Shown: piece after piece, positions 1 through 64,000 of the stretch
How positions within the stretch are numbered: the first letter of the stretch is position 1
How the letters are laid out: every line of letters begins with the position of its first letter
Source: Luteipulveratus mongoliensis
Lineage (GTDB): Bacteria > Actinomycetota > Actinomycetes > Actinomycetales > Dermatophilaceae
Direction: 5' to 3'
Assembly (NCBI RefSeq): GCF_001190945.1
Contig: NZ_CP011112.1
Coordinates: 1,240,001 to 1,304,000, forward strand
DNA: 64,000 nucleotides
Made by a program: the position numbers and the translations under genes
Notes under the pieces: generated by a model
Seen by the model: only the letters and a program-made list of their open reading frames with translations
Database searches by the model: none
Told to the model about the DNA's origin: nothing

Positions 1-1920
1 TCGACGTCGGCTGGCAACGAGGGCGACACGATCGGTGTCTCCAGCGTCGCGCACAACGCGCCGTGGACGATGACGGTCGCAGCCAGCACGCACGATCGCG
101 CAGTCGAGAAGACCATCACCCTCGGCAACGGCAAGAAGTACACCGGTGTCGGCGTGGGCGTGGCGGTCGGACCGGCCTCGCTGGTCAACTCCTCCACGCT
201 GGGCGCCGCAGGTGTCCCCGCGACGGCGGCCGACCTCTGCTACAGCGACGTCGACCAGGACCCCTCCAACGGCGTACAGCCGGCGCTCGACCCGGCCAAG
301 ACCAAGGGCAAGATCGTGGTCTGCACGCGTGGCGGCAACGCCCGCCTCGACAAGAGCGCGGCGGTCAAGGCTGCCGGCGGTATCGGCATGGTCCAGGCCA
401 ACCCGAACGCCGGCCAGTCGCTGGACGCTGACTTCCACACCGTGCCGACCATCGCGGTCGACAACATCGCAGGCGCACCGATCAAGGCGTACGCCGCGAC
501 CGCAGGTGCCACCGCAACGATCTCGGCAGTCTCGACCACGCCGGCGCGCGCGCCGGAGATGGCCGGGTTCTCGTCGTACGGACCGGCCACCGCCGGTGGT
601 GGTGACCTGCTCAAGCCCGACATCACCGCTCCGGGCTCGGGTGTCATCGCGGCCGTCGCGCCTCCGGGCAACAACGGCAACAACTTCGACGCCTACTCCG
701 GTACGTCGATGTCGGCTCCGCACATCACCGGCATCGCCGCGCTGGTCCGGCAGGCGCACCCCGACTGGTCGCCCGCCGCGATCAAGTCGGCTCTCATGAC
801 GACGGCGACCACCCTGGACAACCAGGGCAAGCCGATCCAGCGCGCCGGCAAGAACGCGACGCCGCTGGACTACGGCTCTGGCCACGTCCGCCCGGCGCAG
901 TCGTTCGACCCGGGCCTGGTCTACGACGCCAACTCGACCGACTGGCTCAAGTACGCCTGTGGCATCGGTCAGCTGCAGCTGGTCTCCGACCCGGAGGCCT
1001 GCGACACGATCGGCAAGATCGACCCGAGTGACCTCAACTACCCGAGCATCTCGGTGGGCGACCTGGCCGGCAAGCAGACGATCACGCGCACGGTGACCAA
1101 CGTCAGCAACCAGACCGGCGTCTACCGCACGCAGGTCAAGGCGCCGGCCGGCTTCACCGCGTCGGTCAGCCCGTCCATCCTCGCCGTCCCGAAGGGCCAG
1201 TCGCGCAGCTACACCGTGACGCTGACCCGCAAGGACGCGGCGTACGGCACCTGGGCGTTCGGCACGGTCACCCTGGCCGGCTTCGGCACCTCGAAGTCGA
1301 CCGTCGTCAGCCCGATCGCGGTGCGTGCAGTGGCCGCGTCGGTGCCTGGTGAGAGCGTGCAGACGAGCGCGTCCGGGACGGCGACGTTCCCGGTCGTGAG
1401 CGGCTTCACCGGCACCCTGGGTGCGAAGGCCGGCGGGCTGGTGCCCAGCACCGTGCAGGTCGCGCCGACCACGCAGGCCAACAACAGCACCGTCACGGTG
1501 ACGATCCCGGCCGGCACGAAGGTCGCACGCTTTGCGACCTACGACGCCGACACGCCTGCGGGCACGGACATCGACATCTCGGTCAGCAAGGACGGCGTGG
1601 ACGTGGGTGACAGCGGCGGCGGCACCGCTGAGGAAGCGGTGACGCTCAACAACCCGGCGGCCGGCACCTACACGGTGACCGCGGATCTGTTCGCAGGTCC
1701 GACGTCCTTGGACGTCAAGGTCCACTCGTTCGCGGTCCCGGCCACGGCTGCGGGCAACCTGACCGTGACGCCGGCGACCCAGCCGGTCACGACCGGTGGC
1801 TCGGCCAGCGTGAAGGCCACCTGGAGTGGTCTGACCGCCGGCCAGCACTACCTCGGCGCGGTGTTCTACGCGCAGGGCACGGCGGAGGTTGGTCGCACCC
1901 TGGTCACGGTCAACCCGTAA
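1..1920 (+). CDS. Secreted subtilisin-like serine peptidase (S8), 5'-truncated by window edge
   Basis: This is the C-terminal part of an extracellular subtilase; the reading frame is already open at base 1. The oxyanion-hole Asn is in SAGN (codon 16-18). A PA (protease-associated) insert follows, roughly bases 240-540. The catalytic Ser is in GTSMSAPH (codon 706-708). After the catalytic domain comes an Fn3-like domain (about 1030-1340) and then a beta-rich tail to the stop. The Asp and His of the triad, the signal peptide and any propeptide must lie upstream of the window. The PA plus Fn3-like order resembles large actinobacterial and plant-type subtilases, which degrade extracellular protein. 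A strong hairpin terminator follows the gene. Confidence 0.95.
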   Translation, partial: STSAGNEGDTIGVSSVAHNAPWTMTVAASTHDRAVEKTITLGNGKKYTGVGVGVAVGPASLVNSSTLGAAGVPATAADLCYSDVDQDPSNGVQPALDPAKTKGKIVVCTRGGNARLDKSAAVKAAGGIGMVQANPNAGQSLDADFHTVPTIAVDNIAGAPIKAYAATAGATATISAVSTTPARAPEMAGFSSYGPATAGGGDLLKPDITAPGSGVIAAVAPPGNNGNNFDAYSGTSMSAPHITGIAALVRQAHPDWSPAAIKSALMTTATTLDNQGKPIQRAGKNATPLDYGSGHVRPAQSFDPGLVYDANSTDWLKYACGIGQLQLVSDPEACDTIGKIDPSDLNYPSISVGDLAGKQTITRTVTNVSNQTGVYRTQVKAPAGFTASVSPSILAVPKGQSRSYTVTLTRKDAAYGTWAFGTVTLAGFGTSKSTVVSPIAVRAVAASVPGESVQTSASGTATFPVVSGFTGTLGAKAGGLVPSTVQVAPTTQANNSTVTVTIPAGTKVARFATYDADTPAGTDIDISVSKDGVDVGDSGGGTAEEAVTLNNPAAGTYTVTADLFAGPTSLDVKVHSFAVPATAAGNLTVTPATQPVTTGGSASVKATWSGLTAGQHYLGAVFYAQGTAEVGRTLVTVNP

Positions 1921-1928
1921 CCCGAACG

Positions 1929-1973
1929 CCGGTCGAGTAGGCGAGCCCCTGGGCGAGCCGTATCGAGACCCGG
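1929..1973. repeat. Half copy of the TCGAGTAG / TATCGAGACC dispersed repeat
   Basis: The stretch carries the arm GGTCGAGTAGGCGAGCC, a short spacer and the arm CGAGCCGTATCGAGACC. The same two arms in the same order occur at 48870-48907 within a larger nested inverted repeat. Here the reverse arms are absent, so this is half of the full element. It sits directly after the peptidase stop codon. Confidence 0.8.
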
Positions 1974-1987
1974 CAACGCGTACGCCG

Positions 1988-2024
1988 AGCCGGCCCCGGA
2001 CCATTGCGGTCCGGGGCCGGCTTT
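1988..2024 (+). terminator. Strong intrinsic-type hairpin after the peptidase gene
   Basis: A perfect 15-bp GC-rich stem (1988-2002 with 2008-2022) encloses a 5-base loop and ends in TTT. It separates the peptidase from the clpB regulatory region. Confidence 0.85.
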
Positions 2025-2040
2025 GTGCCCAGAAAGTTGA

Positions 2041-2063
2041 AGTTGAGCGGAACAGACTCAACT
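2041..2063 (+). promoter_or_regulatory. HAIR-type operator (HspR binding site) upstream of clpB
   Basis: The inverted repeat AGTTGAG / CTCAACT contains GTTGAGC-N7-ACTCAAC. This closely fits the actinobacterial HAIR consensus CTTGAGT-N7-ACTCAAG, which is bound by the heat-shock repressor HspR. HspR control of clpB is well known in Streptomyces and mycobacteria. The site lies about 180 bases before the clpB start. Binding here is inferred from the match alone. Confidence 0.75.
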
Positions 2064-2105
2064 TTGCTGTCGTTTGCACTAGAGGAGATGTACGCGGCGG
2101 TTCAG

Positions 2106-2151
2106 CGACGATGCCGGGTGGGTGAGCCTGCGAATCCAGCCGGAGAAGGAG
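2106..2151 (+). repeat. 47-bp dispersed element, diverged copy C
   Basis: This stretch aligns over its whole length with 14174-14220 and 52455-52501: CGACGATGCCGG, then GAGCCTGCGA, then CCGGAGAAGGAG. It is the most diverged of the three copies, and the CCGAGG/CCTCGG stem seen in the 52455 copy is lost. It lies in the 5' leader of clpB, about 95 bases before the chosen start. Confidence 0.7.
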
Positions 2152-2244
2152 TTGAACCCAAAGACTCAGGACGGGCAGGCTGTCCGAGAGCCCGCTGTCC
2201 GGCGTACGGCACGTTCTGATCATCGACACAGAGGGGTAACCACC

Positions 2245-4812
2245 TTGGACCTGCAGCTCACCACGAAGGCGCAAGAGGCGCTGTCCTCCGCCGTCCGCCA
2301 CGCGACATCGTCCGGCCACCCACAGGTGGAGCCGGCGCATCTGCTGCTTGCGCTGACCGAGCAGACCGACACCACGACCGCGCCACTGCTCGAAGCCGTC
2401 GGTACGACGGTCGCGGCTGTCCGGGCCACGGCTCAAGCCGCGGTCGATGCCCTTCCGTCGGCGACCGGCGCCTCAGTGGCGCAGCCGTCGATGTCCCGGG
2501 CGATGCTCAACGTGCTGGAGCAGGCTCGTGAGCTGATGACCTCGATGGGGGACACCTACGTCTCCACCGACCACCTCCTCGTGGCGACCGCGCGGATCGG
2601 CGACTTCGGTTTGGACGCAACGGCTTTGGAGCAGGCGCTGCCCGCCACGCGCGGTGGTGCGAAGGTCACCTCGGCCGAGCCCGAGGGCACGTTCGACGCG
2701 CTCGAGAAGTACGGCACTGACCTGACCGACGCGGCCCGCGAAGGTCGCCTGGACCCGGTCATCGGCCGCGACTCCGAGATCCGACGCGTCGTGCAGGTGC
2801 TGTCCCGACGTACCAAGAACAACCCGGTTCTCATCGGTGACCCGGGCGTCGGCAAGACGGCTGTCGTCGAAGGTCTGGCCCAGCGCATTGTCGAGGGCGA
2901 CGTCCCAGAATCGTTGCGGGACAAGCGTTTGGTGTCGCTCGACCTCGGTGCGATGGTCGCGGGTGCGAAGTACCGTGGCGAGTTCGAGGAGCGGCTCAAG
3001 GCCGTGCTCGAGGAGATCAAGGGCAGCGGTGGCCAGGTCGTCACCTTCATTGACGAGCTGCACACCGTGGTCGGCGCGGGGGCGACCGGCGAAGGCGCGA
3101 TGGACGCCAGCAACATGCTTAAGCCGATGCTGGCCCGTGGCGAGCTGCGACTCGTCGGCGCGACGACGCTGGACGAATATCGCGAGCACATCGAGAAGGA
3201 CGCCGCGTTGGAGCGGCGCTTCCAGCAGGTGTTCGTGGGTGAGCCGTCCGTCGAGGACACCATCGCGATCCTGCGCGGACTCAAGGAGCGCTACGAGGCG
3301 CACCACAAGGTCGCGATCGCGGATTCCGCTCTCGTTGCTGCGGCTTCGCTGTCCGACCGCTACATCACCTCGCGTCAGCTGCCCGACAAGGCGATCGATC
3401 TGATCGACGAGGCGGCATCGCGGCTGCGCATGGAGATCGACTCCTCGCCGGTCGAGATCGACGAGCTCCGACGCGCGGTCGACCGGCTCAAGATGGAAGA
3501 GCTGCACCTGCAGAACGAGTCCGACGACGCCTCGCGCGAGCGGTTGCGTCGGCTGCAGTCCGACCTGGCCGACAAGCAGGAGCAGCTCGCTGCGCTGACG
3601 GCTCGATGGGATGCCGAGAAGGCCGGCCTCAACCGGGTCGGTGACATCAAGGCGCGCATCGATGAGCTGCGCACTCAGGCGGATCGCCTTCAGCGAGAAG
3701 GAGATTACGCCGGCGCGTCCAAGCTGCTGTACGGCGACCTCCCGGCTCTCGAGGCCGACCTCACCTCCGCGCAGGAGGCCGAGGCGACCTCATCGACGGC
3801 CGGCGGAGACGACCCGATGGTCAAGGAGGAGGTCGGCGCCGACGACATCGCCGACGTCATCTCGTCCTGGACCGGCATCCCGGCCGGGCGCCTCCTGGAG
3901 GGTGAGACCGAAAAGCTCCTCAAGATGGAGTCGGTCATCGGTGAGCGGCTGATCGGCCAATCTGAAGCAATCGCAGCGGTTTCCGATGCCGTACGCCGGT
4001 CGCGCGCCGGTGTGGCCGACCCGGACCGGCCGACAGGCTCGTTCCTGTTCCTCGGTCCGACGGGTGTCGGCAAGACCGAGCTGGCGAAGTCACTCGCCGA
4101 CTTCCTGTTCGACGACGAGCGGGCGATGGTCCGCATCGACATGTCGGAGTACTCCGAGCGGCACGCGGTGGCGCGGCTGATCGGGTCGCCTCCCGGCTAC
4201 GTCGGCTACGAAGAGGGAGGCCAGCTGACGGAAGCGGTGCGGCGGCGGCCGTACAGCGTGGTCCTGCTCGACGAGGTCGAGAAGGCGCACCCGGAGACGT
4301 TCGACATCCTGCTGCAGGTGCTCGACGACGGGCGGCTGACCGATGGGCAGGGACGCACGGTCGACTTCCGCAACGTGATCCTGGTGATGACGTCCAACCT
4401 GGGCTCGCAGTACCTCATCGACCCGACACTGTCCGACGACGCCAAGCGCGAGTCGGTGATGGGCGCGGTGCGGCAGGCGTTCAAGCCGGAGTTCCTCAAT
4501 CGGCTCGACGAGGTCGTGATCTTCGACCCGCTGTCGCAGGAGGAGCTGGCCCACATCGTCGACCTGCAGGTCGCTGAGCTGGGCTCCCGGCTCGCGGACC
4601 GGCGGATCACGCTGTCCGTGACGGATGCCGCTCGTGACTGGCTGGCCGACAAGGGCTACGACCCGGCGTACGGCGCCCGCCCCCTGCGGCGGCTGGTCCA
4701 GAAGGAGGTCGGCGACCGGCTCGCCAAGGCCCTCCTCGCCGGTGACATCCGCGACGGCCAGCAGGTCACCGTCGACAAGGACCCCGACGCGGACACCCTC
4801 ACCCTCACCTGA
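2245..4812 (+). CDS. clpB: ATP-dependent disaggregase ClpB
   Basis: ClpB is a cytosolic hexameric AAA+ chaperone that pulls polypeptides out of aggregates together with DnaK. The 855-residue product has an N-terminal Clp_N double repeat (about 1-150). The first AAA+ module has Walker A GDPGVGKT at residue 198. A coiled-coil middle domain follows (about 410-530), and the second AAA+ module has GPTGVGKT at residue 604. The middle domain separates it from ClpA and ClpC. I chose the TTG at 2245 because GAGGGGT lies 7 bases upstream and the protein then begins [13 protein letters not shown], as ClpB proteins do. The frame stays open back to 2122, but that adds unrelated repeat-derived sequence. 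The HAIR box upstream suggests heat-shock control by HspR. Confidence 0.97.
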
Positions 4813-4910
4813 CCCGCCCTCCCGCACAGCCTTCGCCGAGAGGCATACCTATCGCTCGAGAGGCACACCCGCGAGGTGTGCCTCTCAGTGCGTTGGTTTG
4901 CCTCTCGGCG
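4802..4910. repeat. 109-bp direct repeat, left copy, with nested inverted repeats
   Basis: The sequence matches 5888-5996 at 104 of 109 positions. It begins within the last codons of clpB and ends one base before the stop codon of the enclosed minus-strand gene. Inside it, four copies of GAGAGGCA are arranged as two forward and two reverse. They form an outer 16-bp stem with one mismatch (4834-4849 with 4895-4910) and a perfect inner 12-bp stem (4858-4869 with 4875-4886). It could act as the clpB terminator. Confidence 0.9.
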
Positions 4911-5861
4911 TCAGTGGCAGAGCCAGGTATCGACGGGTATCGGCCGCAGACCACAGGCGTCCATCACCTGACGGAATCGTTCGAGGTGGTACGCGTCGTC
5001 CCAGACCCAGCGTCTGACCCGTCGTTCGCCGGCACTGAGGCGGTCCTCGCGCTGCTTCTCTTTCCAGAGCACGGCCGAGGCCTCATCCGCGGACGCGCCC
5101 TCTGGCACCCGGTACTTCACTCGACCGTCGAACTCACCGATGAGCGCATAGCCCTCCCACCAGAAGTCGACGCGCCCGATCAGACCGCGCGCATCGGTGA
5201 AGTTGATCTGGAGGACCGGCTTGGGCGGTCCTAGCTGGTACATCCGGACTCGACTCAAGGACTCGCCCACGGACTCCGACAGCGGATCGGCCAGGCACAC
5301 GACTCGGCGCGCGTTCCGTTTACGGCGTGCGCCCTTGGGTAGGAGATCGCACTCAGCTTGCAGCTCCTCGACCGTGCAGAGTTCGAGTCGCAGGGCGTGG
5401 TCGGCTGCGGCTACTGCCGATTCGAGCCGGACCTCGCGCGCGAGATCGATGACGGTACGCGCTGGTGCGGTGACGAGGACGTCGTCCTTGATGACGCCTT
5501 CGGGCAGGTTCTTCGCGCGTCGTCGACGGACGCCAGGTGTGCGACCTGCGGTGCCGGCGGGCGTGGTGTGCTCCACGAGCTCGGGCCACTGCCCGATGAT
5601 CGGAAGTCCCCAGAGTGCCGCAGCGCTGTGGTGTGAGAACAGGTGATCGTCCTCGGCCAAGCAGTCGACGGCATGGACCCGCAGCGCCAGCTGCTCCCGG
5701 GGCTCGAGTGCCTGCCATGTGGTGCGGTCGACATAGGTGCCCTGACGTAGACGCTGGTGCTCCGGCTGTGCGCCGGTTGACGCGACTCCCGCACGGTGCA
5801 GTGTGCCCACCGGCCACAGCAGCTCGCGCAGACTGGTGCTCGGTTCATCCGCTGAGGTCAT
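4911..5861 (-). CDS. AbiEi-like / PD-(D/E)XK nuclease-fold protein, single-gene cassette cargo
   Basis: The protein has 316 residues. The N-terminal half has the winged-helix-like features of the actinobacterial 'type IV TA system AbiEi family antitoxin domain' proteins, including the hallmark HHSAAALWGLP. The C-terminal part reads VDFWW, then EFDGRVKY, then EKQRED; this spacing fits a DUF559/Vsr-like PD-(D/E)XK nuclease core (D, ExD, K). No AbiEii-type toxin gene is adjacent, so it is not an obvious toxin-antitoxin pair. The ATG at 5861 is preferred; a GTG at 5894 lies inside the flanking repeat. The gene fills the interval between the two 109-bp repeats almost exactly. Function is unknown; defence or DNA processing is an inference from the fold. 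Confidence 0.75.
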   Translation of the reverse strand: MTSADEPSTSLRELLWPVGTLHRAGVASTGAQPEHQRLRQGTYVDRTTWQALEPREQLALRVHAVDCLAEDDHLFSHHSAAALWGLPIIGQWPELVEHTTPAGTAGRTPGVRRRRAKNLPEGVIKDDVLVTAPARTVIDLAREVRLESAVAAADHALRLELCTVEELQAECDLLPKGARRKRNARRVVCLADPLSESVGESLSRVRMYQLGPPKPVLQINFTDARGLIGRVDFWWEGYALIGEFDGRVKYRVPEGASADEASAVLWKEKQREDRLSAGERRVRRWVWDDAYHLERFRQVMDACGLRPIPVDTWLCH

Positions 5862-5887
5862 GGCCGAAGGGTGGCAGGGAGTCCGAG

Positions 5888-5996
5888 CCCTCACCTGACC
5901 CGCCCTCCCGCACAGCCTTCGCCGAGAGGCAAACCGATCGTTCGAGAGGCACGCCCGCGAGGTGTGCCTCTCAGTGGGTTGGTTTGCCTCTCGGCG
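5888..5996. repeat. 109-bp direct repeat, right copy, with nested inverted repeats
   Basis: This is the partner of 4802-4910 and includes a duplicate of the last bases of clpB. Its outer stem is a perfect 16 bp (5920-5935 with 5981-5996). Its inner stem has one wobble (5944-5955 with 5961-5972). It lies just upstream of the cassette gene and downstream of the hydrolase on the minus strand. Confidence 0.9.
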
Positions 5997-6045
5997 AGAC
6001 GGTGGTGGGGGGTGAGGGGACGAGAGCGCCGTGCGGGGGCGCGGG

Positions 6046-6900
6046 CTAGGGGAGGAGCGCCGAGGCCAGCAGGTCGGGCACCTCGTACGGCGTCATATGC
6101 CCCACCCCGTCGAGCACGTCCAGCCGCGCGCCCGGGATCGCGGCCGCCACCCGTTCGCCGAGCTTGACCGGCGTCAGCACATCGCGCCGACCGACGACCA
6201 CCGTCACGGGCACCTTCCCAAGCGTCGAGGCGGCCGCGGACTCGTCGTGCTGCATCAGCGCCGAGAAGAACGTGCCGTACGTCCCCACGCGCGCCCCACC
6301 GAGCATCGCCCGAGTGGCGGCCACGTCGGCGGCCTCCGCGGCGTCACCGAACTGCCGCCGCGCGGCATTTACCGAGACGAGTCGCCGAGGTCGACCGGGT
6401 GCGCGGGTGACGAGGGTCATCAACTGACGTTCGAGCGGCAGTCCCGGTCCGCGCAGACCACCAATTGCCGTTGATGCCAACAGAACTCGCTCGACCCGGC
6501 CATCAAACGCCGAGGGGTGAGCACCGGCGTACGCCATGACGGTCATCCCGCCCATCGAGTGACCACCGAGCGTCAGCGGCGACGCGGCCGGCACCACCTG
6601 ATCGACGATCGCCGCGAGATCCGAACCCAGCGCCCGCACCGACTCGCCCTGCGGGCGGAGCGAGCCACTGGCGTACGTCGACGAGCCGTGACCGCGCTGG
6701 TCCCACGCGACGACCCGCACGCCACCGTGGGCGGCGAGACGCGAGATCACGGGCAACCACGAGCGGTACGTCAGCACCCACCCGTGCGCGAGCACGACCG
6801 TCGGTGCGCCGGCGGGTAGCGATCGCGGCTCGTGGACGTACGCCGACAGCCGGGCTCCGTCGGCCGCGGTCACCTCGCGTCGCTGCAGGGTCAAAGGCAT
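6046..6900 (-). CDS. Alpha/beta-fold hydrolase
   Basis: This 284-residue cytosolic protein has an alpha/beta hydrolase fold. Visible features are the oxyanion region LAHGW, the DQRGHG motif and the nucleophile elbow GHSMGG. A late Asp precedes GRRDVLTP, and the catalytic His is in DGVGHMTPYE near the C-terminus. The substrate cannot be deduced. The start at 6900 gives MPLTLQRREV; a further in-frame ATG upstream would overlap the divergent neighbour. It is transcribed divergently from the YdeI-like gene. Confidence 0.88.
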   Translation of the reverse strand: MPLTLQRREVTAADGARLSAYVHEPRSLPAGAPTVVLAHGWVLTYRSWLPVISRLAAHGGVRVVAWDQRGHGSSTYASGSLRPQGESVRALGSDLAAIVDQVVPAASPLTLGGHSMGGMTVMAYAGAHPSAFDGRVERVLLASTAIGGLRGPGLPLERQLMTLVTRAPGRPRRLVSVNAARRQFGDAAEAADVAATRAMLGGARVGTYGTFFSALMQHDESAAASTLGKVPVTVVVGRRDVLTPVKLGERVAAAIPGARLDVLDGVGHMTPYEVPDLLASALLP

Positions 6901-6949
6901 GCCGAGGACATTACCGCCGAGTAGATCGAGGAGTGAGAGGCTGTGCCGC

Positions 6950-7606
6950 ATGACGCAGATCGGTACGCCGGGTGGCTCGCCCGAGCGTCCAGCGGTGTTC
7001 TTCGCGGACGCCGCCGAGTGGCGGCGCTGGCTCGCGGCCAACCACGCGACGGAGACGCAGGTGTGGATGGGGCTCTACAAGAAGCACGTCCCCGATCGCG
7101 TCCTGACCTGGGAGGACGCCGTCGTAGAGGCGCTGTGCTTCGGGTGGATCGACAGCGTCGCCCAGCGCATCGACGAGGATGCCGTCCGGCAGCGCTTCAG
7201 CCCGCGCAAGAAGGGCAGCAACTGGAGCGCGGTCAACCTGGACACCGTGCAGCGGCTCATCGCCGATGGTCGGATGGAGCCGGCCGGTCTGGCGGTCTAC
7301 GAGGCGCGTCGTCCTGACCGCGAGCGGGTCTACACCTACGAGAAGGCCGACGCGGTCTGGCCGGAGGCGTACGAGCAGCAGCTGCGCGCGCACGACACGG
7401 CGGCTGCGTTCTGGGACCTCGCGACCCCGGGCTACCGCCGGATCGTGACCCACTGGGTGACCAGCGCCAAGCAGGAGGCCACGCGGGACAAGCGGCTGGC
7501 CACCCTGATCGAGGACTGCGCGGCGGGTCGACTGATCAAGAGTCAGCGCTACGGCGACGAGCCGGGATGGGTGCAGCGCGCCCGCACGACACTGAACCTG
7601 AGATGA
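6950..7606 (+). CDS. YdeI/OmpD-associated family protein
   Basis: The product has 218 residues. It has the typical EWRRWLAANHATETQVWMG opening, a W-x-D-AVVEALCFGWID segment, RFSPRK, and a C-terminal helix-rich part with the SAKQEATRDKRL pattern. Family members are small cytosolic proteins, some linked to bacteriocin or peptide tolerance, but the biochemical role is not established. The ATG at 6950 follows GAGGAGTGAGAGG, a good ribosome-binding site. Confidence 0.85.
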   Translation: MTQIGTPGGSPERPAVFFADAAEWRRWLAANHATETQVWMGLYKKHVPDRVLTWEDAVVEALCFGWIDSVAQRIDEDAVRQRFSPRKKGSNWSAVNLDTVQRLIADGRMEPAGLAVYEARRPDRERVYTYEKADAVWPEAYEQQLRAHDTAAAFWDLATPGYRRIVTHWVTSAKQEATRDKRLATLIEDCAAGRLIKSQRYGDEPGWVQRARTTLNLR

Positions 7607-7738
7607 GTCTGAGATGACGCGGAACCATGTCGCGCTCTTCTCCGTCGAATCCTGCGGTCGACCTGTCATCCTGCTCCGTGAACGTGCGGTCCAGGCGACG
7701 GCCGCACCTGCCCTGACCGACGACAGATAGGTTCCACC

Positions 7739-8467
7739 ATGCTCGTACGGCCCACTTCTCGCGCCGCTCATGGCGTGGCGGCTGCGCTGGCCGTTCTGGC
7801 GCTCGCAGCCTGCAGCAGCGGCTCGGACGACAAGGGCAAGGACACCGGCTCGCCAGCCGCCAAGGTCACGCCGGCCCAGCGACTCGCCCAGTCCAAGCAG
7901 GTCATGGACAAAGCGGCCTCGATGCATCTGACCCTGTCGTCGCAAGGCGTCCCGAGCAAGGCCAACGGCGTGCTCGGCGGTGAGGGTGTCGGCACCCATG
8001 CGCCGGCCTTCAAGGGCAATCTCAAGGCCCAGCTCGCCGGCATCCAGGCCGATGTGCCGGTGGTCGCCGCCAACAACAAGGTCTGGGCCAAGCTGCCGAT
8101 CTGGCCCAACATGCGCATCATCCAGCCCAAGGACTACGGCGCACCCGACCCGGCGATCCTGTTCTCCACCGACCGCGGTCTGTCGAGCCTGATGGTCAAG
8201 ACCACCAACCCCGCCTTCGGCGAGGAGAAGCGCGACGGCAGCGATGTCGTACGCCTCATCAAGGGCAAGGTCGCCGGGCAGGACGTCACCGCGGTACTGG
8301 CGATCGGTGACGCAGCGGTGCAGTACGACGCGACGTACGCCGTCACGGCCAAGAACGAGATGCGCACCATGACGCTGACCGGCAAGTTCTACAACGACGC
8401 GACGTCGACCTACACGCTGCGTCTGGACAAGTACGGCGAGACGGTTGATATCAAGCCGCCGGCCTGA
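7739..8467 (+). CDS. LppX/LprAFG-type lipoprotein (LprG-like)
   Basis: This is a 242-residue exported lipoprotein. The signal peptide ends in lipobox LAAC with the lipidated Cys at residue 25, followed by a Ser/Asp/Lys linker. The rest matches the LppX_LprAFG fold, a half-barrel with a hydrophobic cavity that carries acylated lipids across the envelope in mycobacteria. The stop lies 23 bases inside the next gene, an MFS exporter. This reproduces the mycobacterial lprG-Rv1410c (P55) pair, in which the lipoprotein and exporter work together in triacylglyceride and lipoglycan export. The partnership here is inferred from gene order. Confidence 0.85.
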   Translation: MLVRPTSRAAHGVAAALAVLALAACSSGSDDKGKDTGSPAAKVTPAQRLAQSKQVMDKAASMHLTLSSQGVPSKANGVLGGEGVGTHAPAFKGNLKAQLAGIQADVPVVAANNKVWAKLPIWPNMRIIQPKDYGAPDPAILFSTDRGLSSLMVKTTNPAFGEEKRDGSDVVRLIKGKVAGQDVTAVLAIGDAAVQYDATYAVTAKNEMRTMTLTGKFYNDATSTYTLRLDKYGETVDIKPPA

Positions 8468-10169
8468 GGCGCTGCTGGCGACCGCGTCCATCGCGGTCGC
8501 CCTCGCCGCGGCTGACACCTATGTCGTCGTCCTCGCGCTCGAGGACATGATGTCCGGGGTGGGTCTGGGCATCGATGCCCTGCAGAAGGCCACCCCGATC
8601 ATCTCCGGCTTCCTGCTGGGCTACATCGCGGTGCTGCCGCTCATCGGTCGCCTCGCCGATCTCGTGTCCCGGCAACGGGTGCTGCTCGCCTGCCTCGCGC
8701 TGTTCGTCGTCGGATCGGCGATCACCGCGCTGTCTGTCGAGCTGCCCGTGCTGGTGACCGGTCGGGTGCTGCAAGGTATCGGCGGCGGCGGGCTCGTGCC
8801 GGCCACGCTGGCGCTCGTCGCGGACTTGTGGCCGGTCGGCAAGCGAGGCACACCGCTCGGTGTCGTCGGCGCGGTCCAAGAGATCGGGAGTGTGCTCGGC
8901 CCGCTGCTCGGGGCCGCCGTGCTCGCGATCTGGGACTGGCGAATGATCTTCTGGATCAACGCCATTGCCGGGATCGTGCTCGGTCTGCTCATCTGGGCTG
9001 TCGGCGGTCGAGGCGAACGCAGCGAGACTCGCAGTCCACGTCACCGATGGTGGGTCATCGCCTCACTCCTCGCGTCGGCCGCGACCATCGTGCTGCTCGG
9101 ACTGGCTCTCTGGGCACCCGACCGGCTGGTCTCGGACATCACCCTCGGCGAGCCGTTCGTGCCGTACGCCGGGCACACCTCGCGGCTCTACACGCAGATC
9201 GGGCTGTGGGGTGCGATCGCTCTCGCCATCACGGTCGCGGTGTCCGTGCCGCTGTGGTGGCCGGTGCTGCGTCGGGCCGATCTCATCGGCGCCGCGCTGA
9301 TCACGGTCGCGCTCGGCTCACTGGTGCTCACCTTTTCTTCGGCCAACCCCGAGAAGCAGGTCGTCGGTCCGATGGGCTGGTGGCTGCTGCCGGTCGCGGC
9401 CGTCGCAGCGGCGGCGTACCTCTGGCGCCATCACACGGCGTCCGCTCCGCTGATCGCGCGGGGAGTGGTCCAGGGACGCGTACGCCCGGCGCTGGTCGTC
9501 TCGCTCCTCGTCGGCACCGCTCTCGTCTCGATCGTCGTCGACATCCCGGTGCTGGCCCGCCTCACCGGCACCGAGTCCCAGACCGACGCGGCCCTCGTGC
9601 TCGTACGTTTTCTGCTGGCCGTCCCGGTCGGCGCCCTCGCGGGCGGCTGGCTGCTGCGCCGCTACGGTCCAGGTCTCGTCGCGGCGCCGGGGCTGGCCGT
9701 GACCGCGGTCGGGCTCGGCTTCATGTCGAGCTGGGGCAAGGGCTCACTGGATGAGTTCCTCTCCACCGTGGTCCTCGTGCTGGTCGGACTCGGCATCGGC
9801 CTGGCGATCGCCCCGGTCAACGACGCCGCGCTCGCGGACGCACCGCAGACCGATCACGGCGTCGCCTCCGCGCTCGTGGTGGTCGGCCGGATGATCGGCA
9901 TGGTGGTCGGCCTCGGACTGCTCACCGCGATCGGGCTGCACCGCTTCTACAACAAGATCCAGTCGCTGCCCAACCCCAATGGCGATCAGGTACGCGCCGC
10001 CGGAGTCGTGCAGGTACAGACCGTCTTCGTCGGCGCGGCCATCGCGGCCGGCGTGGCCGCGGTCGTCGCCCTGATGCTTGGTCGGCAGCGCGTCGCCCAT
10101 CATGACCTGACGGACGAGACGATCCTGGACGAGCCGGTAGAGCTCTCGTCGTCGACGGGGGCGCCGTGA
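8445..10169 (+). CDS. MFS exporter, P55 (Rv1410c)-like partner of the lipoprotein
   Basis: This is a 574-residue membrane protein of the drug:H+ antiporter (DHA2, 14-helix) type. Motif A is visible as GRLADLVSRQR after the second helix, and the motif-C-like segment is GSVLGPLLGA. The TTG at 8445 is the only plausible start because helix 1 begins straight after it. The start overlaps the lipoprotein gene by 23 bases, so translation is probably coupled. A loop of about 40 residues (YAGHTSRLYTQ region) lies between helices in the middle, as in P55. Proposed role: lipid or drug export together with the preceding lipoprotein. Confidence 0.85.
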   Translation: MISSRRPEALLATASIAVALAAADTYVVVLALEDMMSGVGLGIDALQKATPIISGFLLGYIAVLPLIGRLADLVSRQRVLLACLALFVVGSAITALSVELPVLVTGRVLQGIGGGGLVPATLALVADLWPVGKRGTPLGVVGAVQEIGSVLGPLLGAAVLAIWDWRMIFWINAIAGIVLGLLIWAVGGRGERSETRSPRHRWWVIASLLASAATIVLLGLALWAPDRLVSDITLGEPFVPYAGHTSRLYTQIGLWGAIALAITVAVSVPLWWPVLRRADLIGAALITVALGSLVLTFSSANPEKQVVGPMGWWLLPVAAVAAAAYLWRHHTASAPLIARGVVQGRVRPALVVSLLVGTALVSIVVDIPVLARLTGTESQTDAALVLVRFLLAVPVGALAGGWLLRRYGPGLVAAPGLAVTAVGLGFMSSWGKGSLDEFLSTVVLVLVGLGIGLAIAPVNDAALADAPQTDHGVASALVVVGRMIGMVVGLGLLTAIGLHRFYNKIQSLPNPNGDQVRAAGVVQVQTVFVGAAIAAGVAAVVALMLGRQRVAHHDLTDETILDEPVELSSSTGAP

Positions 10170-10822
10170 GTCAGGACCGCGTGCCGCTGCAGCGCACCGC
10201 GGAGGAGCAGGCCGAGGAAGACGCATTTCAGGCCTTGTACGGCGCGTGGGCGCCGATGAGCCCGACCGAGCTCGCACGCGAGCTGGCCGGCTTCGACCGT
10301 CCGTGGTGGGTGGTCGGCGGCTGGGCGATCGAAGCGGCCACCGGCTATCGCCGGGAGCACGAGGACATCGACATCTCGATCCTCGCGTGCGACGTGGCCC
10401 ACCTCGTGTCGTTCTGGACCGATCGGTGGCATGTCTGGAACAACGTCGGTGGGGTCCTGCACCCCCTCGGGCGCCGGTGGCCGACGGTCGATGAGCCCGA
10501 GAGCCAGCTCTGGATCCGGGCGCACGCGACGGCACCGTGGGTCGCCGACATGCCCCTGACCCCGGATCGGGATGGCTTGTGGACCAACAAGCGGATGCCG
10601 TCCCACGTCGCGCCCGTTGAGGACGTCACGTGGGTCGCCCCGGATGGCATCCGCTACCTCAACCCCGAGATCGTGATGCTCTACAAGGCTGCGCTCAAAC
10701 GGCCCAAGGACGACCCGGACTTCGAGGCCACTCTGTCGGTGCTGACCGACGAACGGCGGCGTTGGCTCGCCGATGCGTTGCGAGAGGTTGCACCCGATCA
10801 CCACTGGATCGCCCGGCTCTGA
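10166..10822 (+). CDS. Aminoglycoside-nucleotidyltransferase-like protein
   Basis: The product has 218 residues and a nucleotidyltransferase fold: WWVVGGWAIEAATG, followed by HEDIDISIL, supplying the GG-W and H-x-D-x-D metal-binding pattern. A conserved LNPEIVMLYKAA helix lies near the C-terminus. ANT(2'')- and Lnu-type resistance enzymes share this layout, but many housekeeping homologues have unknown substrates. GTG at 10166 overlaps the exporter stop (GTGA), so it is the third gene of the lipoprotein-exporter operon. Confidence 0.75.
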   Translation: MSQDRVPLQRTAEEQAEEDAFQALYGAWAPMSPTELARELAGFDRPWWVVGGWAIEAATGYRREHEDIDISILACDVAHLVSFWTDRWHVWNNVGGVLHPLGRRWPTVDEPESQLWIRAHATAPWVADMPLTPDRDGLWTNKRMPSHVAPVEDVTWVAPDGIRYLNPEIVMLYKAALKRPKDDPDFEATLSVLTDERRRWLADALREVAPDHHWIARL

Positions 10823-10829
10823 GCTGCTG

Positions 10830-12302
10830 TCAGGCGAAGTGGTAGTCGACCATCTCGGGGCGGGTGGTGCGCTTCTCGTACTCCGCGACCGACCCTGGCC
10901 ACAAGGTGCGGTTGCGGCCCTCCTCGTCGAGGTACCAGCTGTCGCAGCCGCCCGACGCCCACACCGTCTGCTTGCTCCGCCGATCCAGCTCAGCGAGGAA
11001 CTCCGGCACCACCTGCGGACGGACGCCGACCGTCTTCAGGTGCCGACGGTCGCGTTCGCGGATCAGCTGCATGACCAGGCCGACCTGCGCCTCGATCATC
11101 TGCAGGTCTGAGGTGTGGCCGAGCAGAGTGTTGGGTCCGAGCAGCAGGAACAGGTTGGGGAAGTGCGGCACCGTGACGCCAAGGTACGCCGTCGCCCCGG
11201 CATCCCAGTCGCTGCTGAGCAGGTGGCCCTCGGCGCCCTTGATGCCGAGGTAGCGGTAGGACCCGAGGGGGTCGAAACCGGTGGCGAGGACGAGCACGTC
11301 GACCTGGTGCCGTTCGCCTGCAGTAACGATCGCGTCCGGCTCCACGTGGTCGATGGCCGCGGTCTCGACGGTCACGTTGGGGCTCGCCAGCGCCGGGTAG
11401 TAGTCGCTGGACAGCAGCACCCGCTTGCAACCCATGGCGTAGTCCGGGGTCAGCTTGGCGCGCAGCTCAGGTGACTTGATGGAGGCGTGCAGGTTTTCGA
11501 GTGCCAGCCGGGAGGCGGCCTTGAGCAGCTTGGGTGCGCTGGTGATCCCGCGCTCGCGCAGGTCGCTGGTGGCCTTGAGCTTGGCCCGATGAGCCCGCAT
11601 CGCGGCAGGGTGCTGCTCGAAGGTATCGATGAGCCGGTCGGCGTACAGCGTGTTCGACCGCGGCATCACCCACGGCGCGGAGCGCTGGAACACGGTCAGG
11701 TGCGCGGCGTCCTCGGCGAGCGGCGGGATGATCTGGACACCGCTCGAGCCGGTGCCGATGACGCCGACCCGTTTGCGGCTGACCGTGGTGCCGCGGTCCC
11801 AGGTCGCGGTGTGCATCAGCTCACCCGCGAACGTCTCCAGGCCCGGGATCTCAGGGATGTGCGGCTCGTGCAGTGCCCCGACGCCGAGCATGACGTCGCG
11901 CGTCCGGATGGTTCGCAGCGTGCCCCAGGAGGTCGCGATGGTGAGCGTCCAGGTGCCGGTCTCGTCGTCGTACGCCGCATCCTGGACGGTCGAGTCGAAC
12001 TCGAGGTGCCGACGGAGGTCGTACTTCTCGACGCAGTAGAGCAGGTAGTCCTGGATCTCGTCGGCGGGCGCGTACGACTGTGACCAGTAGGGGTTGAGTT
12101 CGAAGGAGTAGGAGTACAGGTGGGCGGGCACGTCGCACTCGCAGCCCGGGTAGCGGTTCTCGCGCCAGGTGCCGCCGACCTCGTCAGCCTTCTCGAGGAT
12201 GGCGAAGTCGTCCCGGCCGGCTGCCTTCAACGCGATCGCCATGGCGATCCCAGAGAATCCGCTGCCGACCACGACGGCGTCGTGATCCACCTGAATGCTC
12301 AT
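10830..12302 (-). CDS. Flavin-containing (Baeyer-Villiger-type) monooxygenase
   Basis: The protein has 490 residues. An FAD-binding VVGSGFSG motif lies at the N-terminus. The BVMO-type fingerprint FAGELMHTATWD is in the middle, just before a second Rossmann motif GVIGTGSSG for NADPH. A late ATGFD motif is present. Such enzymes insert oxygen into ketones or oxidise heteroatoms; the substrate is not predictable. The ATG at 12302 starts MSIQVDHDAVVVG, placing the FAD motif at the usual position. It is convergent with the nucleotidyltransferase-like gene. Confidence 0.9.
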   Translation of the reverse strand: MSIQVDHDAVVVGSGFSGIAMAIALKAAGRDDFAILEKADEVGGTWRENRYPGCECDVPAHLYSYSFELNPYWSQSYAPADEIQDYLLYCVEKYDLRRHLEFDSTVQDAAYDDETGTWTLTIATSWGTLRTIRTRDVMLGVGALHEPHIPEIPGLETFAGELMHTATWDRGTTVSRKRVGVIGTGSSGVQIIPPLAEDAAHLTVFQRSAPWVMPRSNTLYADRLIDTFEQHPAAMRAHRAKLKATSDLRERGITSAPKLLKAASRLALENLHASIKSPELRAKLTPDYAMGCKRVLLSSDYYPALASPNVTVETAAIDHVEPDAIVTAGERHQVDVLVLATGFDPLGSYRYLGIKGAEGHLLSSDWDAGATAYLGVTVPHFPNLFLLLGPNTLLGHTSDLQMIEAQVGLVMQLIRERDRRHLKTVGVRPQVVPEFLAELDRRSKQTVWASGGCDSWYLDEEGRNRTLWPGSVAEYEKRTTRPEMVDYHFA

Positions 12303-12403
12303 ATGTGGCAAGGCTATCCGCGCCTCGCCCGAAGTCGTCGCACCCCGCGACGGCGAGCGCGTCGTACGCCGTCCGCACCTGGGTGCCGACGACCGGCGGT
12401 CGG

Positions 12404-12994
12404 TCAGTAGCGGGGCGGGTACTGCTGCCCGTAGTGCGGCTGCTGGTTGACCACCACGACGTTGGTGCTGCTCTCCGAGCCGCACGCCATGACCAGGGAG
12501 GCGACCCAGCCGAGGAAGGTCCAGCCGAGCAGGAAGTTCAGGATGCCGATAGCGCCCATGTTGGAGCGGTTGCGGGTCACCGCGACGGCCCACGGGAGCA
12601 TGTAGAAGAACGTGATGACGGCGATGATCCAGGCCACCGCGACCAGCCCGCCCGACACCGGCTGCCGGCCGACCATGCCGACGGAGGTCTGCGGGTAGTA
12701 GCTCGGTGCGTACTGAGGCTGCGCGTACTGCGGCTGGGCGTACGCCTGCTGCTGCGGTGCGTACGACTGCTGCGGTGCGTACGACTGCACGGGGTAGGAC
12801 GGCTGGCCCGGGTAGGGCTCGAGCGACCGGTGGTGCTGCTCGCTGTCCTGGAGGTGCTGCTGCACGTCCGCCGCGGAGTAGGTCTGGGTGTCCTGGTAGG
12901 CGTTGGGCGCCGTGTGAGTGGCTCCGTACGACTGGGCCCGGTGCACCTCTGTCGGCTCGTAGGCGCGCGACTGCTCCGGGTAGTGCTCACTCAT
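12404..12994 (-). CDS. Superinfection-immunity-family membrane protein with Gln/Tyr-rich N-terminus
   Basis: This is a 196-residue protein. Residues 1-105 are hydrophilic and low in complexity, with repeats such as SYAPQQ and YAQPQ. Two transmembrane segments follow: AVAWIIAVITFFYMLPWAVAV, then ILNFLLGWTFLGWVASLVMA. The R-N-...-NFLLGWT-x-x-GW pattern is typical of the 'superinfection immunity protein' family, named after phage T4 Imm, although most bacterial members are uncharacterised. The tail is short and polar. The ATG at 12994 is the first start in frame. Confidence 0.75.
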   Translation of the reverse strand: MSEHYPEQSRAYEPTEVHRAQSYGATHTAPNAYQDTQTYSAADVQQHLQDSEQHHRSLEPYPGQPSYPVQSYAPQQSYAPQQQAYAQPQYAQPQYAPSYYPQTSVGMVGRQPVSGGLVAVAWIIAVITFFYMLPWAVAVTRNRSNMGAIGILNFLLGWTFLGWVASLVMACGSESSTNVVVVNQQPHYGQQYPPRY

Positions 12995-13083
12995 GGCTGG
13001 TGTGTCTTCCTGTCGTCCCCGATGTGTTCGCCAGAGTACCGGTGCGTAGGGTCGCCCGCCTCCGTGTCACAGAGGTCGACAGC

Positions 13084-14067
13084 TCACGGTGAGCTGAGGG
13101 CGGCCAGGGTTGACCGGACCGTGTCATGGGTCGCCGCGTCGACTGTGATCCCGGCGGCGCGCAGCGCGAGCGTGGCAGCGCCGACCAGTCCGTCGTCGAC
13201 CACCCGGACGTCCCGGCCGTCGTCCGACGACGCGAGGGAGTGGCGTACGGCATCGGAGAACGACTGCTGTCGTGAGAGCAGGGTGCCGCCGAGGACGATC
13301 GGCCCGTCGACGTCGTCGACCGTGACGCGGCGAAGGGTGGCCACGAGGGCCTCACGCGCCCGCTGCAAGATGTCCGACGCGACCGCGTCGTTCTTGAGGG
13401 CGAACGCCGCGGGTGCCAGGCGTGACAGTCGGACCGGCGGCATCGCATAGACCCGGTCGCCGAGATCCTCTAGTGCGACGGGGCGGCCCTCGTCGCCGAT
13501 CTCGTCCAGGTCTGCCGTCACCTCCAACGCCTCGAGCGCGAGCCGGGTGAGCCCGGTGGATGGCCCGCCGTCGAGGTCTGCGACAGCGGCGAGCGCGACC
13601 TCGCGGCCGATCCAGAAACCGGACCCTGCATCACCGAGCAGCCACCCGAGACCGTCGGCCGTCGCGACGATCTCGCCGTCCGCGACGCGGACGGCGGCGG
13701 CACCCGTGCCCGCGACGAGCGCGTAACCGTGCTGCTCCGCGGCGCCACTGGTGAAGAGCGCGAGGACGTCGGAGGCCAGCTCGCACGGGGCATCGATACC
13801 CGCCCCGAGCAGCGCCTCACCGACGACGTGCTCCGCATCTCGACCCCCGGCAACCGCTCCCATCGAGAGCTCGATCGCGGACCCGGGCAGCTGCCCGCTC
13901 CGGAGAGCGGCGGCGGCTGCCTCGCGGATCGAGATCGGTGCGAGGTCCGGTGTCGCCGTGGGGTTGCCGTGACCGGATCGGCCGTAACCGAGGCAGGTGC
14001 CGGATCGATCGAGCACGACCGCACGCGTCGATGTGCCGCCGGCGTCAAGGGCGAGGAGATTCGGCAT
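13084..14067 (-). CDS. BadF/BadG-type sugar kinase, likely N-acetylglucosamine kinase
   Basis: This is a 327-residue ASKHA-fold kinase. The phosphate-1 loop is LALDAGGTSTRAVV at the N-terminus, a second phosphate loop is LVAGTGAAAV, and GLGWLLGDAGSGFWIG is the family signature. The adenosine motif IVLGGTLLS lies late. Members phosphorylate N-acetylglucosamine and related amino sugars. The gene is divergent from an RpiR regulator, SIS protein and NgcEFG importer, which supports that role. The ATG at 14067 (MPNLLALDAGG) puts the phosphate loop at the extreme N-terminus as usual. Confidence 0.85.
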   Translation of the reverse strand: MPNLLALDAGGTSTRAVVLDRSGTCLGYGRSGHGNPTATPDLAPISIREAAAAALRSGQLPGSAIELSMGAVAGGRDAEHVVGEALLGAGIDAPCELASDVLALFTSGAAEQHGYALVAGTGAAAVRVADGEIVATADGLGWLLGDAGSGFWIGREVALAAVADLDGGPSTGLTRLALEALEVTADLDEIGDEGRPVALEDLGDRVYAMPPVRLSRLAPAAFALKNDAVASDILQRAREALVATLRRVTVDDVDGPIVLGGTLLSRQQSFSDAVRHSLASSDDGRDVRVVDDGLVGAATLALRAAGITVDAATHDTVRSTLAALSSP

Positions 14068-14115
14068 CGTTACCCAGTCGAGATGGCGGGCCGTTGACCC
14101 GGAAGTGGCTTGGGA

Positions 14116-14127
14116 ATAGTTTTCTAT
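14116..14127. promoter_or_regulatory. Candidate operator in the kinase/rpiR divergent region
   Basis: ATAG-TTTT-CTAT is a short perfect palindrome inside an unusually AT-rich patch (about 14105-14160) between the divergent kinase and regulator genes. An autoregulating RpiR-type protein would be expected to bind here. The assignment rests only on position and symmetry. Confidence 0.4.
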
Positions 14128-14173
14128 CACTATCGCATGACCACGGAATGGATTTTCACTGTGCCTGACGAGA

Positions 14174-14220
14174 CGACGCTGCCGGTCCGGGGGAGCCTGC
14201 GACCTCGGCCGGAGAAGGAG
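14174..14220 (+). repeat. 47-bp dispersed element, copy A
   Basis: This copy matches 52455-52501 at 43 of 47 positions and includes the shared core GGGAGCCTGCGACCTCGG followed by CCGGAGAAGGAG. It lies about 40 bases before the chosen rpiR-type start. If translation began further upstream it would encode VRGSLRPRPEKE, nearly the same peptide as in the nirD copy. Confidence 0.85.
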
Positions 14221-14259
14221 TCTCGTCCAGAAGGAACAGGTAACGGAGCGTCAGCCCCG

Positions 14260-15186
14260 ATGAAGGCGCTGAGGGGCAGGGCGTACGGCGCCCAGCAGCG
14301 CATTCGGCTGCATCGCTCCGAGATGTCGTCGGCGATGGCCAAGCTCGCAGACTTGATCCTGGCTGACCCGGCGGCGCCGATCGAGCTGTCGATCACCGAG
14401 CTGGCCGAGCGGGCCGGTACGTCGGCGGCGACCGTGACCCGGTTCTGCCGGGTGCTCGGCTACTCCGGTTATGTCGCGCTCCGCGTCGGGGTGGCCTCGG
14501 ACATCGGCCGGGGCGATGCGCAGGCGAGCTGGCGGACCGACATCGGGCAGGCGTTCGGACCGGACGACTCGGTCGAGGACGTCGTGCAGGCGCTGGTCAG
14601 CTCGCACACGCGGTCGATCGAGACCACGGCGAGCACGCTCGACCTCGCCGATCTCGAGGAGGTCGCGGTCCGGATCGCCGAGGGTCGGCAGGTCGACCTC
14701 TACGGCGTCGGCGGCAGCGGCGTGATGGCGGTTGAGCTGCAGAGCCGGCTCTACCGGATCGGGCTGAACGCGCATGCCTGGACCGAGGTGCATGCGGGGT
14801 TGGCCAGCGCGGCGATCCAGTCGGAGGACTCCGTGGCCATCGGCATCTCGCACACCGGAGCCACGCAAGAAACGATCCAGATGCTCGCTCAGGCGCGGTC
14901 AGCAGGGGCGTTCACGGTCGCGATCACGAGCAAGGCCGGGTCACCTTTGACTGATTTTGCACGAAAGAGCCTTACATCGGCCACAATTGAGCATTATCTT
15001 CAACCAGACGACCTGTCCGCCAAGCATTCGCAACTCTTTGTGGTCGACGTCCTGTACCTCTTGGTGGCTCAGCAGGACTTCGTCCGCACGACCACCAACC
15101 TGGCGGCATCGGCGATGGCCGTGAGTCCGCATCGCAAGGCGCCACGGGGCGTACGGCACAACGAACGGAAGGAAGGAGCGCGATGA
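14260..15186 (+). CDS. MurR/RpiR-family transcriptional regulator
   Basis: The protein has an N-terminal HTH_6 domain (ADLILADP, then ITELAERAGTSAATVTRFCR) and a C-terminal SIS domain that senses a phosphosugar (LYGVGGSGVMAVELQ, GISHTGATQET). Such regulators control amino-sugar and sugar-phosphate genes. The next gene overlaps its stop (ATGA). The ATG at 14260 is preferred; AAGGAACAGGTAACGGAG lies ahead of it. An in-frame ATG at 14137 lacks a ribosome-binding site, overlaps the putative operator and would add 41 residues encoded largely by the dispersed element. Confidence 0.85.
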   Translation: MKALRGRAYGAQQRIRLHRSEMSSAMAKLADLILADPAAPIELSITELAERAGTSAATVTRFCRVLGYSGYVALRVGVASDIGRGDAQASWRTDIGQAFGPDDSVEDVVQALVSSHTRSIETTASTLDLADLEEVAVRIAEGRQVDLYGVGGSGVMAVELQSRLYRIGLNAHAWTEVHAGLASAAIQSEDSVAIGISHTGATQETIQMLAQARSAGAFTVAITSKAGSPLTDFARKSLTSATIEHYLQPDDLSAKHSQLFVVDVLYLLVAQQDFVRTTTNLAASAMAVSPHRKAPRGVRHNERKEGAR

Positions 15187-15941
15187 CCGAGCTGACCGAG
15201 AAGTTCCTGCACGAGACGACCTCACGCCTGGAGCGGTTGACCGCGCTCGCAGCCGACGGTGGGCTCGACGAGGCCATCACGCTGCTGGCTGACTCGATCA
15301 ACGCCGGTGGTGTGGTGCAGGCGTTCGGGACCGGCCACTCGCAGGCCTTCGCGATGGAGATCGCCGGCCGTGCCGGCGGGCTCATCCCGACCAACGCGAC
15401 CGCGCTGCGTGACGTCGTGCTCTTCGGCGACCGCGATCCGAGCGTGCTGTCCGACGGGATCCTCGAGCGCGATGCCTCCATCGGCGAGGAGCTCTGGGCC
15501 ACGATCGTCACGGATCCTGCTGACGTCTTCGTGATCGCGTCCAACTCGGGCGTCAACGGCTCGATCGTGGGCCTGGCCCTGCTCGCGAAGCAGCACGGCC
15601 ACCAGGTCATCGCGGTCACCAGTCTCGACCACACGAGCAAGGTCGAGCCCAAGGACCCGAGCGGCAAACGACTCAGTGAGGTCGCCGATGTCGTCATCGA
15701 CAACCTCGCCCCCTACGGCGACACCACGCTCGCCCTTGACGACAACACCACCGGCGTAGGCGCCGTGTCCTCGATGACCGCCGCCTTCATCGCTCAGCTG
15801 CTGACCATCGGAGTGGCTGAGCGGCTCGCGGCGGGTGGCGACACGCCTCCCGTCTACATCTCGGCCAACATCCCGGCTGGGGACGAGCACAACCGGCAGC
15901 TCGAAGAACGCTACGCAGGCCGCCTCCGGCGACACGCTTGA
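15183..15941 (+). CDS. SIS-domain phosphosugar isomerase/binding protein (UPF0309 type)
   Basis: This 252-residue cytosolic protein contains one SIS fold. The sugar-phosphate loop is QAFGTGHSQAFAMEIAGRAG, and IASNSGVNGSIVGLALLAK gives the second Ser-rich loop. UPF0309 members accompany amino-sugar and sugar transport operons and are thought to isomerise or bind phosphosugars. Its position between the RpiR regulator and the NgcEFG importer suggests it acts on the phosphorylated product of the BadF-type kinase. It is not a NagB-type deaminase by sequence. Confidence 0.85.
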   Translation: MTELTEKFLHETTSRLERLTALAADGGLDEAITLLADSINAGGVVQAFGTGHSQAFAMEIAGRAGGLIPTNATALRDVVLFGDRDPSVLSDGILERDASIGEELWATIVTDPADVFVIASNSGVNGSIVGLALLAKQHGHQVIAVTSLDHTSKVEPKDPSGKRLSEVADVVIDNLAPYGDTTLALDDNTTGVGAVSSMTAAFIAQLLTIGVAERLAAGGDTPPVYISANIPAGDEHNRQLEERYAGRLRRHA

Positions 15942-15992
15942 CCGCCACGCCTGAGCGCGTGGCGACACCATCCAAAGGAGAGAAGGAGCACC

Positions 15993-17411
15993 ATGGTTGT
16001 TGAGAAGAAGGCGATCGACCGTCGCAGTGTCGTACGCGGCGCGCTCGGTCTGGCAATGCTGGCACCCCTGAGTGGGGTGCTGGCGTCGTGCGCTGGCAGC
16101 AGCAGCGACGACGACAAGACCACGGCTGCCGGCACCGCTCCGGCGTCGGGGGACAACCCGTTCGGCATGAAGGCCAAGTCGTCCGTCGACGCAGTCATCT
16201 TCAACGGTGGCTACGGGGTCGACTACGTGACCTTCGCCGGCACCGTCGTGCAGAAGAAGCAGGCCGGCTCGACCGTGAAGGTCGCGCCGTCGACCCAGAT
16301 CGCCCAGCAGCTGCAGCCGCGCTTCGTCGGTGGCAACCCGCCGGACCTGATCGACAACTCGGGCGCCAACGCGATCGGCCTCAACACGATCGTCGACCAG
16401 CTCGAGGACCTCAAGGAGGTCTTCGCCGCGAAGAACTACGAGGGCACGGTCATCAAGGACACGCTGTACCCGGGTGTCGAGGCACCGGGCACAGTCGGCG
16501 ACAAGTTCGCCGCGATCAACTACGTCCTGACGCTCTATGGGGTGTGGTACTCCGCGAGCCTGTTCGAGGCGAACGGCTGGACCGCGCCGAAGACGTGGGA
16601 CGAGGCGCTCGCCCTCGGTGCCAAGGCCAAGGCCAAGGGCAAGTTCCTCTTCGTCTGGGGCAAGGAAGCAGCCACGTACTACCAGACGCTGGCCATCGGC
16701 TCGGCGATCAAGGAGGGCGGCGACCCGGTTCGCCTCAAGCTGGAGAACCTCGAAGAGAAGTGCTGGTCGGACCCGTCGATCCAGGCCGTGTTCGGCAAGC
16801 TCGAGCAGGCCGTCAAGTCCGGCTACTTCAAGCCGGGCGGCGCGGGCACCGTGTTCACCGCGGCTCAGGCGCAGTGGAGCAACGACCAGTCGGCGCTCCT
16901 CTACCCCTCGGGCTCGTGGATCGAGAACGAGATGATCAAGCAGACCAAGGCCGGCTTCAAGATGACTGGCGCGCCGGAGTTCACGGTCACGGCCACCTCG
17001 AAGAAGCCGTACAAGGCCCTGCACAGCACGGCCGGCGAGCCCTTCGTCGTGCCGAGCAAGGCAAAGAACGCAGCTGGTGGCAAGGAGCTGCTGCGGGCGA
17101 TGCTGTCCAAGGAAGCCGCGACCAACTTCGCCAAGAAGAAGCTGGCCCCGACCATCGTCAAGGACACCGTGCCGGCAGACGGCTTCGGCTCCACGGCGCT
17201 CCAGTCGCAGACCGCGATGCTGTCGGCCGCCGGCAGCGAGGTCTTCACCTGGAACTTCGTCGACCTCTACGGCATGAACCAGGACATGCTCGTGCCGTGG
17301 AACAGCTTCCTCTCCGGCGACATCAACGCCGCGAAGCTGACGTCTGCGCTCCAGGCCATCACTGACAAGGTCCGTAACGACAGCTCGGTCAAGAAGGTCA
17401 AGGTGACATGA
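15993..17411 (+). CDS. ngcE: ABC transporter solute-binding lipoprotein, NgcE-type (GlcNAc/chitobiose)
   Basis: This is a 472-residue exported binding protein. Twin arginines at residues 10-11 and a lipobox LASC with Cys 33 indicate a Tat-exported lipoprotein. The remainder is a family-1 solute-binding fold, with the opening NPFGMKAKSSVDAVIFNGGYG typical of NgcE. NgcEFG of Streptomyces olivaceoviridis imports N-acetylglucosamine and diacetylchitobiose. AAAGGAGAGAAGGAG precedes the ATG. The membrane subunits follow with overlapping starts. The ATPase is absent, as is normal for importers that share MsiK. Confidence 0.88.
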   Translation: MVVEKKAIDRRSVVRGALGLAMLAPLSGVLASCAGSSSDDDKTTAAGTAPASGDNPFGMKAKSSVDAVIFNGGYGVDYVTFAGTVVQKKQAGSTVKVAPSTQIAQQLQPRFVGGNPPDLIDNSGANAIGLNTIVDQLEDLKEVFAAKNYEGTVIKDTLYPGVEAPGTVGDKFAAINYVLTLYGVWYSASLFEANGWTAPKTWDEALALGAKAKAKGKFLFVWGKEAATYYQTLAIGSAIKEGGDPVRLKLENLEEKCWSDPSIQAVFGKLEQAVKSGYFKPGGAGTVFTAAQAQWSNDQSALLYPSGSWIENEMIKQTKAGFKMTGAPEFTVTATSKKPYKALHSTAGEPFVVPSKAKNAAGGKELLRAMLSKEAATNFAKKKLAPTIVKDTVPADGFGSTALQSQTAMLSAAGSEVFTWNFVDLYGMNQDMLVPWNSFLSGDINAAKLTSALQAITDKVRNDSSVKKVKVT

Positions 17412-18412
17412 CCATCATTCCCGTGGGTGAGACCACCCCGGGAGCACCGCCTGCACCCCCGAAGGTCAGGCGCCGCCGCCGGCGGCCCCTGACCTTCGGG
17501 CGGATCAGCTTCTTCGTGGTGTTCCTCGGCCTACCTCTGGCCCTGTACCTGGTGTTCGTCATCTGGCCGTTCGTGCAGGCGTTCTACTACTCGATGACCA
17601 ACTGGTCGGGGTTCTCCTCGTCCATGGACTTCGTCGGGCTGGACAACTACAAGACGCTGTTCCACGACGACATCTTCATGAAGGCGCTGCGCAACAACAT
17701 CATCCTGGGCATCGTCGTGCCGCTGGTGACGATCGTCCTCGCGCTCGCGCTGGCGACGATGGTCACCGTCGGAGGCGCGACCAGTGGCGCCCTGAAGGGA
17801 CTGCGCCACTCCAGCTTCTACCGGGTGATCTCGTTCTTCCCCTACACGATCCCGGCGATCGTGATCGGCATCATCTGGTCGCGGATCTACGACCCCTCGA
17901 ACGGCCTGCTCAACGGCGTCCTCACCAAGGTCGGGCTGAGCGGCTTCGCGTCGTACGCCTGGTTGGGTGAGACGGCTGTGGCGCTACCGGCGTCGGTGTT
18001 CGTCATCATCTGGGGATTCGTCGGGTTCTACATGGTGCTCTTCGTGGCCGCCATCAAGGGCATCCCGGCAGAGCTGTACGACGCCGCACGCGTCGACGGT
18101 GCCGGCCGGCTCCGGATGGCGTTCTCGGTGACGATCCCGCTGATCCGGGACACGATCCAGACGGCGTACATCTATCTCGGCATCCTGGCCCTCGACGCGT
18201 TCGTCTACATGCAGGCGCTCAACCCTGGCGGCGGGCCCGACAACAGAACCCTGACCATGTCTCAGGACCTGTTCAACACGGCGTTCAAGAAGGGCCAGTT
18301 CGGCCAGGCCAGCGCGATGGGTGTCCTGCTCGCCGTCGTCACTCTGGTGTTCGCGGCCCTGGTGTTCCTGGTCAACTACCTGACCGGCGGACGTGAGCGG
18401 AAGGGATCTTGA
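17408..18412 (+). CDS. ngcF: Sugar ABC transporter permease, NgcF-type
   Basis: The product has 334 residues and six transmembrane segments. A basic cytoplasmic start (RRRRRRP) precedes helix 1. The EAA motif region reads IKGIPAELYDAARVDGAGRLRMAFSV, the site that contacts the ATPase. ATG at 17408 overlaps the ngcE stop. It forms the membrane channel with the next gene. Confidence 0.9.
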   Translation: MTIIPVGETTPGAPPAPPKVRRRRRRPLTFGRISFFVVFLGLPLALYLVFVIWPFVQAFYYSMTNWSGFSSSMDFVGLDNYKTLFHDDIFMKALRNNIILGIVVPLVTIVLALALATMVTVGGATSGALKGLRHSSFYRVISFFPYTIPAIVIGIIWSRIYDPSNGLLNGVLTKVGLSGFASYAWLGETAVALPASVFVIIWGFVGFYMVLFVAAIKGIPAELYDAARVDGAGRLRMAFSVTIPLIRDTIQTAYIYLGILALDAFVYMQALNPGGGPDNRTLTMSQDLFNTAFKKGQFGQASAMGVLLAVVTLVFAALVFLVNYLTGGRERKGS

Positions 18413-19332
18413 TGAGCACCATCGATACGGATGTGCAGGACACACCGCAAGACACGCCGCCGCACGAGCCGCCGCCCGCCGGTCCGCCACGCAGGTCTGA
18501 GGGCGAGGGCGGGCGTCTGGTCGCCGGCATCTCGCACACGGTCCTGGCGATCTGGACGATCCTCATCATCGCCCCGCTGCTGTGGTCGCTCCTGTCGTCG
18601 TTCAAGACGACGAAGGAGATCTTCGCCTCGCCGTTCTCGCTGCCGAAGAAATTCAGCTTCGACAACTACGCGAACGCGTGGACCGACTCGCACATCGGGT
18701 CGTACTTCCTCAACACCGTCATCGTGGTCGGGTCCGCCCTGGTGATCGTCATGATCCTCGGCGCGATGTGCGCGTACGTCCTCGCGTGCTACCCGTTCCC
18801 CGGCAGCCGGGCGATCTACTACCTGATGCTGGCGGGACTGACGTTCCCGGTGTTCCTGGCGATCGTGCCGCTGTTCTTCGTGCTGAAGAACGCCGGACTG
18901 CTCAACACGCTGCCCGGGTTGATCCTGACCTATGTCGCCTTCGCACTGCCGTTCACGGTGTTCTTCCTCTATCCGTTCTTCAAGGGGCTGCCCAACGAGA
19001 TCGCGGAGGCTGCCGAGCTCGACGGTGCGGGGGACTGGCGCACGTTCTTCCAGGTCATGCTGCCGATGGCCAAGCCGGGGATCGCGTCCGTCGCGATCTT
19101 CAACTTCCTCGGCCTCTGGAACCAGTTCCTGCTGCCGACCGCGCTCAACACGGTGCCGGGCAACTACGTGCTGTCGCAGGGCATGGCTGAGTTCGCCTCG
19201 CAGGCGGGCTACGCCGTGGACACCGGCGCGCTGTTCGCGGCGGTCGTGATCACGATCGTGCCGGTGCTGGTGGTCTACGTGATCTTCCAGCGCCAGCTGC
19301 AAGGCTCCGTCAGCCAGGGCGCGCTGAAGTAG
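18412..19332 (+). CDS. ngcG: Sugar ABC transporter permease, NgcG-type
   Basis: The product has 306 residues and six transmembrane segments, with a hydrophilic Pro-rich N-terminal tail. The EAA loop is FFKGLPNEIAEAAELDGAG, and the MalG-type C-terminal sequence ends YVIFQRQLQGSVSQGALK. The ATG at 18412 shares its first base with the ngcF stop. It completes the importer; a hairpin follows before pntA. Confidence 0.9.
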   Translation: MSTIDTDVQDTPQDTPPHEPPPAGPPRRSEGEGGRLVAGISHTVLAIWTILIIAPLLWSLLSSFKTTKEIFASPFSLPKKFSFDNYANAWTDSHIGSYFLNTVIVVGSALVIVMILGAMCAYVLACYPFPGSRAIYYLMLAGLTFPVFLAIVPLFFVLKNAGLLNTLPGLILTYVAFALPFTVFFLYPFFKGLPNEIAEAAELDGAGDWRTFFQVMLPMAKPGIASVAIFNFLGLWNQFLLPTALNTVPGNYVLSQGMAEFASQAGYAVDTGALFAAVVITIVPVLVVYVIFQRQLQGSVSQGALK

Positions 19333-19406
19333 AAGCGCGTTGCTGCACTGAATCCGCTGTCGCGATCGACGTTATGCGCACGCGTTCATGGGCATGCTGG
19401 CAGCAT

Positions 19407-19438
19407 CAGTGCCGCCGTCCGTTCGGACGGCGGCACTG
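19407..19438. terminator. Perfect hairpin between ngcG and pntA
   Basis: A 14-bp perfect stem (CAGTGCCGCCGTCC with its complement) encloses the loop GTTC, with no T-run. It probably ends the ngc operon or attenuates readthrough into pntA. Confidence 0.7.
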
Positions 19439-19469
19439 CGGAGACTGACAACGGCTCGGAAGGAACGAC

Positions 19470-21038
19470 GTGCGGATCGGCGTACCAAGGGAGTACAAGT
19501 CCGGAGAGACGCGGGTTGCCGCGACCCCGAAGACGGTCGGGCAGCTGGTCGACCTGGGCTACGACGTCCTCGTCGAGGCGACGGCCGGCGAGCGCTCGTC
19601 CTATCCGGACGGGGCGTACGTCGAAGCCGGGGCTCGCGTCGTCAACGCGGTGAGCGTGTGGTCCAGCGAGATCATCATCAAGGTCAACGCACCGGATGAC
19701 GCTGAGATCGGGTCCCTCAAGCAGGGCAGCACCCTGATCGCACTGCTCAGCCCGGCGCTCAAGCCGGAGCTGCTCCAGCGGCTGGCGATCCGAGGCGTGA
19801 CCTCGCTCGCGATGGACTCCGTCCCGCGGATCTCGCGGGCGCAGTCGCTGGACGTGCTGTCCTCGATGGCCAACCTGGGCGGCTACCGCGCCGTCGTCGA
19901 GGCGGCGCACCAGTTCGGGTCGCTGTTCACCGGCCAGGTGACCGCAGCGGGCAAGGTGCCGCCGGCCAAGGTCTTCGTGATCGGCGCCGGTGTGGCCGGG
20001 TTGGCTGCCATCGGCACCGCCTCGAGCCTTGGAGCGGTCGTGCGGGCTTTCGACGTACGTCCGGAGGTCGCCGAGCAGGTCGAGTCGATGGGCGCCCAGT
20101 TCGTCACGCTCGAGGTGCCCGACGCGGATGACGCTCCTTCGGCCGATGGCTACGCCAAGGAGATGTCCGGCGACCTCGAACGTCTCGCCATGGAGATGTA
20201 CGCCCGCGAGTGCGCCGACGCGGACATCGTCATCACGACAGCCCTGATCCCGGGGAAGCCCGCACCGCGTCTCGTCACCGCTGCCACCGTGGCCGCCATG
20301 CGCCCCGGCTCGGTCATCGTCGATATGGCAGCAGCCAACGGCGGCAACTGCGCGCTCTCGCAGCCCGATCAGATCGTCACCAGCGACAACGGCGTCAAGA
20401 TCGTCGGCTACACCGACCTGCCCGGCCGGCTGCCGACGCAGGCCTCCCAGCTCTACGGCACCAACGTCGTCAACCTGATCAAGCTGCTCACGCCCGACAA
20501 GGACGGACAGCCGATCCTCGACCTCAATGACGAGGTCCAGCGCGGTCTCACCGTGACGCATGCCGGCAAGGTCACGTGGCCGCCGCCGCCGGTCACCGTG
20601 TCGGCTGCTCCAGCCGCGTCACACCAGCAGCCCGTGCCGCGCGGCGGGGCTCGCAAGATCGAGGCGCCACCATCACCACCTGACCCACGTCGCAAGTGGG
20701 CCGGAATGGCAGTGGCCGCAGGCGTTTTCGCGCTCGCTGCCGCCTTCTCGCCCGCGTCGTTCCTGGGTCACTTCACCGTCTTCGCGCTCGCGGTCATCGT
20801 CGGGTTCTACGTCATCTCCAACGTCGCGCACGCGCTGCACACCCCGCTGATGTCGGAGACCAACGCGATCAGCGGCATCATCCTGGTCGGCGCGCTCCTC
20901 CAGGTCGGCAGTGACGACATGCTCGTCCGCATCCTGGCGCTCGGTGCCACGGTGCTCGCGAGCATCAACATCTTCGGTGGCTTCGCGGTCACGGGTCGGA
21001 TGCTCAAGATGTTCACCCGCGATGAGGTGCAGCGATGA
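19470..21038 (+). CDS. pntA: NAD(P) transhydrogenase subunit alpha
   Basis: This 522-residue protein carries the NAD(H)-binding domain dI ([20 protein letters not shown], later [20 protein letters not shown]). After a Pro-rich linker (about 375-405) come C-terminal transmembrane helices of domain II. PntAB is a proton-driven membrane transhydrogenase that makes NADPH from NADH. The GTG at 19470 follows GGAAGGAA. The pntB gene overlaps by 4 bases. Having dI and the first membrane helices in one chain is the Escherichia-type arrangement rather than the three-subunit form. Confidence 0.95.
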
Positions 21039-22426
21039 CCGACAACCTGGTCCAGGCGGCGTACATCATCGCTGCAGTGCTGTTCGTGCTCTCGCTCGCC
21101 GGCCTCTCCAAGCACGAATCTGCCCGGCAGGGCAACGCTTTCGGCATCGTCGGCATGGTGATCGCGCTCGTCGCGACCATCTGGCTCGCGGCTGATCGCG
21201 CCTCCAACTCCGGCCTGACGCTCTTCCTGATCCTGATCGCCATGGCGATCGGTGCTGGGATCGGGCTCTGGCGCGCACGCGTGGTCGAGATGACCGGCAT
21301 GCCCGAGCTGGTTGCGATGCTGCACAGCTTTGTTGGCGCGGCCGCTGTCCTGGTCGGCTACAACTCCTTCAACACCGCCGACGGGCTGACCGGTTCAGAG
21401 GCCAACATCCACCTGGTCGAGGTCTATCTCGGGGTGTTCATCGGGGCGGTCACGTTCACCGGCTCGGTGGTCGCCTTCCTCAAGCTGAGCGCGCGCATCC
21501 CGTCCAAGCCGCTGATGCTGCCGCACCGACACCTGCTCAACCTCGGCGCGCTGGTCGTGTCGGCGCTGCTGCTGATGTGGTTCATGGCCTCGGAGTCGGT
21601 GTTCCCGCTCATCCTGATGACGTTGGTAGCGCTGGCGTTCGGCTACCACCTGGTTGCCTCGATCGGCGGCGGTGACATGCCCGTCGTCGTCTCGATGCTC
21701 AACAGCTATTCGGGATGGGCCGCGGCCGCAGCCGGCTTCATGCTCGGCAACGACCTGCTGATCGTCACGGGTGCGCTCGTCGGGTCCTCGGGTGCGATCC
21801 TCAGCTACATCATGTGCAAGGCGATGAACCGGTCGTTCTTCTCGGTCATTGCCGGCGGATTCGGTTCTGACGGCAGCGTTTCCGGTGAGGAGCGCGACTA
21901 CGGCGAGCACCGCGAGACGACCGCCGAAGACGTTGCTGACCTGTTGAAGCAGGCGAAGTCCGTGGTCATCACGCCCGGCTACGGCATGGCCGTGGCGCAG
22001 GCGCAGTACCCCGTCGCCGACCTCACGTCCAGGCTGCGCAAGCTCGGCGTCGACGTACGCTTCGGCATCCACCCGGTCGCCGGTCGGCTGCCCGGCCACA
22101 TGAATGTCCTGCTCGCCGAGGCCAAGGTGCCCTACGACATCGTGCTCGAGATGGACGAGGTCAACGACGACTTCCCCGACACCGACGTCGTCCTCGTCAT
22201 CGGTGCCAACGACACGGTCAACCCGTCCGCCACCGACGAGCCCGGCTCACCCATCGCGGGGATGCCGGTGCTCAAGGTGTGGGAGGCGCGCAACGTCGTG
22301 GTCTTCAAGCGTTCGATGGCCACGGGCTATGCAGGCGTACAGAACCCGTTGTTCTTCAAAGACAACAGCCAGATGCTCTTCGGCGACGCCAAGGAGCGCG
22401 TGGAGGACATGCTCAAGTCCCTCTGA
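21035..22426 (+). CDS. pntB: NAD(P) transhydrogenase subunit beta
   Basis: The product has 463 residues: multiple transmembrane helices of domain II (about 1-260), then the NADP(H)-binding domain dIII. Diagnostic segments are [20 protein letters not shown] and [15 protein letters not shown]. The protein ends with [17 protein letters not shown]. It pairs with PntA and translation is coupled through ATGA. Confidence 0.96.
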
Positions 22427-22431
22427 CCGAT

Positions 22432-22526
22432 CCGCTGGTTGAGCCGACCGGGAGCGCGTCTCGATACTCGGGCTCGCCCGGCTCAACCAGCGGGGACGGC
22501 TCGGGCTCGCCCGGCTCAACCAGCGG
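22432..22526. repeat. GCTGGTTGAGCCG inverted-repeat cluster between convergent genes
   Basis: The arm CCGCTGGTTGAGCCG (22432-22446) pairs perfectly with two tandem reverse arms (22479-22493 and 22512-22526), each preceded by CTCGGGCTCGCC. It lies between pntB and the convergent kinase gene, so it can act as a bidirectional terminator. It is also a relative of the repeat at 27054. Confidence 0.8.
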
Positions 22527-22533
22527 GGTCGGA

Positions 22534-24969
22534 TCAGGTCGAGCCGCCGCCGGACTGCATCATGCAGCCCATCACCGCGTTCTGCGCGCCAGAGTTGTCC
22601 AGGCCGGGGATGTCGCGCTCGGTGGTCGGGTCGTCGACGAAGGACCAGAGCGCCGCATTGGTGCTCTTCGACTTGTAGAGCGCACTGCCCATGCAGTCGT
22701 ACATGCTCTGGGGGTAGTGGTCACCGTGGGCTTCTGCGCCCCGGCGTTGCGCGGCAGCGAGCGTCGCCGGGCTCGGGCGTCCGGTGTGCGCGCCACCTGT
22801 CGGGGTCGGTGAGCTGGCCGGCGGGGCTGAGGTGTCGACGACGGTGAGCTTGCCTGCAGCCCAACGGACTTCGCTGTTGTGGCTGACCATCTCGAAGCTC
22901 GCGCCGTCGTACTCCTTCCAGGTCATCAGGACCTTGCCACCGCTCACGGTGAGGGTGTCGACGTTGGCGTGTTCCTTCTGATGGTTGACCGTCTTGAGAT
23001 CGACCGAGCCGAGTAGCTTGCCGCCGTCACCGGTCAGCACGAGGACCTGCGGCCAGCCGACTCCGCCGGCGCTGCAGTCGTACGCGAACAGGCCCTGCTT
23101 GTAACCGAGTCCGGCCAGATCGGTGAAGACGACCTTGTCGCTGACCTGGCCGAGGCCGCCTCCGAACGGCTTCGGCGCCTTGCCGCCGACGAGTCGTTGA
23201 GCGGTGGCCTGGCAGGCTGCCGGCACCTGCGCGGTCTGCAGCGTGGCGGGCGTGACGTCCGCCGGCGGCTTGGCTGCGGATCCGGCGCTGAGGGTGCGAG
23301 CCGCGCCAGTGGCGACGTCCTGGATCTTGTAGTTGCTGAGAGCCTTCGCGGTCTTCTCGATCAAGCGAATTCGGCTGGGGCTGTAGCCCGCCCATGCGGT
23401 GCCGACCACCTTGCGGTCGTTGCCGCTCGGCGGTGCGAGCAGCGGGTTGCCGCAGTTGCACTTGGTGCGTGGCATGCCGTACTGGTCCACCAGGACGGCG
23501 GTGCCGGCCTGGAGGACGGCGGGGTAGGACTCGGGCTTGCCGTTCTTGTAGATCGTGTTGGTGACGTAGGTGTCGGCGCGCAGCACGACCGACGTGAAGC
23601 TCTTGATGGTCGCGGAGATCTGGTCGACCCGGATGCCCTGCAGCTGGGCCCACGCCTTGGCGACCGACGGCTTGGCCATGATCAACGAGATCAGCCGCTC
23701 GCTGTCGCACGAGACCTTGTCGCCCTCGCGGCCGTAGAGCCCGGCCTGGTCACCCGTGGTGCTCTGCGGGTCGAAGTCGCCCGACGCCGCGGTGTTGGTC
23801 GCGCCGCCGGCGGGTCCGTCTTGGCGCACATGCGGCTGCTTCACCGTGTCGGACGGCTTGTCCGTCACGACCGAGCCGGTGAACACCTCAGGCTGGGTCT
23901 TGTCGGCCGGGATGAGCTGCACGGCCTGCGCGTTGTTGTCGTCCGAGCCGAACACCTTGGGTCCGAGGAGGGCACCGATCAGCCCGACCGAGACGGCCGC
24001 GACGAGCAGCGGGATGATCCAGCGCTTCCAGCTGCCGGCCTGCGGGGGTACGCCGCCCGGTCCGGTCGCGAGAGCGTGCGCCCCGGCCCCGCCGGCAGCC
24101 CCGCCCGCGCCACCGGTGGCCGCGGAGGATGGCGGACCGTACTGGCCCGTCAGCGTGTGCTGGGCGGCCTGGGCGAACGCCTTGGCCGTGGGGTAGCGCT
24201 CACTCGGCCGCTTGGCCAGGGCATAGCCGATCACGTCGTCCAGCGCGGACGGGAGACCCGGCCGCAGCTGCGACATCGGTGGCGGTGGTTGCTGCATGTG
24301 GGCGTCGATCAGCGACCGTTGGGAGCCACCTCTGAATGGCGGTGCGCCCGTAAGGCATTCGTACAGAACGCAACCCAGCGCATAGATGTCGACAGCGCCC
24401 GTGAGCGGCTGGTCGTCGTCGAAGCGCTCAGGCGCCATGTAGGCGAACGAACCGATCGCGCCGCCGGCCGTCGTGAGGCGGGTGTCAGCCGTACTGCTCG
24501 CAATGCCGAAGTCGGAGAGGTACGCGTGGTCCCCGGCCAGCAGAATGTTGGCCGGCTTCACGTCCCGGTGCACGAGATGAGCGGCGTGCGCGGCATCGAG
24601 AGCGCCGGCAATCTGGGTGACGACCGACACCGCCTCCTGCGGGTCCATCGGCCCGCCGGACTGGATCCGGCTCTTCAGGTCGTGGCCGTCGATGAAGGCC
24701 ATCTCGATGTAGAGGACGTCGTCGATCGCGCCGAACGTGTGGATCGGGACGATGTGAGGGTTCTGCACGCGGGCCGCGGTGAGCGCCTCACGACGGAAAC
24801 GCGCTTGGTAGGACGGGTCTTTCGCGAGACGCGGCGGCAGCAGCTTGACCGCGACGATGCGGTCCTTCTCGGTGTCCAGAGCGCGGTAGACCTCGCCCAT
24901 CCCGCCACGACCCAGCAGCATCTGCAGCTGGTAGGGACCGAACATCTCCCCCGAACGATCGTCCGCCAT
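22534..24969 (-). CDS. Transmembrane Ser/Thr protein kinase with extracellular domain
   Basis: The protein has 811 residues. The kinase domain spans about 12-275, with Gly loop GRGGMGEV at 20-27, Lys 42, HRD at 134-136 and DFG at 153-155. All catalytic residues are present. A Gly/Ala/Pro linker and a single transmembrane segment (about 315-335) follow, then an extracellular region of about 470 residues with no PASTA repeats. The last 84 residues (from HTGRPS, with two Cys) closely resemble the tail of the kinase at 25709-27034. It probably senses an envelope signal. The ligand and substrates are unknown. Confidence 0.9.
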   Translation of the reverse strand: MADDRSGEMFGPYQLQMLLGRGGMGEVYRALDTEKDRIVAVKLLPPRLAKDPSYQARFRREALTAARVQNPHIVPIHTFGAIDDVLYIEMAFIDGHDLKSRIQSGGPMDPQEAVSVVTQIAGALDAAHAAHLVHRDVKPANILLAGDHAYLSDFGIASSTADTRLTTAGGAIGSFAYMAPERFDDDQPLTGAVDIYALGCVLYECLTGAPPFRGGSQRSLIDAHMQQPPPPMSQLRPGLPSALDDVIGYALAKRPSERYPTAKAFAQAAQHTLTGQYGPPSSAATGGAGGAAGGAGAHALATGPGGVPPQAGSWKRWIIPLLVAAVSVGLIGALLGPKVFGSDDNNAQAVQLIPADKTQPEVFTGSVVTDKPSDTVKQPHVRQDGPAGGATNTAASGDFDPQSTTGDQAGLYGREGDKVSCDSERLISLIMAKPSVAKAWAQLQGIRVDQISATIKSFTSVVLRADTYVTNTIYKNGKPESYPAVLQAGTAVLVDQYGMPRTKCNCGNPLLAPPSGNDRKVVGTAWAGYSPSRIRLIEKTAKALSNYKIQDVATGAARTLSAGSAAKPPADVTPATLQTAQVPAACQATAQRLVGGKAPKPFGGGLGQVSDKVVFTDLAGLGYKQGLFAYDCSAGGVGWPQVLVLTGDGGKLLGSVDLKTVNHQKEHANVDTLTVSGGKVLMTWKEYDGASFEMVSHNSEVRWAAGKLTVVDTSAPPASSPTPTGGAHTGRPSPATLAAAQRRGAEAHGDHYPQSMYDCMGSALYKSKSTNAALWSFVDDPTTERDIPGLDNSGAQNAVMGCMMQSGGGST

Positions 24970-25095
24970 CAGCGGACCCGGTCGGACGCGTGACCCCAGG
25001 TGCTCATGGTGCGTGAGATTACGCGATCAGCAGGCGCCGCAGGCGGACTGGACAGCGAGGCGTCAACCGGCGGCCTTGCGCGGTGAGTGCCGTGC

Positions 25096-25623
25096 TCACA
25101 CCGGCTGCGGGCGCCACTCCGGATCACGGCCCGTCACAGCGAGGATCCGGTGCAGGCTCGAAGCCCCGGGAGCAAGCTCGACCGGTGTGCCCCACAGCTC
25201 CGGGACCGGCGCGTTCGGGACGAAGGTGGCCACATGCGCCAGACATGCCTGCAGCGTGTCCTCGGGCAGCTCGAAGGTCTGGCCACTCGCGACGGCGAGG
25301 TCCCAGCCGTGCACGACCATCTCCGTGAGAGCGATCTTTCCCCAGGTCGCGTTCGAGAGGCCGACGTCGCCGCCGCTGCTCCCGTCCCAGGCGGCCGAGT
25401 CGTCCCATGCGTCACCGAGACCCATGACGTGGGCGACCGGCGAGTCCTCCTCGGAGGACGAGCCTCCGGCGAGGCCGATGAAACCGTGCGCCACCTGGTC
25501 TACATGCTCCACCAGGTCGCGAACTCGGTACTCGGCGCACGGAGTCGGTTCGGCCAGGTGTCGGTCGGTGAGCGCCGCGAGCACGTTGCGCATCTCAGCA
25601 CAGGCCGGCTTCAGATCGATCAT
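25096..25623 (-). CDS. TIGR03086-type DinB/mycothiol-dependent maleylpyruvate isomerase-like protein
   Basis: The protein has 175 residues and looks like a four-helix DinB/MDMPI fold. The N-terminal DLKPACAEMRNVLAALTDRHLAEPTPCAEYRVRDLVEHV matches the TIGR03086 opening in which a His on helix 2 is a metal ligand. Such proteins are putative metal-binding enzymes that use mycothiol; the substrate is unknown. The ATG at 25623 follows GAGGAGG closely. It sits between the two membrane kinases on the same strand. Confidence 0.8.
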   Translation of the reverse strand: MIDLKPACAEMRNVLAALTDRHLAEPTPCAEYRVRDLVEHVDQVAHGFIGLAGGSSSEEDSPVAHVMGLGDAWDDSAAWDGSSGGDVGLSNATWGKIALTEMVVHGWDLAVASGQTFELPEDTLQACLAHVATFVPNAPVPELWGTPVELAPGASSLHRILAVTGRDPEWRPQPV

Positions 25624-25708
25624 GTGTCCTCCTCGGTCGGGGTTGCACCGGTGACGTCGGAGTCGTCGATGCGATCTCGACATTCGCCTTCAGGGACGCA
25701 TAGCTCGC

Positions 25709-27034
25709 TCAGCCGGCGTTGGGCAGGCTGGCGCACGACAGCGCTACACCGAGGGCGGTGCTCTGGTAGCCGGGCGGGTCCTCGGAGGGCTTATCGACGT
25801 ACGCCCACAGCGCGGTGTCGGTGGTGCGCGAGGCGTACAGCCCCTTGCCGACGCAGGGGTAGAAGCTGGGCTGGTACGCCTGTGTCACCTTGCCCATGAC
25901 CGCGGCCCGACGTGTGGCATCGGTCAGGATCTGCTCCGAGGGTCGACCCGTGTGCTTGCCGCTTGGCGCGCTGGTCACAGGTGCGGTCCCCGTTGCCGAT
26001 GCAGTGGTGGGAAGAGGGCGATCGGACACGGTGGTGCTGACCGCAGGGAGGGCAGCCGGCGCGCCGTCGTCAAGCAGTCCGGGCGCGACGACGGCGCCGG
26101 TCAGCGCGACGGCCGCAGCGCCGACCAGTGCGGGTACGGCCCAACGTCGCCGGCGCGGCGCGCTGGGTGTGGACCCTGCGGCCAGCTGCGGTTGCGTGAT
26201 GGGACGGCCGGCGAGGGCTTGCTGAGCCGCCCGAGCGAGATCACGCGCGGACGAGAACCGAGCGGCCGGCTCTTTCGCCAGGCAGGTGGCGAATACCGTG
26301 TCGAGCGCCGGCGGCAGACCCGGGCGGCTGGCCGACAACGGTGGCGGCGGATCGTCCAGCTGCGCGCGGATGAGGGCACGCTGCGACGTGGCACGGAACG
26401 GAGGCGCTCCGGTGAGGCATTCGTACAGCACGCAGCCGAGGGCGTAGACGTCCACCGCGCCCGTCGTCTGTCCGTCGTCCTCGAACCGCTCTGGCGCCAT
26501 GTACGCGACCGAGCCGACCGCGACGCCGGTGGACGTCATGCGAGTGTCGGTGTCGTTGCTGGCGATTCCGAAGTCGGACAGGTAGGCGTGCTCGCCGGTC
26601 AGGAGGATGTTGCCGGGCTTGACGTCCCGATGAACCAGACCGGCCGCATGGGCTGCGTCCAGGGCCGCCGCGATCTGTCCGACGACAGCGACGGCGTGAC
26701 GCGGGTCGAGGGGACCACCCGAGCGGACGCGGGTCCCGAGGTCCCGGCCATCGACGTACGCCATCTCGATGAAGAGCACGTCGTCGATGGCGCCGAAGGT
26801 GTGGATCGGCACGATGTACGGACTCTGGACCCGGGCGGCCGCGTGCGCCTCCCGGCGGAACCGAGCCTGGTAGGTCGGGTCCTGCGCCAGGTCGGGTGGC
26901 AGCAGCTTGACCGCGACGATCCGGTCCTTCTCGGTGTCGAGCGCGCGGTAGACCTCGCCCATACCGCCGCGACCGCGCAGCGACAGCAGCTGATACGGGC
27001 CGAACATCTGCCCTGAGCGATCGGTCGCAGTCAC
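25709..27034 (-). CDS. Transmembrane Ser/Thr protein kinase, paralogue of the neighbouring kinase
   Basis: The protein has 441 residues. Gly loop GRGGMGEV, Lys 43, HRD at 135-137 and DFG at 154-156 are intact. A single transmembrane helix lies near 295-318. The extracellular part is only about 120 residues and ends in the same HTGRPS...LYxS...ALWxxVD domain (361-441, Cys 394 and 434) as the larger kinase. The kinase domains are very similar, so the pair arose by duplication. GTG is the start codon. Confidence 0.9.
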   Translation of the reverse strand: MTATDRSGQMFGPYQLLSLRGRGGMGEVYRALDTEKDRIVAVKLLPPDLAQDPTYQARFRREAHAAARVQSPYIVPIHTFGAIDDVLFIEMAYVDGRDLGTRVRSGGPLDPRHAVAVVGQIAAALDAAHAAGLVHRDVKPGNILLTGEHAYLSDFGIASNDTDTRMTSTGVAVGSVAYMAPERFEDDGQTTGAVDVYALGCVLYECLTGAPPFRATSQRALIRAQLDDPPPPLSASRPGLPPALDTVFATCLAKEPAARFSSARDLARAAQQALAGRPITQPQLAAGSTPSAPRRRRWAVPALVGAAAVALTGAVVAPGLLDDGAPAALPAVSTTVSDRPLPTTASATGTAPVTSAPSGKHTGRPSEQILTDATRRAAVMGKVTQAYQPSFYPCVGKGLYASRTTDTALWAYVDKPSEDPPGYQSTALGVALSCASLPNAG

Positions 27035-27053
27035 GACGAGCCAGCGTAGTCAC

Positions 27054-27094
27054 CCGCTGGTTGAGCCGGCATGGTCTCCGGCTCAACCCGGCGG
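27054..27094. terminator. GCTGGTTGAGCCGG inverted repeat
   Basis: The arm CCGCTGGTTGAGCCGG pairs, with a few mismatches, with CCGGCTCAACCCGGCGG. It belongs to the same family as 22432-22526. It lies downstream of the secreted-protein gene and upstream of the kinase, both on the minus strand, so a terminator role for the former is likely. Confidence 0.65.
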
Positions 27095-27101
27095 TGTGCG
27101 G

Positions 27102-28124
27102 TCAGTCCTTCTGGCCGTACAGACCAGCGAGGGCGGAGCCGCCTGCCCAGTGGATGTGCTTGATCTTGTTGAGCGTCTTCTTGTCGCCGAAGTACGTCTT
27201 GGAGCCGCTCTCATAGAGCGCCCACACGTGCTTGTTGCCGTCGGAGTTGCCGTACGCCAGGCCCTCCATCATCGAGGGGGCGCGCATGCAGAACGACGTG
27301 CCATCGGTGAGGTCCGAGGTGTACTTCGAGGGGCGTACCCACACGTTGCTGCGGTTGTCGCGGCCCGACGAGGTGGCGAAGACGTACTTGTCGCCGACGA
27401 CGGTCATGCCCTGGGTCTTCGAGGGCACCCAACGCTTCTTGCCGGTGTAGGTCAGCTTGCCGGAGCTGCTCGGCTTGTACTGCCACATGCTCTGGTGGCT
27501 CTTCTCGGAGAAGTCGCCGGTCCACAGGGTGGTGCCGTTGCCGCCGCCGAGTCCGAGGAACGAGCCTTGGCCGGCGAGGTTCTGCTTGCCCTTCGGCTTG
27601 ACCGTCTTGCTGGAGTTGGCGCCCGACAGCGCCTTGCGGACCGTGCTGGTCGACCAGTACTGCACGCCGCCCTCGCCGCTGACGTAGACGTGACCGCCGG
27701 TCACGACGATGCCGCCCGCGTGTGTGTTGGGGATCAGCATGTGACCCAGGCTCTGGCCGCGGTGCGGGCCGCTGAGCGCGATGCCCCAGATGGCGCTCGA
27801 GCCGTCGGGCGTCTTGTTCTGGTTGCCGTCGTGGTAGGCCGAGACGAGCAGGATGTCCTCGCTGGTGCCGTTCCAGTTGTTCCAGTACGCCAGACCCTGC
27901 GGCGTGAACTCGCCGTCGTACAGGCCCTTCGGCACCGCCACGCTGTTGTGGAAGGTGCTGTCGTACGTCTTGCTCGCCGACGGGCCGTTGTACGTGTCGT
28001 GCGAGCCCGTGGTCGTGCGGCAGTTGGAGTCCTCGGCCGAGGCGGCCTGCGCCGAGACGGTGGTGATCACGCCTCCGGCCACCAGGGCGGTCAAGGCGAT
28101 CGCTACGGGTCGGGTGGAAAGCAT
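27102..28124 (-). CDS. Secreted protein, probable beta-propeller, function unknown
   Basis: The product has 340 residues with a clear Sec signal peptide (LSTRPVAIALTALVAGG... ending near SAQAASA). The mature part has repeated short beta-type segments with aromatic and Gly/Ser-rich turns (GLAYWNNWNGTSEDILLVSAY, GGIVVTGGHVYVSGEGG, MTVVGDKYVFATSSGRDN), which suggest a propeller. No catalytic motif is recognisable. AAGGAGAAG lies 8 bases before the ATG at 28124, which fixes the start. Confidence 0.75.
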   Translation of the reverse strand: MLSTRPVAIALTALVAGGVITTVSAQAASAEDSNCRTTTGSHDTYNGPSASKTYDSTFHNSVAVPKGLYDGEFTPQGLAYWNNWNGTSEDILLVSAYHDGNQNKTPDGSSAIWGIALSGPHRGQSLGHMLIPNTHAGGIVVTGGHVYVSGEGGVQYWSTSTVRKALSGANSSKTVKPKGKQNLAGQGSFLGLGGGNGTTLWTGDFSEKSHQSMWQYKPSSSGKLTYTGKKRWVPSKTQGMTVVGDKYVFATSSGRDNRSNVWVRPSKYTSDLTDGTSFCMRAPSMMEGLAYGNSDGNKHVWALYESGSKTYFGDKKTLNKIKHIHWAGGSALAGLYGQKD

Positions 28125-28273
28125 GGTGAGTCTTCTCCTTCGTCGCGCGGCGCTTCCTGTCATTGGTGCGTGCACCGCTTGGGGTCCGACGGGCCCGAGC
28201 CGGCTCAGGTTTCGTGCGATCTGATCCCGGATATCCCGTTGCGACGCGCCGTCGAGACTGCTTCGGTCGCGCT

Positions 28274-28780
28274 ATGTCTGCCCTTCGCACCGCACGCCTC
28301 CAGCTGCACGCCATCGATGTCCCAGAGGGTGAGCGCATCGCCGAGCGGCAGCCCGCGCCCGACGACGCGTGGGCGGAGGACTTCCCGTGCGACGGCGACA
28401 CCTTCGGGGCCAGGGCCTTCGTGAGTGCCACCGCCGAGCACGGTGACCAGCGACCGTTCGGCTTCTACCGGGTCACTCGCCTGGCTGACGGGCTCGCTGT
28501 CGGGGGAGTCGGGTTCAAAGGGCAGCCGGACGACGGGTGCGTCGAGATCGGCTTCGGCCTGGCCCCATCGGCTCGCGGTCACGGCTACGCCGCGGAGGCA
28601 GCCGCTGCCCTCCTCGGACTCGCGACCGAGCAGGGTCTGTCCCGTGTCATCGCCGACACGACCACGGACAACATCGCGTCGCAGCGCACTCTCGAGCGGG
28701 CCGGATTCCGCCTCGTGGGCACCGCGGACGGGCTGCGACAGTACGAGATCCTTCTCGGAAGCGGACACCCGGCGTCGTAG
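28274..28780 (+). CDS. GNAT-family N-acetyltransferase (RimJ-like)
   Basis: The product has 168 residues with the GNAT fold. The acetyl-CoA loop is APSARGHGYAAEAAAALLG (R-x-x-G-x-G/A type), and NIASQRTLERAGFRLVG is the RimJ/RimL-like motif. The substrate is unknown. ATG at 28274 gives the compact N-terminus MSALRTARLQLH. Confidence 0.85.
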   Translation: MSALRTARLQLHAIDVPEGERIAERQPAPDDAWAEDFPCDGDTFGARAFVSATAEHGDQRPFGFYRVTRLADGLAVGGVGFKGQPDDGCVEIGFGLAPSARGHGYAAEAAAALLGLATEQGLSRVIADTTTDNIASQRTLERAGFRLVGTADGLRQYEILLGSGHPAS

Positions 28781-28909
28781 CCGCGGCCGCTCGCGAGCTG
28801 TTGACCGGGCTACCACCCAGCGAGATCCCCTCGGCGTAGGGGAGGACAGCGGCGACCGGGCGGCGTACAAAGGGGGTGACTGAGCGCACACCGTCCCAGG
28901 AGGTTCACC

Positions 28910-30442
<1,533 letters not shown>

Positions 30443-30495
30443 CCCGCCCGCCGGCGGCGTCGGGAGAGCGCCCGTCGTATCGAGACCGGGCCGCA

Positions 30496-30567
30496 TGAGA
30501 GTGGCCCACAACCTGCACGAGCGGCCCACCACTCGGTGGGCCACCGGTGACACTGGTGGGCCACTCT
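30496..30567. repeat. Nested inverted repeat built from GTGGGCC arms
   Basis: The outer arms are a perfect 13 bp (GAGAGTGGCCCAC 30496-30508 with 30555-30567). The inner arms are a perfect 8 bp (GGCCCACC 30522-30529 with 30534-30541). Two forward and two reverse copies of GGCCCAC repeat the architecture of the element at 4802, with a different sequence. It lies downstream of the acyl-CoA synthetase and may be its terminator. Confidence 0.8.
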
Positions 30568-30617
30568 CGGAGCGGCCCGGCGAGCAACCTTTCGCTGACC
30601 TGCTGCGTAGTTCACGT

Positions 30618-31076
30618 ATGGGTGTGTGTTCCCGACGGGTGGCGCTGGGCACGGTGGTGGGCTCCGCCGTGCTCAGCGTCGTCACGGGATGTGATGTCGG
30701 TCTGATGCCCGATGAGCCGGCCACCGGTGGCATCGAACCGCCCTCCCGCGATGCGCCCATCCATGCGTACCTGCCCTCACCGGACGGCCGGGTCCTGACG
30801 GTGTACGTCAACGGCGGGCTGGGCGACCGCATCGCCTGGATGGGGGTCGCCGCCCTGTCCGCCGCGGAAGTGCGGGTCGAGGGCCATGTCACCAACTCGC
30901 TTCCGTCGGGCCCGCGGCCGGCGATCGGCTACACGATGTCCTGGCAGCTCCGGCTCGAGCAGCCGCTGGGGACACGCGTGGTGCGTACGGCCTCGGGCGC
31001 CGCGATCCGGCGACTGTCGAAGCCGCCGTTCGACAGTGCTTATCCAACGGCGGCGCCGACTCGGATTCAGAGCTGA
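30618..31076 (+). CDS. Putative small lipoprotein, function unknown
   Basis: The product has 152 residues. RR at residues 6-7 and lipobox VTGC with Cys 25 suggest an exported, possibly Tat-dependent, lipoprotein. The mature region (about 25-152) resembles no family I recognise. It contains HAYLPSPDGRVLTVYVNGG and a short beta-rich stretch. ATG at 30618 is chosen so that the signal peptide is N-terminal. Its last 10 bases overlap the convergent membrane protein gene. Confidence 0.6.
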   Translation: MGVCSRRVALGTVVGSAVLSVVTGCDVGLMPDEPATGGIEPPSRDAPIHAYLPSPDGRVLTVYVNGGLGDRIAWMGVAALSAAEVRVEGHVTNSLPSGPRPAIGYTMSWQLRLEQPLGTRVVRTASGAAIRRLSKPPFDSAYPTAAPTRIQS

Positions 31077-31447
31077 CCGGGGCCGCCCGCCACGCTGATC
31101 GGCGCGAGTGCGGCGCAGGCTGCGACGAGCCATGCCCAGCGCAGAGACCACTCCTGGCGCAACGAGTGATTCAGCAGCAACCAGCCGCCCAGCAGCACGA
31201 GGTTGGCGGCCACAGTGACATTCCGCTCGAGGCCAGGGTCGAGGTAAATGAAGCCAGGATCGTTCGACAGCCCGAGTGGCGCGAGCACCTCCGCCTGGAG
31301 GATCGGCCAGCCGAACACCATGGGGACGATCGCCACGGAGCCGAGCACGACGTTGACGCCGACGAGCAGCAACCATCGGCCCGCTACTGAGCGCGGGTGG
31401 TCGGTGCTGGCGAGCGTCACGTCGACAGACTGGCACGGTCGGCGCAT
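31067..31447 (-). CDS. Small membrane protein, function unknown
   Basis: About 126 residues with three predicted transmembrane segments: LLLVGVNVVLGSVAIVPMVF, then VAANLVLLGGWLLL, then WLVAACAALAPISV. No motif is recognised. The start is uncertain: ATG at 31447 or GTG at 31420, neither with a strong ribosome-binding site. The IS481 element begins 39 bases upstream of the start and may have displaced its promoter. Confidence 0.55.
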   Translation of the reverse strand: MRRPCQSVDVTLASTDHPRSVAGRWLLLVGVNVVLGSVAIVPMVFGWPILQAEVLAPLGLSNDPGFIYLDPGLERNVTVAANLVLLGGWLLLNHSLRQEWSLRWAWLVAACAALAPISVAGGPGQL

Positions 31448-31485
31448 CCACGAGGAGGTCCTGGGAAGCGCGCGCTCCAACGCGC

Positions 31486-32794
31486 TGTCAAGGCTCAGGA
31501 CATCGGTAACACTCTTTCGGTCCAGGACATCGGTGACGGTGTCCTGGACCGGATGATGAGTTATGGGTAGAAGTGATGCTGAGCCGATCGGTCCTGAAGT
31601 AGCGGCGGCGGTAGCTGCGAAGCATCGAGGCGACTGTGTGAACGTGGCGGCATTTTGTGCCCAGCAGGGCCTGTCGCGTAAGTCGTTCTACAAGTACTTG
31701 GCCCGGTTTGCCGCTTCAGGAGTGTCGGGCTTCTACCCCGATTCGCGCCGCCCGCACGCCTGTCCGACAGCCGTCTCGTCCGTTGTCGAGGACCTGATTG
31801 TGTTGGCCCGCAAGCGTTTAGAGGATCAGGGCTGGGACGCCGGAGCGAACTCGATCGTGTACTGGCTGCTGGATCACCCCGCTGAGTGGCCGGTCACGAT
31901 GCACGGTGTCCCATCGCGGTCGACGATCAACCGAGTCCTTAAGCGTCGCGGTCTGCTGGTCCTGGTGCCACGGCGGGCTCCCAGCCGGCATCGGCGTCGG
32001 TTCGAGGCCGCCCACCCCAACACCCGTTGGCAGATGGACGGATTCGAGTACACCCTGGCCTCCGGAGCCATCGTTGTCGTGCTGCACCTCGTGGATGACT
32101 GCTCACGGATGGACCTGGCTTGCCACGCCGCTCGCAGCGAGAACTCCCAGGACGTGTGGGCGGCATTCGCCGGCGCAGTCCAGAGGTACGGGCTGCCAGC
32201 ACAGCTGCTCACCGACAACGGCACCGCGTTCTCAGGTCGCCGTCGAGGCTGGACATCGACCCTGGAAACGAACGCCAATGTCCTCGGCGTGCACCACTTC
32301 ACCTCCTCGGTCGGACACCCGCAAACCTGCGGCAAGGTCGAACGAGCCCATCAGACCTGCTTGAAATGGCTCCGCAAACGCCCGCCTGCCCAGGACCTCG
32401 CACAGTTGCAAGACCTGCTGGATCGCTACCGCGAGCACTACAACCATCGGCGGCGTCACCAACATCTCGATGGCCTGACACCAGCCCAGCGCTACGAGCT
32501 AGGTCCCAAAGACCAGCCCGGGCCAGCCACGACTGCACCGGTCTATGTAACCCGCCGCATCGTGGCCAAGAACGGCTCCATCGGGATCGAAGGCGTCCTG
32601 GTCGGCGTCAGCAAGAAAGTCGCCTCGCAGGAGGTCCTCGTGATCCACCGCGGACGCCACCTGGCCATCTTCATCGGCAACAACCTCATACGCGAGATCA
32701 CCCTCACTGTCGCCAAAGGTGGCTACCAACGAATCGCCAAAGCGTCACCGAAGTCCTGAACCGCAAACTGTCACCGATGTCCTGAGACATCACA
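31486..32794 (+). mobile_element. Intact IS481-family insertion sequence (1309 bp)
   Basis: The ends begin TGT and read inward as TGTCAAGGCTCAGGACATCG at the left and TGTGATGTCTCAGGACATCG at the right; 23 of the first 28 bases match. Each end carries a second, tandem copy of CAGGACxTCGGTGAC, probably a transposase-binding site. GCGC flanks both ends (31482-31485 and 32795-32798) and may be the target duplication. One intact transposase gene fills the interior. Removing the element restores a long palindrome. Confidence 0.88.
31563..32759 (+). CDS. IS481-family transposase
   Basis: The product has 398 residues: an N-terminal helix-turn-helix (about 15-60, CAQQGLSRKSFYKYL), a second HTH-like segment, then an rve integrase core. 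The catalytic triad is complete: Asp 159 (QMDGFEY), Asp 218 (LLTDNGTAF) and Glu 260 (GKVERAHQ). A C-terminal beta domain follows. The absence of stops or frameshifts suggests recent insertion. Confidence 0.95.
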   Translation: MGRSDAEPIGPEVAAAVAAKHRGDCVNVAAFCAQQGLSRKSFYKYLARFAASGVSGFYPDSRRPHACPTAVSSVVEDLIVLARKRLEDQGWDAGANSIVYWLLDHPAEWPVTMHGVPSRSTINRVLKRRGLLVLVPRRAPSRHRRRFEAAHPNTRWQMDGFEYTLASGAIVVVLHLVDDCSRMDLACHAARSENSQDVWAAFAGAVQRYGLPAQLLTDNGTAFSGRRRGWTSTLETNANVLGVHHFTSSVGHPQTCGKVERAHQTCLKWLRKRPPAQDLAQLQDLLDRYREHYNHRRRHQHLDGLTPAQRYELGPKDQPGPATTAPVYVTRRIVAKNGSIGIEGVLVGVSKKVASQEVLVIHRGRHLAIFIGNNLIREITLTVAKGGYQRIAKASPKS

Positions 32795-32849
32795 GCGCGT
32801 TCCAGCGCGCGCTGCCCAGGACGCAGACCGGACGTGGTCGCCAGCCGCG

Positions 32850-33641
32850 TCAGTCGGAGAGGTCGACGATCACGGGGGCGTGGTCGGACGCGCCCTTGCC
32901 CTTGCGCTCCTCGCGGTCAATCGAGGCGCCGGTCACCCGCGCGGCCAGGGCCGGCGTACCGAGGACGAAGTCGATGCGCATCCCGCGCTTCTTCGGGAAC
33001 GCCAGCTGCGTGTAGTCCCAGTAGGTATAGACCCCCGGGCCAGGCGTGTGCGGCCGCACCACATCGGCAAAACCCGCGTCCACCATGCCGTTGAACGCCG
33101 ACCGCTCCGGCGCGCTGGTGTGCGTCCTGCCCGCGTAGTACTCCACGCTCCACACGTCATCGTCCGTCGGCGCGATGTTCCAGTCGCCGGCCAGCACGAT
33201 CTGCGCCTTGGGGTCATCGGCCAGCCAACCCGCGGCTACCGACCGCAGCTGCGCCAGCCAGTCGAGCTTGTAGCGGTAGTGGTCGTGCTCGAGCTCGCGG
33301 CCATTGGGGATGTAGAGCGACCACACGCGTACGCCGCCGCACGTGGCACCGAGGGCCCGCGCCTCCGCGACGGCTGGGTCGCCATAGGTCGGCATGCCAG
33401 GAAAGCCGCGCTCGACCTCGTCGATGCCGACGCGGGAGATGATGCCGACGCCGTTCCACTGGTTGAGGCCGTGGTTGACGTAGTCGTAGCCCGAACCCTC
33501 CAGCGCCAGCGCCGGGAACTGGTCGTCGCGGCACTTGGTCTCCTGCAGCAGCAGGACATCGAGGTCGTGCCGCTCCAGGACACCGACCACGCGGTCGATA
33601 CGGGAGCGGACGGAGTTGACGTTCCAGGTCGCGATACGCAC
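32850..33641 (-). CDS. xth: Exodeoxyribonuclease III
   Basis: This is a 263-residue AP endonuclease/3' exonuclease of the endonuclease-exonuclease-phosphatase fold, acting in base excision repair. Visible active-site motifs are MRIATWNVNSVRSR, the metal-binding Glu in LLLQETKC, VLAGDWNIAP (Asp, Asn), MRIDFVLGT and the C-terminal SDHAPV (Asp-His). GTG is the start. The IS element lies just downstream of its stop, in what was probably its terminator. Confidence 0.96.
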   Translation of the reverse strand: MRIATWNVNSVRSRIDRVVGVLERHDLDVLLLQETKCRDDQFPALALEGSGYDYVNHGLNQWNGVGIISRVGIDEVERGFPGMPTYGDPAVAEARALGATCGGVRVWSLYIPNGRELEHDHYRYKLDWLAQLRSVAAGWLADDPKAQIVLAGDWNIAPTDDDVWSVEYYAGRTHTSAPERSAFNGMVDAGFADVVRPHTPGPGVYTYWDYTQLAFPKKRGMRIDFVLGTPALAARVTGASIDREERKGKGASDHAPVIVDLSD

Positions 33642-33671
33642 GGCCTCACTGTAGGAGCGGCCGCCGACAGC

Positions 33672-34106
33672 TCAGAGCGTGGTCTCGTAGACGATGAAGC
33701 CGCGAAACTCTGCGACCCGGTCGTACAGCCGGCGCCCGGTGACGTTGCTCTCGTGTGTCTGCCAGTAGAGCTGGCTGCACCCCTGCTCGCGCGCCCACTC
33801 GCGGACGGCTTCGATCAGCGCGCGAGCGACGCCTTGCCCTCGCGCTTCAGGAGCGGTGAACAGGTCCTGGAGATAGCAGACGTCCGGCGTCGTCGTGCTC
33901 GCGTGCACCAGGAAGTGCACGATCCCCACCAGCCGCCCATCGAGCCACGCGCCCCTGGCGTGCATCCGGCTGCCCGTCTCGAACTCCTGCCAGGCGCGCT
34001 CGTTGATCTCCGGCGAGCGTCCTCGCCCGTAGAACTCGTGGTAGCCGTCGAACAGCGCCTCCCATTGCTCACGATCTGCCGGCTTTAATCGTTCGATGGT
34101 GATCAT
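33672..34106 (-). CDS. GNAT-family N-acetyltransferase
   Basis: The product has 144 residues with the GNAT fold. The acetyl-CoA binding stretch is LFTAPEARGQGVARALIEAV, and YWQTHESNVTGRRLYDRVAE forms motif B, as in diamine or amino-acid acetyltransferases. The substrate is unknown. It is in the same direction as xth with about 30 bases between, and divergent from the S9 peptidase. Confidence 0.88.
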   Translation of the reverse strand: MITIERLKPADREQWEALFDGYHEFYGRGRSPEINERAWQEFETGSRMHARGAWLDGRLVGIVHFLVHASTTTPDVCYLQDLFTAPEARGQGVARALIEAVREWAREQGCSQLYWQTHESNVTGRRLYDRVAEFRGFIVYETTL

Positions 34107-34129
34107 CTGCCGAGGCTAGGCTCGCGCCG

Positions 34130-35932
34130 ATGCCCAATGACAACGATCGCCTCATTCAGACCCTCCTCAACCTGCGCACCTGGAGCCTGTTCGATGTGGA
34201 CGATGCGGGTCATGTGCTCGCCGGTCACGATGAGCTTGGCACGATCCAGCTGATCGAGATCGCGCCGGACGGCACCCGAACTCCGTTGACACGCATGCCA
34301 ACTCGCGTTTCTGGCAAGTACGTGCCGGGGAGACGTGCGGTCGTCGTACAGCATGATGCGGGTGGCAACGAGCTGCATCAGCTCGGTCTCCTCGACCTCA
34401 CCGCTGCCGCGCTTCCCGCCGGGCCGGACGCCCTCACTCCCCTGGTCGACGACCCCGAGCACATGAACGTGCTGCGTGAGGTCACCGCGGACACGCTCGT
34501 CTACTCCAGCAACCGCCGCAACGGCGTGGACATGGACGTGTACGCCCGCGACCTGGCCTCGGGTGAGGAGCGCGCGGTCTACGAGGAGGGCGGCTTCGTC
34601 GCCAACGTCGCCCTGTCGCACGACGGCGCTCATCAGGCCGTGACGTGCTACAGCCTTCAGCCGGCATCAACCTCGGTCTCGATCGACGGGGAGCCCCTCA
34701 CCGCGCCCGACGAGCAGGCGGAGCACGGCGGCGTCGCCTGGTCCGCCGATGACGCGACGGTCATCATGTCGAGCAACCACGATCGCGACATGGCGGCCAT
34801 CGCGCGCGTGAGTCTTGATGGTTCCCAATGGAATTGGCTCGTTGAGGACGACGAGCACGAGCTCGGCTGCTGGGTGTCGCCGGACGGTCTGGCGATGGTG
34901 GTCGGGCGCCACGTGGATGGCGTCTTCGAGCTGGCGGTCCATGAGGCCGACGGCACGCTGCGCTGCCCGATCCGTACGCCCGTGGCCGGCGTGCCGGAGG
35001 TCGTCTGGGCGCCCGACGGGTCCCGGGTCGCGATGAGCATCTCGGCTGCCACCGATCCTGGCTCGATCCATCTGGTCGACGCCCGCACCGGCGAGTCGAC
35101 CGTTGTCGTCGATGCCCTCGAAGGCGTCGACGTCGCAGCCCGCGAACAGCTGGTCACGCCGACCGGTGGCCGAGTGCCGACACCGGACGGCGAGCAGGTC
35201 CCGTGCTTCGTCTACGCGGGCTCGTCCGATGCCGACCCCCAGCTGCAGGGTGCGTCAGTCCTGCTGATCCACGGCGGACCTGAGGCGGCGGCGTACCGCA
35301 ACTTCATGCCGGTGCCGCACGTGCTCGCGGCGGCCGGCTTCACGGTCCTGGTCCCCAACGTGCGTGGCTCGGCGGCGTACGGCAAGCGCTGGGTCTCCCT
35401 CGACGACGTCGAGCGTCGGCTGGACTCCGTCGCTGACCTGGCCGCGATCCGCGAGTGGCTGCCGAGCCAGGGTCTCGATCCGGAGCGCGCGGCGCTGTGG
35501 GGCGGCTCGTACGGCGGCTACATGGTGCTGGCCGGTGTCTCGACGCAGCCGGACCTCTGGGCGGCCGGCGTGGACATCGTCGGGATGAGCTCGCTGGTCA
35601 CCTTCCTGGAGAACACGTCGGACTACCGGCGAGCGCTCCGCGAGCGCGAGTACGGCTCGCTGGAGCATGACCGCGCTGTCCTCGAGAAGGCGTCACCGCT
35701 GACCTACCTCGACCAGATCCGCGCGCCGCTCTTCGTCATCCACGGCGCCAACGACCCACGCGTGCCGCTGTCGGAGGCCGAGCAGATCAAGGCTGCACTC
35801 GACCAGAAGGGTGTCGAGTGCGAGCTGCGGGTCTACGCGGACGAGGGCCATGGGCTGGCGAAGCGTGCCAACCGCCTGGACGCCTATCCGGCCGCGGTCG
35901 CCTTCCTCGTACGCCACCTGACGAGAGCCTGA
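34130..35932 (+). CDS. S9-family prolyl oligopeptidase-like peptidase
   Basis: This 600-residue, probably cytosolic peptidase has an N-terminal beta-propeller (about 30-340, repeated D-G-x-x motifs) and a C-terminal alpha/beta hydrolase domain. The nucleophile is Ser 460 in GGSYGG. The triad Asp is in HGANDPRVP and the His is in DEGHGLAKR. It cleaves short peptides, typically after Pro or as an acylaminoacyl peptidase. No signal peptide is visible. Confidence 0.92.
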   Translation: MPNDNDRLIQTLLNLRTWSLFDVDDAGHVLAGHDELGTIQLIEIAPDGTRTPLTRMPTRVSGKYVPGRRAVVVQHDAGGNELHQLGLLDLTAAALPAGPDALTPLVDDPEHMNVLREVTADTLVYSSNRRNGVDMDVYARDLASGEERAVYEEGGFVANVALSHDGAHQAVTCYSLQPASTSVSIDGEPLTAPDEQAEHGGVAWSADDATVIMSSNHDRDMAAIARVSLDGSQWNWLVEDDEHELGCWVSPDGLAMVVGRHVDGVFELAVHEADGTLRCPIRTPVAGVPEVVWAPDGSRVAMSISAATDPGSIHLVDARTGESTVVVDALEGVDVAAREQLVTPTGGRVPTPDGEQVPCFVYAGSSDADPQLQGASVLLIHGGPEAAAYRNFMPVPHVLAAAGFTVLVPNVRGSAAYGKRWVSLDDVERRLDSVADLAAIREWLPSQGLDPERAALWGGSYGGYMVLAGVSTQPDLWAAGVDIVGMSSLVTFLENTSDYRRALREREYGSLEHDRAVLEKASPLTYLDQIRAPLFVIHGANDPRVPLSEAEQIKAALDQKGVECELRVYADEGHGLAKRANRLDAYPAAVAFLVRHLTRA

Positions 35933-35992
35933 CTGGCCGGTCCACGGCGGTGCGAGGCGGCGTACGACGGCCGCGCTCCTAGACTCGCGGCC

Positions 35993-36766
35993 ATGGCTAC
36001 CGCACTGATCACCGGCGCGAGCGCCGGCATCGGGAAGACCTTCGCCCAACAGCTGGCCGCCAAGGGCCATGACCTGGTCGTCGTGGCGCGCGACGAGGCG
36101 CGCCTCGCTGATCTCAAGTCCAGACTCGAGTCCGAGCACGGCATCTCGGTCGAGGTGCTGCCCGCCGATCTGACCGAGCGGCTCGACGTGCAGGACGTCG
36201 CCGCTCGACTCGCTGACCCGGCCAAGCCGGTCGACATGCTCGTCAACAACGCCGGCTACGGCCTGAAGAAGGGCTTCCTCGACAACGACATCGTCGACGA
36301 GGAGCACATGCTCACGATCCTGGTGCGTACGCCCGTGGTCCTCAGCCACGCGGCTGCGAAGGCCATGCGCGAGCGCGGCCACGGCGCGATCATCAACGTC
36401 TCGTCGATGGCCGGCTTCCTCGCGACGGGAACCTACGCCGCGGCCAAGAGCTATCTCACGACGTTCTCCGAGTCGCTGGCCGCTGAGCTCGACGGCACCG
36501 GCGTGACCGTCACGGCACTGTGCCCCGGGTTCACTCGCACGGAGTTCCACCAGCGCGCGGGCATCACCCGTCAGCAGCTCCCGGATGCCTTGTGGCTGGA
36601 TGCCGACAAGCTGGTGTCCCAGTGCTTGCGGGACGTCGACCGCGGCAAGGTGATCTCGGTGCCGGGCGTGCACTACAAGGCCGCGGCCGGACTGCTGGAC
36701 GTGCTGCCGCGCGGGGTCGCACGCAACTCCGCCTTCAAGTCACGGCACCGCCCGCAGGCGCGATAG
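35993..36766 (+). CDS. Short-chain dehydrogenase/reductase
   Basis: The product has 257 residues with a Rossmann fold. The cofactor motif is TGASAGIG at the N-terminus, followed by NNAGYG, the Ser in NVSSMAGF and the active-site YAAAKS (Tyr-x-x-x-Lys). The Arg in VVVARDEARL suggests NADP preference. The substrate is unknown. The closest subfamily by feel is the DltE/YqjQ-like SDRs. A hairpin follows. Confidence 0.9.
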   Translation: MATALITGASAGIGKTFAQQLAAKGHDLVVVARDEARLADLKSRLESEHGISVEVLPADLTERLDVQDVAARLADPAKPVDMLVNNAGYGLKKGFLDNDIVDEEHMLTILVRTPVVLSHAAAKAMRERGHGAIINVSSMAGFLATGTYAAAKSYLTTFSESLAAELDGTGVTVTALCPGFTRTEFHQRAGITRQQLPDALWLDADKLVSQCLRDVDRGKVISVPGVHYKAAAGLLDVLPRGVARNSAFKSRHRPQAR

Positions 36767-36784
36767 CTCTGGAAGGTGCCGACA

Positions 36785-36809
36785 CCGCCCACGGGCTGAA
36801 CGTGGGCGG
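36785..36809. terminator. Bidirectional hairpin between convergent genes
   Basis: CCGCCCACG (36785-36793) pairs perfectly with CGTGGGCGG (36801-36809) around a 7-base loop. It lies between the SDR gene and the convergent GH109-like gene. Confidence 0.65.
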
Positions 36810-36914
36810 CGCCGACTGGCACGGTGTGACGACGCGATGGCGACGCTGAACACGTGCAGCGACCCGGCGCCCGGTAGGACGTCGAGGTCGACAGTCTTGG
36901 CCGGATCGATCCGG

Positions 36915-38363
36915 CTAGCGTGCCGGGACCGGCGGCATCGCCGAGGGCTTGGAGTCCAGCCCCGGACGCAGCTTCTGCCACTGGCCACGAGTGAAGTCCG
37001 GGATGGCGACCGGGCGGCCCTTGTCGGCGAGCGACACGACGCTCAACGGGACGGGTGCGCACCAGGCGGCGGAGTCGTACACATCGATGTCCGGCACGAG
37101 TCCTGCGCGCATCTGCTGGATGATGCGCCACTGGAGGACGTAGTCCATCCCACCGTGGCCGCTGCCGGCAGCATCGTCCTCGAGCTCCTTCCAGAGCCAG
37201 TGGTCGAATTCGCCTCGTAGTGCTTCAAATCCGCGCCATGCGTCGCCGCTGTGGTTCGGCTCGACGTAGACCCGAGCGCCCGTCTTGTCGCCGCCGACGT
37301 AGTCCTCGAAGACGCCGTGGCTGCCCTCGAGGCTGTTGATCCTGCTGTACGGCCGGGGCTGGCTGACGTTGTGCTCCGCGCGGATCGTGCGGCCCTGGGC
37401 GGTGTTGATCATGCAGGTGGTCAGGTCACCGTTGACGTAGGTCTCTTTCCACGATCGGTGGTCGCGGGGCACGAACCGCTCGCGGTAGTCGGCCAGACCC
37501 TTGGGCTCGGTGGACGTCGCGGACAGGGTCGTCATCCGGTCGCCGCGGTTGATGTCCATCGCCGCGGCGATCGGAGCCAGTCCGTGCATCGGGTAGAAGC
37601 TGGCTGTGCTGCGGGTGTGCCAGAGGCGACGCCAGTCATCGGTGTAGTAGCCGTCGTTGAACAGCAGTGAACGCAGGTCGTGCAGGTAGCCGCCGTGACC
37701 CGAGGTGACATCACCGAAGACGCCCTCGTGGGCCATCTTGAGCATCGCGAGCTCGTTGCGGCCGTAGCTGCAGTTCTCCATGAGCCACAAGTGTTTTCGC
37801 GTCGACTCCGACGTGTTGACCAGGTCCCAGAGCTCGCTCAGCTGCGTGGCGATGGGCAGCTCGACTCCGACATGCGCGCCGGCCTTCAGGGCCGCCTTGC
37901 CATGGGTGTAGTGGAACTCCCAGGGCGTCGCGATGTAGACCAGGTCGAGCTCTTCGCGGCTGAGCATCTGCTCGTACGACGTGCTCGTGCCGCCGTACTC
38001 CTTCGGCCGGGGCTTGCCCTTGGCGGCGACACGGTCGGCAGCCGTCTTGGCGCGGTCGGCGCGGATGTCGCAGACGGCGACCACCTGCGTACCGGGCACG
38101 TCGGTCCAGCCGGTGACCATTCCCATGACGCGGTTGCCGAGGCCGATCAGACCGATCTTGACGGTCTCGACGGCGGCGAACGGCACGTTGGCCATTGATC
38201 GCTGGCCGGTCGCGCGTGGGGGCTCGGCAGCTGTGGCGCGAGCGCTCGCGCCGAGCAGAACGCCTCCGGCCACAGCCCCACCGAGCACGGTCCGGCGGGA
38301 CCAGCCTGAGGGCTCGGCGGTCGCTTCGTGGTGAGCATGACCAGGTGCGGATGCATCGTGCAT
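36915..38363 (-). CDS. Gfo/Idh/MocA-family, GH109-like (alpha-N-acetylgalactosaminidase type) secreted enzyme
   Basis: The product has 482 residues. The signal SRRTVLGGAVAGGVLLG has the Tat twin Arg and ends near ATAAE. The NAD-binding Rossmann motif is IGLIGLGNRVMG. GH109 signatures are visible: PWEFHYTHGKAAL, ENCSYGRNELAML, YPMHGLAPIA.MDINRGDRM and GHGGMDYVL. GH109 enzymes cleave terminal alpha-GalNAc by an NAD-dependent redox mechanism and are Tat-exported with bound cofactor. This fits glycan scavenging alongside the ngc locus 18 kb away, but it could be another GH109-like oxidoreductase. GGGAG precedes the ATG at 38363. Confidence 0.82.
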   Translation of the reverse strand: MHDASAPGHAHHEATAEPSGWSRRTVLGGAVAGGVLLGASARATAAEPPRATGQRSMANVPFAAVETVKIGLIGLGNRVMGMVTGWTDVPGTQVVAVCDIRADRAKTAADRVAAKGKPRPKEYGGTSTSYEQMLSREELDLVYIATPWEFHYTHGKAALKAGAHVGVELPIATQLSELWDLVNTSESTRKHLWLMENCSYGRNELAMLKMAHEGVFGDVTSGHGGYLHDLRSLLFNDGYYTDDWRRLWHTRSTASFYPMHGLAPIAAAMDINRGDRMTTLSATSTEPKGLADYRERFVPRDHRSWKETYVNGDLTTCMINTAQGRTIRAEHNVSQPRPYSRINSLEGSHGVFEDYVGGDKTGARVYVEPNHSGDAWRGFEALRGEFDHWLWKELEDDAAGSGHGGMDYVLQWRIIQQMRAGLVPDIDVYDSAAWCAPVPLSVVSLADKGRPVAIPDFTRGQWQKLRPGLDSKPSAMPPVPAR

Positions 38364-38515
38364 GACTGACTCCCTGGGAGGTGGCTGCGGTGTCCATCAC
38401 CCTGATGGGGGCCGGCGAGCGTGTCAACAAGTGCACGAAAACTTGGACAAACAATCACTAACGATCATTCAGGTGGTATCGAGCGCGGACCAGCGCCCGG
38501 CTAGGCTCGGGAGCC

Positions 38516-39076
38516 GTGACTGACGCTGCCAACTCCGCCGACCGCGACGCGCTCCTGCAGATCATCCGTGACGAGGCCATCGTGCACGGCACGGTCACGC
38601 TCTCCTCGGGCAAGGAAGCCGACTACTACGTCGACCTGCGCCGCGTCACCCTGTCCGGGGCCGCCGCACCGCTCGTCGGTCGGGTGATGCTCGAGCTCAC
38701 CCGGGACCTGTCGTACGACGCCGTCGGCGGCCTGACCATGGGAGCCGACCCGGTCGCGACAGCGATGCTGCACGCCGCCTCCGAGGACGGTCGGGCGCTC
38801 GACGCATTCGTCGTTCGCAAGGCAGGCAAGGCGCACGGTCTCCAGCAGCGCATCGAGGGCCCGTCGATCAAGGGTCGGCGAGTGCTCGTCGTCGAGGACA
38901 CGTCCACCACCGGTGGCTCTGCTCTCGAGGCTGTCGCCGCCTGCCGGGAGGCCGGTGCCGAGGTCGTCGGGGTGGCCGTCATCGCTGACCGCGCGACCGG
39001 TGCCAAGGAGCGCGTCGAACAAGACGTGCCCGTCTACGAATTCGCTTACGGCCTGGACGATCTCGGGCTCGCGTGA
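38516..39076 (+). CDS. pyrE: Orotate phosphoribosyltransferase
   Basis: The product has 186 residues. The PRPP-binding motif is VLVVEDTSTTGGSALEAV, and TLSSGKEADYYVDLRR and TMGADPVATAM are typical of OPRT. It converts orotate and PRPP to OMP in pyrimidine synthesis. GTG is the start. The region upstream (about 38430-38475) is AT-rich and probably holds divergent promoters for this gene and the GH109-like gene. Confidence 0.95.
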   Translation: MTDAANSADRDALLQIIRDEAIVHGTVTLSSGKEADYYVDLRRVTLSGAAAPLVGRVMLELTRDLSYDAVGGLTMGADPVATAMLHAASEDGRALDAFVVRKAGKAHGLQQRIEGPSIKGRRVLVVEDTSTTGGSALEAVAACREAGAEVVGVAVIADRATGAKERVEQDVPVYEFAYGLDDLGLA

Positions 39077-39591
39077 CTCTCACGATCACGTCCCATCTCG
39101 GGCTGGCCAGCCCGCCTGATGGCGCACTCGACGTCCTGACGGACGCGTTCGCCGAGCCGCCGTACGGCTACGACCGCGCGAGGTTCGAGCGACGCCTCGA
39201 GCAGTGGTCGTCGTACGCCGAGGTGCCCGGCTTTCGTACGGTCACGGCCCATCGCGACGGTCAGCTGGTCGGCATCGCTTGGGGTTGGAACTCCGGTGTC
39301 GGCAGCTGCGCCGGACTCCCTGGATATCGCGAGCTCTACACACGTCTGGAAGCCAAGCCGTGGGGCTCCGAGCTGCGAGGGGTCGAGGTTGTCGAGCTCG
39401 GCGTCGCTCGCAGCGAACGCGGCACGGGAGTGGGGCGTCAGCTGCTCGATCGTCTGGTCAGCGGTGGGCCGGGCTGGCTGATCGCCTATGCCGAGGCGCC
39501 CGCAGCGCAGTGGTACGCCCAACGTGGCTGGCGTCGTCTCGGGCCTCTCGAGGGCGAGCCTCCGCTCCTCGTCTTCGCGGCGCCGGAGTGA
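39073..39591 (+). CDS. GNAT-family acetyltransferase
   Basis: The product has 172 residues with a GNAT fold. VVELGVARSERGTGVGRQLLDRLV is motif A, and AAQWYAQRGWRRLG is the late motif. GTG at 39073 overlaps the pyrE stop, so the two genes are translationally coupled. The substrate is unknown. Confidence 0.85.
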   Translation: MTLTITSHLGLASPPDGALDVLTDAFAEPPYGYDRARFERRLEQWSSYAEVPGFRTVTAHRDGQLVGIAWGWNSGVGSCAGLPGYRELYTRLEAKPWGSELRGVEVVELGVARSERGTGVGRQLLDRLVSGGPGWLIAYAEAPAAQWYAQRGWRRLGPLEGEPPLLVFAAPE

Positions 39592-39610
39592 AGGGCGCCC
39601 GACTGAAGAG

Positions 39611-40096
39611 TCAGCCGACGTTGGCCTGGGTGACGTCCAGGTCGGCGGGTGCGCGTACGACGGCGACATCGCGCATCATGCGCGCCACGATCTGAGCCGC
39701 CTCCCTCGCCGCGTCCTCGGCCAGCCCGATCCCGACCGGCTTCGTCCGCGGCAGCCACAGCTGCAGGGTTGCGGTCTCGCGCGCCTGAGGCCAGCCCAGT
39801 GCCTCCAACGACTCTCGCTCATCGGGAGACCACACCTCGGCGACGGAGTCGAGGAGCACGCAGTCGTCGTCGCGGAGCAGCTGCACCCATGGGGCCGCGA
39901 CCGACCGGACCTCGCTCTCGCGCCAGAAGGCCCACGCGCTCGGCTTCTCCTCAGCCGTGAGTGGTGTGCTGCGCGGCGGTGCGCCGATCACGATGTTGTC
40001 ATCCACGCGATTGGCCAGAAGGGCACTGGTCAGCGACTGCTGCCACGACTCCCAGGACGCGGTCTCGAGCCGAAGCGGGCGGTAGTCGGTCCCCAT
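39611..40096 (-). CDS. Hypothetical protein
   Basis: A 161-residue soluble protein with no signal peptide or membrane segment. It is mixed alpha/beta with several Trp residues (WESWQQSL, AWAFWRESE, PWVQLL, LQLWLP). I do not recognise the family; T3SS-chaperone-like (TY-Chap) small actinobacterial proteins have similar length and composition, but this is a guess. It is convergent with the GNAT gene. Confidence 0.6.
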   Translation of the reverse strand: MGTDYRPLRLETASWESWQQSLTSALLANRVDDNIVIGAPPRSTPLTAEEKPSAWAFWRESEVRSVAAPWVQLLRDDDCVLLDSVAEVWSPDERESLEALGWPQARETATLQLWLPRTKPVGIGLAEDAAREAAQIVARMMRDVAVVRAPADLDVTQANVG

Positions 40097-40132
40097 GGGC
40101 TGAGCCTCGCACGTCCGTCCACGGACTGTGGG

Positions 40133-41071
40133 TCAGTCCTCGCTGAGGCGCTCTCCGCCGCGGATCGTGTCGGGGTCGATCTCGCCGTTGCGCACGCGTG
40201 CTTCCAGATAGACGCGAGCCATGATCGCCACGACGAACGGCGACAGTACGAAGCTCGCGACCCCGGTGCCGATCGAGCTGTTGGCCATGAAGCGTGCGCC
40301 CTGGGCCAGGTCGGTCGCGTGCGAGAACCCTTGCGACGGCTCGACATAGTCCAGCGCGACCCGCTGGACGACCTGGCCGATGGCCGTACCGATGACACCG
40401 ACCACGACGCCCGTGCTGATCAGCACGCCGAACACCCGCGGTTTGAGGTCGCCGGACGTCAGCTCGACCGACCGCCAGGGTGCGAGCAGTGGGCCGACCC
40501 GCTCCACGGACATCACCTGTGGCGCCAGGATGAACCGCAGGAACAGGTAGAAGAAGAGACAGGCGGCGGCGAGCAGGACGAGTCCGGCGAGCACCGCGAG
40601 GAGAGGGTGATCGTTGCCGATCGCCCACGCGACGCCGGCGCCGAGCGCACCGTTCACCAGGACGACGGGGATCAGGCCCGGCAGCATGAGCGGCCACGCC
40701 CGCAGGACCGAGTAGGTGCCGACCGGGAGGAGCCGGCTGACCGGCGTACGCAACCGTTGTGCGTCATCGATCGTGGCCGGGTTGAGCACCATCGAGACGC
40801 CGATCCCGAGCATCACGGCGAGCGTGCCGACGGCGAATCCGAGCCCGCTGATGGCGACGAGGGAAAAGTCGGTGTCCGCGGCGCCCTTCGCCTCTGCCCG
40901 GTCCTGCGCGAGCCGCGACATGAGCACCGACGGGAGGGTGCCGACGAGGGCGGCCACGAGGGAGACGCCGAAGTAGAGCAACGGTCGCCTGAGCACCGCC
41001 TTGATCGCATCCGAGACGAGCCGCGCATCACGGAACTCGGCTGCCGCGGCCGCCCTGCTCGTCGTTGCCAT
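40133..41071 (-). CDS. Polytopic membrane protein, function unknown
   Basis: The product has 312 residues with six probable transmembrane segments, in an arrangement like uncharacterised actinobacterial 'glycerophosphoryl diester phosphodiesterase membrane domain' or DUF-type proteins. No catalytic motif was found. GGGAGGG lies 8 bases before the ATG at 41071, which supports this start over longer options. Confidence 0.7.
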   Translation of the reverse strand: MATTSRAAAAAEFRDARLVSDAIKAVLRRPLLYFGVSLVAALVGTLPSVLMSRLAQDRAEAKGAADTDFSLVAISGLGFAVGTLAVMLGIGVSMVLNPATIDDAQRLRTPVSRLLPVGTYSVLRAWPLMLPGLIPVVLVNGALGAGVAWAIGNDHPLLAVLAGLVLLAAACLFFYLFLRFILAPQVMSVERVGPLLAPWRSVELTSGDLKPRVFGVLISTGVVVGVIGTAIGQVVQRVALDYVEPSQGFSHATDLAQGARFMANSSIGTGVASFVLSPFVVAIMARVYLEARVRNGEIDPDTIRGGERLSED

Positions 41072-41154
41072 GGCCGCACCCTCCCACGTGATGGCGGCCA
41101 CGAGTTGGCTGCGAACCGCGTGCTTGCGTCGCGATGGGCCGGCATCATCTGCAC

Positions 41155-41259
41155 ATGAGGCAGGTGCTGGTCTGGTGCGGAGCGATCTTCGGCGTGGCCG
41201 TGGTCCTGTACGGCTCGTTGATCTGGTGGCTGCTCGCATCGACAGCAAACGTGGACTGA
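41155..41259 (+). CDS. Tiny single-span membrane protein (34 aa)
   Basis: ATG to TGA encodes 34 residues, nearly all one hydrophobic helix (WCGAIFGVAVVLYGSLIWWLL). It is followed after 3 bases by a second small membrane protein gene. Such short hydrophobic genes are easily missed. The support is the coherent transmembrane character and the tight spacing with its neighbour. Confidence 0.45.
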   Translation: MRQVLVWCGAIFGVAVVLYGSLIWWLLASTANVD

Positions 41260-41262
41260 CAG

Positions 41263-41511
41263 GTGGACGGTCCTTCGCGCTTCGCCCGGCTACGCAGCTG
41301 GCGGGAGCGGCACCGGGTGATGTCGACGTTCGTGCTCCTGCTGGTTCTCTTCATGATCAAAGGCCTCCTCGAGCTCGATGCCCGAGACGACTTCGTGGGC
41401 TTCGTGCTCCTGGTTGTGCCCGCTGTCGCCGCGCTCACCCTGTTCGGCGCACTCTTGAACCGTGCCGAAGGCTGGGTGCGAGCCAGGTGGAGTCGACGCA
41501 AGACCGGGTGA
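41263..41511 (+). CDS. Small two-span membrane protein (82 aa)
   Basis: GTG at 41263 follows the preceding small gene by 3 bases. The product has a basic N-terminus (RLRSWRERHR), two transmembrane helices (VLLLVLFMIKGLL and FVLLVVPAVAALTLFGALL) and a basic tail. No family was recognised. Confidence 0.5.
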   Translation: MDGPSRFARLRSWRERHRVMSTFVLLLVLFMIKGLLELDARDDFVGFVLLVVPAVAALTLFGALLNRAEGWVRARWSRRKTG

Positions 41512-41545
41512 GGTCGGCCTCGCCTGTCGGGCCGACCGTGGGTGG

Positions 41546-42577
41546 TCAGTCGTCGATGCGTTGCAGGGCGTACAGGGCGGTCCTGGCGATGCCGGTCGAG
41601 CTGACCTGCTTGCGCAGCATGGTGAGCGCGTGGCGGCGCGCGGCCGGATCGTTGGTCCGGTCTCGAACTTCGGCGCCGTACGCCGCGAAGTCCTGGACCG
41701 CCCACGAGCACAGGTAGTACGCCAGCCTCAGCGGATCGACCTCAACGTCGCCATAGCCGTCAAGGAACCACTCCTGCTGTCGCGCGCTGATCGGTGCCGT
41801 TGCGATGACACCGCCGAGCACGAACATCAGGTCGCGCTCACGAGGCGCTATCACGGCCCCGTCCCAGTCGATCAGATTGAGCGAATCATCCTCTGCCAAC
41901 AGGAGATTCGCCGCATGTGCATCGCCGTGACAGAGCACCGGAATCATCGGCTGCGAGCGCAGGCGGGCGCCGATGACGTCGATCGCGTGCAAGATCGTGG
42001 TGATCTCGTCGCGGTGCGCCTCGAAGAGTTCCAGGAGCGCCGCGGTCAGCTCGTCGACGGGACGAAGCCGTACGCCGGCCGCCTCGCTCGCGATCGACCG
42101 CACCGTCGCGCGACCGGGCACGTGATGCGTCTCGCGCGGCAGCAGGCTGTCGAGGTCGCAGGGGAGACGTGTGGTGTGCACCCGAGCCAGCAGCTCGCCG
42201 TACGCCCGCCAGTGACCCTCGGTCATGTCGACGGTGTACGCCGGCCGCCCGTTGATCCAGGGCGTCACCGTCACCTGGAGTCCGCCGAGGTCGAACCACG
42301 GTCGACCATCGCGTGCGGGCAGGGGGGCCGTCGCGCCGTCGATGCCGCGGTCGACGAGGTAGCGAGTGACGAGGAGCGTTGCAGGAGAGACAGATCGGGT
42401 GATCTTGATGGCGTACGCACGGCTATCGACATCGACGGCGCGCAGCACGCGCGCGGAGATGTCCTCGCCACCATCGACGTCGGTCAGGCGAACCACCTCG
42501 AGGTGGTGCTCGCGACGTACGGCATCGAGCACCGCCTCCGTCGAGACGGATGTCCGAGTCAGCCGCCAGGTGCTCAC
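41546..42577 (-). CDS. Aminoglycoside phosphotransferase-fold (APH) kinase
   Basis: The product has 343 residues with a protein-kinase-like APH fold. AYAIKITR supplies the ATP-binding Lys, LCHGDAHAANLLL is the catalytic loop, and LIDWDGAVIAPRERDL is the metal-binding Asp motif. The family includes antibiotic kinases, homoserine and choline kinases and fructosamine kinases; the substrate is not apparent. GTG is the start. Confidence 0.85.
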   Translation of the reverse strand: MSTWRLTRTSVSTEAVLDAVRREHHLEVVRLTDVDGGEDISARVLRAVDVDSRAYAIKITRSVSPATLLVTRYLVDRGIDGATAPLPARDGRPWFDLGGLQVTVTPWINGRPAYTVDMTEGHWRAYGELLARVHTTRLPCDLDSLLPRETHHVPGRATVRSIASEAAGVRLRPVDELTAALLELFEAHRDEITTILHAIDVIGARLRSQPMIPVLCHGDAHAANLLLAEDDSLNLIDWDGAVIAPRERDLMFVLGGVIATAPISARQQEWFLDGYGDVEVDPLRLAYYLCSWAVQDFAAYGAEVRDRTNDPAARRHALTMLRKQVSSTGIARTALYALQRIDD

Positions 42578-42725
42578 GCTCCGAGCCTATCCACATCCCC
42601 CGTCTCGGCGGATCAGGTGTCCTGTGGATGAACATGGTTGCTCAGAGGGGATGTGGATATCTTTGATGCGCGAATAGCGCTGGTAACAAACAAGATTCGA
42701 TAGATTCGATCTTGCGTCGACGATG

Positions 42726-42739
42726 CGAACACCTGTACG
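42726..42739 (+). promoter_or_regulatory. Near-consensus SOS (LexA) box
   Basis: CGAAC-ACCT-GTACG differs at one position from the actinobacterial LexA consensus CGAAC-N4-GTTCG. It lies 8 bases before an ATG (42748) that precedes the HNH/DUF222 gene. Several M. tuberculosis 13E12-family genes have SOS boxes and are DNA-damage inducible, so the location is meaningful. Confidence 0.65.
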
Positions 42740-42758
42740 GTCGGGGCATGGCTCAAGT

Positions 42759-42779
42759 GACCATCGACCATCGACCAAC
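42759..42779. repeat. 7-bp tandem repeat that shifts the frame of the HNH gene start
   Basis: GACCATC is repeated twice and followed by GACCAAC. With one GACCATC unit removed, the ATG at 42748 reads in frame through LEWQDRVPPGP into the HNH/DUF222 protein. With two units it is out of frame and terminates after about 24 codons. The repeat is a plausible slippage site. Confidence 0.7.
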
Positions 42780-42799
42780 GGCTGGAGTGGCAGGACCGG

Positions 42800-44185
42800 G
42801 TGCCGCCCGGTCCTGCAGCTGAAGCCGTGCATGCTGCCGTCGAGGCGGCGCGGGCGCTGGCCGGGCTGCCGGAGGCGTTGCATCAGGTCGGGTCGGCGGA
42901 TCTTGCGGGGTTGGTGGAGCTGCTGGGTGCCTTGAGTGATCGGGTGCAGGCGTGTGTGGTGATGGTCGCGGCGGAGGCGTTGGAGCGGGGTGTGGTGCGG
43001 GAGTCGCAGGCTGCCAGCGCCAGCCAGTGGGTGGCCACTCATGCGGGCCACCTTGAGCCGGGTGAGGCGTCGCGGGTCGCGACTGTTGCTGCTGCTGTGA
43101 ATCAGCCCGACAACGTGCTGCTGCGGGAGGCGGTCGCGACGGGGGCGTGTAGTGCGCGGGCGGCGCAGGTGGCGTTGCGGGAGCTGGGCAGGATCCTGCC
43201 GGTGCTGCCGGGTTTTGCTCGCCAGGAGTGTTTGGCGTACTTCGTGCAGGTGGCCGCGGCTGGTGGTGGTGCTAGGGAGCTGCGGCATCTGTCGCGGTGG
43301 TTGGTCGCCACGTATGCCGGTGACTGGCTTGAGGATCAGGATGCGGCGTTGGAGCGGGTTGAGGAGTTGTCGTGGTCGGATCTGCCGGGTGGGTTGCGGC
43401 GGTTCATCGTGGATCTGGCGCCGGGGAACGCGGCGCGGTTGGTGGCTGCGGTTCAGGCGGGTGCTGCACCCCAGCCGACCGTCGACCCGGATACGGGCGG
43501 GCAGTGCCCGGATCCGCGGAGTCCGGGGAAGCGGCGCGCGGATGCGTTCATGGACCTGCTGAACCTGGCTGAGTCGGCGGACGCCTCGACCTCGCACGGT
43601 TCGACGACCAAGCTCGTGGTCACGATGGGCTTGGACGACCTTCGCGCCGAACAGACGAGCGGTCGAGCGGGTGGTGGGCTCGGGGTGACCAGTCTGGGTG
43701 ACACGATCGATGCCGGCACGATCCGGCGGATGGCCTGCGACGCGGACATCATCCCGATGGTCCTGGGATCACGCTCCGAACCGTTGGACGTCGGCCGGGA
43801 GCAACGCCTGGTCAAGGACGGACTACGCACCGCGGTCGTGGCCCGAGACCGGTGCTGCACCTTCCCCGGATGTGATCGACCGCCAGGGTTCTGTCAGGTC
43901 CATCACGTGCAGCCCTGGTACCTCGGCGGGAAGACCTCGCTGCTGAACTCAGCCCTGCTCTGCCGCCGCCACCACACCATCGTGCACCGCGACGACCTGA
44001 CCGCCACCGTCACGCCCTTCGACGTGACGTGGACCGTGAACGCGCCTCCTCGGCGGGATATGAGCGCCGTCCTTCGCGGTGACACCGGTGATGCGGGGTC
44101 CGGCCCTGACCCTGGGACGCCCGGCTCGGCGCCGCGATGTGACTCAGGTCTCGTCGGGTCGCCGGCCGGCGCTGAGGGGACGTAA
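42800..44185 (+). CDS. HNH endonuclease with DUF222 (13E12 repeat family)
   Basis: The product has 461 residues: an N-terminal DUF222 helical domain (about 1-300) and a C-terminal HNH nuclease motif, CCTFPGCDRPPGFCQVHHV followed by LLNSALLCRRHHTIVH, with the zinc-ligand Cys pairs and the catalytic His. The family is multicopy in actinobacteria and associated with mobile DNA. Codon use in the first 650 bases is unusual (many TTG and GTG codons) compared with the second half and neighbours. GTG at 42800 is the first start in frame; the ancestral start was probably the ATG at 42748, now frameshifted. An SOS box lies upstream. Confidence 0.88.
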   Translation: MPPGPAAEAVHAAVEAARALAGLPEALHQVGSADLAGLVELLGALSDRVQACVVMVAAEALERGVVRESQAASASQWVATHAGHLEPGEASRVATVAAAVNQPDNVLLREAVATGACSARAAQVALRELGRILPVLPGFARQECLAYFVQVAAAGGGARELRHLSRWLVATYAGDWLEDQDAALERVEELSWSDLPGGLRRFIVDLAPGNAARLVAAVQAGAAPQPTVDPDTGGQCPDPRSPGKRRADAFMDLLNLAESADASTSHGSTTKLVVTMGLDDLRAEQTSGRAGGGLGVTSLGDTIDAGTIRRMACDADIIPMVLGSRSEPLDVGREQRLVKDGLRTAVVARDRCCTFPGCDRPPGFCQVHHVQPWYLGGKTSLLNSALLCRRHHTIVHRDDLTATVTPFDVTWTVNAPPRRDMSAVLRGDTGDAGSGPDPGTPGSAPRCDSGLVGSPAGAEGT

Positions 44186-44250
44186 ACCCGCAGGTCAGCG
44201 GGGTCGTACAGACACTTCTCACGGCCGTGTCGTCGTGGTGTGAGCGAAAG

Positions 44251-44266
44251 GTGACACCCGCGAAAC
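44251..44266 (+). promoter_or_regulatory. GlnR-type box upstream of the nitrate operon
   Basis: GTGAC-ACCCGC-GAAAC is an exact match to the core GlnR pattern GTnAC-n6-GaAAC of actinobacteria. It lies about 90 bases before narK. GlnR activates nitrate and nitrite assimilation genes when nitrogen is limiting. A second half-site pair is not clearly present. Confidence 0.7.
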
Positions 44267-44354
44267 GGAACCGAGGTGCTGGCGGTAACAGCCCGCTCCT
44301 TGACTTCCGGGCAATCGCTCGCCACCCAGGTGGGCGCTGCTCCGGGAGGCCCGC

Positions 44355-45761
44355 ATGGCAGCAACCGTGGCCGAGTCCACCACCACAGCACCCCCGTCCG
44401 TCGCTGGGTTGCACCGCAGGTCCGGGCGCTGGATCGACGGCTGGGACCCCGAGGACACCATCCAATGGGCCGCCGAGGGCCGTTCCGTCGCCCGGCGCAA
44501 CCTGTGGCTGTCCGTCTTTGCGGAGTTCCTCGGTTTCGGGGTCTTCGCCCTCTGGGGCATCGTCGTCCCGCAGCTGAAGAACTATGGGTACGCCGGCGCC
44601 GCAGCTCTGTCGGACACACAGCAGTTCTGGCTCATCTCGATCCCCGTGCTCGTCGGGGCGACACTGCGCATCCCGTACACCTTCGCGGTCCCGAAGTTCG
44701 GCGGCCGCAACTGGACCATCGCCTCGGCGCTGCTCCTGCTGTTCCCGACGGTCGGCCTGGCACTTGCCGTCGGCGCGACGGCTCCTTTCCCCGTCCTGGT
44801 CATGATGGCGGCCCTCGCCGGGCTCGGTGGAGGCAACTTCGCCTCGTCGATGGCCAACATCTCCTTCTTCTTCCCGCAGGCGGAGAAGGGAAAGGCGTTG
44901 GGATTCAACGCGGCTGGAGGGAACCTGGGTACGGCCGCTGTCCAGTTCGCGGTGCCGCTGGTGGTTGTCATCGGTGCGGCTGCCACGACCAAGAACCCAA
45001 ATCTCAACCTCGCGGGTTGGATCTTTGTCCCCTTGATCGCGCTGTCCGCCTTCCTGGCCTGGCGGTGGATGGACAACCTGTCGTCAGCCAAGGCTGACCC
45101 GCGCAGCTTCGCTGTCGCCGCTCGCCGCAAGCACACCTGGGTGCTGTCGTTCATCTACTTCGGCACGTTCGGCTCGTTCATCGGCTTCGCCGGCGCGTTT
45201 CCCAAGATCATGACCGACGCGTTCCCTGATCACGGTCTGAAGCTGGCCTTCCTCGGTGCGCTGGTCGGCTCCGTCGCGCGACCGCTGGGCGGCATCGTGT
45301 CCGACCGGTTCGGCGGGTGGATCGTCACCGTGATCTCGTTCGTAGCCATGGCGATTGGCGCACTTGGAGCCATCTATGCGCTGAAGGAGCACAGCTTCGG
45401 CCTGTTCATGGCGACCTTCCTGCTGCTGTTCGTGTTCACCGGTGTCGGCAACGGCTCGATCTACCGGATGATCCCGGCGGTCTTCCACGCCACCAGTGGG
45501 GATGACGCGGAGGCGCAGCGCATCACCCGACGTATCGCGGCGGGTGCGATCGGGATCGTCGGAGCGGTCGGTGCGTACGGCGGTTTCGTGATCCCCCAAG
45601 GCTTCTCGTACGCCAAGTCGCACACCATCGACGCCGCGCACAAGACCGGGACGATCATCCCCGCGCTCTGGGTGATCATCGCGGTCTACCTGGTGATGGC
45701 CGCGACGACGTGGGCTGTGTACGGCCGCAAGGGAACTGATCTCAGCGAGGCTCGAATCTGA
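44355..45761 (+). CDS. narK: Nitrate/nitrite transporter (NarK/NasA MFS family)
   Basis: The product has 468 residues and 12 transmembrane segments. The nitrate signature regions are visible: GLGGGNFASSMANISFFFP and GFNAAGGNLGTA in the first half and GSVARPLGGIVSDRFGG in the second. A hydrophilic N-terminal stretch GWDPEDTIQW is common in actinobacterial NarK. Its place at the head of the assimilatory operon suggests nitrate uptake. GGGAGG precedes the ATG. Its stop shares a base with the next start. Confidence 0.93.
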   Translation: MAATVAESTTTAPPSVAGLHRRSGRWIDGWDPEDTIQWAAEGRSVARRNLWLSVFAEFLGFGVFALWGIVVPQLKNYGYAGAAALSDTQQFWLISIPVLVGATLRIPYTFAVPKFGGRNWTIASALLLLFPTVGLALAVGATAPFPVLVMMAALAGLGGGNFASSMANISFFFPQAEKGKALGFNAAGGNLGTAAVQFAVPLVVVIGAAATTKNPNLNLAGWIFVPLIALSAFLAWRWMDNLSSAKADPRSFAVAARRKHTWVLSFIYFGTFGSFIGFAGAFPKIMTDAFPDHGLKLAFLGALVGSVARPLGGIVSDRFGGWIVTVISFVAMAIGALGAIYALKEHSFGLFMATFLLLFVFTGVGNGSIYRMIPAVFHATSGDDAEAQRITRRIAAGAIGIVGAVGAYGGFVIPQGFSYAKSHTIDAAHKTGTIIPALWVIIAVYLVMAATTWAVYGRKGTDLSEARI

Positions 45762-47884
45762 TGGCCCCCGCGACCGTCACGGACACTCACTGCCCGTACT
45801 GCGCGCTCCAGTGCGCGATGCGGCTGACCGTGGACGACACGGGCGTGACGGTCGAGCCACGAGACTTCCCGACCAACCGGGGCGGGTTGTGCCAGAAGGG
45901 CTGGACCTCGGCCGCCCTCCTCACAGCACCCGACCGGATCACGACGCCACTCATCCGCAACGGCGCGGGTGAGCTGGCTCCGGCGAGCTGGGACGAGGCG
46001 TACGACCTGATCGTGCGCACCGTGGCCACGGTGCAGTCGGAGAGCGGGAGCGATGCTGTCGCAGTGTTCGGCGGCGGGGGTCTGACCAACGAAAAGGCAT
46101 ACGCCCTCGGCAAGTTCGCGCGAGTGGCGCTGGGCACGGCGATGATCGACTACAACGGTCGGTTCTGCATGTCATCCGCCGCGGCCGCCGGCAACCGGGC
46201 CTTCGGTCTCGACCGCGGCCTGCCATTCCCTCTCGCGGATCTCGGTGACGCGGACGCCATCCTCCTCGTCGGCAGCAACCTCGCGGAGACGATGCCGCCT
46301 GCGGTCCAGCACATCGCCCCGGTCCGGGAGAGGGGCGGACTCATCGTCATCGACCCACGTCGTACGCCGACCGCGCAGCTCACCGAGGACGGTGGCGGTA
46401 TCCATCTGCAGGCTCTCCCCGGCACCGACATCGTGGTCCTGCTCGGACTGCTCCACGTCGTCATCGCCGAGGCCGGTGTGGACGAGGAGTATGTCGCAGA
46501 GCGTGTCAACGGTTGGGAGGCCGTGCGACGCTCGGCCGCACAGTGGTGGCCGGAGGCTGTCGAGCGAGCCACAGGCGTACCCGCTTCTCAGATTCGTTCT
46601 GCAGCAAGGGAACTGATCGCCGCGAGCCCCGCGCGCGGCGGTCGTGGAGCGTACATCCTCACGGGTCGCGGAGCGGAGCAGCACGCGCACGGCACCGACA
46701 CGGTGACCGCGGCGATCAACCTGGCTCTGGCGCTCGGCCTGCCGGGACGCGTCGGCAGCGGTTACGGGTGCGTGACCGGTCAGGGCAATGGGCAGGGCGG
46801 TCGCGAGCACGGTCAGAAGGCCGACCAGCTGCCGGGGTACCGCAAGATCGATGACCCCGCCGCGCGGCAGCACGTCGCGAGCGTCTGGGGGGTCGACGTC
46901 GACGCGATCCCGGGACCCGGCGTACCCGCTGTCGAGCTGCTGTCACGGCTCGGCGAGGCCGACGGGCCGAGAGTCCTGATGGTGCATGGCGCGAATCCGG
47001 TGGTGAGCGCGCCAGATGCCGCCCAGGTGCGACGACGGATGGCGGCGCTCGACCTGCTTGTGGTGTGCGACTTCGTACCGTCCGAGACGACTCAGCTCGC
47101 TGACGTCGTGCTGCCGATCACCCAGTGGGCTGAGGAGGCAGGGACGATGACATCGCTTGAGGGGCGAATCCTGAGGCGGCACAAGGCGGTCGAACCGCCG
47201 ACCGGAGTACGTGATGAGCTGACCATCCTGCATGACCTGGCGGAGCGGCTTGGGTCGGAGGCGGCGTTCTCCGTCGAGCCGTCCGAGGTCATGGACGAGC
47301 TCGCGCTGGCCAGCGCCGGGGGAGTTGCGGACTATGCCGGTGTCAGCCACGACCGACTCGACGACGGTCCGCCGCTCTACTGGCCGTGCCCGACGCCCGA
47401 GCATGAAGGCACCCCAAGGCTTTTCCTCGATCGGTTCGCGCACGCGGACGGCAAGGCCGTCATGGTCGACGTACGGCCCACGCCGGTGGACGACGACCTG
47501 CGCGCCGACGCTCCGATGTACCTCATCACCGGCCGGCTGTTGCAGCACTACCAGTCGGGCGCGCAGACCAGGCGGGTGCGAGCCCTGGTCAAGGCGCAGC
47601 CGCACGGTTTCGTCCAGATCCACCCGGTTGCCGCGCAGCGTCTGGGGATCGAGGAGGGCGAGCGGGTCCAGGTCACCTCCTCCCGTGGCACGGCGGTCGC
47701 GCCCGCTCGGCTCTCGGACGAGGTCCGTCCGGACACGGTGTTCATGCCGTTCCACTTCGGCGGCGACGCCTGCGCCAACGACGTGACCAACCCCGCCACC
47801 GACCCGATCAGCGGGATGCCCGAGTTCAAGGTCTGCGCCGTCAGCGTCTCCCGCCTCGACCCGGCCGCAGAGGTCGTCGCATGA
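45761..47884 (+). CDS. Assimilatory nitrate reductase, molybdopterin catalytic subunit
   Basis: This 707-residue cytosolic reductase of the NasC/NarB type converts nitrate to nitrite. A [4Fe-4S] cluster is bound by Cys 11, 14, 18 and 44, followed by QKGWTSA. The molybdopterin oxidoreductase core includes NGRFCMSSAAAAGNRAFG and GRGAEQHAHGTDT, and GCVTGQGNGQGGREHGQKADQLPG is typical of assimilatory enzymes. The C-terminal molydop-binding domain contains TGRLLQHYQSG. No Tat signal is present, in keeping with an assimilatory role. It overlaps narK by 1 base and the next gene by 4. Confidence 0.94.
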   Translation: MAPATVTDTHCPYCALQCAMRLTVDDTGVTVEPRDFPTNRGGLCQKGWTSAALLTAPDRITTPLIRNGAGELAPASWDEAYDLIVRTVATVQSESGSDAVAVFGGGGLTNEKAYALGKFARVALGTAMIDYNGRFCMSSAAAAGNRAFGLDRGLPFPLADLGDADAILLVGSNLAETMPPAVQHIAPVRERGGLIVIDPRRTPTAQLTEDGGGIHLQALPGTDIVVLLGLLHVVIAEAGVDEEYVAERVNGWEAVRRSAAQWWPEAVERATGVPASQIRSAARELIAASPARGGRGAYILTGRGAEQHAHGTDTVTAAINLALALGLPGRVGSGYGCVTGQGNGQGGREHGQKADQLPGYRKIDDPAARQHVASVWGVDVDAIPGPGVPAVELLSRLGEADGPRVLMVHGANPVVSAPDAAQVRRRMAALDLLVVCDFVPSETTQLADVVLPITQWAEEAGTMTSLEGRILRRHKAVEPPTGVRDELTILHDLAERLGSEAAFSVEPSEVMDELALASAGGVADYAGVSHDRLDDGPPLYWPCPTPEHEGTPRLFLDRFAHADGKAVMVDVRPTPVDDDLRADAPMYLITGRLLQHYQSGAQTRRVRALVKAQPHGFVQIHPVAAQRLGIEEGERVQVTSSRGTAVAPARLSDEVRPDTVFMPFHFGGDACANDVTNPATDPISGMPEFKVCAVSVSRLDPAAEVVA

Positions 47885-49581
47885 GGCCACACCGCGTGGT
47901 CGTCGTCGGGCACGGCATGGTCGCCGCGCGCTTCCTGGACGATCTGGATCGACTGTCCCGTACGACGTCCGCTCGCCTTGACGTCACGGTGCTGGGTGAG
48001 GAGCCGTACGAGCCGTACAACCGGCTCATGCTGAGCGAGGTCATCGCTGGGAGGGCCGATCTCAACGCACTCACGCTGCCCGCGGCGCCCGCCGCGATGG
48101 CGGTTCATCGAGGCAGCCGGGCTGCGGTCCTCGACCGCGACCGCCACTTGGTCATCGATGAGTTCGGCCGCGAGCACCCTTATGACACAGCCGTTCTCGC
48201 GACCGGATCAGCCGCGCGCATCCCTCCGATCGAGGGACTGCACGATGCTGAGCACGGCCTGTCCGGCGTCCGTGCGCTGCGGAGCATCGACGACTGCCGC
48301 GAGCTGCTCGCCGCGTGCAGCCGGGTCCGTCATGTGACGGTGCTGGGGGCGGGATTGCTGGGCGTCGAAGTCGCTTGTGGGCTTCGCACCCGCGATGTCG
48401 AGGTCACTGTCGTGCACCTCGGTGAGCACGTGATGGATCGTCAGCTCGATAGCACCTCAGCGGCGGTTGCCAGCCGGACGCTGCAGGACCTCGGCATCGA
48501 CGTACGTGCGGGGGTCGGCCTCGACCAGGCCGTCAGGGACGGTGCGAGTGTCACCGAGGTCGTCCTGAGTGACGGTTCACGTGTCCGCACGGACCTGGTC
48601 GTCCTGACCGCGGGCGTGGCTCCGCGCGTTGAGATCGCTTCTGCGGCAGGGCTTCCCGTCGATCTCGGCATCGTTGTCGGCAGCGACCTGCGCTCACCGG
48701 CGGACCCATCGGTCGCCGCTATCGGCGACTGCGCCCAGACACCCGACGGCTGCCCAGGTCTACTCGCTCCCGGATGGGACCAAGCCCATCGCCTCGCCAC
48801 CGACCTCGCTGGTCGAGTAGGCGAGCCCAACCCCTCCGGTCGAGTAGGCAAGCCCAACCCCGCTGGTCGAGTAGGCGAGCCCCCCAGGGCGAGCCGTATC
48901 GAGACCACCGACACGGCGGACGTCGAGTCTCCCCAGGACTCAACGGGTCTCGATACGCCCTCGGCTAGCGCCTCGGGCTACTCGACCAGCGGTACGAGTG
49001 TGGTGAAGCTCAAGGCGGTTGGACTGGAGATGGTGACGCTCGGCGAACCGCTGCCCACGGACGAGCTCGCCCCCGACGCCGGTCGCGTCGTCTCGCTGGT
49101 CGACGCCCGAGCCCGCCGGTCCGTCCGCGTCGCGATCCGCGACGAGATGGTCGTGGGCGCGGTCTGCATCGGTAGCCCGGACGTTGCCGCGGACCTCACG
49201 GTGGCGTACGAGCGTCGTACGCCGATCCCGACCGACCCGGCACTGCTGCTCGTCCGCGGACCGGCGGGCGCCGGCGTACCCACGGTTCAGACCCCGACGG
49301 CGATGCCCGGGTCGGCGACGGTCTGTCGCTGCAACGGCGTCACCAAGAAGGAGATCGTCGACGCCCATGTCTGCGGCGACCGCTCCGTGGCCGAGGTCGC
49401 CTGCCGGACCCGCGCGACGACCGGCTGCGGCGGCTGCACCGGCATCGTCCAGGGCCTCCTCGACTGGATGGACGACGTCAATCCCACCTCGATCGAACCC
49501 GACGATCGACCTGCCTTTCCGTCAGCCCTCGTGCACCAAACGTCACAACGATCGTCAAGGCAGCAAGGAGAGACGGTATGA
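47881..49581 (+). CDS. FAD/NAD(P)H oxidoreductase with C-terminal BFD [2Fe-2S] domain; nitrate reductase electron donor (NasB-like)
   Basis: The protein has 566 residues. A pyridine-nucleotide-disulfide oxidoreductase fold opens with VVVGHGMVAARFLDDL, and the second Rossmann motif is TVLGAGLLGVE. A BFD-like [2Fe-2S] domain ends the protein, with Cys 482, 484, 516 and 519. It resembles the N-terminal half of NirB and is expected to pass NAD(P)H electrons to the nitrate reductase encoded just before. About 62 residues near 309-371 (GRVGEPNPSGRVGKPNPAG... to STSGTS) are encoded by an in-frame dispersed repeat. This insert lies after the FAD domain, next to VVKLKAVGLEM. Confidence 0.9.
   Translation: MRPHRVVVVGHGMVAARFLDDLDRLSRTTSARLDVTVLGEEPYEPYNRLMLSEVIAGRADLNALTLPAAPAAMAVHRGSRAAVLDRDRHLVIDEFGREHPYDTAVLATGSAARIPPIEGLHDAEHGLSGVRALRSIDDCRELLAACSRVRHVTVLGAGLLGVEVACGLRTRDVEVTVVHLGEHVMDRQLDSTSAAVASRTLQDLGIDVRAGVGLDQAVRDGASVTEVVLSDGSRVRTDLVVLTAGVAPRVEIASAAGLPVDLGIVVGSDLRSPADPSVAAIGDCAQTPDGCPGLLAPGWDQAHRLATDLAGRVGEPNPSGRVGKPNPAGRVGEPPRASRIETTDTADVESPQDSTGLDTPSASASGYSTSGTSVVKLKAVGLEMVTLGEPLPTDELAPDAGRVVSLVDARARRSVRVAIRDEMVVGAVCIGSPDVAADLTVAYERRTPIPTDPALLLVRGPAGAGVPTVQTPTAMPGSATVCRCNGVTKKEIVDAHVCGDRSVAEVACRTRATTGCGGCTGIVQGLLDWMDDVNPTSIEPDDRPAFPSALVHQTSQRSSRQQGETV
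48807..48991. repeat. Full nested inverted repeat (TCGAGTAG family) inside a coding gene
   Basis: The outer arms are a perfect 14 bp (CGCTGGTCGAGTAG 48807-48820 with 48978-48991). The inner arms are a perfect 12 bp (CGTATCGAGACC 48895-48906 with 48946-48957). The forward arm is present three times, giving the protein repeats GRVGEPNP, GRVGKPNP and GRVGEPPR. No stop codon arises in the coding frame. Confidence 0.88.
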
Positions 49582-52187
49582 GGCATCCCCAGCAGGTTGT
49601 CGTTGTCGGGGGCGGCATGGTCGCCCACCGATTCGTCGAGGCCCTCCGCTCCCGCGACGACGAACGGCGTTGGCACGTAACGGTTCTCGCGGAGGAACCA
49701 CGCCCGCCGTACGACAGAGTCGCCCTGACGTCGTACTTCACCGGCCGTGACCCCGAGGATCTCAACCTCGGTCACGAGGACTTGTGGGCCGACCCGTCGG
49801 TCCGGCTGCGCAAGGGCATCGCCGTGACGAGCATCGACCGGGACGCGCAGCAGGCGACGCTGTCCACCGGCGAGACGATCGCGTACGACCACCTCGTGCT
49901 GGCAACCGGGTCGTACGCCGCCGTGCCGCCGGTCAAGGGCAAGGACACTCGGGGCTGCTTCGTCTACCGCACCATCGACGATGTCGCCGACCTGCGCGGC
50001 TACGTCGAGAAGCTCCGCGCCGACCACCCCAGCCGGCCCGTCCGCGGCGCCGTCATCGGTGGCGGTCTGCTCGGGCTCGAAGCCGCCGGCGCGCTGCAGG
50101 CTCTCGGCGCCGAGTCGACGGTTGTCGAGTTCGCGCCTCGCCTGATGCCGTTGCAGGTGGACCCCGGTGGCGGTCAGGAGCTGCGCCGCCTCATCGAGAA
50201 CCTCGGCGTCGACGTTCGTGTCGAGACCGCGACCTCCGAGGTCGTCTCTCGTCGCGGTGTCGTCAGTGGGATGAAGTTCGCCGACGGCGAGCGGATGGAG
50301 GTCGAGGTCGTCATCTTCGCGACGGGCGTCCGGCCCCGCGACGAGCTCGCTCGCACCGCCGGCCTGGACGTGGGCGAGCGCGGCGGCGTGATCGTCGACG
50401 ACGCCTGTGCCACCAGCGATTCCGCGATCAGTGCCATCGGTGAGGTGGCGTGCATCGAGGACCGTGTGTGGGGGCTGGTCGCCCCGGGCTACGCCATGGC
50501 CGAGATCGCGGTCGACCGGCTGCTCGGGGGTGACGCCACGTTCCCCGGCGCTGACTCCTCCACCAAGCTCAAGCTCCTCGGTGTCGACGTCGCATCCTTC
50601 GGCGACGCCTTCGCCACCACGCCCGGCGCGCTCGAGATCGTGTACGCCGACTCGGTCACCGGCGCGTACAAGAAGCTCGTCGTCTCGGACGACGCGAAGA
50701 CCTTGCTGGGCGGCATCCTCGTCGGTGACGCATCGGCGTACGCCGCGCTCCGGCCCATGGTTGGGCGTGAGCTCCCGGGCGACCCGTCGTCGTACATCGT
50801 GCCCGAATCTGCAGGCGGTGCAACAGGACTCGAGCTGCCGGACGACGCTCAGGTCTGTTCCTGCAACAACGTGGACGCCGGCCGCATCCGGTGCGCGGTC
50901 AGCGAGGACGGCTGCGACCTGGCCGGAGTGAAGGGCTGCACCAAGGCGGGTACCAGCTGTGGTGCCTGCGTACCGCTGGTCAAGAAGCTCGTCGAGGCCG
51001 AGCAGGAGAAGGCCGGCATCACGGTCGACCGCAGCCTGTGCGAGCACTTCGCCATGACGAGAGCGGAGCTGTTCAAGGCCGTACAGGTCAGCGGCCACAC
51101 GACTTTTACGCAGATCATCGAGCGGCACGGGAGCGGCCGCGGCTGCGACATCTGCAAACCCGTCGTCGGCTCGATCCTGGCCAGCCTCAACAACGGCCAC
51201 ATCCTGAGCGGTGAGCAGGCGACGCTGCAGGACACCAACGACCATGTCCTCGCGAATCTGCAGAAGGACGGCACCTACTCGGTCGTCCCGCGCATCCCCG
51301 GCGGCGAGGTCACGCCCGAGGGCCTGATCGTCATCGGTGAGATCGCGCGGGACTTCGGGCTCTACACCAAGATCACCGGCGGCCAGCGCATCGACATGTT
51401 CGGTGCGCGCATCGATCAGCTGCCGGCCATCTGGCAGCGGCTGGTCGACCACGGCTTCGAGTCGGGCCACGCCTACGGCAAGTCGCTGCGCACGGTGAAG
51501 TCCTGTGTCGGATCGACGTGGTGCCGGTTTGGCGTCCAGGACTCGGTGGGCATGGCGGTGGAGCTCGAGCTGCGTTACCGCGGTCTGCGCAGCCCCCACA
51601 AGCTCAAGGTCGGCGTCTCCGGCTGTGCCCGCGAGTGCGCCGAGGCGCGTGGCAAGGACGTCGGTGTGATCGCCACCGAGAAGGGCTGGAACCTCTACGT
51701 CGGCGGCAACGGCGGCCAGACGCCGAAGCACGCGGTGCTGCTGGCGGAGGACCTCGACAGCGAGACGCTCATCCGCAGCATCGACCGGTTCTTCATGTAC
51801 TACATCCGCACCGCCGACCGGCTGCAGCGCACCGCCCCCTGGCTGGAGGAGATCGAGGGCGGGATCGAGCACGTACGAGCCGTGGTCCTGGAGGACAGCC
51901 TCGGTATCGCCGACGATCTCGACCGGGCGATGGCCGAGCACGTCGGCGCCTACCGCGACGAGTGGGCCGAGGTGCTGGCCGACCCGGCCAAGCTGGCCAA
52001 GTTCACCTCCTTCGTCAACGCTCCCGACCGCGCGGACGCCTCGCTCACCTACGTGATGGAGCGCGGCCAGCGCCGCCCGGCCAACGCGCACGACCGCGAA
52101 CGTGCGGCCAGGGGAGAGGTCGAGCTGATCACCGCCGACCGCGATCCGGTCGTCATCGCGGGCACCCGTCTCGAGGTGCGATCATGA
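49578..52187 (+). CDS. nirB: Nitrite reductase [NAD(P)H] large subunit
   Basis: This 869-residue cytosolic enzyme reduces nitrite to ammonium with six electrons from NAD(P)H. In order it has an FAD/NAD(P) oxidoreductase domain (VVVGGGMVAHRF, IGGGLLGLEAAGAL), a BFD [2Fe-2S] domain (CSCNNVDAG...GCTKAGTSCGAC), then the ferredoxin-like and siroheme/[4Fe-4S] domains. The siroheme cluster ligands are Cys 643, 649, 683 and 687. It overlaps both neighbours by 4 bases. Siroheme is supplied by genes further down the operon. Confidence 0.97.
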   Translation: MRHPQQVVVVGGGMVAHRFVEALRSRDDERRWHVTVLAEEPRPPYDRVALTSYFTGRDPEDLNLGHEDLWADPSVRLRKGIAVTSIDRDAQQATLSTGETIAYDHLVLATGSYAAVPPVKGKDTRGCFVYRTIDDVADLRGYVEKLRADHPSRPVRGAVIGGGLLGLEAAGALQALGAESTVVEFAPRLMPLQVDPGGGQELRRLIENLGVDVRVETATSEVVSRRGVVSGMKFADGERMEVEVVIFATGVRPRDELARTAGLDVGERGGVIVDDACATSDSAISAIGEVACIEDRVWGLVAPGYAMAEIAVDRLLGGDATFPGADSSTKLKLLGVDVASFGDAFATTPGALEIVYADSVTGAYKKLVVSDDAKTLLGGILVGDASAYAALRPMVGRELPGDPSSYIVPESAGGATGLELPDDAQVCSCNNVDAGRIRCAVSEDGCDLAGVKGCTKAGTSCGACVPLVKKLVEAEQEKAGITVDRSLCEHFAMTRAELFKAVQVSGHTTFTQIIERHGSGRGCDICKPVVGSILASLNNGHILSGEQATLQDTNDHVLANLQKDGTYSVVPRIPGGEVTPEGLIVIGEIARDFGLYTKITGGQRIDMFGARIDQLPAIWQRLVDHGFESGHAYGKSLRTVKSCVGSTWCRFGVQDSVGMAVELELRYRGLRSPHKLKVGVSGCARECAEARGKDVGVIATEKGWNLYVGGNGGQTPKHAVLLAEDLDSETLIRSIDRFFMYYIRTADRLQRTAPWLEEIEGGIEHVRAVVLEDSLGIADDLDRAMAEHVGAYRDEWAEVLADPAKLAKFTSFVNAPDRADASLTYVMERGQRRPANAHDRERAARGEVELITADRDPVVIAGTRLEVRS

Positions 52188-52600
52188 CTTGGACGGCGGT
52201 GTGTCGGCTGGAGGAACTGCAGCCGGAACGCGGCGTCGCGGCCCTGGTCGGCGAAGCCCAGGTGGCGCTCTTCCGGCTGCTGGACGGCACGGTGCTCGGG
52301 ATCGACCACACGGACCCGTTCAGCGGGGCCAACGTGATGGCCCGCGGCATCGTGGGCACGAAGGTCGTGGAGGGCGAGGAGGTCCCTGTGGTGACCTCAC
52401 CGATGTACAAGCAGGTGTTCGACCTGCGTACGGGTGTCTGCCTCACGGACGGGGCGACGATGCCGGACCGAGGGAGCCTGCGACCTCGGCCGGAGGAGGA
52501 GGGTCGTCACATGGACTCAGGGAACGAGACCGTCACCCTCAAGACCTGGCTCGTCCGTGTGAACGGCGAAGCGGTGGAGGTGAAGGATGCACGCACTTGA
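52184..52600 (+). CDS. nirD: Nitrite reductase small subunit, with in-frame insertion
   Basis: NirD is a Rieske-like partner of NirB. The product has 138 residues, longer than the usual 105-115. The core CRLEELQPERGVAALVG, IDHTDPFSGANVMARGIVG and SPMYKQVFDLRTGVCL is normal; as in most NirD, the Rieske ligands are not conserved. Between LTDG and LKTWLVRVNGEAVEV there are about 25-28 extra residues (ATMPDRGSLRPRPEEE... to NETVT), encoded by the 47-bp dispersed element and its flank. The start codon overlaps the nirB stop (ATGA). Confidence 0.92.
   Translation: MTWTAVCRLEELQPERGVAALVGEAQVALFRLLDGTVLGIDHTDPFSGANVMARGIVGTKVVEGEEVPVVTSPMYKQVFDLRTGVCLTDGATMPDRGSLRPRPEEEGRHMDSGNETVTLKTWLVRVNGEAVEVKDART
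52455..52501 (+). repeat. 47-bp dispersed element, copy B, inside nirD
   Basis: This copy matches 14174-14220 at 43 of 47 positions. CCGAGG and CCTCGG can pair around GAGCCTGCGA. It lies in frame in nirD, about 85 bases upstream of the siroheme synthase start, and contributes the peptide PDRGSLRPRPEEE. Confidence 0.88.
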
Positions 52601-53741
52601 CCTGACGGGTCGGTGGGTTCTGGTGCTCGGCGGCGGTCCGACCGCAGAGCAGCGAGTACGCACCCTGCTCGCCGAGGGTGCCCGCGTGCGCCTTGTCGCG
52701 CCGCATGCCTGCGAGGGCGTACGAGACCTGGCCGCCCACCATGACGACGTCACCTGGGAGCGGCGCGATGTCGTACGCCGGGACCTCACCGATGTCTGGC
52801 TCGTCTCCTTGCAGGAGGTCGACTCCGCCCGCGACGAGCTGGTGCGGACTTGGTGCGAGGCCGACCGGATCTGGTGTGAGGGCATCGACAGCCGAGTCGT
52901 GACGACCACCGACCTGGACGGCTACTCCATCGCTGTCGACGGACCCGACACCGAGCTGGCTCGGCAGGTGCTCGCCCAGCTCACCACGGCACTGCAAGAG
53001 GGCGACGTCGCCCTACCGGCCCGGCGTACGGGCCAGGGCAAGGTCGTCCTCGTCGGGGGCGGACCCGGCAGCCCCGAGCTGCTGACCCTGCGGGCGCGCC
53101 GCGAGCTGGCCCGCGCGGACGTCGTGGTCACCGACCGTCTCGCTCCGACCGAGGTGCTGGCCGAGCTGGCGCAGCACATCGAGGTGATCGACGTCGGCAA
53201 GACGCCCTACCACCACCCCATCCCGCAGCCCGAGATCAACCGCATCCTCGTCGAGCGCGCCCAGCGCGGCCAGCACGTCGTCCGGCTCAAGGGCGGCGAC
53301 CCGTTCGTCCTCGGCCGCGGTGGCGAAGAGCTGCTCGCCTGCCGCAAAGCGGGCGTCGAGGTCGAGGTCGTGCCGGGCGTGACCAGTGCGCTCGCAGCAC
53401 CCGCAGCCGCCAATATCCCTGTGACACATAGGGGTACGGCGACCGGTTTCCTCGTCGTGTCCGGCCACGACGAGATGGAGACCTCCATGCTCGCCGAGTG
53501 GCCAGGCACGATCCTCGTCCTGATGGGCATGAGCCGGCTGCACGAGCTGACCTCCCGGCTGCTGCGCGACGGGCGCCCCGCGGAGACTCCGGCAGCCGTC
53601 GTACACAAGGCGTGGACGTCCGAACAGCGAGTCGTACGAGGCACATTGGCCGACATCGCTGAGCGCGTGACCACGGCCGGCGTCGCCAACCCCTCTGTCA
53701 TCGTCATCGGCGACGTCGCCACGGTTCTCGACCAGGCCTGA
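52587..53741 (+). CDS. Siroheme synthase: precorrin-2 dehydrogenase-like domain fused to uroporphyrinogen-III C-methyltransferase
   Basis: The product has 384 residues. The N-terminal part (about 1-150) is a Rossmann-type domain (WVLVLGGGPTAEQRV) like the CysG dehydrogenase half. The rest is SUMT, which methylates uroporphyrinogen III twice with SAM to give precorrin-2: VLVGGGPGSPELLTLRA, VRLKGGDPFVLGRGGEE and VVPGVTSALAAPA. The usual CysG dimerisation segment is short, and the dehydrogenase domain is diverged, so its activity is less certain than the SUMT activity. It overlaps nirD by 14 bases. Confidence 0.92.
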   Translation: MHALDLTGRWVLVLGGGPTAEQRVRTLLAEGARVRLVAPHACEGVRDLAAHHDDVTWERRDVVRRDLTDVWLVSLQEVDSARDELVRTWCEADRIWCEGIDSRVVTTTDLDGYSIAVDGPDTELARQVLAQLTTALQEGDVALPARRTGQGKVVLVGGGPGSPELLTLRARRELARADVVVTDRLAPTEVLAELAQHIEVIDVGKTPYHHPIPQPEINRILVERAQRGQHVVRLKGGDPFVLGRGGEELLACRKAGVEVEVVPGVTSALAAPAAANIPVTHRGTATGFLVVSGHDEMETSMLAEWPGTILVLMGMSRLHELTSRLLRDGRPAETPAAVVHKAWTSEQRVVRGTLADIAERVTTAGVANPSVIVIGDVATVLDQA

Positions 53742-53745
53742 CCGC

Positions 53746-54870
53746 ATGGTCCCCAACATGCAGGACCAGCTGTCGGGCTGCACCGTCGTGCTGACCGCCC
53801 AGCGCAGGGCCAACGAGCTCGCGGCCGCGCTCGAACGCCGAGGCGCCGACGTCGTGCATGCGCCGTCGCTGTCTGTTGTCCCGCACGTCGATGACCCGGA
53901 GCTGATGGAGCGGACGCGGGAGCTGCTGGCGCACCCGCCGGACGTGGTGGTCGTGACCACGGGCGTCGGCTTCCTCGGCTGGGTGGAGGCGGCCGACGCG
54001 GTCGGCTTGTCGCAGCAGCTCACCGACATGCTGACCCGTAGCCGCATCGTGGCGCGTGGGCCCAAGGCGAGGGGAGCCCTGCAGGCTCAAGGCCTGACGG
54101 CGGACTGGGTGGCCGAGTCCGAGACCAGCGCGGAGATCCAGGACCTGCTGCTGACCGAGGGCGTCCAGGGTCAGCGCGTCGCCGTGCAGCACCACGGTGC
54201 CGGCGCAGATGGGCTCGACGAGGCCTTCGCGCTCGCAGGCGCTGACGTGGTGTCCCTCGTGGTCTACCGCTGGGGGCCGGCCCCCGACGCAGATGCCGTA
54301 CGGGCCGCAGCGCACCGTGTGGCCGAACAGGCTTGTGACGCAGTCGTTTTCACGAGTGCACCTGGCGCGGTGGCGTTCCTCGACGTGTGTCGCACCGAGA
54401 AGGTCCTGCCTCAGGTCATCGCGGCGTTCAACGCGCCTGACGGGGTCGTGGCAGCGGCAGTCGGCACGGTCACCGCCGGGCCGCTCGACTCGGTCGGCAT
54501 CCGTGCCTTGATCCCGGACCGCTTCCGTCTCGGCGCTCTCGTACGCACCCTCGTCCGCGAGCTCGCCGAGCGTCGCGGGCTGCGGGTGCTGACCGCGCAG
54601 GGTGAGCTGCGAGTACTCCGCGGAGCGGCCGTGCTCGACGGCGAGGTCCTCGCGCTGTCGCCCAATTCCCTTGCGGCACTGAGGGTTCTGGCCGCCGCGG
54701 GCGGGAGCGTCGTGTCGCGCACGGACATTCTCGAGGCGCTCCCGGGTTGCTCCAGCGACCTGCACACCGCGGAGGTCGCCGTCGCGCGGCTGCGCGAAGG
54801 GCTCGGGTCGCGCGACCTCGTGGCGACAGTGGTCAAGCGCGGCTACCGCCTCGCGGTGACGGACGCATGA
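53746..54870 (+). CDS. Uroporphyrinogen-III synthase (HemD) fused to a winged-helix DNA-binding domain
   Basis: The product has 374 residues. The HemD domain spans about 1-260 (GCTVVLTAQRRANELAAAL; FTSAPGAVAFLDV). The C-terminal 100 residues form an OmpR/PhoB-type winged helix (LSPNSLAALRVLAAAGGSVVSRTDILEALPG, AEVAVARLREGLG, VVKRGYRLAV). The same fusion occurs in mycobacteria (Rv0260c) and Streptomyces near nitrite reductase genes. It may make uroporphyrinogen III, regulate the operon, or both. It starts 4 bases after the SUMT stop. Confidence 0.88.
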   Translation: MVPNMQDQLSGCTVVLTAQRRANELAAALERRGADVVHAPSLSVVPHVDDPELMERTRELLAHPPDVVVVTTGVGFLGWVEAADAVGLSQQLTDMLTRSRIVARGPKARGALQAQGLTADWVAESETSAEIQDLLLTEGVQGQRVAVQHHGAGADGLDEAFALAGADVVSLVVYRWGPAPDADAVRAAAHRVAEQACDAVVFTSAPGAVAFLDVCRTEKVLPQVIAAFNAPDGVVAAAVGTVTAGPLDSVGIRALIPDRFRLGALVRTLVRELAERRGLRVLTAQGELRVLRGAAVLDGEVLALSPNSLAALRVLAAAGGSVVSRTDILEALPGCSSDLHTAEVAVARLREGLGSRDLVATVVKRGYRLAVTDA

Positions 54871-55586
54871 CACCACTTGTCCTGTGCGCTCACGGGACTG
54901 CTGACCCTGACGGGCGGCGTACGGTCCTCGACATTCTCGACGCAGTCCGTACGGCGCGTCCCGGCATCCGGGTCGAGGTCGCCTACGTGGACGTTCAGGA
55001 GCCGAGCCTTGCCGATGTCGTCGCCCAGGTGCACACGCAGGATGGTCCGCCCCTGATCGTCCCGCTGCTGCTCAGCACGGGCTATCACGTCAGGGTCGAC
55101 ATCGCGGGTGTCGTCGAGGCGTACGCCGGCACCCGGGCCGCGCCTGCGCTCGGACCTGGGGAGCGGCTGGCTCACGTCCTGCACGACCGACTGGTCGAGG
55201 TCGGCGCGACGCCCGATGACGAGGTCGTCCTCGCGGCGGCCGGTTCCTCGCGCTCGGAGGCGGCCAACGATGCCGAGGCGATGGTGGCGCTCCTCGCCGC
55301 ACGCTGGCAGGGGCCGGTGCGGCCGGCGTACGGCTCAGCGGCGCAGCCCGATGTCCCGACGGCCGTCGCGAGCGCGCGTGAGGCGAGACCTGGCGTACGC
55401 GTGGTGGTGGCCTCCTATCTTCTGGGGCGTGGTCACTTCCACAGCCAGCTGTTGCGTGCTGGTGCCGACCTGGTGACGGAGCCGCTCGGGGCTGATCCCC
55501 TCGTGGTGGAGCAGGTCCTCGCCCGCGCGGGCGACCCCTTTGGCCTAGGCCGAAATGGTGGTGACGCTCGGCCAGCGTCTGGCTAG
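54867..55586 (+). CDS. Sirohydrochlorin chelatase (CbiX/SirB type)
   Basis: The product has 239 residues with two half-domains of the CbiX fold. The metal-binding His is in LVLCAHGTADPDG at the N-terminus, and STGYHVRVDI and LLGRGHFHSQLL contain further conserved His. It inserts ferrous iron into sirohydrochlorin to complete siroheme. The ATG at 54867 overlaps the previous stop. It is the last gene of the operon. Confidence 0.9.
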   Translation: MTPLVLCAHGTADPDGRRTVLDILDAVRTARPGIRVEVAYVDVQEPSLADVVAQVHTQDGPPLIVPLLLSTGYHVRVDIAGVVEAYAGTRAAPALGPGERLAHVLHDRLVEVGATPDDEVVLAAAGSSRSEAANDAEAMVALLAARWQGPVRPAYGSAAQPDVPTAVASAREARPGVRVVVASYLLGRGHFHSQLLRAGADLVTEPLGADPLVVEQVLARAGDPFGLGRNGGDARPASG

Positions 55587-55596
55587 GTTCGCGACC

Positions 55597-56136
55597 ATGA
55601 ACCTCGACCGGCCGCTCGCGCCGAACCCCAACGACCTCCACCCAGCACCGGCGACGTTCGTCGTCACCAGCACCGATCTGGTGGACGGACAGGCGATGCC
55701 GGCGGCGCAGGTGGCCTCCAGCGCTGGTGGCGAGAACCGCAGCCCCCAGCTGAGCTGGTCCGGAGCGCCGGCCGAGACGCAGAGCTACGTCGTCACCTGC
55801 TTCGACCCGGATGCGCCGACGTTCAGCGGCTTCTGGCACTGGCTCGCCGGGGACATTCCCGCGACCGTGACCGAGCTGGCGGCCGATGCCGGCGCTGAGG
55901 GCGGTGCGGGCCTCCCCGAGGGCGCAGTGCAGCTGCGCAACGACGGCGGGGCCAACGCCTACATGGGTGCCGCGCCGCCGCCCGGAGACCGCGTGCACCG
56001 CTACATCTTCACGGTGCACGCCCTGAACGAGGCCGACCTGGAGCTGGAGTCGGACGACGCCGCGGCGTTCGTCAGCTTCGCCGCCCTGGACTGCGAGATC
56101 GCTCGCGCCACCCTCACGGTGACCTACCAGCGCTGA
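55597..56136 (+). CDS. YbhB/YbcL-family (PEBP, Raf-kinase-inhibitor-like) protein
   Basis: The product has 179 residues with the PEBP fold: SPQLSWSGAPAETQSYVVTCFDPDAP (ligand-binding DPDAP motif) and GFWHWLAGDIP, then GGANAYMGAAPPPGDRVHRYIFTVHAL. Cytosolic, with no signal peptide. The physiological ligand in bacteria is not established. Confidence 0.92.
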   Translation: MNLDRPLAPNPNDLHPAPATFVVTSTDLVDGQAMPAAQVASSAGGENRSPQLSWSGAPAETQSYVVTCFDPDAPTFSGFWHWLAGDIPATVTELAADAGAEGGAGLPEGAVQLRNDGGANAYMGAAPPPGDRVHRYIFTVHALNEADLELESDDAAAFVSFAALDCEIARATLTVTYQR

Positions 56137-56152
56137 GGGCTCCTGGCGAGGG

Positions 56153-56189
56153 CGCCGGTGGGCTTTGGAGGTCCAAAAGCCCACCGGCG
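56153..56189. terminator. Bidirectional hairpin terminator
   Basis: CGCCGGTGGGCTTT pairs perfectly with AAAGCCCACCGGCG around a short loop, flanked by A and T residues on both sides. It lies between the PEBP gene and the convergent protease gene. Confidence 0.8.
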
Positions 56190-56201
56190 AGATGCGTCCT
56201 A

Positions 56202-56969
56202 CTACAGGGTCGGGATCCCGGTGGTCTCGCGGATCCAGGCTCGCCATGCGACCACGTCGGTATAGATCGTTGGAGCCTGGCCGTCGCCATCGTCTTGGAC
56301 GAGACGGCTCGCAGCCCCGACCAGCTGCCACTGACCGTCGACCTTGGTGAGAGCCGGACCGCCCGAGTCCCACTTCGAGCTCGTGGGGCTGTAGCAGTTC
56401 TCTTGGTAGACGTGAATGATGCCCTGCCAGCAGTCGAGGTCCGGCAGACGCGGAATGTCACGCTGGTTCAAGGTGATCGACGGTGGGCAAGCAGCGGTGT
56501 CACCAACGCACTGACGTCCCCAGCCGACCAGCCGGGTCTCTCCCTCGCTGACGGTCGGCGCGATCTGGACAGGCTTGTTCAGAATCGGTTCCTTCAGCTT
56601 GAGCAACGCGATGTCCGTGCCGTAGCCCGGGAACGGGTTGCCCGGTGGCGTCGGAATCTCAGCAACATCGGCCCAGACGCCACCCTCCAGCAGGCTGAGG
56701 CTGCCGAACCGCACATGCAGCTGGTCGGGAGTGTTGTACACGCCGGTGTCGATGTTCATGATGCAGTGTCGTGCGGTGACCGCCCACTGCGGCGCGATCA
56801 GCGAGGCGCCGCACACGTGGTTGTGCTGCGAGTCCCGGTTGATGGAACCCATGAATGAGTACGGCTCTTGAACTGGCTCGCCGCCGATCACAGCCTGCGC
56901 CGGTCCGATGCCACTCAGTGCGGCCAGTCCGACAGCGGCTACGACGCCGAGTGCTATGCGAGATCTCAT
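56202..56969 (-). CDS. Secreted trypsin-like serine protease (S1A)
   Basis: The product has 255 residues. A signal peptide ends at AQA, immediately followed by VIGGEPV, so the mature chain begins like an activated trypsin and no propeptide is evident. His is in VTARHC, Asp in TDIALLKL and Ser in WDSGGPAL. The residue before the DSGG motif is Trp instead of the Gly (position 193 in chymotrypsin numbering) whose amide helps form the oxyanion hole. GGGGAGAG precedes the ATG at 56969. Confidence 0.9.
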   Translation of the reverse strand: MRSRIALGVVAAVGLAALSGIGPAQAVIGGEPVQEPYSFMGSINRDSQHNHVCGASLIAPQWAVTARHCIMNIDTGVYNTPDQLHVRFGSLSLLEGGVWADVAEIPTPPGNPFPGYGTDIALLKLKEPILNKPVQIAPTVSEGETRLVGWGRQCVGDTAACPPSITLNQRDIPRLPDLDCWQGIIHVYQENCYSPTSSKWDSGGPALTKVDGQWQLVGAASRLVQDDGDGQAPTIYTDVVAWRAWIRETTGIPTL

Positions 56970-57033
56970 CGGGCTCTCCCCTTGGTGTGATGCGGTCACA
57001 TGGTGGTGCTCGGCCCGCGATATCACGGACAAT

Positions 57034-57046
57034 GGTAATTCTTACC
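57034..57046. promoter_or_regulatory. Palindrome upstream of the protease gene
   Basis: GGTAA-TTC-TTACC is a perfect 5-bp inverted repeat in an AT-rich patch about 65 bases before the protease start. It could be an operator; no known regulator consensus is matched. The rest of the 278-base gap up to lemA shows no gene. Confidence 0.35.
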
Positions 57047-57247
57047 GTAAAACCGACCAGTCATGTAAATCACGAGGCGGCAGGTGATCCATGGGTGGGT
57101 GAGCCTGAGGGCGTGCGGTGCTTTGGCCCCCGGTCGTACGTGGTTGATACCGCCGACCGAGGGCGCGCTGTGGATGACCTCTGCTGGGGCCTCGCGCTTG
57201 ACTAGGCTCGGCGCCAGTCCTCAAGTCCCGAGAAAGCTGGTATTGCC

Positions 57248-58120
57248 ATGGTCTGGGTCCTGATCGGCATCGTCGTGGTGCTGGTGCTGCTCGTCCTGTG
57301 GGCGGTCATGTCCTACAACCGCCTGATCAAGCTGCGCAACCTGGTGCAGGAGGCCTGGCACCAGATCGACGTCGAGCTCAAGCGACGGCACGACCTCATC
57401 CCCAACCTGGTCGAGACGGTCAAGGGTTACGCCGCCCACGAGCGCGGCACGCTCGAGGAGGTCATCCGGGCCCGTGGCGCGGCCATGGCAGGCGCCTCCA
57501 CGCCGGCCGCCGCCGCGCAGAACGAGAACATGCTGACCCAGGCCCTGGGCCGCCTGATGGCGGTGGCGGAGGCCTACCCCGATCTCAAGGCCAACCAGAA
57601 CTTCCTCTCCCTGCAGGCCGAGCTGTCCTCCACCGAGGACCGCATCGCTGCTGGCCGGCGCTACTACAACGCCAATGTGCGCGAGCTCAACACCAAGGTC
57701 GAGACCGTGCCGACCAACGTCATCGCCGGCTTCGCCAAGATCGGCAAGGAGGAGTACTTCGAGGTCGAGGACCAGGCCCGCAATGCTCCCAACATCAGCT
57801 TCGGCGCGGGTTCGGGTGCGGGTGGCCCGGGGTCGCCGACCATCGCTGATGCGGGTTCGCCGGTCCAGCCCTCGTCCGTGGAGTTCGGCCAGGCCGGTAC
57901 GCCGGCTGGCCCCGGCCAGGCACCTCCGGCCGGCCCCGGGCAGACGCCTCAGGCGCCCCAGGCACCTCAGGCGGCCCCCGGTCAGGTGCCTCCTGCGGCA
58001 CCTCAGCAGGGCCAGATCCCGCAGGATCAGCCGCCGTATGGCCAGCCGCCCGTGACGCCGCAGGCGCCGATTCCGCCCGCTGAGGGCAATCCGCCGTTCC
58101 AACCGCCGCAGCAGCCCTGA
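57248..58120 (+). CDS. LemA-family membrane protein with Pro/Gln-rich tail
   Basis: The product has 290 residues. One N-terminal transmembrane helix (LIGIVVVLVLLVLWAVMSYN) precedes the LemA coiled domain (LVQEAWHQIDVELKRRHDLIPNL..., to about residue 185). The remaining 105 residues are a low-complexity Pro/Gln/Gly tail (QAPQAPQAPQAAPG), unusual for LemA proteins of about 190 residues. The function of LemA proteins is not settled. The ATG at 57248 is the first start. Confidence 0.9.
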   Translation: MVWVLIGIVVVLVLLVLWAVMSYNRLIKLRNLVQEAWHQIDVELKRRHDLIPNLVETVKGYAAHERGTLEEVIRARGAAMAGASTPAAAAQNENMLTQALGRLMAVAEAYPDLKANQNFLSLQAELSSTEDRIAAGRRYYNANVRELNTKVETVPTNVIAGFAKIGKEEYFEVEDQARNAPNISFGAGSGAGGPGSPTIADAGSPVQPSSVEFGQAGTPAGPGQAPPAGPGQTPQAPQAPQAAPGQVPPAAPQQGQIPQDQPPYGQPPVTPQAPIPPAEGNPPFQPPQQP

Positions 58121-58180
58121 AACCGCTGGTCAGAGCGGGTTTCCATATACCTTCGGAGGGCTTTTCAGGCTCCTCATCTG

Positions 58181-58196
58181 TGTGATGCCGATCACA
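58181..58196 (+). promoter_or_regulatory. Perfect CRP/GlxR-type site upstream of the Rpf gene
   Basis: TGTGA-TGCCGA-TCACA matches the CRP consensus TGTGA-N6-TCACA exactly. It lies about 250 bases before the rpf-like start. CRP-family control of rpf genes is known in M. tuberculosis (rpfA) and in corynebacteria (GlxR). Confidence 0.75.
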
Positions 58197-58257
58197 ATTG
58201 GGTGTTTTCGGGTAACGATTTGGTGCTACCGGACGGTTACCCCCTGACCTCACGGTC

Positions 58258-58444
58258 GTACTCGGTCCGTCCCCAAGATCAGGACCGAGTACTGGTGCGC
58301 CCCCGCCGAACCCTCCTGAGGGCGCGTAACCGGAACTTCCGGAGCCATTTTCGAGGGGCGGCGTACACACGCAGCTGGCACACCCGTTTGACGGGTGCGC
58401 CTGGTGCCGTGCGCCGCGAGGCGGCAACACCGAAGGGAAACACC
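58258..58444 (+). promoter_or_regulatory. Long structured 5' leader of the Rpf gene
   Basis: The region holds several hairpins. GTACTCGGTCC (58258-58268) pairs perfectly with 58282-58292. GCGCCC/GGGCGC, the palindrome CCGGAACTTCCGG and CACCCGTTTGACGGGTG follow. Streptomyces rpf genes often carry a c-di-AMP (ydaO) riboswitch here, but the conserved ydaO core is not clearly recognisable, so only a structured leader is claimed. Confidence 0.45.
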
Positions 58445-59134
58445 TTGCTCATTCGTACCGAGAGCAACCGCAAGGCACGTCTGACCACTCTCGCCGTCAC
58501 CGGCGCCGCGGCCGCAGCTGCGGTCTCGGCCGGCACCGCTGGCTCCGCTTCCGCGGACAGTGGCGTCTGGGACCGCGTGGCACAGTGCGAGTCCGGTGGC
58601 AACTGGAACATCAGCACCGGCAACGGCTTCTACGGCGGCCTGCAGTTCACTCAGTCGACCTGGCGCGCCTACGGCGGCAGCGGCTCCCCGCAGAACGCCA
58701 GCAAGGCCGAGCAGATCCGCGTTGCGAAGCGCGTTCTCGCGGGCCAGGGCGCCGGCGCATGGCCGGTCTGCTCCAAGCGTGCGGGCCTGACCAGCGGCAA
58801 CGGCGGCTCCGCCTCCTCGATCGACCGCTCCTCGCGCAGCACCGAGAAGCGCGTCGAGACCAAGCGCACCGTCAAGGCTGCGCCGAAGCACACCGCCAAG
58901 ACCGAGCGCAAGGTCGTGCGTCACCAGGCCGCGGCCCCGAAGCACTCCGCTCCCGCGACCCCGTCGGTCAAGGCCAGCGGCAACACCGTCACGGTGCGCT
59001 CCGGCGACACCCTCTCCAAGCTGGCCGAGCGTCTCGACGTCTCGAGCTGGCGCCAGCTGTGGGCCGCTAACAGCAAGACCGTTAGCAACCCCAACCTGAT
59101 CTTCGTCGGCCAGGTCCTGCACCTGCCTGCGTGA
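58445..59134 (+). CDS. Resuscitation-promoting-factor-type transglycosylase with LysM domain
   Basis: This 229-residue secreted protein hydrolyses peptidoglycan and promotes exit from dormancy in related bacteria. The signal peptide ends near GSASA. The Rpf domain follows, with catalytic Glu 49 in CESGGNW, and [13 protein letters not shown] Lys/Ala-rich linker leads to a C-terminal LysM domain ([15 protein letters not shown]). TTG at 58445 is chosen because GAAGGGAAA lies just upstream and the signal peptide is then N-terminal. A CRP site and a long leader precede it. Confidence 0.93.
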
Positions 59135-59146
59135 TCTCTCGCGCGT

Positions 59147-59180
59147 AAGCCCCGGGAAGCCTCGTGCTTCCTGGGGCTTT
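59147..59180 (+). terminator. Terminator after the Rpf gene
   Basis: AAGCCCCGGGAAGC pairs with GCTTCCTGGGGCTT (one wobble) around a 5-base loop, followed by T. The following 230 bases to the histidine kinase show no gene. Confidence 0.75.
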
Positions 59181-59413
59181 CGCATGTCCCGAGCCGGCCG
59201 TCGAGCGTCCGCCCGACTGTGCCCGTAGGCCGGGGTCGGCCGGCCTGCCATGCCCGTCCTGAGGCACTTCCCAGACTTCTTTCAACTTCTCTGCCCTCCG
59301 ACGCAACCTTGGGGAGGGGTCAATGCGTCTATGGGAGTAGCAGTGACAAGCCGAGGGGTCGGTGATGGGGCTGGGCGTCGGGGGGCGCCCGGCCCCTTCT
59401 GCATGTTCGGGCC

Positions 59414-60574
59414 ATGATGTGGCTCATGCGCGAAGACAACGAAGAGGCCACCCGCCCTCTGTGGCGCGCTGCCCAGGCCTTCCGCATCGCTACCGTGATC
59501 TACGCGGTCGCCACTCAGATCTCCTCCGATCAGTTCCACACCCGCCCAGGGCTGAGCTGGACGTTCATCGCGCTCCTGGTGGTCTGGTCCGGAGTCGCTG
59601 TCGTGGCCCTGACCGCCGGCCGGCACCGCGCCGAGATCGTGATCGCCGACCATGCCGTGGCGATTGCGCTGCTGTACGCGAGCCGGCTGGTCAGCGACGA
59701 GAAGTTCTGGAGCCAGCACCAGCCGCTGCCCACCACGATCTGGGTGACCAACGCCGTGCTGTCGGCGGCCGCTCTGTGGGGGCCGTGGGCCGGTGTGGGG
59801 AGCGGGCTGCTCGTCGGGCTGGCGAGCCTGTCCGCCACGAACGACCTGCCCAACGTCCTGAAGGACTCCACCGTCCCGGTCCTCGTGACCGCCGGTCTCA
59901 CCATGGGGGTGGCCGCCGCTGCGGTCCGCCGGGCCAACGAGCAGGTGGCCGAAGCCATCCGCATCCGGGCCGCGACCGCCGAGCGTGAGCGGCTGGCCCG
60001 TGAGGTGCACGACGGGGTGCTGCAGGTGCTGGCGCTGATGCGCCGTCGCGGCGCCGGCGCTCCGGGCGAGCTCGGCGAGCTGGCCGAGCTGGCGGGGGAG
60101 CAGGAGCAGGCCCTTCGGGTCCTCCTGTCCGAGCAGGCGACGCCGATTCATGGCCCGGGAGGTTCGGTCGACGTACGACGTCTGTTGCGTGGCGTCGCGC
60201 CGTCCGGTGTCGATGTCTCCGCCCCTGCGTCCGCCGTGCTGGTTCCGCGACGGGATGCGGAGGCGCTGGAGGGTGCGGTGCGTACGGCGCTGGCCAACGT
60301 CGAACGGCATGCCGGACCCGAGGCCCGGGCCTTCGTGCTCGTCGAGGATCTGGACGACGAGGTCGTCGTCACGGTGCGAGACGACGGCGTCGGGATCCCG
60401 CAGGGCCGACTTCGAGAGGCTGAGGCAGAAGGCAGGATGGGCGTCAGCAAGTCCATCCAGGGGCGGATCGAGGAGCTCGGCGGCACCGCCGTGCTCGTCA
60501 CCGCGCCAGGGGAGGGCACCGAGTGGGAGCTGCGCGTCCCACGCCAGCGCGACGTGGACCCGAGAAGGAAGTGA
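59414..60574 (+). CDS. Sensor histidine kinase, MacS-like
   Basis: The product has 386 residues. Five or six transmembrane helices lie in the first 170 residues, then a HisKA_3-like dimerisation helix with phospho-acceptor His 199 in REVHDGVLQVLALM. The HATPase_c domain has LANVERHAG (N box) and VRDDGVGIP (G1). The sequence closely recalls MacS of Streptomyces, a kinase acting on membrane or cell-surface genes. It is coupled to the response regulator that follows. Confidence 0.92.
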   Translation: MMWLMREDNEEATRPLWRAAQAFRIATVIYAVATQISSDQFHTRPGLSWTFIALLVVWSGVAVVALTAGRHRAEIVIADHAVAIALLYASRLVSDEKFWSQHQPLPTTIWVTNAVLSAAALWGPWAGVGSGLLVGLASLSATNDLPNVLKDSTVPVLVTAGLTMGVAAAAVRRANEQVAEAIRIRAATAERERLAREVHDGVLQVLALMRRRGAGAPGELGELAELAGEQEQALRVLLSEQATPIHGPGGSVDVRRLLRGVAPSGVDVSAPASAVLVPRRDAEALEGAVRTALANVERHAGPEARAFVLVEDLDDEVVVTVRDDGVGIPQGRLREAEAEGRMGVSKSIQGRIEELGGTAVLVTAPGEGTEWELRVPRQRDVDPRRK

Positions 60575-61260
60575 CCAGGGTGGGAGATCCAGGGCAGGTC
60601 GGCGAGGACGAGTCTCGGGTGACGGTCATGGTGGTCGACGACCACCCGATGTGGCGCGACGGAGTGAGCCGTGACCTGGACGCGGCCGGCTTCGAGGTGG
60701 TGGCCACTGCCGATGGCGTCCAGGCGGCGGCGCGTCGGGCCGCCGCGACGTCGCCGGACGTCGTGCTGATGGACATGCAGCTCCTCGACGGCAACGGCGC
60801 CGAGGCGACGGCTGCCGTGCTCGAGGTCGCGCCGGATGCTCACGTGCTGGTGCTGTCGGCCTCATCCGAGCGGGACGACGTGCTCGAGGCGGTGAAGGCC
60901 GGGGCGTCGGGCTACCTCGTGAAGTCCGCTTCCTCGGCCGAGCTGATCGACGCGGTGACCGCTACGGCCGCCGGGCAGGCGGTCTTCACGCCCGGTCTGG
61001 CGGGCCTGGTCCTGGGCGAGTACCGCCGGATGTCGACGGCGCCCGCACCGGCCGACGGCCCCGCGCTGCCGACGCTGACCGAGCGGGAGACCGAGGTGCT
61101 TCGGCTGGTGGCCAAGGGTCTGACGGCGCGGCAGATCGGCACCCGCCTCAACCTCAGCCACCGCACGGTCGAGAACCACGTGCAGTCGACGTTGCGCAAG
61201 CTGCAGCTGGCCAACCGGGTCGAGCTGGCCCGCTATGCGATCGAGCAGGGCCTCGACTGA
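60571..61260 (+). CDS. LuxR-family response regulator (MacR-like)
   Basis: The product has 229 residues. The receiver domain has an acidic pocket (VVDDHP), phospho-acceptor Asp 68 (VVLMDMQLLDG) and Lys in YLVKSAS. The C-terminal LuxR/NarL helix-turn-helix is LTERETEVLRLVAKGLTARQIGTRL. GTG at 60571 overlaps the kinase stop (GTGA) and follows AGAAGGAAG; a second GTG at 60580 is possible. Confidence 0.93.
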   Translation: MTRVGDPGQVGEDESRVTVMVVDDHPMWRDGVSRDLDAAGFEVVATADGVQAAARRAAATSPDVVLMDMQLLDGNGAEATAAVLEVAPDAHVLVLSASSERDDVLEAVKAGASGYLVKSASSAELIDAVTATAAGQAVFTPGLAGLVLGEYRRMSTAPAPADGPALPTLTERETEVLRLVAKGLTARQIGTRLNLSHRTVENHVQSTLRKLQLANRVELARYAIEQGLD

Positions 61261-61342
61261 CCGGCCCTGTGGATAACTTCGGAGCCGCAAGGCTCGCTCC
61301 TGGCAGCGTGGGCGCCCTACCCACGAGACGCAGGAGGGGCGC

Positions 61343-62371
61343 ATGCCCGACGACAACATCCACTCGATGTACGACCGCCAGACCACCTGGGTCGAGCCCT
61401 GGGGCTATGAGGACCTGGGCTACGACGAGGGGCCGACGAGGTCGTACGGCAGCGGGTCGTACGGCGCTAGCTCGTACGGCGGCAGCTCGTACGACAGCGG
61501 GTCGTACGGCGCCGGCCCGGGCAGTCGGTCCGAGCCCCTGTCGTACGACGACCTCATGCCCGAGCCGGACGGCGTTCGGGGTCGGCTGACGCAGCTCAGC
61601 CTGGTCGATGGTCGCGTCGTCGACATCACCTCAGGGCCGGTGGCGGGCACCCGGTTCCTGGAGTACGCCGATGAGCATGACCGCGAGATCCGGCGGCTGG
61701 CCGACCAACGGCTCCGTCGGATGGCGCCGCCGCCCGAGCCCTATGAGGTCATGCTCGGCTGGCTCGACGGTCTGGTCGGCGGTCGGGCCAACCTGGAAGC
61801 GCTCGACACCGCGACGCTCTCACCTGCCGCACCCGACCTGGGCCTCGCCGATCGCACGGCGTTCCAGCGACAGGTCGTGGTGAGCGTGGCCGAGCACCTC
61901 GATCGAGTGGCGGATCGCTGGTTCGACGACGAGGTGCGCTCGGCGCTGCACGGCGCCCTGTCCGCGGTGCTGACCCATCACGCTGTTCGAGTGCTGACCG
62001 CGAAGTCGCCTGAGCATGCGGCGGGTGCGCTCTGCTGGGCGGTCGGCAAGGCCAACGACCTGCTCGGTCAGGGCAAGGTCGTCACCCAGACCGCGGTCGC
62101 CGAGCAGCTCGGGCTGGGCTCGCTGTCGAGCGGCGGCTCGCAGATGGCCGAGTCGATCCGCGGGCTGAAGCCGCAGGGCGCACATCGGCCACACCTGCTG
62201 TCCTGCCCCGACCTGCTCGCGCTCGCCAGGCCCGAGCTGCTGGTCGCCCGGACGCGGGCCCAGATCATCGGCTGGCGGGATCAGGCGCTGGCAGCGCAGG
62301 CCGAGCACCGCGCCCAAGGCGGGATGTGCAGCAGCTGCCGACGCGAGGCCGCTCTCAACACCACGGACTAG
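61343..62371 (+). CDS. Hypothetical protein with Ser-Tyr-Gly repeats
   Basis: The product has 342 residues. Residues 34-65 are a low-complexity run of SYGxGSYG-type repeats. The rest (about 80-330) is a soluble, largely helical domain. Within it VTQTAVAEQLGLGSLSSGGSQMAESI looks like a helix-turn-helix, and the C-terminal CSSC is a possible metal or disulfide motif. I do not recognise the family. It lies 82 bases after the response regulator gene and 27 bases before the antitoxin gene. Confidence 0.65.
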   Translation: MPDDNIHSMYDRQTTWVEPWGYEDLGYDEGPTRSYGSGSYGASSYGGSSYDSGSYGAGPGSRSEPLSYDDLMPEPDGVRGRLTQLSLVDGRVVDITSGPVAGTRFLEYADEHDREIRRLADQRLRRMAPPPEPYEVMLGWLDGLVGGRANLEALDTATLSPAAPDLGLADRTAFQRQVVVSVAEHLDRVADRWFDDEVRSALHGALSAVLTHHAVRVLTAKSPEHAAGALCWAVGKANDLLGQGKVVTQTAVAEQLGLGSLSSGGSQMAESIRGLKPQGAHRPHLLSCPDLLALARPELLVARTRAQIIGWRDQALAAQAEHRAQGGMCSSCRREAALNTTD

Positions 62372-62398
62372 GTTGACCAGACCAACTAGACTAGGCAC

Positions 62399-62620
62399 AT
62401 GGTGACGGTCAACGTGCAGCACGCCAAGACGCATCTGTCGGACCTGCTGGCACGCGTCGAGCGCGGTGAGGACGTCGTGATCGCGCGGGCGGGCGCGCCG
62501 GTGGCGCGGCTCGTGGCAGTCGGCAGCGCTCCGGGTCGGTCCTTCGGGCCGATGACGTTCGAGGTGCCGGATGACTTCGATGCCCCGCTGGAGGGCGAGG
62601 AGCTGGCGGCGTGGGAGTGA
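62399..62620 (+). CDS. Phd/YefM-family antitoxin (VapB-type)
   Basis: The product has 73 residues. The N-terminal TVNVQHAKTHLSDLLARVERGEDVVIARAGAPVARLV is the DNA-binding Phd fold. The acidic C-terminal tail would wrap the toxin. It is followed by an overlapping PIN-domain gene. The short upstream region has CTAG-rich symmetric sequence (62368-62395) that could be the autoregulatory operator. Confidence 0.92.
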   Translation: MVTVNVQHAKTHLSDLLARVERGEDVVIARAGAPVARLVAVGSAPGRSFGPMTFEVPDDFDAPLEGEELAAWE

Positions 62621-63006
62621 GCTACCTGGTCGACACTCACGTGCTGCTCTGGCTCCTCGGCAGCCCTGACCGGGTGCCGGCCGGAGTACGCGAGACGCTC
62701 AGCGACCCGACCGTCGCGCTGCACGTCTCCGCGGCGTCGGCGCTGGAGGTGGCCACCAAGACCCGGACCGGCAAGCTGCAGGCCGTGGGCCTGGTCGAGT
62801 CCTGGGATCGGCGGCTGTCCGACATCGGCGTCACCGAGCTCACCGTCACCAGCGAGCACGCGCTGATGGCCGGATCCATGACGTGGGAGCACCGTGACCC
62901 GTTCGACCGCCTCCTCGTCGCGCAGGCTGTCATCGAGGGACTGGTCCTCGTCACGGTGGACCGGGCGATGACGGGGCTCCCGGCGCCGCGCGTACTCACC
63001 TGGTGA
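62617..63006 (+). CDS. PIN-domain toxin (VapC-type ribonuclease)
   Basis: The product has about 129 residues. The acidic active-site residues are visible: Asp in YLVDTHVLLWLL, Glu in SAASALEVATK and Asp in HRDPFDRLLVAQA. It is a probable Mg-dependent RNase neutralised by the upstream Phd-type antitoxin. GTG at 62617 overlaps the antitoxin stop (GTGA); GTG at 62611 is an alternative. Confidence 0.92.
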   Translation: MSYLVDTHVLLWLLGSPDRVPAGVRETLSDPTVALHVSAASALEVATKTRTGKLQAVGLVESWDRRLSDIGVTELTVTSEHALMAGSMTWEHRDPFDRLLVAQAVIEGLVLVTVDRAMTGLPAPRVLTW

Positions 63007-63040
63007 CGGTGCCCGTACGCGGCCAGCGTGAGACGCGAGC

Positions 63041-63955
63041 TCAGAGCGGGAACCAGCCGTGCCCCATGTGCCAGTGCCCGCCCGCCCGCAGGTGGTCGCC
63101 GACAGCCCGCTCCACGGACGTACGCCGGGGCAGGCTCTCGACCGCCAGCTCTCGGTTGCCGAAGACGAACATGACCGGCTCGGTGTCGACCGGCTCCGTG
63201 TCCTCGCGGATCACCCGGAACCGGTCCTGGAAGCGGGCGATGTTGGAGGTGTCGGACAGATATTGCTTCAGCTGCGGGTCGAGCAGCCAGGAGTGGCAGA
63301 CCACGATCTCGTGGCGCTCCTCAGGGAAGTGCTGAGCGAAGAACGCGCGGGCCAGGCTCACCGAGCGATCGCAGGCGGCCGGCGAGAACGGCCCGAGGAA
63401 GTCGGGGATGTGCAGGTTCAGGCAGGCCGCGCCCGGCTCCACGTCCAGCCCGGCTGCTAAGAGCGCCTGCCCGGTGCGCTCACCGAGCCGCGCACGCTCG
63501 TACTGCAACCGCCCGAGCTGGTAGAGCTCGCCGCGGAAGTGCGGGACGAGCCACTGCGGGATCGGCACCCCTCCGCCGCCGAACCGTCGGTGGTTCACCG
63601 CGATGTTGCGTCCCAGGTCGGCGAGGGTGCGACGGGAGATGTCGGCGGAGATGCCACGCTCGCGGTGATAGGCGCGCGTGTAGGGCAGGGCGGCGACGAA
63701 GGCGTACACGGCGAAGTAGGTGCCCACGTCCGCTGGGGCGTCGGGCAGCCGTGCCACGAACAGCTCGGTGAGGTGCGGCCAGTGGCCGAACTCTCCGATG
63801 TCCTTGACCAGCGCCTCGACACACTCCTCCAGGAGTCGCATCGCGTCGGCATCCGACGTCACCACCCGCCGCAGTCGGATGAGCTCGTTGATGTCCTCGT
63901 GGGGCACGGCGAGGTCGAGCAAGATCTCGGCCAGCTCGTCGGATTCCGGCAGCAT
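63041..63955 (-). CDS. Acyltransferase with NAT_N / GNAT_C-type domains
   Basis: The product has 304 residues. The N-terminal helical part (about 1-125) and C-terminal GNAT-like part resemble actinobacterial 'acyltransferase domain-containing' proteins. Typical segments are PQWLVPHFRGELYQLGRLQYERARLG, LNLHIPDFLGPFSPAACDRS, FFAQHFPEERHEIVVCHSWLLDP and SNIARFQDRF. The acyl donor and acceptor are unknown. ATG at 63955 gives a family-length protein. The remaining 45 bases of the window hold nothing recognisable. Confidence 0.75.
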   Translation of the reverse strand: MLPESDELAEILLDLAVPHEDINELIRLRRVVTSDADAMRLLEECVEALVKDIGEFGHWPHLTELFVARLPDAPADVGTYFAVYAFVAALPYTRAYHRERGISADISRRTLADLGRNIAVNHRRFGGGGVPIPQWLVPHFRGELYQLGRLQYERARLGERTGQALLAAGLDVEPGAACLNLHIPDFLGPFSPAACDRSVSLARAFFAQHFPEERHEIVVCHSWLLDPQLKQYLSDTSNIARFQDRFRVIREDTEPVDTEPVMFVFGNRELAVESLPRRTSVERAVGDHLRAGGHWHMGHGWFPL

Positions 63956-64000
63956 GGTGCGCTTCCCCTCCCTCTGGAACGCCCTCTGGAGAACGTCGAC

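Follow-up and report, generated by a model that had tools for sequence, protein, structure and literature searches.

Two Luteipulveratus membrane kinases share a predicted extracytoplasmic two-cysteine domain with small actinobacterial lipoproteins

Two membrane Ser/Thr kinases of Luteipulveratus mongoliensis, here called K1 and K2, end in a common domain (the tail) that, to judge from profile searches, is not specific to kinases and is mostly a domain of lipoproteins. Both are encoded in the window, by which we mean the whole 64,000-nucleotide stretch of DNA that was analysed, taken from a genome of 5.42 Mb in one contig (Table 1). We consider it reasonably probable that K1 and K2 are receptor-like kinases whose distal module, drawn from a family of surface lipoproteins, binds a ligand or partner in the envelope. 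Few bacterial receptor kinases have an identified signal, and an outer kinase domain that is kin to free lipoproteins, some of them with a conserved gene neighbourhood, would provide a route to the ligand via these small proteins. The domain also adds an unnamed family to the annotation of actinobacterial genomes.

Table 1. Features of K1, K2 and the gene between them, in window coordinates
Feature	Coordinates	Strand	Basis
K1, membrane Ser/Thr kinase, 811 aa	22534..24969	-	ORF and translation; Pkinase E 2.3e-45
K1 kinase domain, residues 13-264	24178..24933	-	Pfam PF00069; HRD, DFG, APE motifs
K1 membrane helix, residues 318-336	23962..24018	-	Kyte-Doolittle maximum 2.47; WKRW just before
K1 DUF6777 module, residues 403-556, includes CNCGNPL	23302..23763	-	Pfam PF20568 E 3.9e-46
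K1 middle module, residues 570-727	22789..23262	-	No Pfam family; lipoprotein relatives
K1 tail, two-Cys lipoprotein-type domain, residues 728-811 (84 residues)	22537..22788	-	Homology to K2 tail and profile searches
195-aa gene separating K1 and K2, same strand as both	25096..25683	-	ORF, GC3 0.81
K2, membrane Ser/Thr kinase, 441 aa, GTG start	25709..27034	-	ORF; Pkinase E 8.5e-44
K2 tail, two-Cys lipoprotein-type domain, residues 361-441 (81 residues)	25712..25954	-	Homology and family alignment
K2 linker rich in Ser/Thr/Pro, residues 318-360	25955..26083	-	Translation reading
K2 membrane helix, residues 299-317	26084..26140	-	Kyte-Doolittle maximum 2.1; RRRRW just before
K2 kinase domain	26249..26989	-	Pfam PF00069

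Both kinase domains are intact, with the catalytic Lys and the HRD, DFG and APE motifs all found. Each protein has a single hydrophobic peak that follows an Arg/Lys-rich stretch, and on this combination of hydropathy and charge the tails are predicted to be extracytoplasmic. K1 and K2 would be paralogous single-pass receptor-like kinases, with the kinase domain inside the cell and the C-terminus outside.

The two tails are homologous. Aligned by Smith-Waterman, they score 132, whereas 2000 shuffled versions of one tail average 24.9 (s.d. 4.6) and reach 47 at most. A reading made earlier from the sequence alone (the sequence-only reading) had described a pattern common to both, namely HTGRPS, a Cys, LYxS, ALWxxVDxP and a second Cys about 40 residues on, and all of these elements were located in both kinases (the last motif in K1 reads ALWSFVDDP). 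The domain tolerates departures from this literal motif, as the K1 ortholog in a second Luteipulveratus genome (G001) starts RPKRPT and the K2 ortholog in a third (G002) starts RSGRPS. Neither tail matched any Pfam family at E values up to 10, and an NCBIfam search with 16 domain sequences returned no convincing model (best stray E 0.0043). Identity with a named sensor, whether PASTA, PknH_C or any other Pfam family, was rejected because nothing matched in the Pfam scans. The tail is a real, unnamed domain, new as a family and familiar as a kind of arrangement, and its earlier description as an undescribed extracellular C-terminal domain of both kinases holds, with the extracytoplasmic location being predicted. 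Nothing on it was found in the literature on DUF6777, on Luteipulveratus protein kinases or, in a narrow search, on domains shared by kinases and lipoproteins. A tblastn search of plasmids and phages with the K2 tail gave no match, no tail was seen in other kinases of the L. mongoliensis genome (C-terminal parts of 24 Pkinase matches, a few incomplete), nor was one seen in seven kinases close to K2 that come from other genomes or loci.

Occurrence of the domain outside kinases, raised as a check on the sequence-only reading, was established by profile searches. The first profile comprised four kinase tails (two from the window and one each from G001 and G002). Among 186 genomes of the family it matched Luteipulveratus only, besides one match broken by two stops; among 396 genomes of the order it matched the L. 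mongoliensis genome and at least five genomes outside the genus (E 4.1e-5 to 2.4e-3). None of these five relatives is a kinase: three are short, lipobox-bearing lipoproteins, and in the other two, both membrane proteins, the tail domain forms the C-terminus behind an N-terminus that resembles DUF2510 (an assignment confirmed in one of them). A profile of these five alone matched 9 of 179 order genomes at E up to 0.01, recovering the K1 tail in its own genome (E 1.8e-6) as well as new lipoproteins. Profiles of 16 and 21 sequences found matches in 5 of 158 genomes of the class and 9 of 50 genomes of the family, respectively, and a lipobox is present in all 10 further family copies that were read. 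The L. mongoliensis genome itself carries two further copies, adjacent to each other at about 2,095,640-2,096,568, both of them lipoproteins.

The reciprocal match between kinase tails and the two-Cys lipoprotein domain was obtained via the K1 tail. When a lipoprotein-only profile was run on 5581 local ORFs, kinase tails were its best matches besides the lipoproteins. Such profiles score K2 tails weakly (E 0.069 for the G002 ortholog, with the window K2 not among the matches listed), so the K2 tail is assigned to the domain through its match to K1 and through the joint profiles. The final set of 31 sequences holds 25 short lipoproteins, the two DUF2510-type membrane proteins and the four Luteipulveratus kinase tails; the export signal of the relatives, a lipobox or an upstream membrane helix, was read by eye or by pattern. 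Kinase-fused copies occur, among the matches listed, in three Luteipulveratus genomes only. Weak matches in G021 (L032, two stops), G486 (L058, one stop) and G620 (L120, partial, without a lipobox) were judged to be chance and left out of the set, as was a possibly genuine match in G453 (L127, E 0.0077), with a lipobox and the two Cys.

Each of the 31 sequences has exactly two Cys, in the same columns, and the only invariant residues are a Pro, the two Cys and a Leu, with identity to the K1 tail falling as low as 15%. A disulfide between the two Cys, proposed in the earlier reading, is likely, and invariance in 31 of 31 relatives is what such a bond would require. In a tree of 92 columns, many of whose inner forks are weak, the four kinase tails group together as a single clade (100/100) nested among RPS-type lipoproteins of other families and stand apart from 14 lipoproteins of their own family. 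The fusion of kinase and tail probably arose once, in or before Luteipulveratus. Afterwards the kinase would have been duplicated, and K1 would have acquired the DUF6777 and middle modules (or K2 would have lost them). Structure prediction, a further check, yielded a fold of four helices (AlphaFold2 on three sequences, mean pLDDT 67, a modest confidence). Foldseek and VIA-align searches with this model found no convincing solved relative and no pocket; the best VIA hit (Z 4.6), of a size that the tool describes as common for such models, was rejected as not significant.

K1 has an extra region between its helix and its tail. The sequence-only reading had put it at about 350 residues with no known sensor; it measures about 390 (residues 337-727), and the absence of a known family holds for the middle module and fails for residues 403-556, which are DUF6777 at 157.2 bits against a curated cut-off of 27. 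DUF6777 is distinct from the tail and has no Pfam match in K2. Among 97 relatives it was found in three kinases of the L. mongoliensis genome, K1 included, in G001 within the K1 ortholog, and as three fragments in G048. It was also present in 23 of 396 genomes of a phylum sample, where at least one of the proteins read (L072) has a kinase motif and others may be kinases, several loci being incomplete. Most of these phylum proteins (L064-L090) carry a C-x-CGNP motif, and their C-terminal ends vary widely, from Pro/Ser-rich stalks to folded-looking modules. The other two DUF6777 kinases of the L. mongoliensis genome (L060 and L061, near 1.095 Mb and 0.07 Mb) have kinase domains that are 98% identical (270/275) and C-terminal modules that have clearly diverged, as if the outer ends had been swapped or were fast-evolving.

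The middle module of K1 matched 7 of 43 genomes, including K1 itself in its own genome and lipoproteins in G001, G002, G008, G015 and G026. The match in G051 (L139), an ORF resembling a methyltransferase, looks spurious. Two stretches recur in the middle-module lipoproteins (L135-L138, L140, L141): DLDGDG, which resembles a calcium site, and GGVxWPxVIVVYG. The outer part of K1 therefore reads, at the level of sequence, like a mosaic of three portable envelope modules, each used also away from K1; a single-sequence structure model of it was useless (pLDDT 38). K1 and K2 share 72% identity with each other in the kinase domain and only 52-53% with the other two DUF6777 kinases, from which it follows that modules have been shuffled between kinases.

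On our preferred reading the tail, a small and probably helical domain of about 80 residues that in other actinobacteria is mostly the folded part of a short lipoprotein, would recognise an envelope ligand or partner. It would do so from the end of a flexible linker in K2, and from beyond DUF6777 and a second lipoprotein-type module in K1, with the Cys pair forming a disulfide that holds the helices. Binding may then gather the kinase domains and lead to autophosphorylation. Ligand-driven association followed by autophosphorylation is a general proposal for bacterial receptor kinases. The tail might instead be an envelope-targeting or stability module that places the kinase at a particular site, such as the septum, the peptidoglycan or a protein complex, with the stimulus acting elsewhere, for example on DUF6777 of K1 or on the membrane part. 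A small domain at the very end of a protein, after a linker and otherwise mostly alone on lipoproteins, would suit such a role; lipoproteins are often adaptors, and the two other modules of K1 could do the sensing. However, K2 has no other folded-looking extracytoplasmic part, and any sensing outside the cell would need the tail, which makes pure placement rather unlikely in our estimation.

For the free lipoproteins, gene neighbourhood offers a hint as to the kind of ligand. In all nine matched genomes of the family, at least one free copy lies between genes for cytidine deaminase and pyrimidine nucleoside phosphorylase, as identified by motif reading; Pfam supports both enzymes in L. mongoliensis and one each in G012 and G021. 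The flanked lipoproteins (L132:1960-13390, near 2.09-2.10 Mb of the L. mongoliensis genome; L145-L150, L153-L155, L157 and L159) are tandem pairs in several genomes, and in G026 the interval between the two enzyme genes contains about 3-4 kb of extra DNA. Genes for a PnrA-like (Bmp) protein, an ABC transporter and adenosine deaminase are close to the L. mongoliensis copies. Such company would fit a tail with affinity for nucleosides, nucleobases or similar compounds, and kinases that report these compounds outside the cell. We regard this as improbable for K1 and K2. Their tails group with RPS-type lipoproteins of other families instead, and the neighbourhood is thus only a lead where the kinases are concerned. 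No nucleoside gene was seen on reading four RPS-type neighbourhoods by eye (L093, L112, L114, L125), the second G026 copy (L119) is also located elsewhere, and there is no nucleoside gene at the K1/K2 locus. Further, a position shared within one family may be inherited synteny. A broader conjecture, which we offer as a long shot, is that this widespread and unnamed actinobacterial lipoprotein family represents a new extracytoplasmic recognition class, tied in one family to a nucleoside uptake and salvage locus and wired, together with two other surface modules, onto Luteipulveratus Ser/Thr kinases. Kinases and free lipoproteins would then sense identical or related signals in the envelope, perhaps nucleosides that dying cells set free.

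Returning to K1 and K2 as candidate receptors, their closest precedent, by plan and not by sequence, is PknH of M. tuberculosis, whose sensor domain occurs also in lipoproteins and has two disulfides and a V-shaped cleft (PMC4118811). Both systems have a cysteine-containing extracytoplasmic C-terminal domain on a membrane Ser/Thr kinase that is common to free lipoproteins. In contrast to PknH, with its two disulfides, the tails of K1 and K2 have one Cys pair, and so at most one disulfide, within about 80 residues predicted to be helical, and they have no PknH_C match in Pfam at E up to 10. They may represent, after PknH, another case of kinase sensors common to lipoproteins. The overall plan is also that of PASTA kinases (PknB / Stk1; NF033483 at 288 bits, cut-off 450), familiar relatives of the kinase portion, yet neither K1 nor K2 has a PASTA match at E up to 1. 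By eye, two other kinases of the same genome (L034, L035) have PASTA-looking repeats. The top NCBIfam match of both kinases is StpK7 (MSMEG_1200, NF052427) at 341 and 334 bits, which is far under its cut-off of 900 bits and covers the N-terminal part only, not the tail.

The gene between K1 and K2 encodes what we take, from its look, to be a DinB/MDMPI-type protein. The window has both kinases; in G001 only a K1-type kinase was found, and in G002 only a K2-type kinase, adjoining a transhydrogenase subunit gene. As G001 and G002 each seem to keep just one, neither kinase seems indispensable across the genus. That species keep different kinases, and that the fusions listed are confined to Luteipulveratus, might suggest that the tail is no more than a relic of one lineage, an extension at the C-terminus that serves no selected function, but this is very hard to reconcile with residues that stay invariant in every relative despite such low identity and with the retention of LYxS and ALWxxVD between the paralogs. 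Exonuclease III and acyl-CoA synthetase genes, named by sequence reading, lie close to the kinase site in all three Luteipulveratus genomes. They are close neighbours in G001 and G002, and are separated in the window by a transposase-like ORF, of integrase type by reading, at 31563-32759.

What the first reader, a model, noticed from the sequence alone, without database searches (positions are those of the whole stretch)
30496..30567. Unrelated sequences share the same nested four-arm architecture
The elements at 4802/5888 (GAGAGGCA), 30496 (GGCCCAC) and 48807 (TCGAGTAG/TATCGAGACC) have no sequence in common. All are outer arm, inner arm, inner arm', outer arm'. A shared design with different sequences suggests a class of elements that may be copied by related mechanisms, or a structured-RNA class.
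Basis: partly seen in the sequence, partly recalled or inferred. Interest (0 to 1): 0.6.

Follow-up and report, generated by a model that had tools for sequence, protein, structure and literature searches.

The report
Nuclease genes bracketed by four-site palindromes
The odd nested palindromes belong to a large, apparently undescribed class of short DNA elements in actinobacteria: each version brackets a gene for a predicted DNA-cutting enzyme on both sides and is also scattered around the same chromosome, as if each enzyme maintains or spreads its own private palindrome.

Summary
The elements at 4834-4910/5920-5996 (F1) and 30496-30568 (F2) have no sequence in common but the same design: a short site M, M again 20 bp on, then M' and M', also 20 bp apart. 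The third (48860-48992) is a different, high-copy inverted repeat. Over 1.66 Mb of this genome the design occurs 21 times at 19-20 bp spacing, against 1.5 expected. The explanation lies between the two F1 copies: a gene (4911-5894, minus) for an AbiEi-like DNA-binding module fused to a Vsr-like nuclease (model pLDDT 91; best folds AbiEi and homing endonuclease I-Bth0305I). All eight such genes in the genome are bracketed by their own palindrome pair, and at least five of the palindromes are also dispersed as solo copies. In other actinobacteria 61 of 78 homologues carry a matched pair, against 2 of 312 in mismatched controls; 37 of 61 show the 19-bp period and 12 the 20-bp period. The pairing is strongly supported. 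That the nuclease binds and cuts its palindrome and spreads it is inferred. It works like a REP/RAYT "REPtron" but is not one. F2 is an orphan family without a nuclease here. The structured-RNA reading is not supported.

The parts
4834..4910 (.). F1 element copy 1: four sites of CGAGAGGCAnACC (M at 4838 and 4858, M' at 4879 and 4899; period 20 bp), just after the clpB stop
   Evidence: 12 copies in the genome
4911..5894 (-). P0001, AbiEi-like DNA-binding module fused to a C-terminal Vsr-like PD-(D/E)XK nuclease (invariant E211, D243, E254, D256, K280). Longest reading frame; the true start is probably the ATG at about 5861
5920..5996 (.). F1 element copy 2, same orientation, sites at 5924, 5944, 5965, 5985
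4802..4833 (+). clpB tail and stop (CCCTCACCTGACCCGCC...), left copy of the 109-bp direct repeat 4802-4910 / 5888-5996
5888..5919 (+). duplicated clpB tail between the nuclease gene and F1 copy 2
30496..30568 (.). F2 element: GGCCCAC at 30503 and 30523, GTGGGCC at 30536 and 30556 (period 20 bp), 54 bp after the AMP-binding gene (28910-30442). Orphan family: 8 copies, no nuclease with F2 flanks found
48860..48992 (.). Not a member: inverted pair of a ~47-bp high-copy repeat (CCGCTGGTCGAGTAG...GTATCGAGACC at 48860-48907, reverse unit 48946-48992)

Best explanation
The elements are the cognate DNA of a family of AbiEi-Vsr nucleases. Each nuclease gene is bracketed on both sides by a 60-120 bp palindrome that carries, in most families, two direct copies of a short site 19-20 bp apart (about two helical turns) facing two inverted copies. 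Solo copies of the same palindrome lie elsewhere in the chromosome, mostly near gene ends. SHOWN: the architecture, the bracketing, its specificity (one palindrome per gene), the solo copies, the predicted fold, the conserved catalytic residues, and presence/absence at the same site between related species. INFERRED: the AbiEi-like module binds the four sites as two facing dimers; the Vsr-like domain nicks or cuts within or beside the element; repair copies the element, and occasionally the whole element-gene-element unit, to new places, as RAYT is thought to do for REPs. Orphan families such as F2 would be left when the nuclease gene is lost. The nuclease behaves as a long-term chromosomal resident rather than a self-spreading transposon.
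For: Own genome: 8 of 8 family members are bracketed by a matched palindrome pair (scores 73-193), each with a different sequence; two weak profile hits (25 and 32 bits), whose membership is doubtful, are not bracketed. Other actinobacteria: 61 of 78 homologues bracketed, against 2 of 312 cross-locus and 12 of 975 same-locus controls. In those 61 elements, exact 6-mers repeat at lag 19 in 37 and lag 20 in 12, against about 2.5 expected; four-site geometry in 47 of 61 against 6.2 in shuffles. Copies in 1.66 Mb: F1 9 (7 of them solo), F3 7, F4 6, F6 8, F7 7. F1-like DNA is found in 7 of 148 related genomes; the six other than the window's own all rank among the best P0001 homologues. Model: residues 24-203 like AbiEi (Z 11.2, rmsd 6.5), residues 208-317 like I-Bth0305I (Z 9.8, rmsd 2.4) and Vsr (Z 8.7); AbiEi profile match E 1.2e-10. 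Solved relatives of the AbiEi part bind paired 23-bp inverted repeats (PMC7319586). Same-site comparison of three congeners: G089 has neither palindrome nor nuclease, G061 has palindrome, truncated nuclease, palindrome, and G012 has a different palindrome pair with an intact nuclease. After clpB, G000, G001 and G002 have the unit while G020 has only another solo palindrome.
Against: No cleavage, binding or movement was observed. No consistent target-site duplication flanks solo copies (one 19-bp case of 34). Element similarity tracks protein similarity only weakly (Mantel r 0.16, none of 2000 permutations as high), because elements turn over faster than proteins. 17 of 78 homologues lack a detectable pair. 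More distant nucleases carry palindromes without the clear four-site period (F6, F7). Almost none are on plasmids (4 of 72,556 records) and none in phages, which argues against a freely mobile element. F2, the element named in the finding, has no identified nuclease.
Confidence: 0.62

Rival explanations
1. Operator model: the protein is a transcription factor (AbiEi-like autoregulator) with an inactive or incidental nuclease fold; the flanking palindromes are its operators and the solo copies its regulon.
For: AbiEi fold and profile match. AbiEi-family antitoxins autoregulate by binding paired inverted repeats upstream of their own gene (PMC7319586). Four duplex-like sites.
Against: Palindromes sit on both sides of the gene, including its 3' side. 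Solo copies often lie just after stop codons. Nuclease residues E211, D243, E254, D256 and K280 are invariant in 45 homologues.
Confidence: 0.17
2. Homing-type selfish gene: the nuclease cuts solo elements in genomes or alleles that lack the gene, and the element-gene-element unit is copied in by recombination between elements. Solo copies are targets or remnants (like solo LTRs), not products of active spread.
For: Catalytic domain closest to the Vsr-like homing endonuclease I-Bth0305I. Direct-repeat bracketing with duplicated clpB tail. Occupied, degraded and empty versions of one site. Fast turnover of element sequence.
Against: Both bracketing elements look intact, so the gene's own locus would stay cuttable, unlike in known homing genes. 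Seven or more solo copies per family with unrelated flanks need a copying step. Nearly absent from plasmids and phages.
Confidence: 0.15
3. Structured RNA or transcription-terminator hairpins of convergent genes that happen to look alike.
For: Many copies lie close after stop codons. The same gene end carries different palindromes in three congeners.
Against: Spacers do not pair or covary. Exact 19-20 bp direct repetition is not needed by a hairpin. One-to-one association with a nuclease family. No Rfam match.
Confidence: 0.04

Closest known systems
REPtron: REP palindromes with RAYT/TnpA-REP (HUH, Y1 transposase)
   Same: A single-copy, chromosomal enzyme gene next to copies of its own palindrome; many solo copies; several enzyme-palindrome pairs per genome; behaves more like a housekeeping gene than a transposase (PMC8266576, PMC3733652)
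   Different: Enzyme is AbiEi + Vsr-like PD-(D/E)XK, not HUH; no Y1_Tnp gene in this genome; palindromes are 60-120 bp with four sites at 19-20 bp period, not 20-40 bp GTAG-tagged hairpins
Vsr-like (EDxHD) homing endonuclease I-Bth0305I
   Same: Catalytic domain fold (Z 9.8, rmsd 2.4 over 92 residues); nuclease tied to a DNA target
   Different: DNA-binding module is AbiEi-like; gene is bracketed by two whole elements rather than splitting one target; many solo elements
AbiEi / Rv2827c antitoxins (type IV toxin-antitoxin)
   Same: N-terminal two-thirds has the AbiEi fold (Z 11.2); AbiEi proteins bind paired 23-bp inverted repeats (PMC7319586)
   Different: Fused nuclease; palindromes on both sides of the gene and dispersed; DNA around P0001 holds clpB and a hydrolase, no toxin gene
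DUF559 / Vsr mismatch-repair endonucleases (e.g. Caulobacter VsrA)
   Same: C-terminal nuclease domain type (PMC12907096); two relatives in this genome pass the DUF559 cut-off
   Different: No link to a cytosine methyltransferase seen (not searched for systematically); linked instead to palindromes

Membership tests
REPtron (REP + RAYT) | Enzyme of the HUH Y1 transposase family (PF01797) | tested here: not met
   No Y1_Tnp match in the genome; P0001 has an AbiEi + Vsr-like fold
REPtron (REP + RAYT) | Enzyme gene adjacent to its own palindrome family, with dispersed solo copies | tested here: met
REPtron (REP + RAYT) | Short palindrome tagged with GTAG next to the stem | tested here: not met
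   F1 and F2 sequences carry no GTAG tag; architecture is four sites at 20 bp
Homing endonuclease gene | Gene interrupts its single recognition site, protecting the host copy | tested here: not met
   Two complete elements bracket the gene in 61 of 78 homologues
Homing endonuclease gene | Site-specific cleavage followed by gene conversion | not testable with these tools
   Needs biochemistry
Type IV toxin-antitoxin AbiE | AbiEi-type DNA-binding and antitoxin fold | tested here: met
Type IV toxin-antitoxin AbiE | Adjacent AbiEii nucleotidyltransferase toxin gene | tested here: not met
   Neighbours of P0001 are clpB and an alpha/beta hydrolase; checked for this one locus only
Classical insertion sequence / MITE | DDE, HUH or recombinase transposase with fixed-length target-site duplication | tested here: not met
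   Vsr-like nuclease; no consistent duplication around 34 solo copies
Structured RNA class | Base pairing conserved by compensatory change | tested here: not met
   Spacers unpaired, no covariation in 12 F1 copies; no Rfam match
Vsr-like PD-(D/E)XK nuclease | Core fold with conserved acidic catalytic residues | tested here: met
   E211, D243, E254, D256, K280 invariant; fold match Z 8.7-9.8

The most novel reading that the evidence does not exclude
A new class of prokaryotic nuclease-palindrome pairs: an AbiEi-like recognition module fused to a Vsr-like nuclease recognises four sites set 19-20 bp apart and spreads its palindrome around the chromosome, with many different specificities coexisting in one genome and changing quickly between species. 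It would be an independent invention of the REPtron principle in Actinomycetota, and part of the AbiEi family would be recast as a DNA-targeting module of mobile repeats.
Probability: 0.5. Interest if true: 0.9.

Novelty: categorically new. Interest (0 to 1): 0.82.

Why it matters
It gives a partner and a probable mechanism to a large set of unexplained palindromic repeats in actinobacteria and to the abundant but functionally unassigned AbiEi/DUF559-type proteins. Each genome can hold several natural nuclease-site pairs with different sequences, so recognition rules of the AbiEi module could be read directly from matched pairs. It also makes testable how short repeats spread in genomes that lack RAYT transposases. 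Caveat: only an open-access paper library was searched, so an earlier description in a subscription journal cannot be excluded.

Tried and rejected
Rfam search of the window: no match. Scan of genome contigs with P0001 alone found nothing; a conserved sub-alignment was needed. Target-site duplications around 34 solo copies: none consistent, one 19-bp direct repeat at 571606. Exact empty-site junctions: gene pairs without the element exist in relatives, but intergenic DNA is too diverged to define junctions. Cognate nuclease for F2: none in the genome's family members or beside F2 copies examined; only one congener has full-length F2. Compensatory pairing in spacers: none. RAYT as mobiliser: no Y1_Tnp gene. 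Strong protein-element co-variation was expected; only a weak correlation was found because elements are already unrelated at 60% protein identity. Sequence search of solved structures gave only noise. A Nocardia empty-site search could not be centred there.

Full report
WHAT IS THERE. The window is positions 1240001-1304000 of a complete 5.42-Mb actinobacterial chromosome. F1 (4834-4910 and 5920-5996) carries GAGAGGCA twice, 20 bp apart, then TGCCTCTC twice, 20 bp apart. F2 (30496-30568) carries GGCCCAC twice and GTGGGCC twice with the same steps. Outer and inner arms are the same motif, so each element is four copies of one site, two facing two. The 48807 example is different: outer and inner units differ, and it is an inverted pair of a repeat with 166 half-units in 1.66 Mb.

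MORE THAN CHANCE. In 1.664 Mb of this genome, four-site hits with a 19-20 bp step number 21, against a mean of 1.5 and maximum of 4 in 20 shuffles. They fall into families with unrelated sites: F1 GAGAGGCA, F2 GGCCCAC, F3 TGACTC, F4 ACTACCCCGC, F5 GAGAGGCCCA. F1 has 12 and F2 has 8 copies in the genome, about 75-100% identical, in unrelated flanks.

THE KEY. Between the two F1 copies lies a gene (4911-5894, minus) with no Pfam or NCBIfam match. All its relatives in the same genome turned out to be bracketed by a matched pair of palindromes, each pair different: F1 around P0001, F3 around the gene at 810994, F4 around 1896602, F6 around 5155653, F7 around 2113627, and private ones around 1045784, 1558979 and 2732108. 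That is 8 of 8, whereas two weak profile hits are not bracketed. Five of these palindromes (F1, F3, F4, F6, F7) also occur as solo copies.

GENERALITY. In 80 homologue loci from other actinobacteria (Knoellia, Janibacter, Cellulomonas, Plantibacter, Nocardia, Microlunatus and others), 61 of 78 testable genes have a matched pair in their 450-bp flanks, against 2 of 312 when left and right flanks of different loci are compared and 12 of 975 at other positions of the same loci. In those 61 elements, exact 6-mers recur at lag 19 in 37 and lag 20 in 12, against about 2.5 expected at any lag; 47 of 61 have the four-site geometry against 6.2 in shuffles.

THE PROTEIN. The model of P0001 on 45 homologues has pLDDT 91 and pTM 0.89. 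Residues 24-203 align with the AbiEi antitoxin (Z 11.2, rmsd 6.5 over 164) and residues 208-317 with the homing endonuclease I-Bth0305I catalytic domain (Z 9.8, rmsd 2.4 over 92) and Vsr (Z 8.7). AbiEi profiles match at E 1.2e-10. Invariant residues include E211, D243, E254, D256 and K280 in the nuclease domain. AbiEi-family proteins are reported to bind paired 23-bp inverted repeats, and Rv2827c binds two such pairs (PMC7319586), which makes an AbiEi-like reader of a four-site element plausible.

DUPLEX SITES, NOT RNA. In 12 F1 copies the four ~13-bp sites are nearly invariant while the spacers vary and pair no better than expected, mostly worse. This favours four protein-binding sites about two helical turns apart over a conserved hairpin.

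MOVEMENT. Solo and bracketing elements come and go at fixed gene ends. Downstream of clpB the window's genome and two congeners have the unit, while a species of another genus has only a different solo palindrome. After the AMP-binding gene (28910-30442) the window has F2, and two congeners have two other palindromes. An F6 solo at 204699 is absent from the same gene pair in a congener. In another genus, one species has neither element nor nuclease, a second has palindrome, truncated nuclease, palindrome, and a third an intact nuclease with a different palindrome. No consistent target-site duplication was found. At P0001 the 3' tail of clpB is duplicated together with the element, giving a 109-bp direct repeat. 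The genes are nearly absent from plasmids and absent from phages in the collections searched, resembling RAYT genes, which are described as single-copy and housekeeping-like (PMC8266576). Elements are already unrelated between proteins 60% identical, so specificity changes quickly.

INTERPRETATION. Best supported: a nuclease-palindrome pair that works like a REPtron but with an unrelated enzyme. The association, architecture and predicted fold are shown; binding, cutting and spreading are inferred. F2, the element named in the finding, is an orphan family, probably left after loss of its nuclease (inference). No paper in the searched library was found to link AbiEi/DUF559 proteins with palindromes; that library is open access only.

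Noticed in passing
48860-48992: Inverted pair of a ~47-bp repeat (CCGCTGGTCGAGTAG...GTATCGAGACC), 166 half-units in 1.66 Mb, often in head-to-head or tandem neighbours, lying inside a predicted oxidoreductase reading frame. No Y1 transposase in the genome, so its mobiliser is unknown.
   Followed up: partly
30443-30495 and downstream: The gene end after the AMP-binding gene carries three different palindromes in three congeners: a hot spot for such elements.
   Followed up: partly
30478-30568: F2 sits inside an outer inverted repeat CCGGGCCGC / GCGGCCCGG and next to a TATCGAGACC half-unit of the high-copy repeat.
   Followed up: no
31563-32759: IS481-like integrase-core transposase gene about 1 kb from F2.
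   Followed up: no
22432-22493 and 27051-27096: Inverted repeats built on CCGCTGGTTGAGCCG, probably another dispersed repeat; the 22432 one has only partial copies elsewhere in the sample.
   Followed up: no
L295 2037-3147 (G061): Degraded unit: palindromes intact on both sides of a nuclease gene that has lost its N-terminal part.
   Followed up: yes
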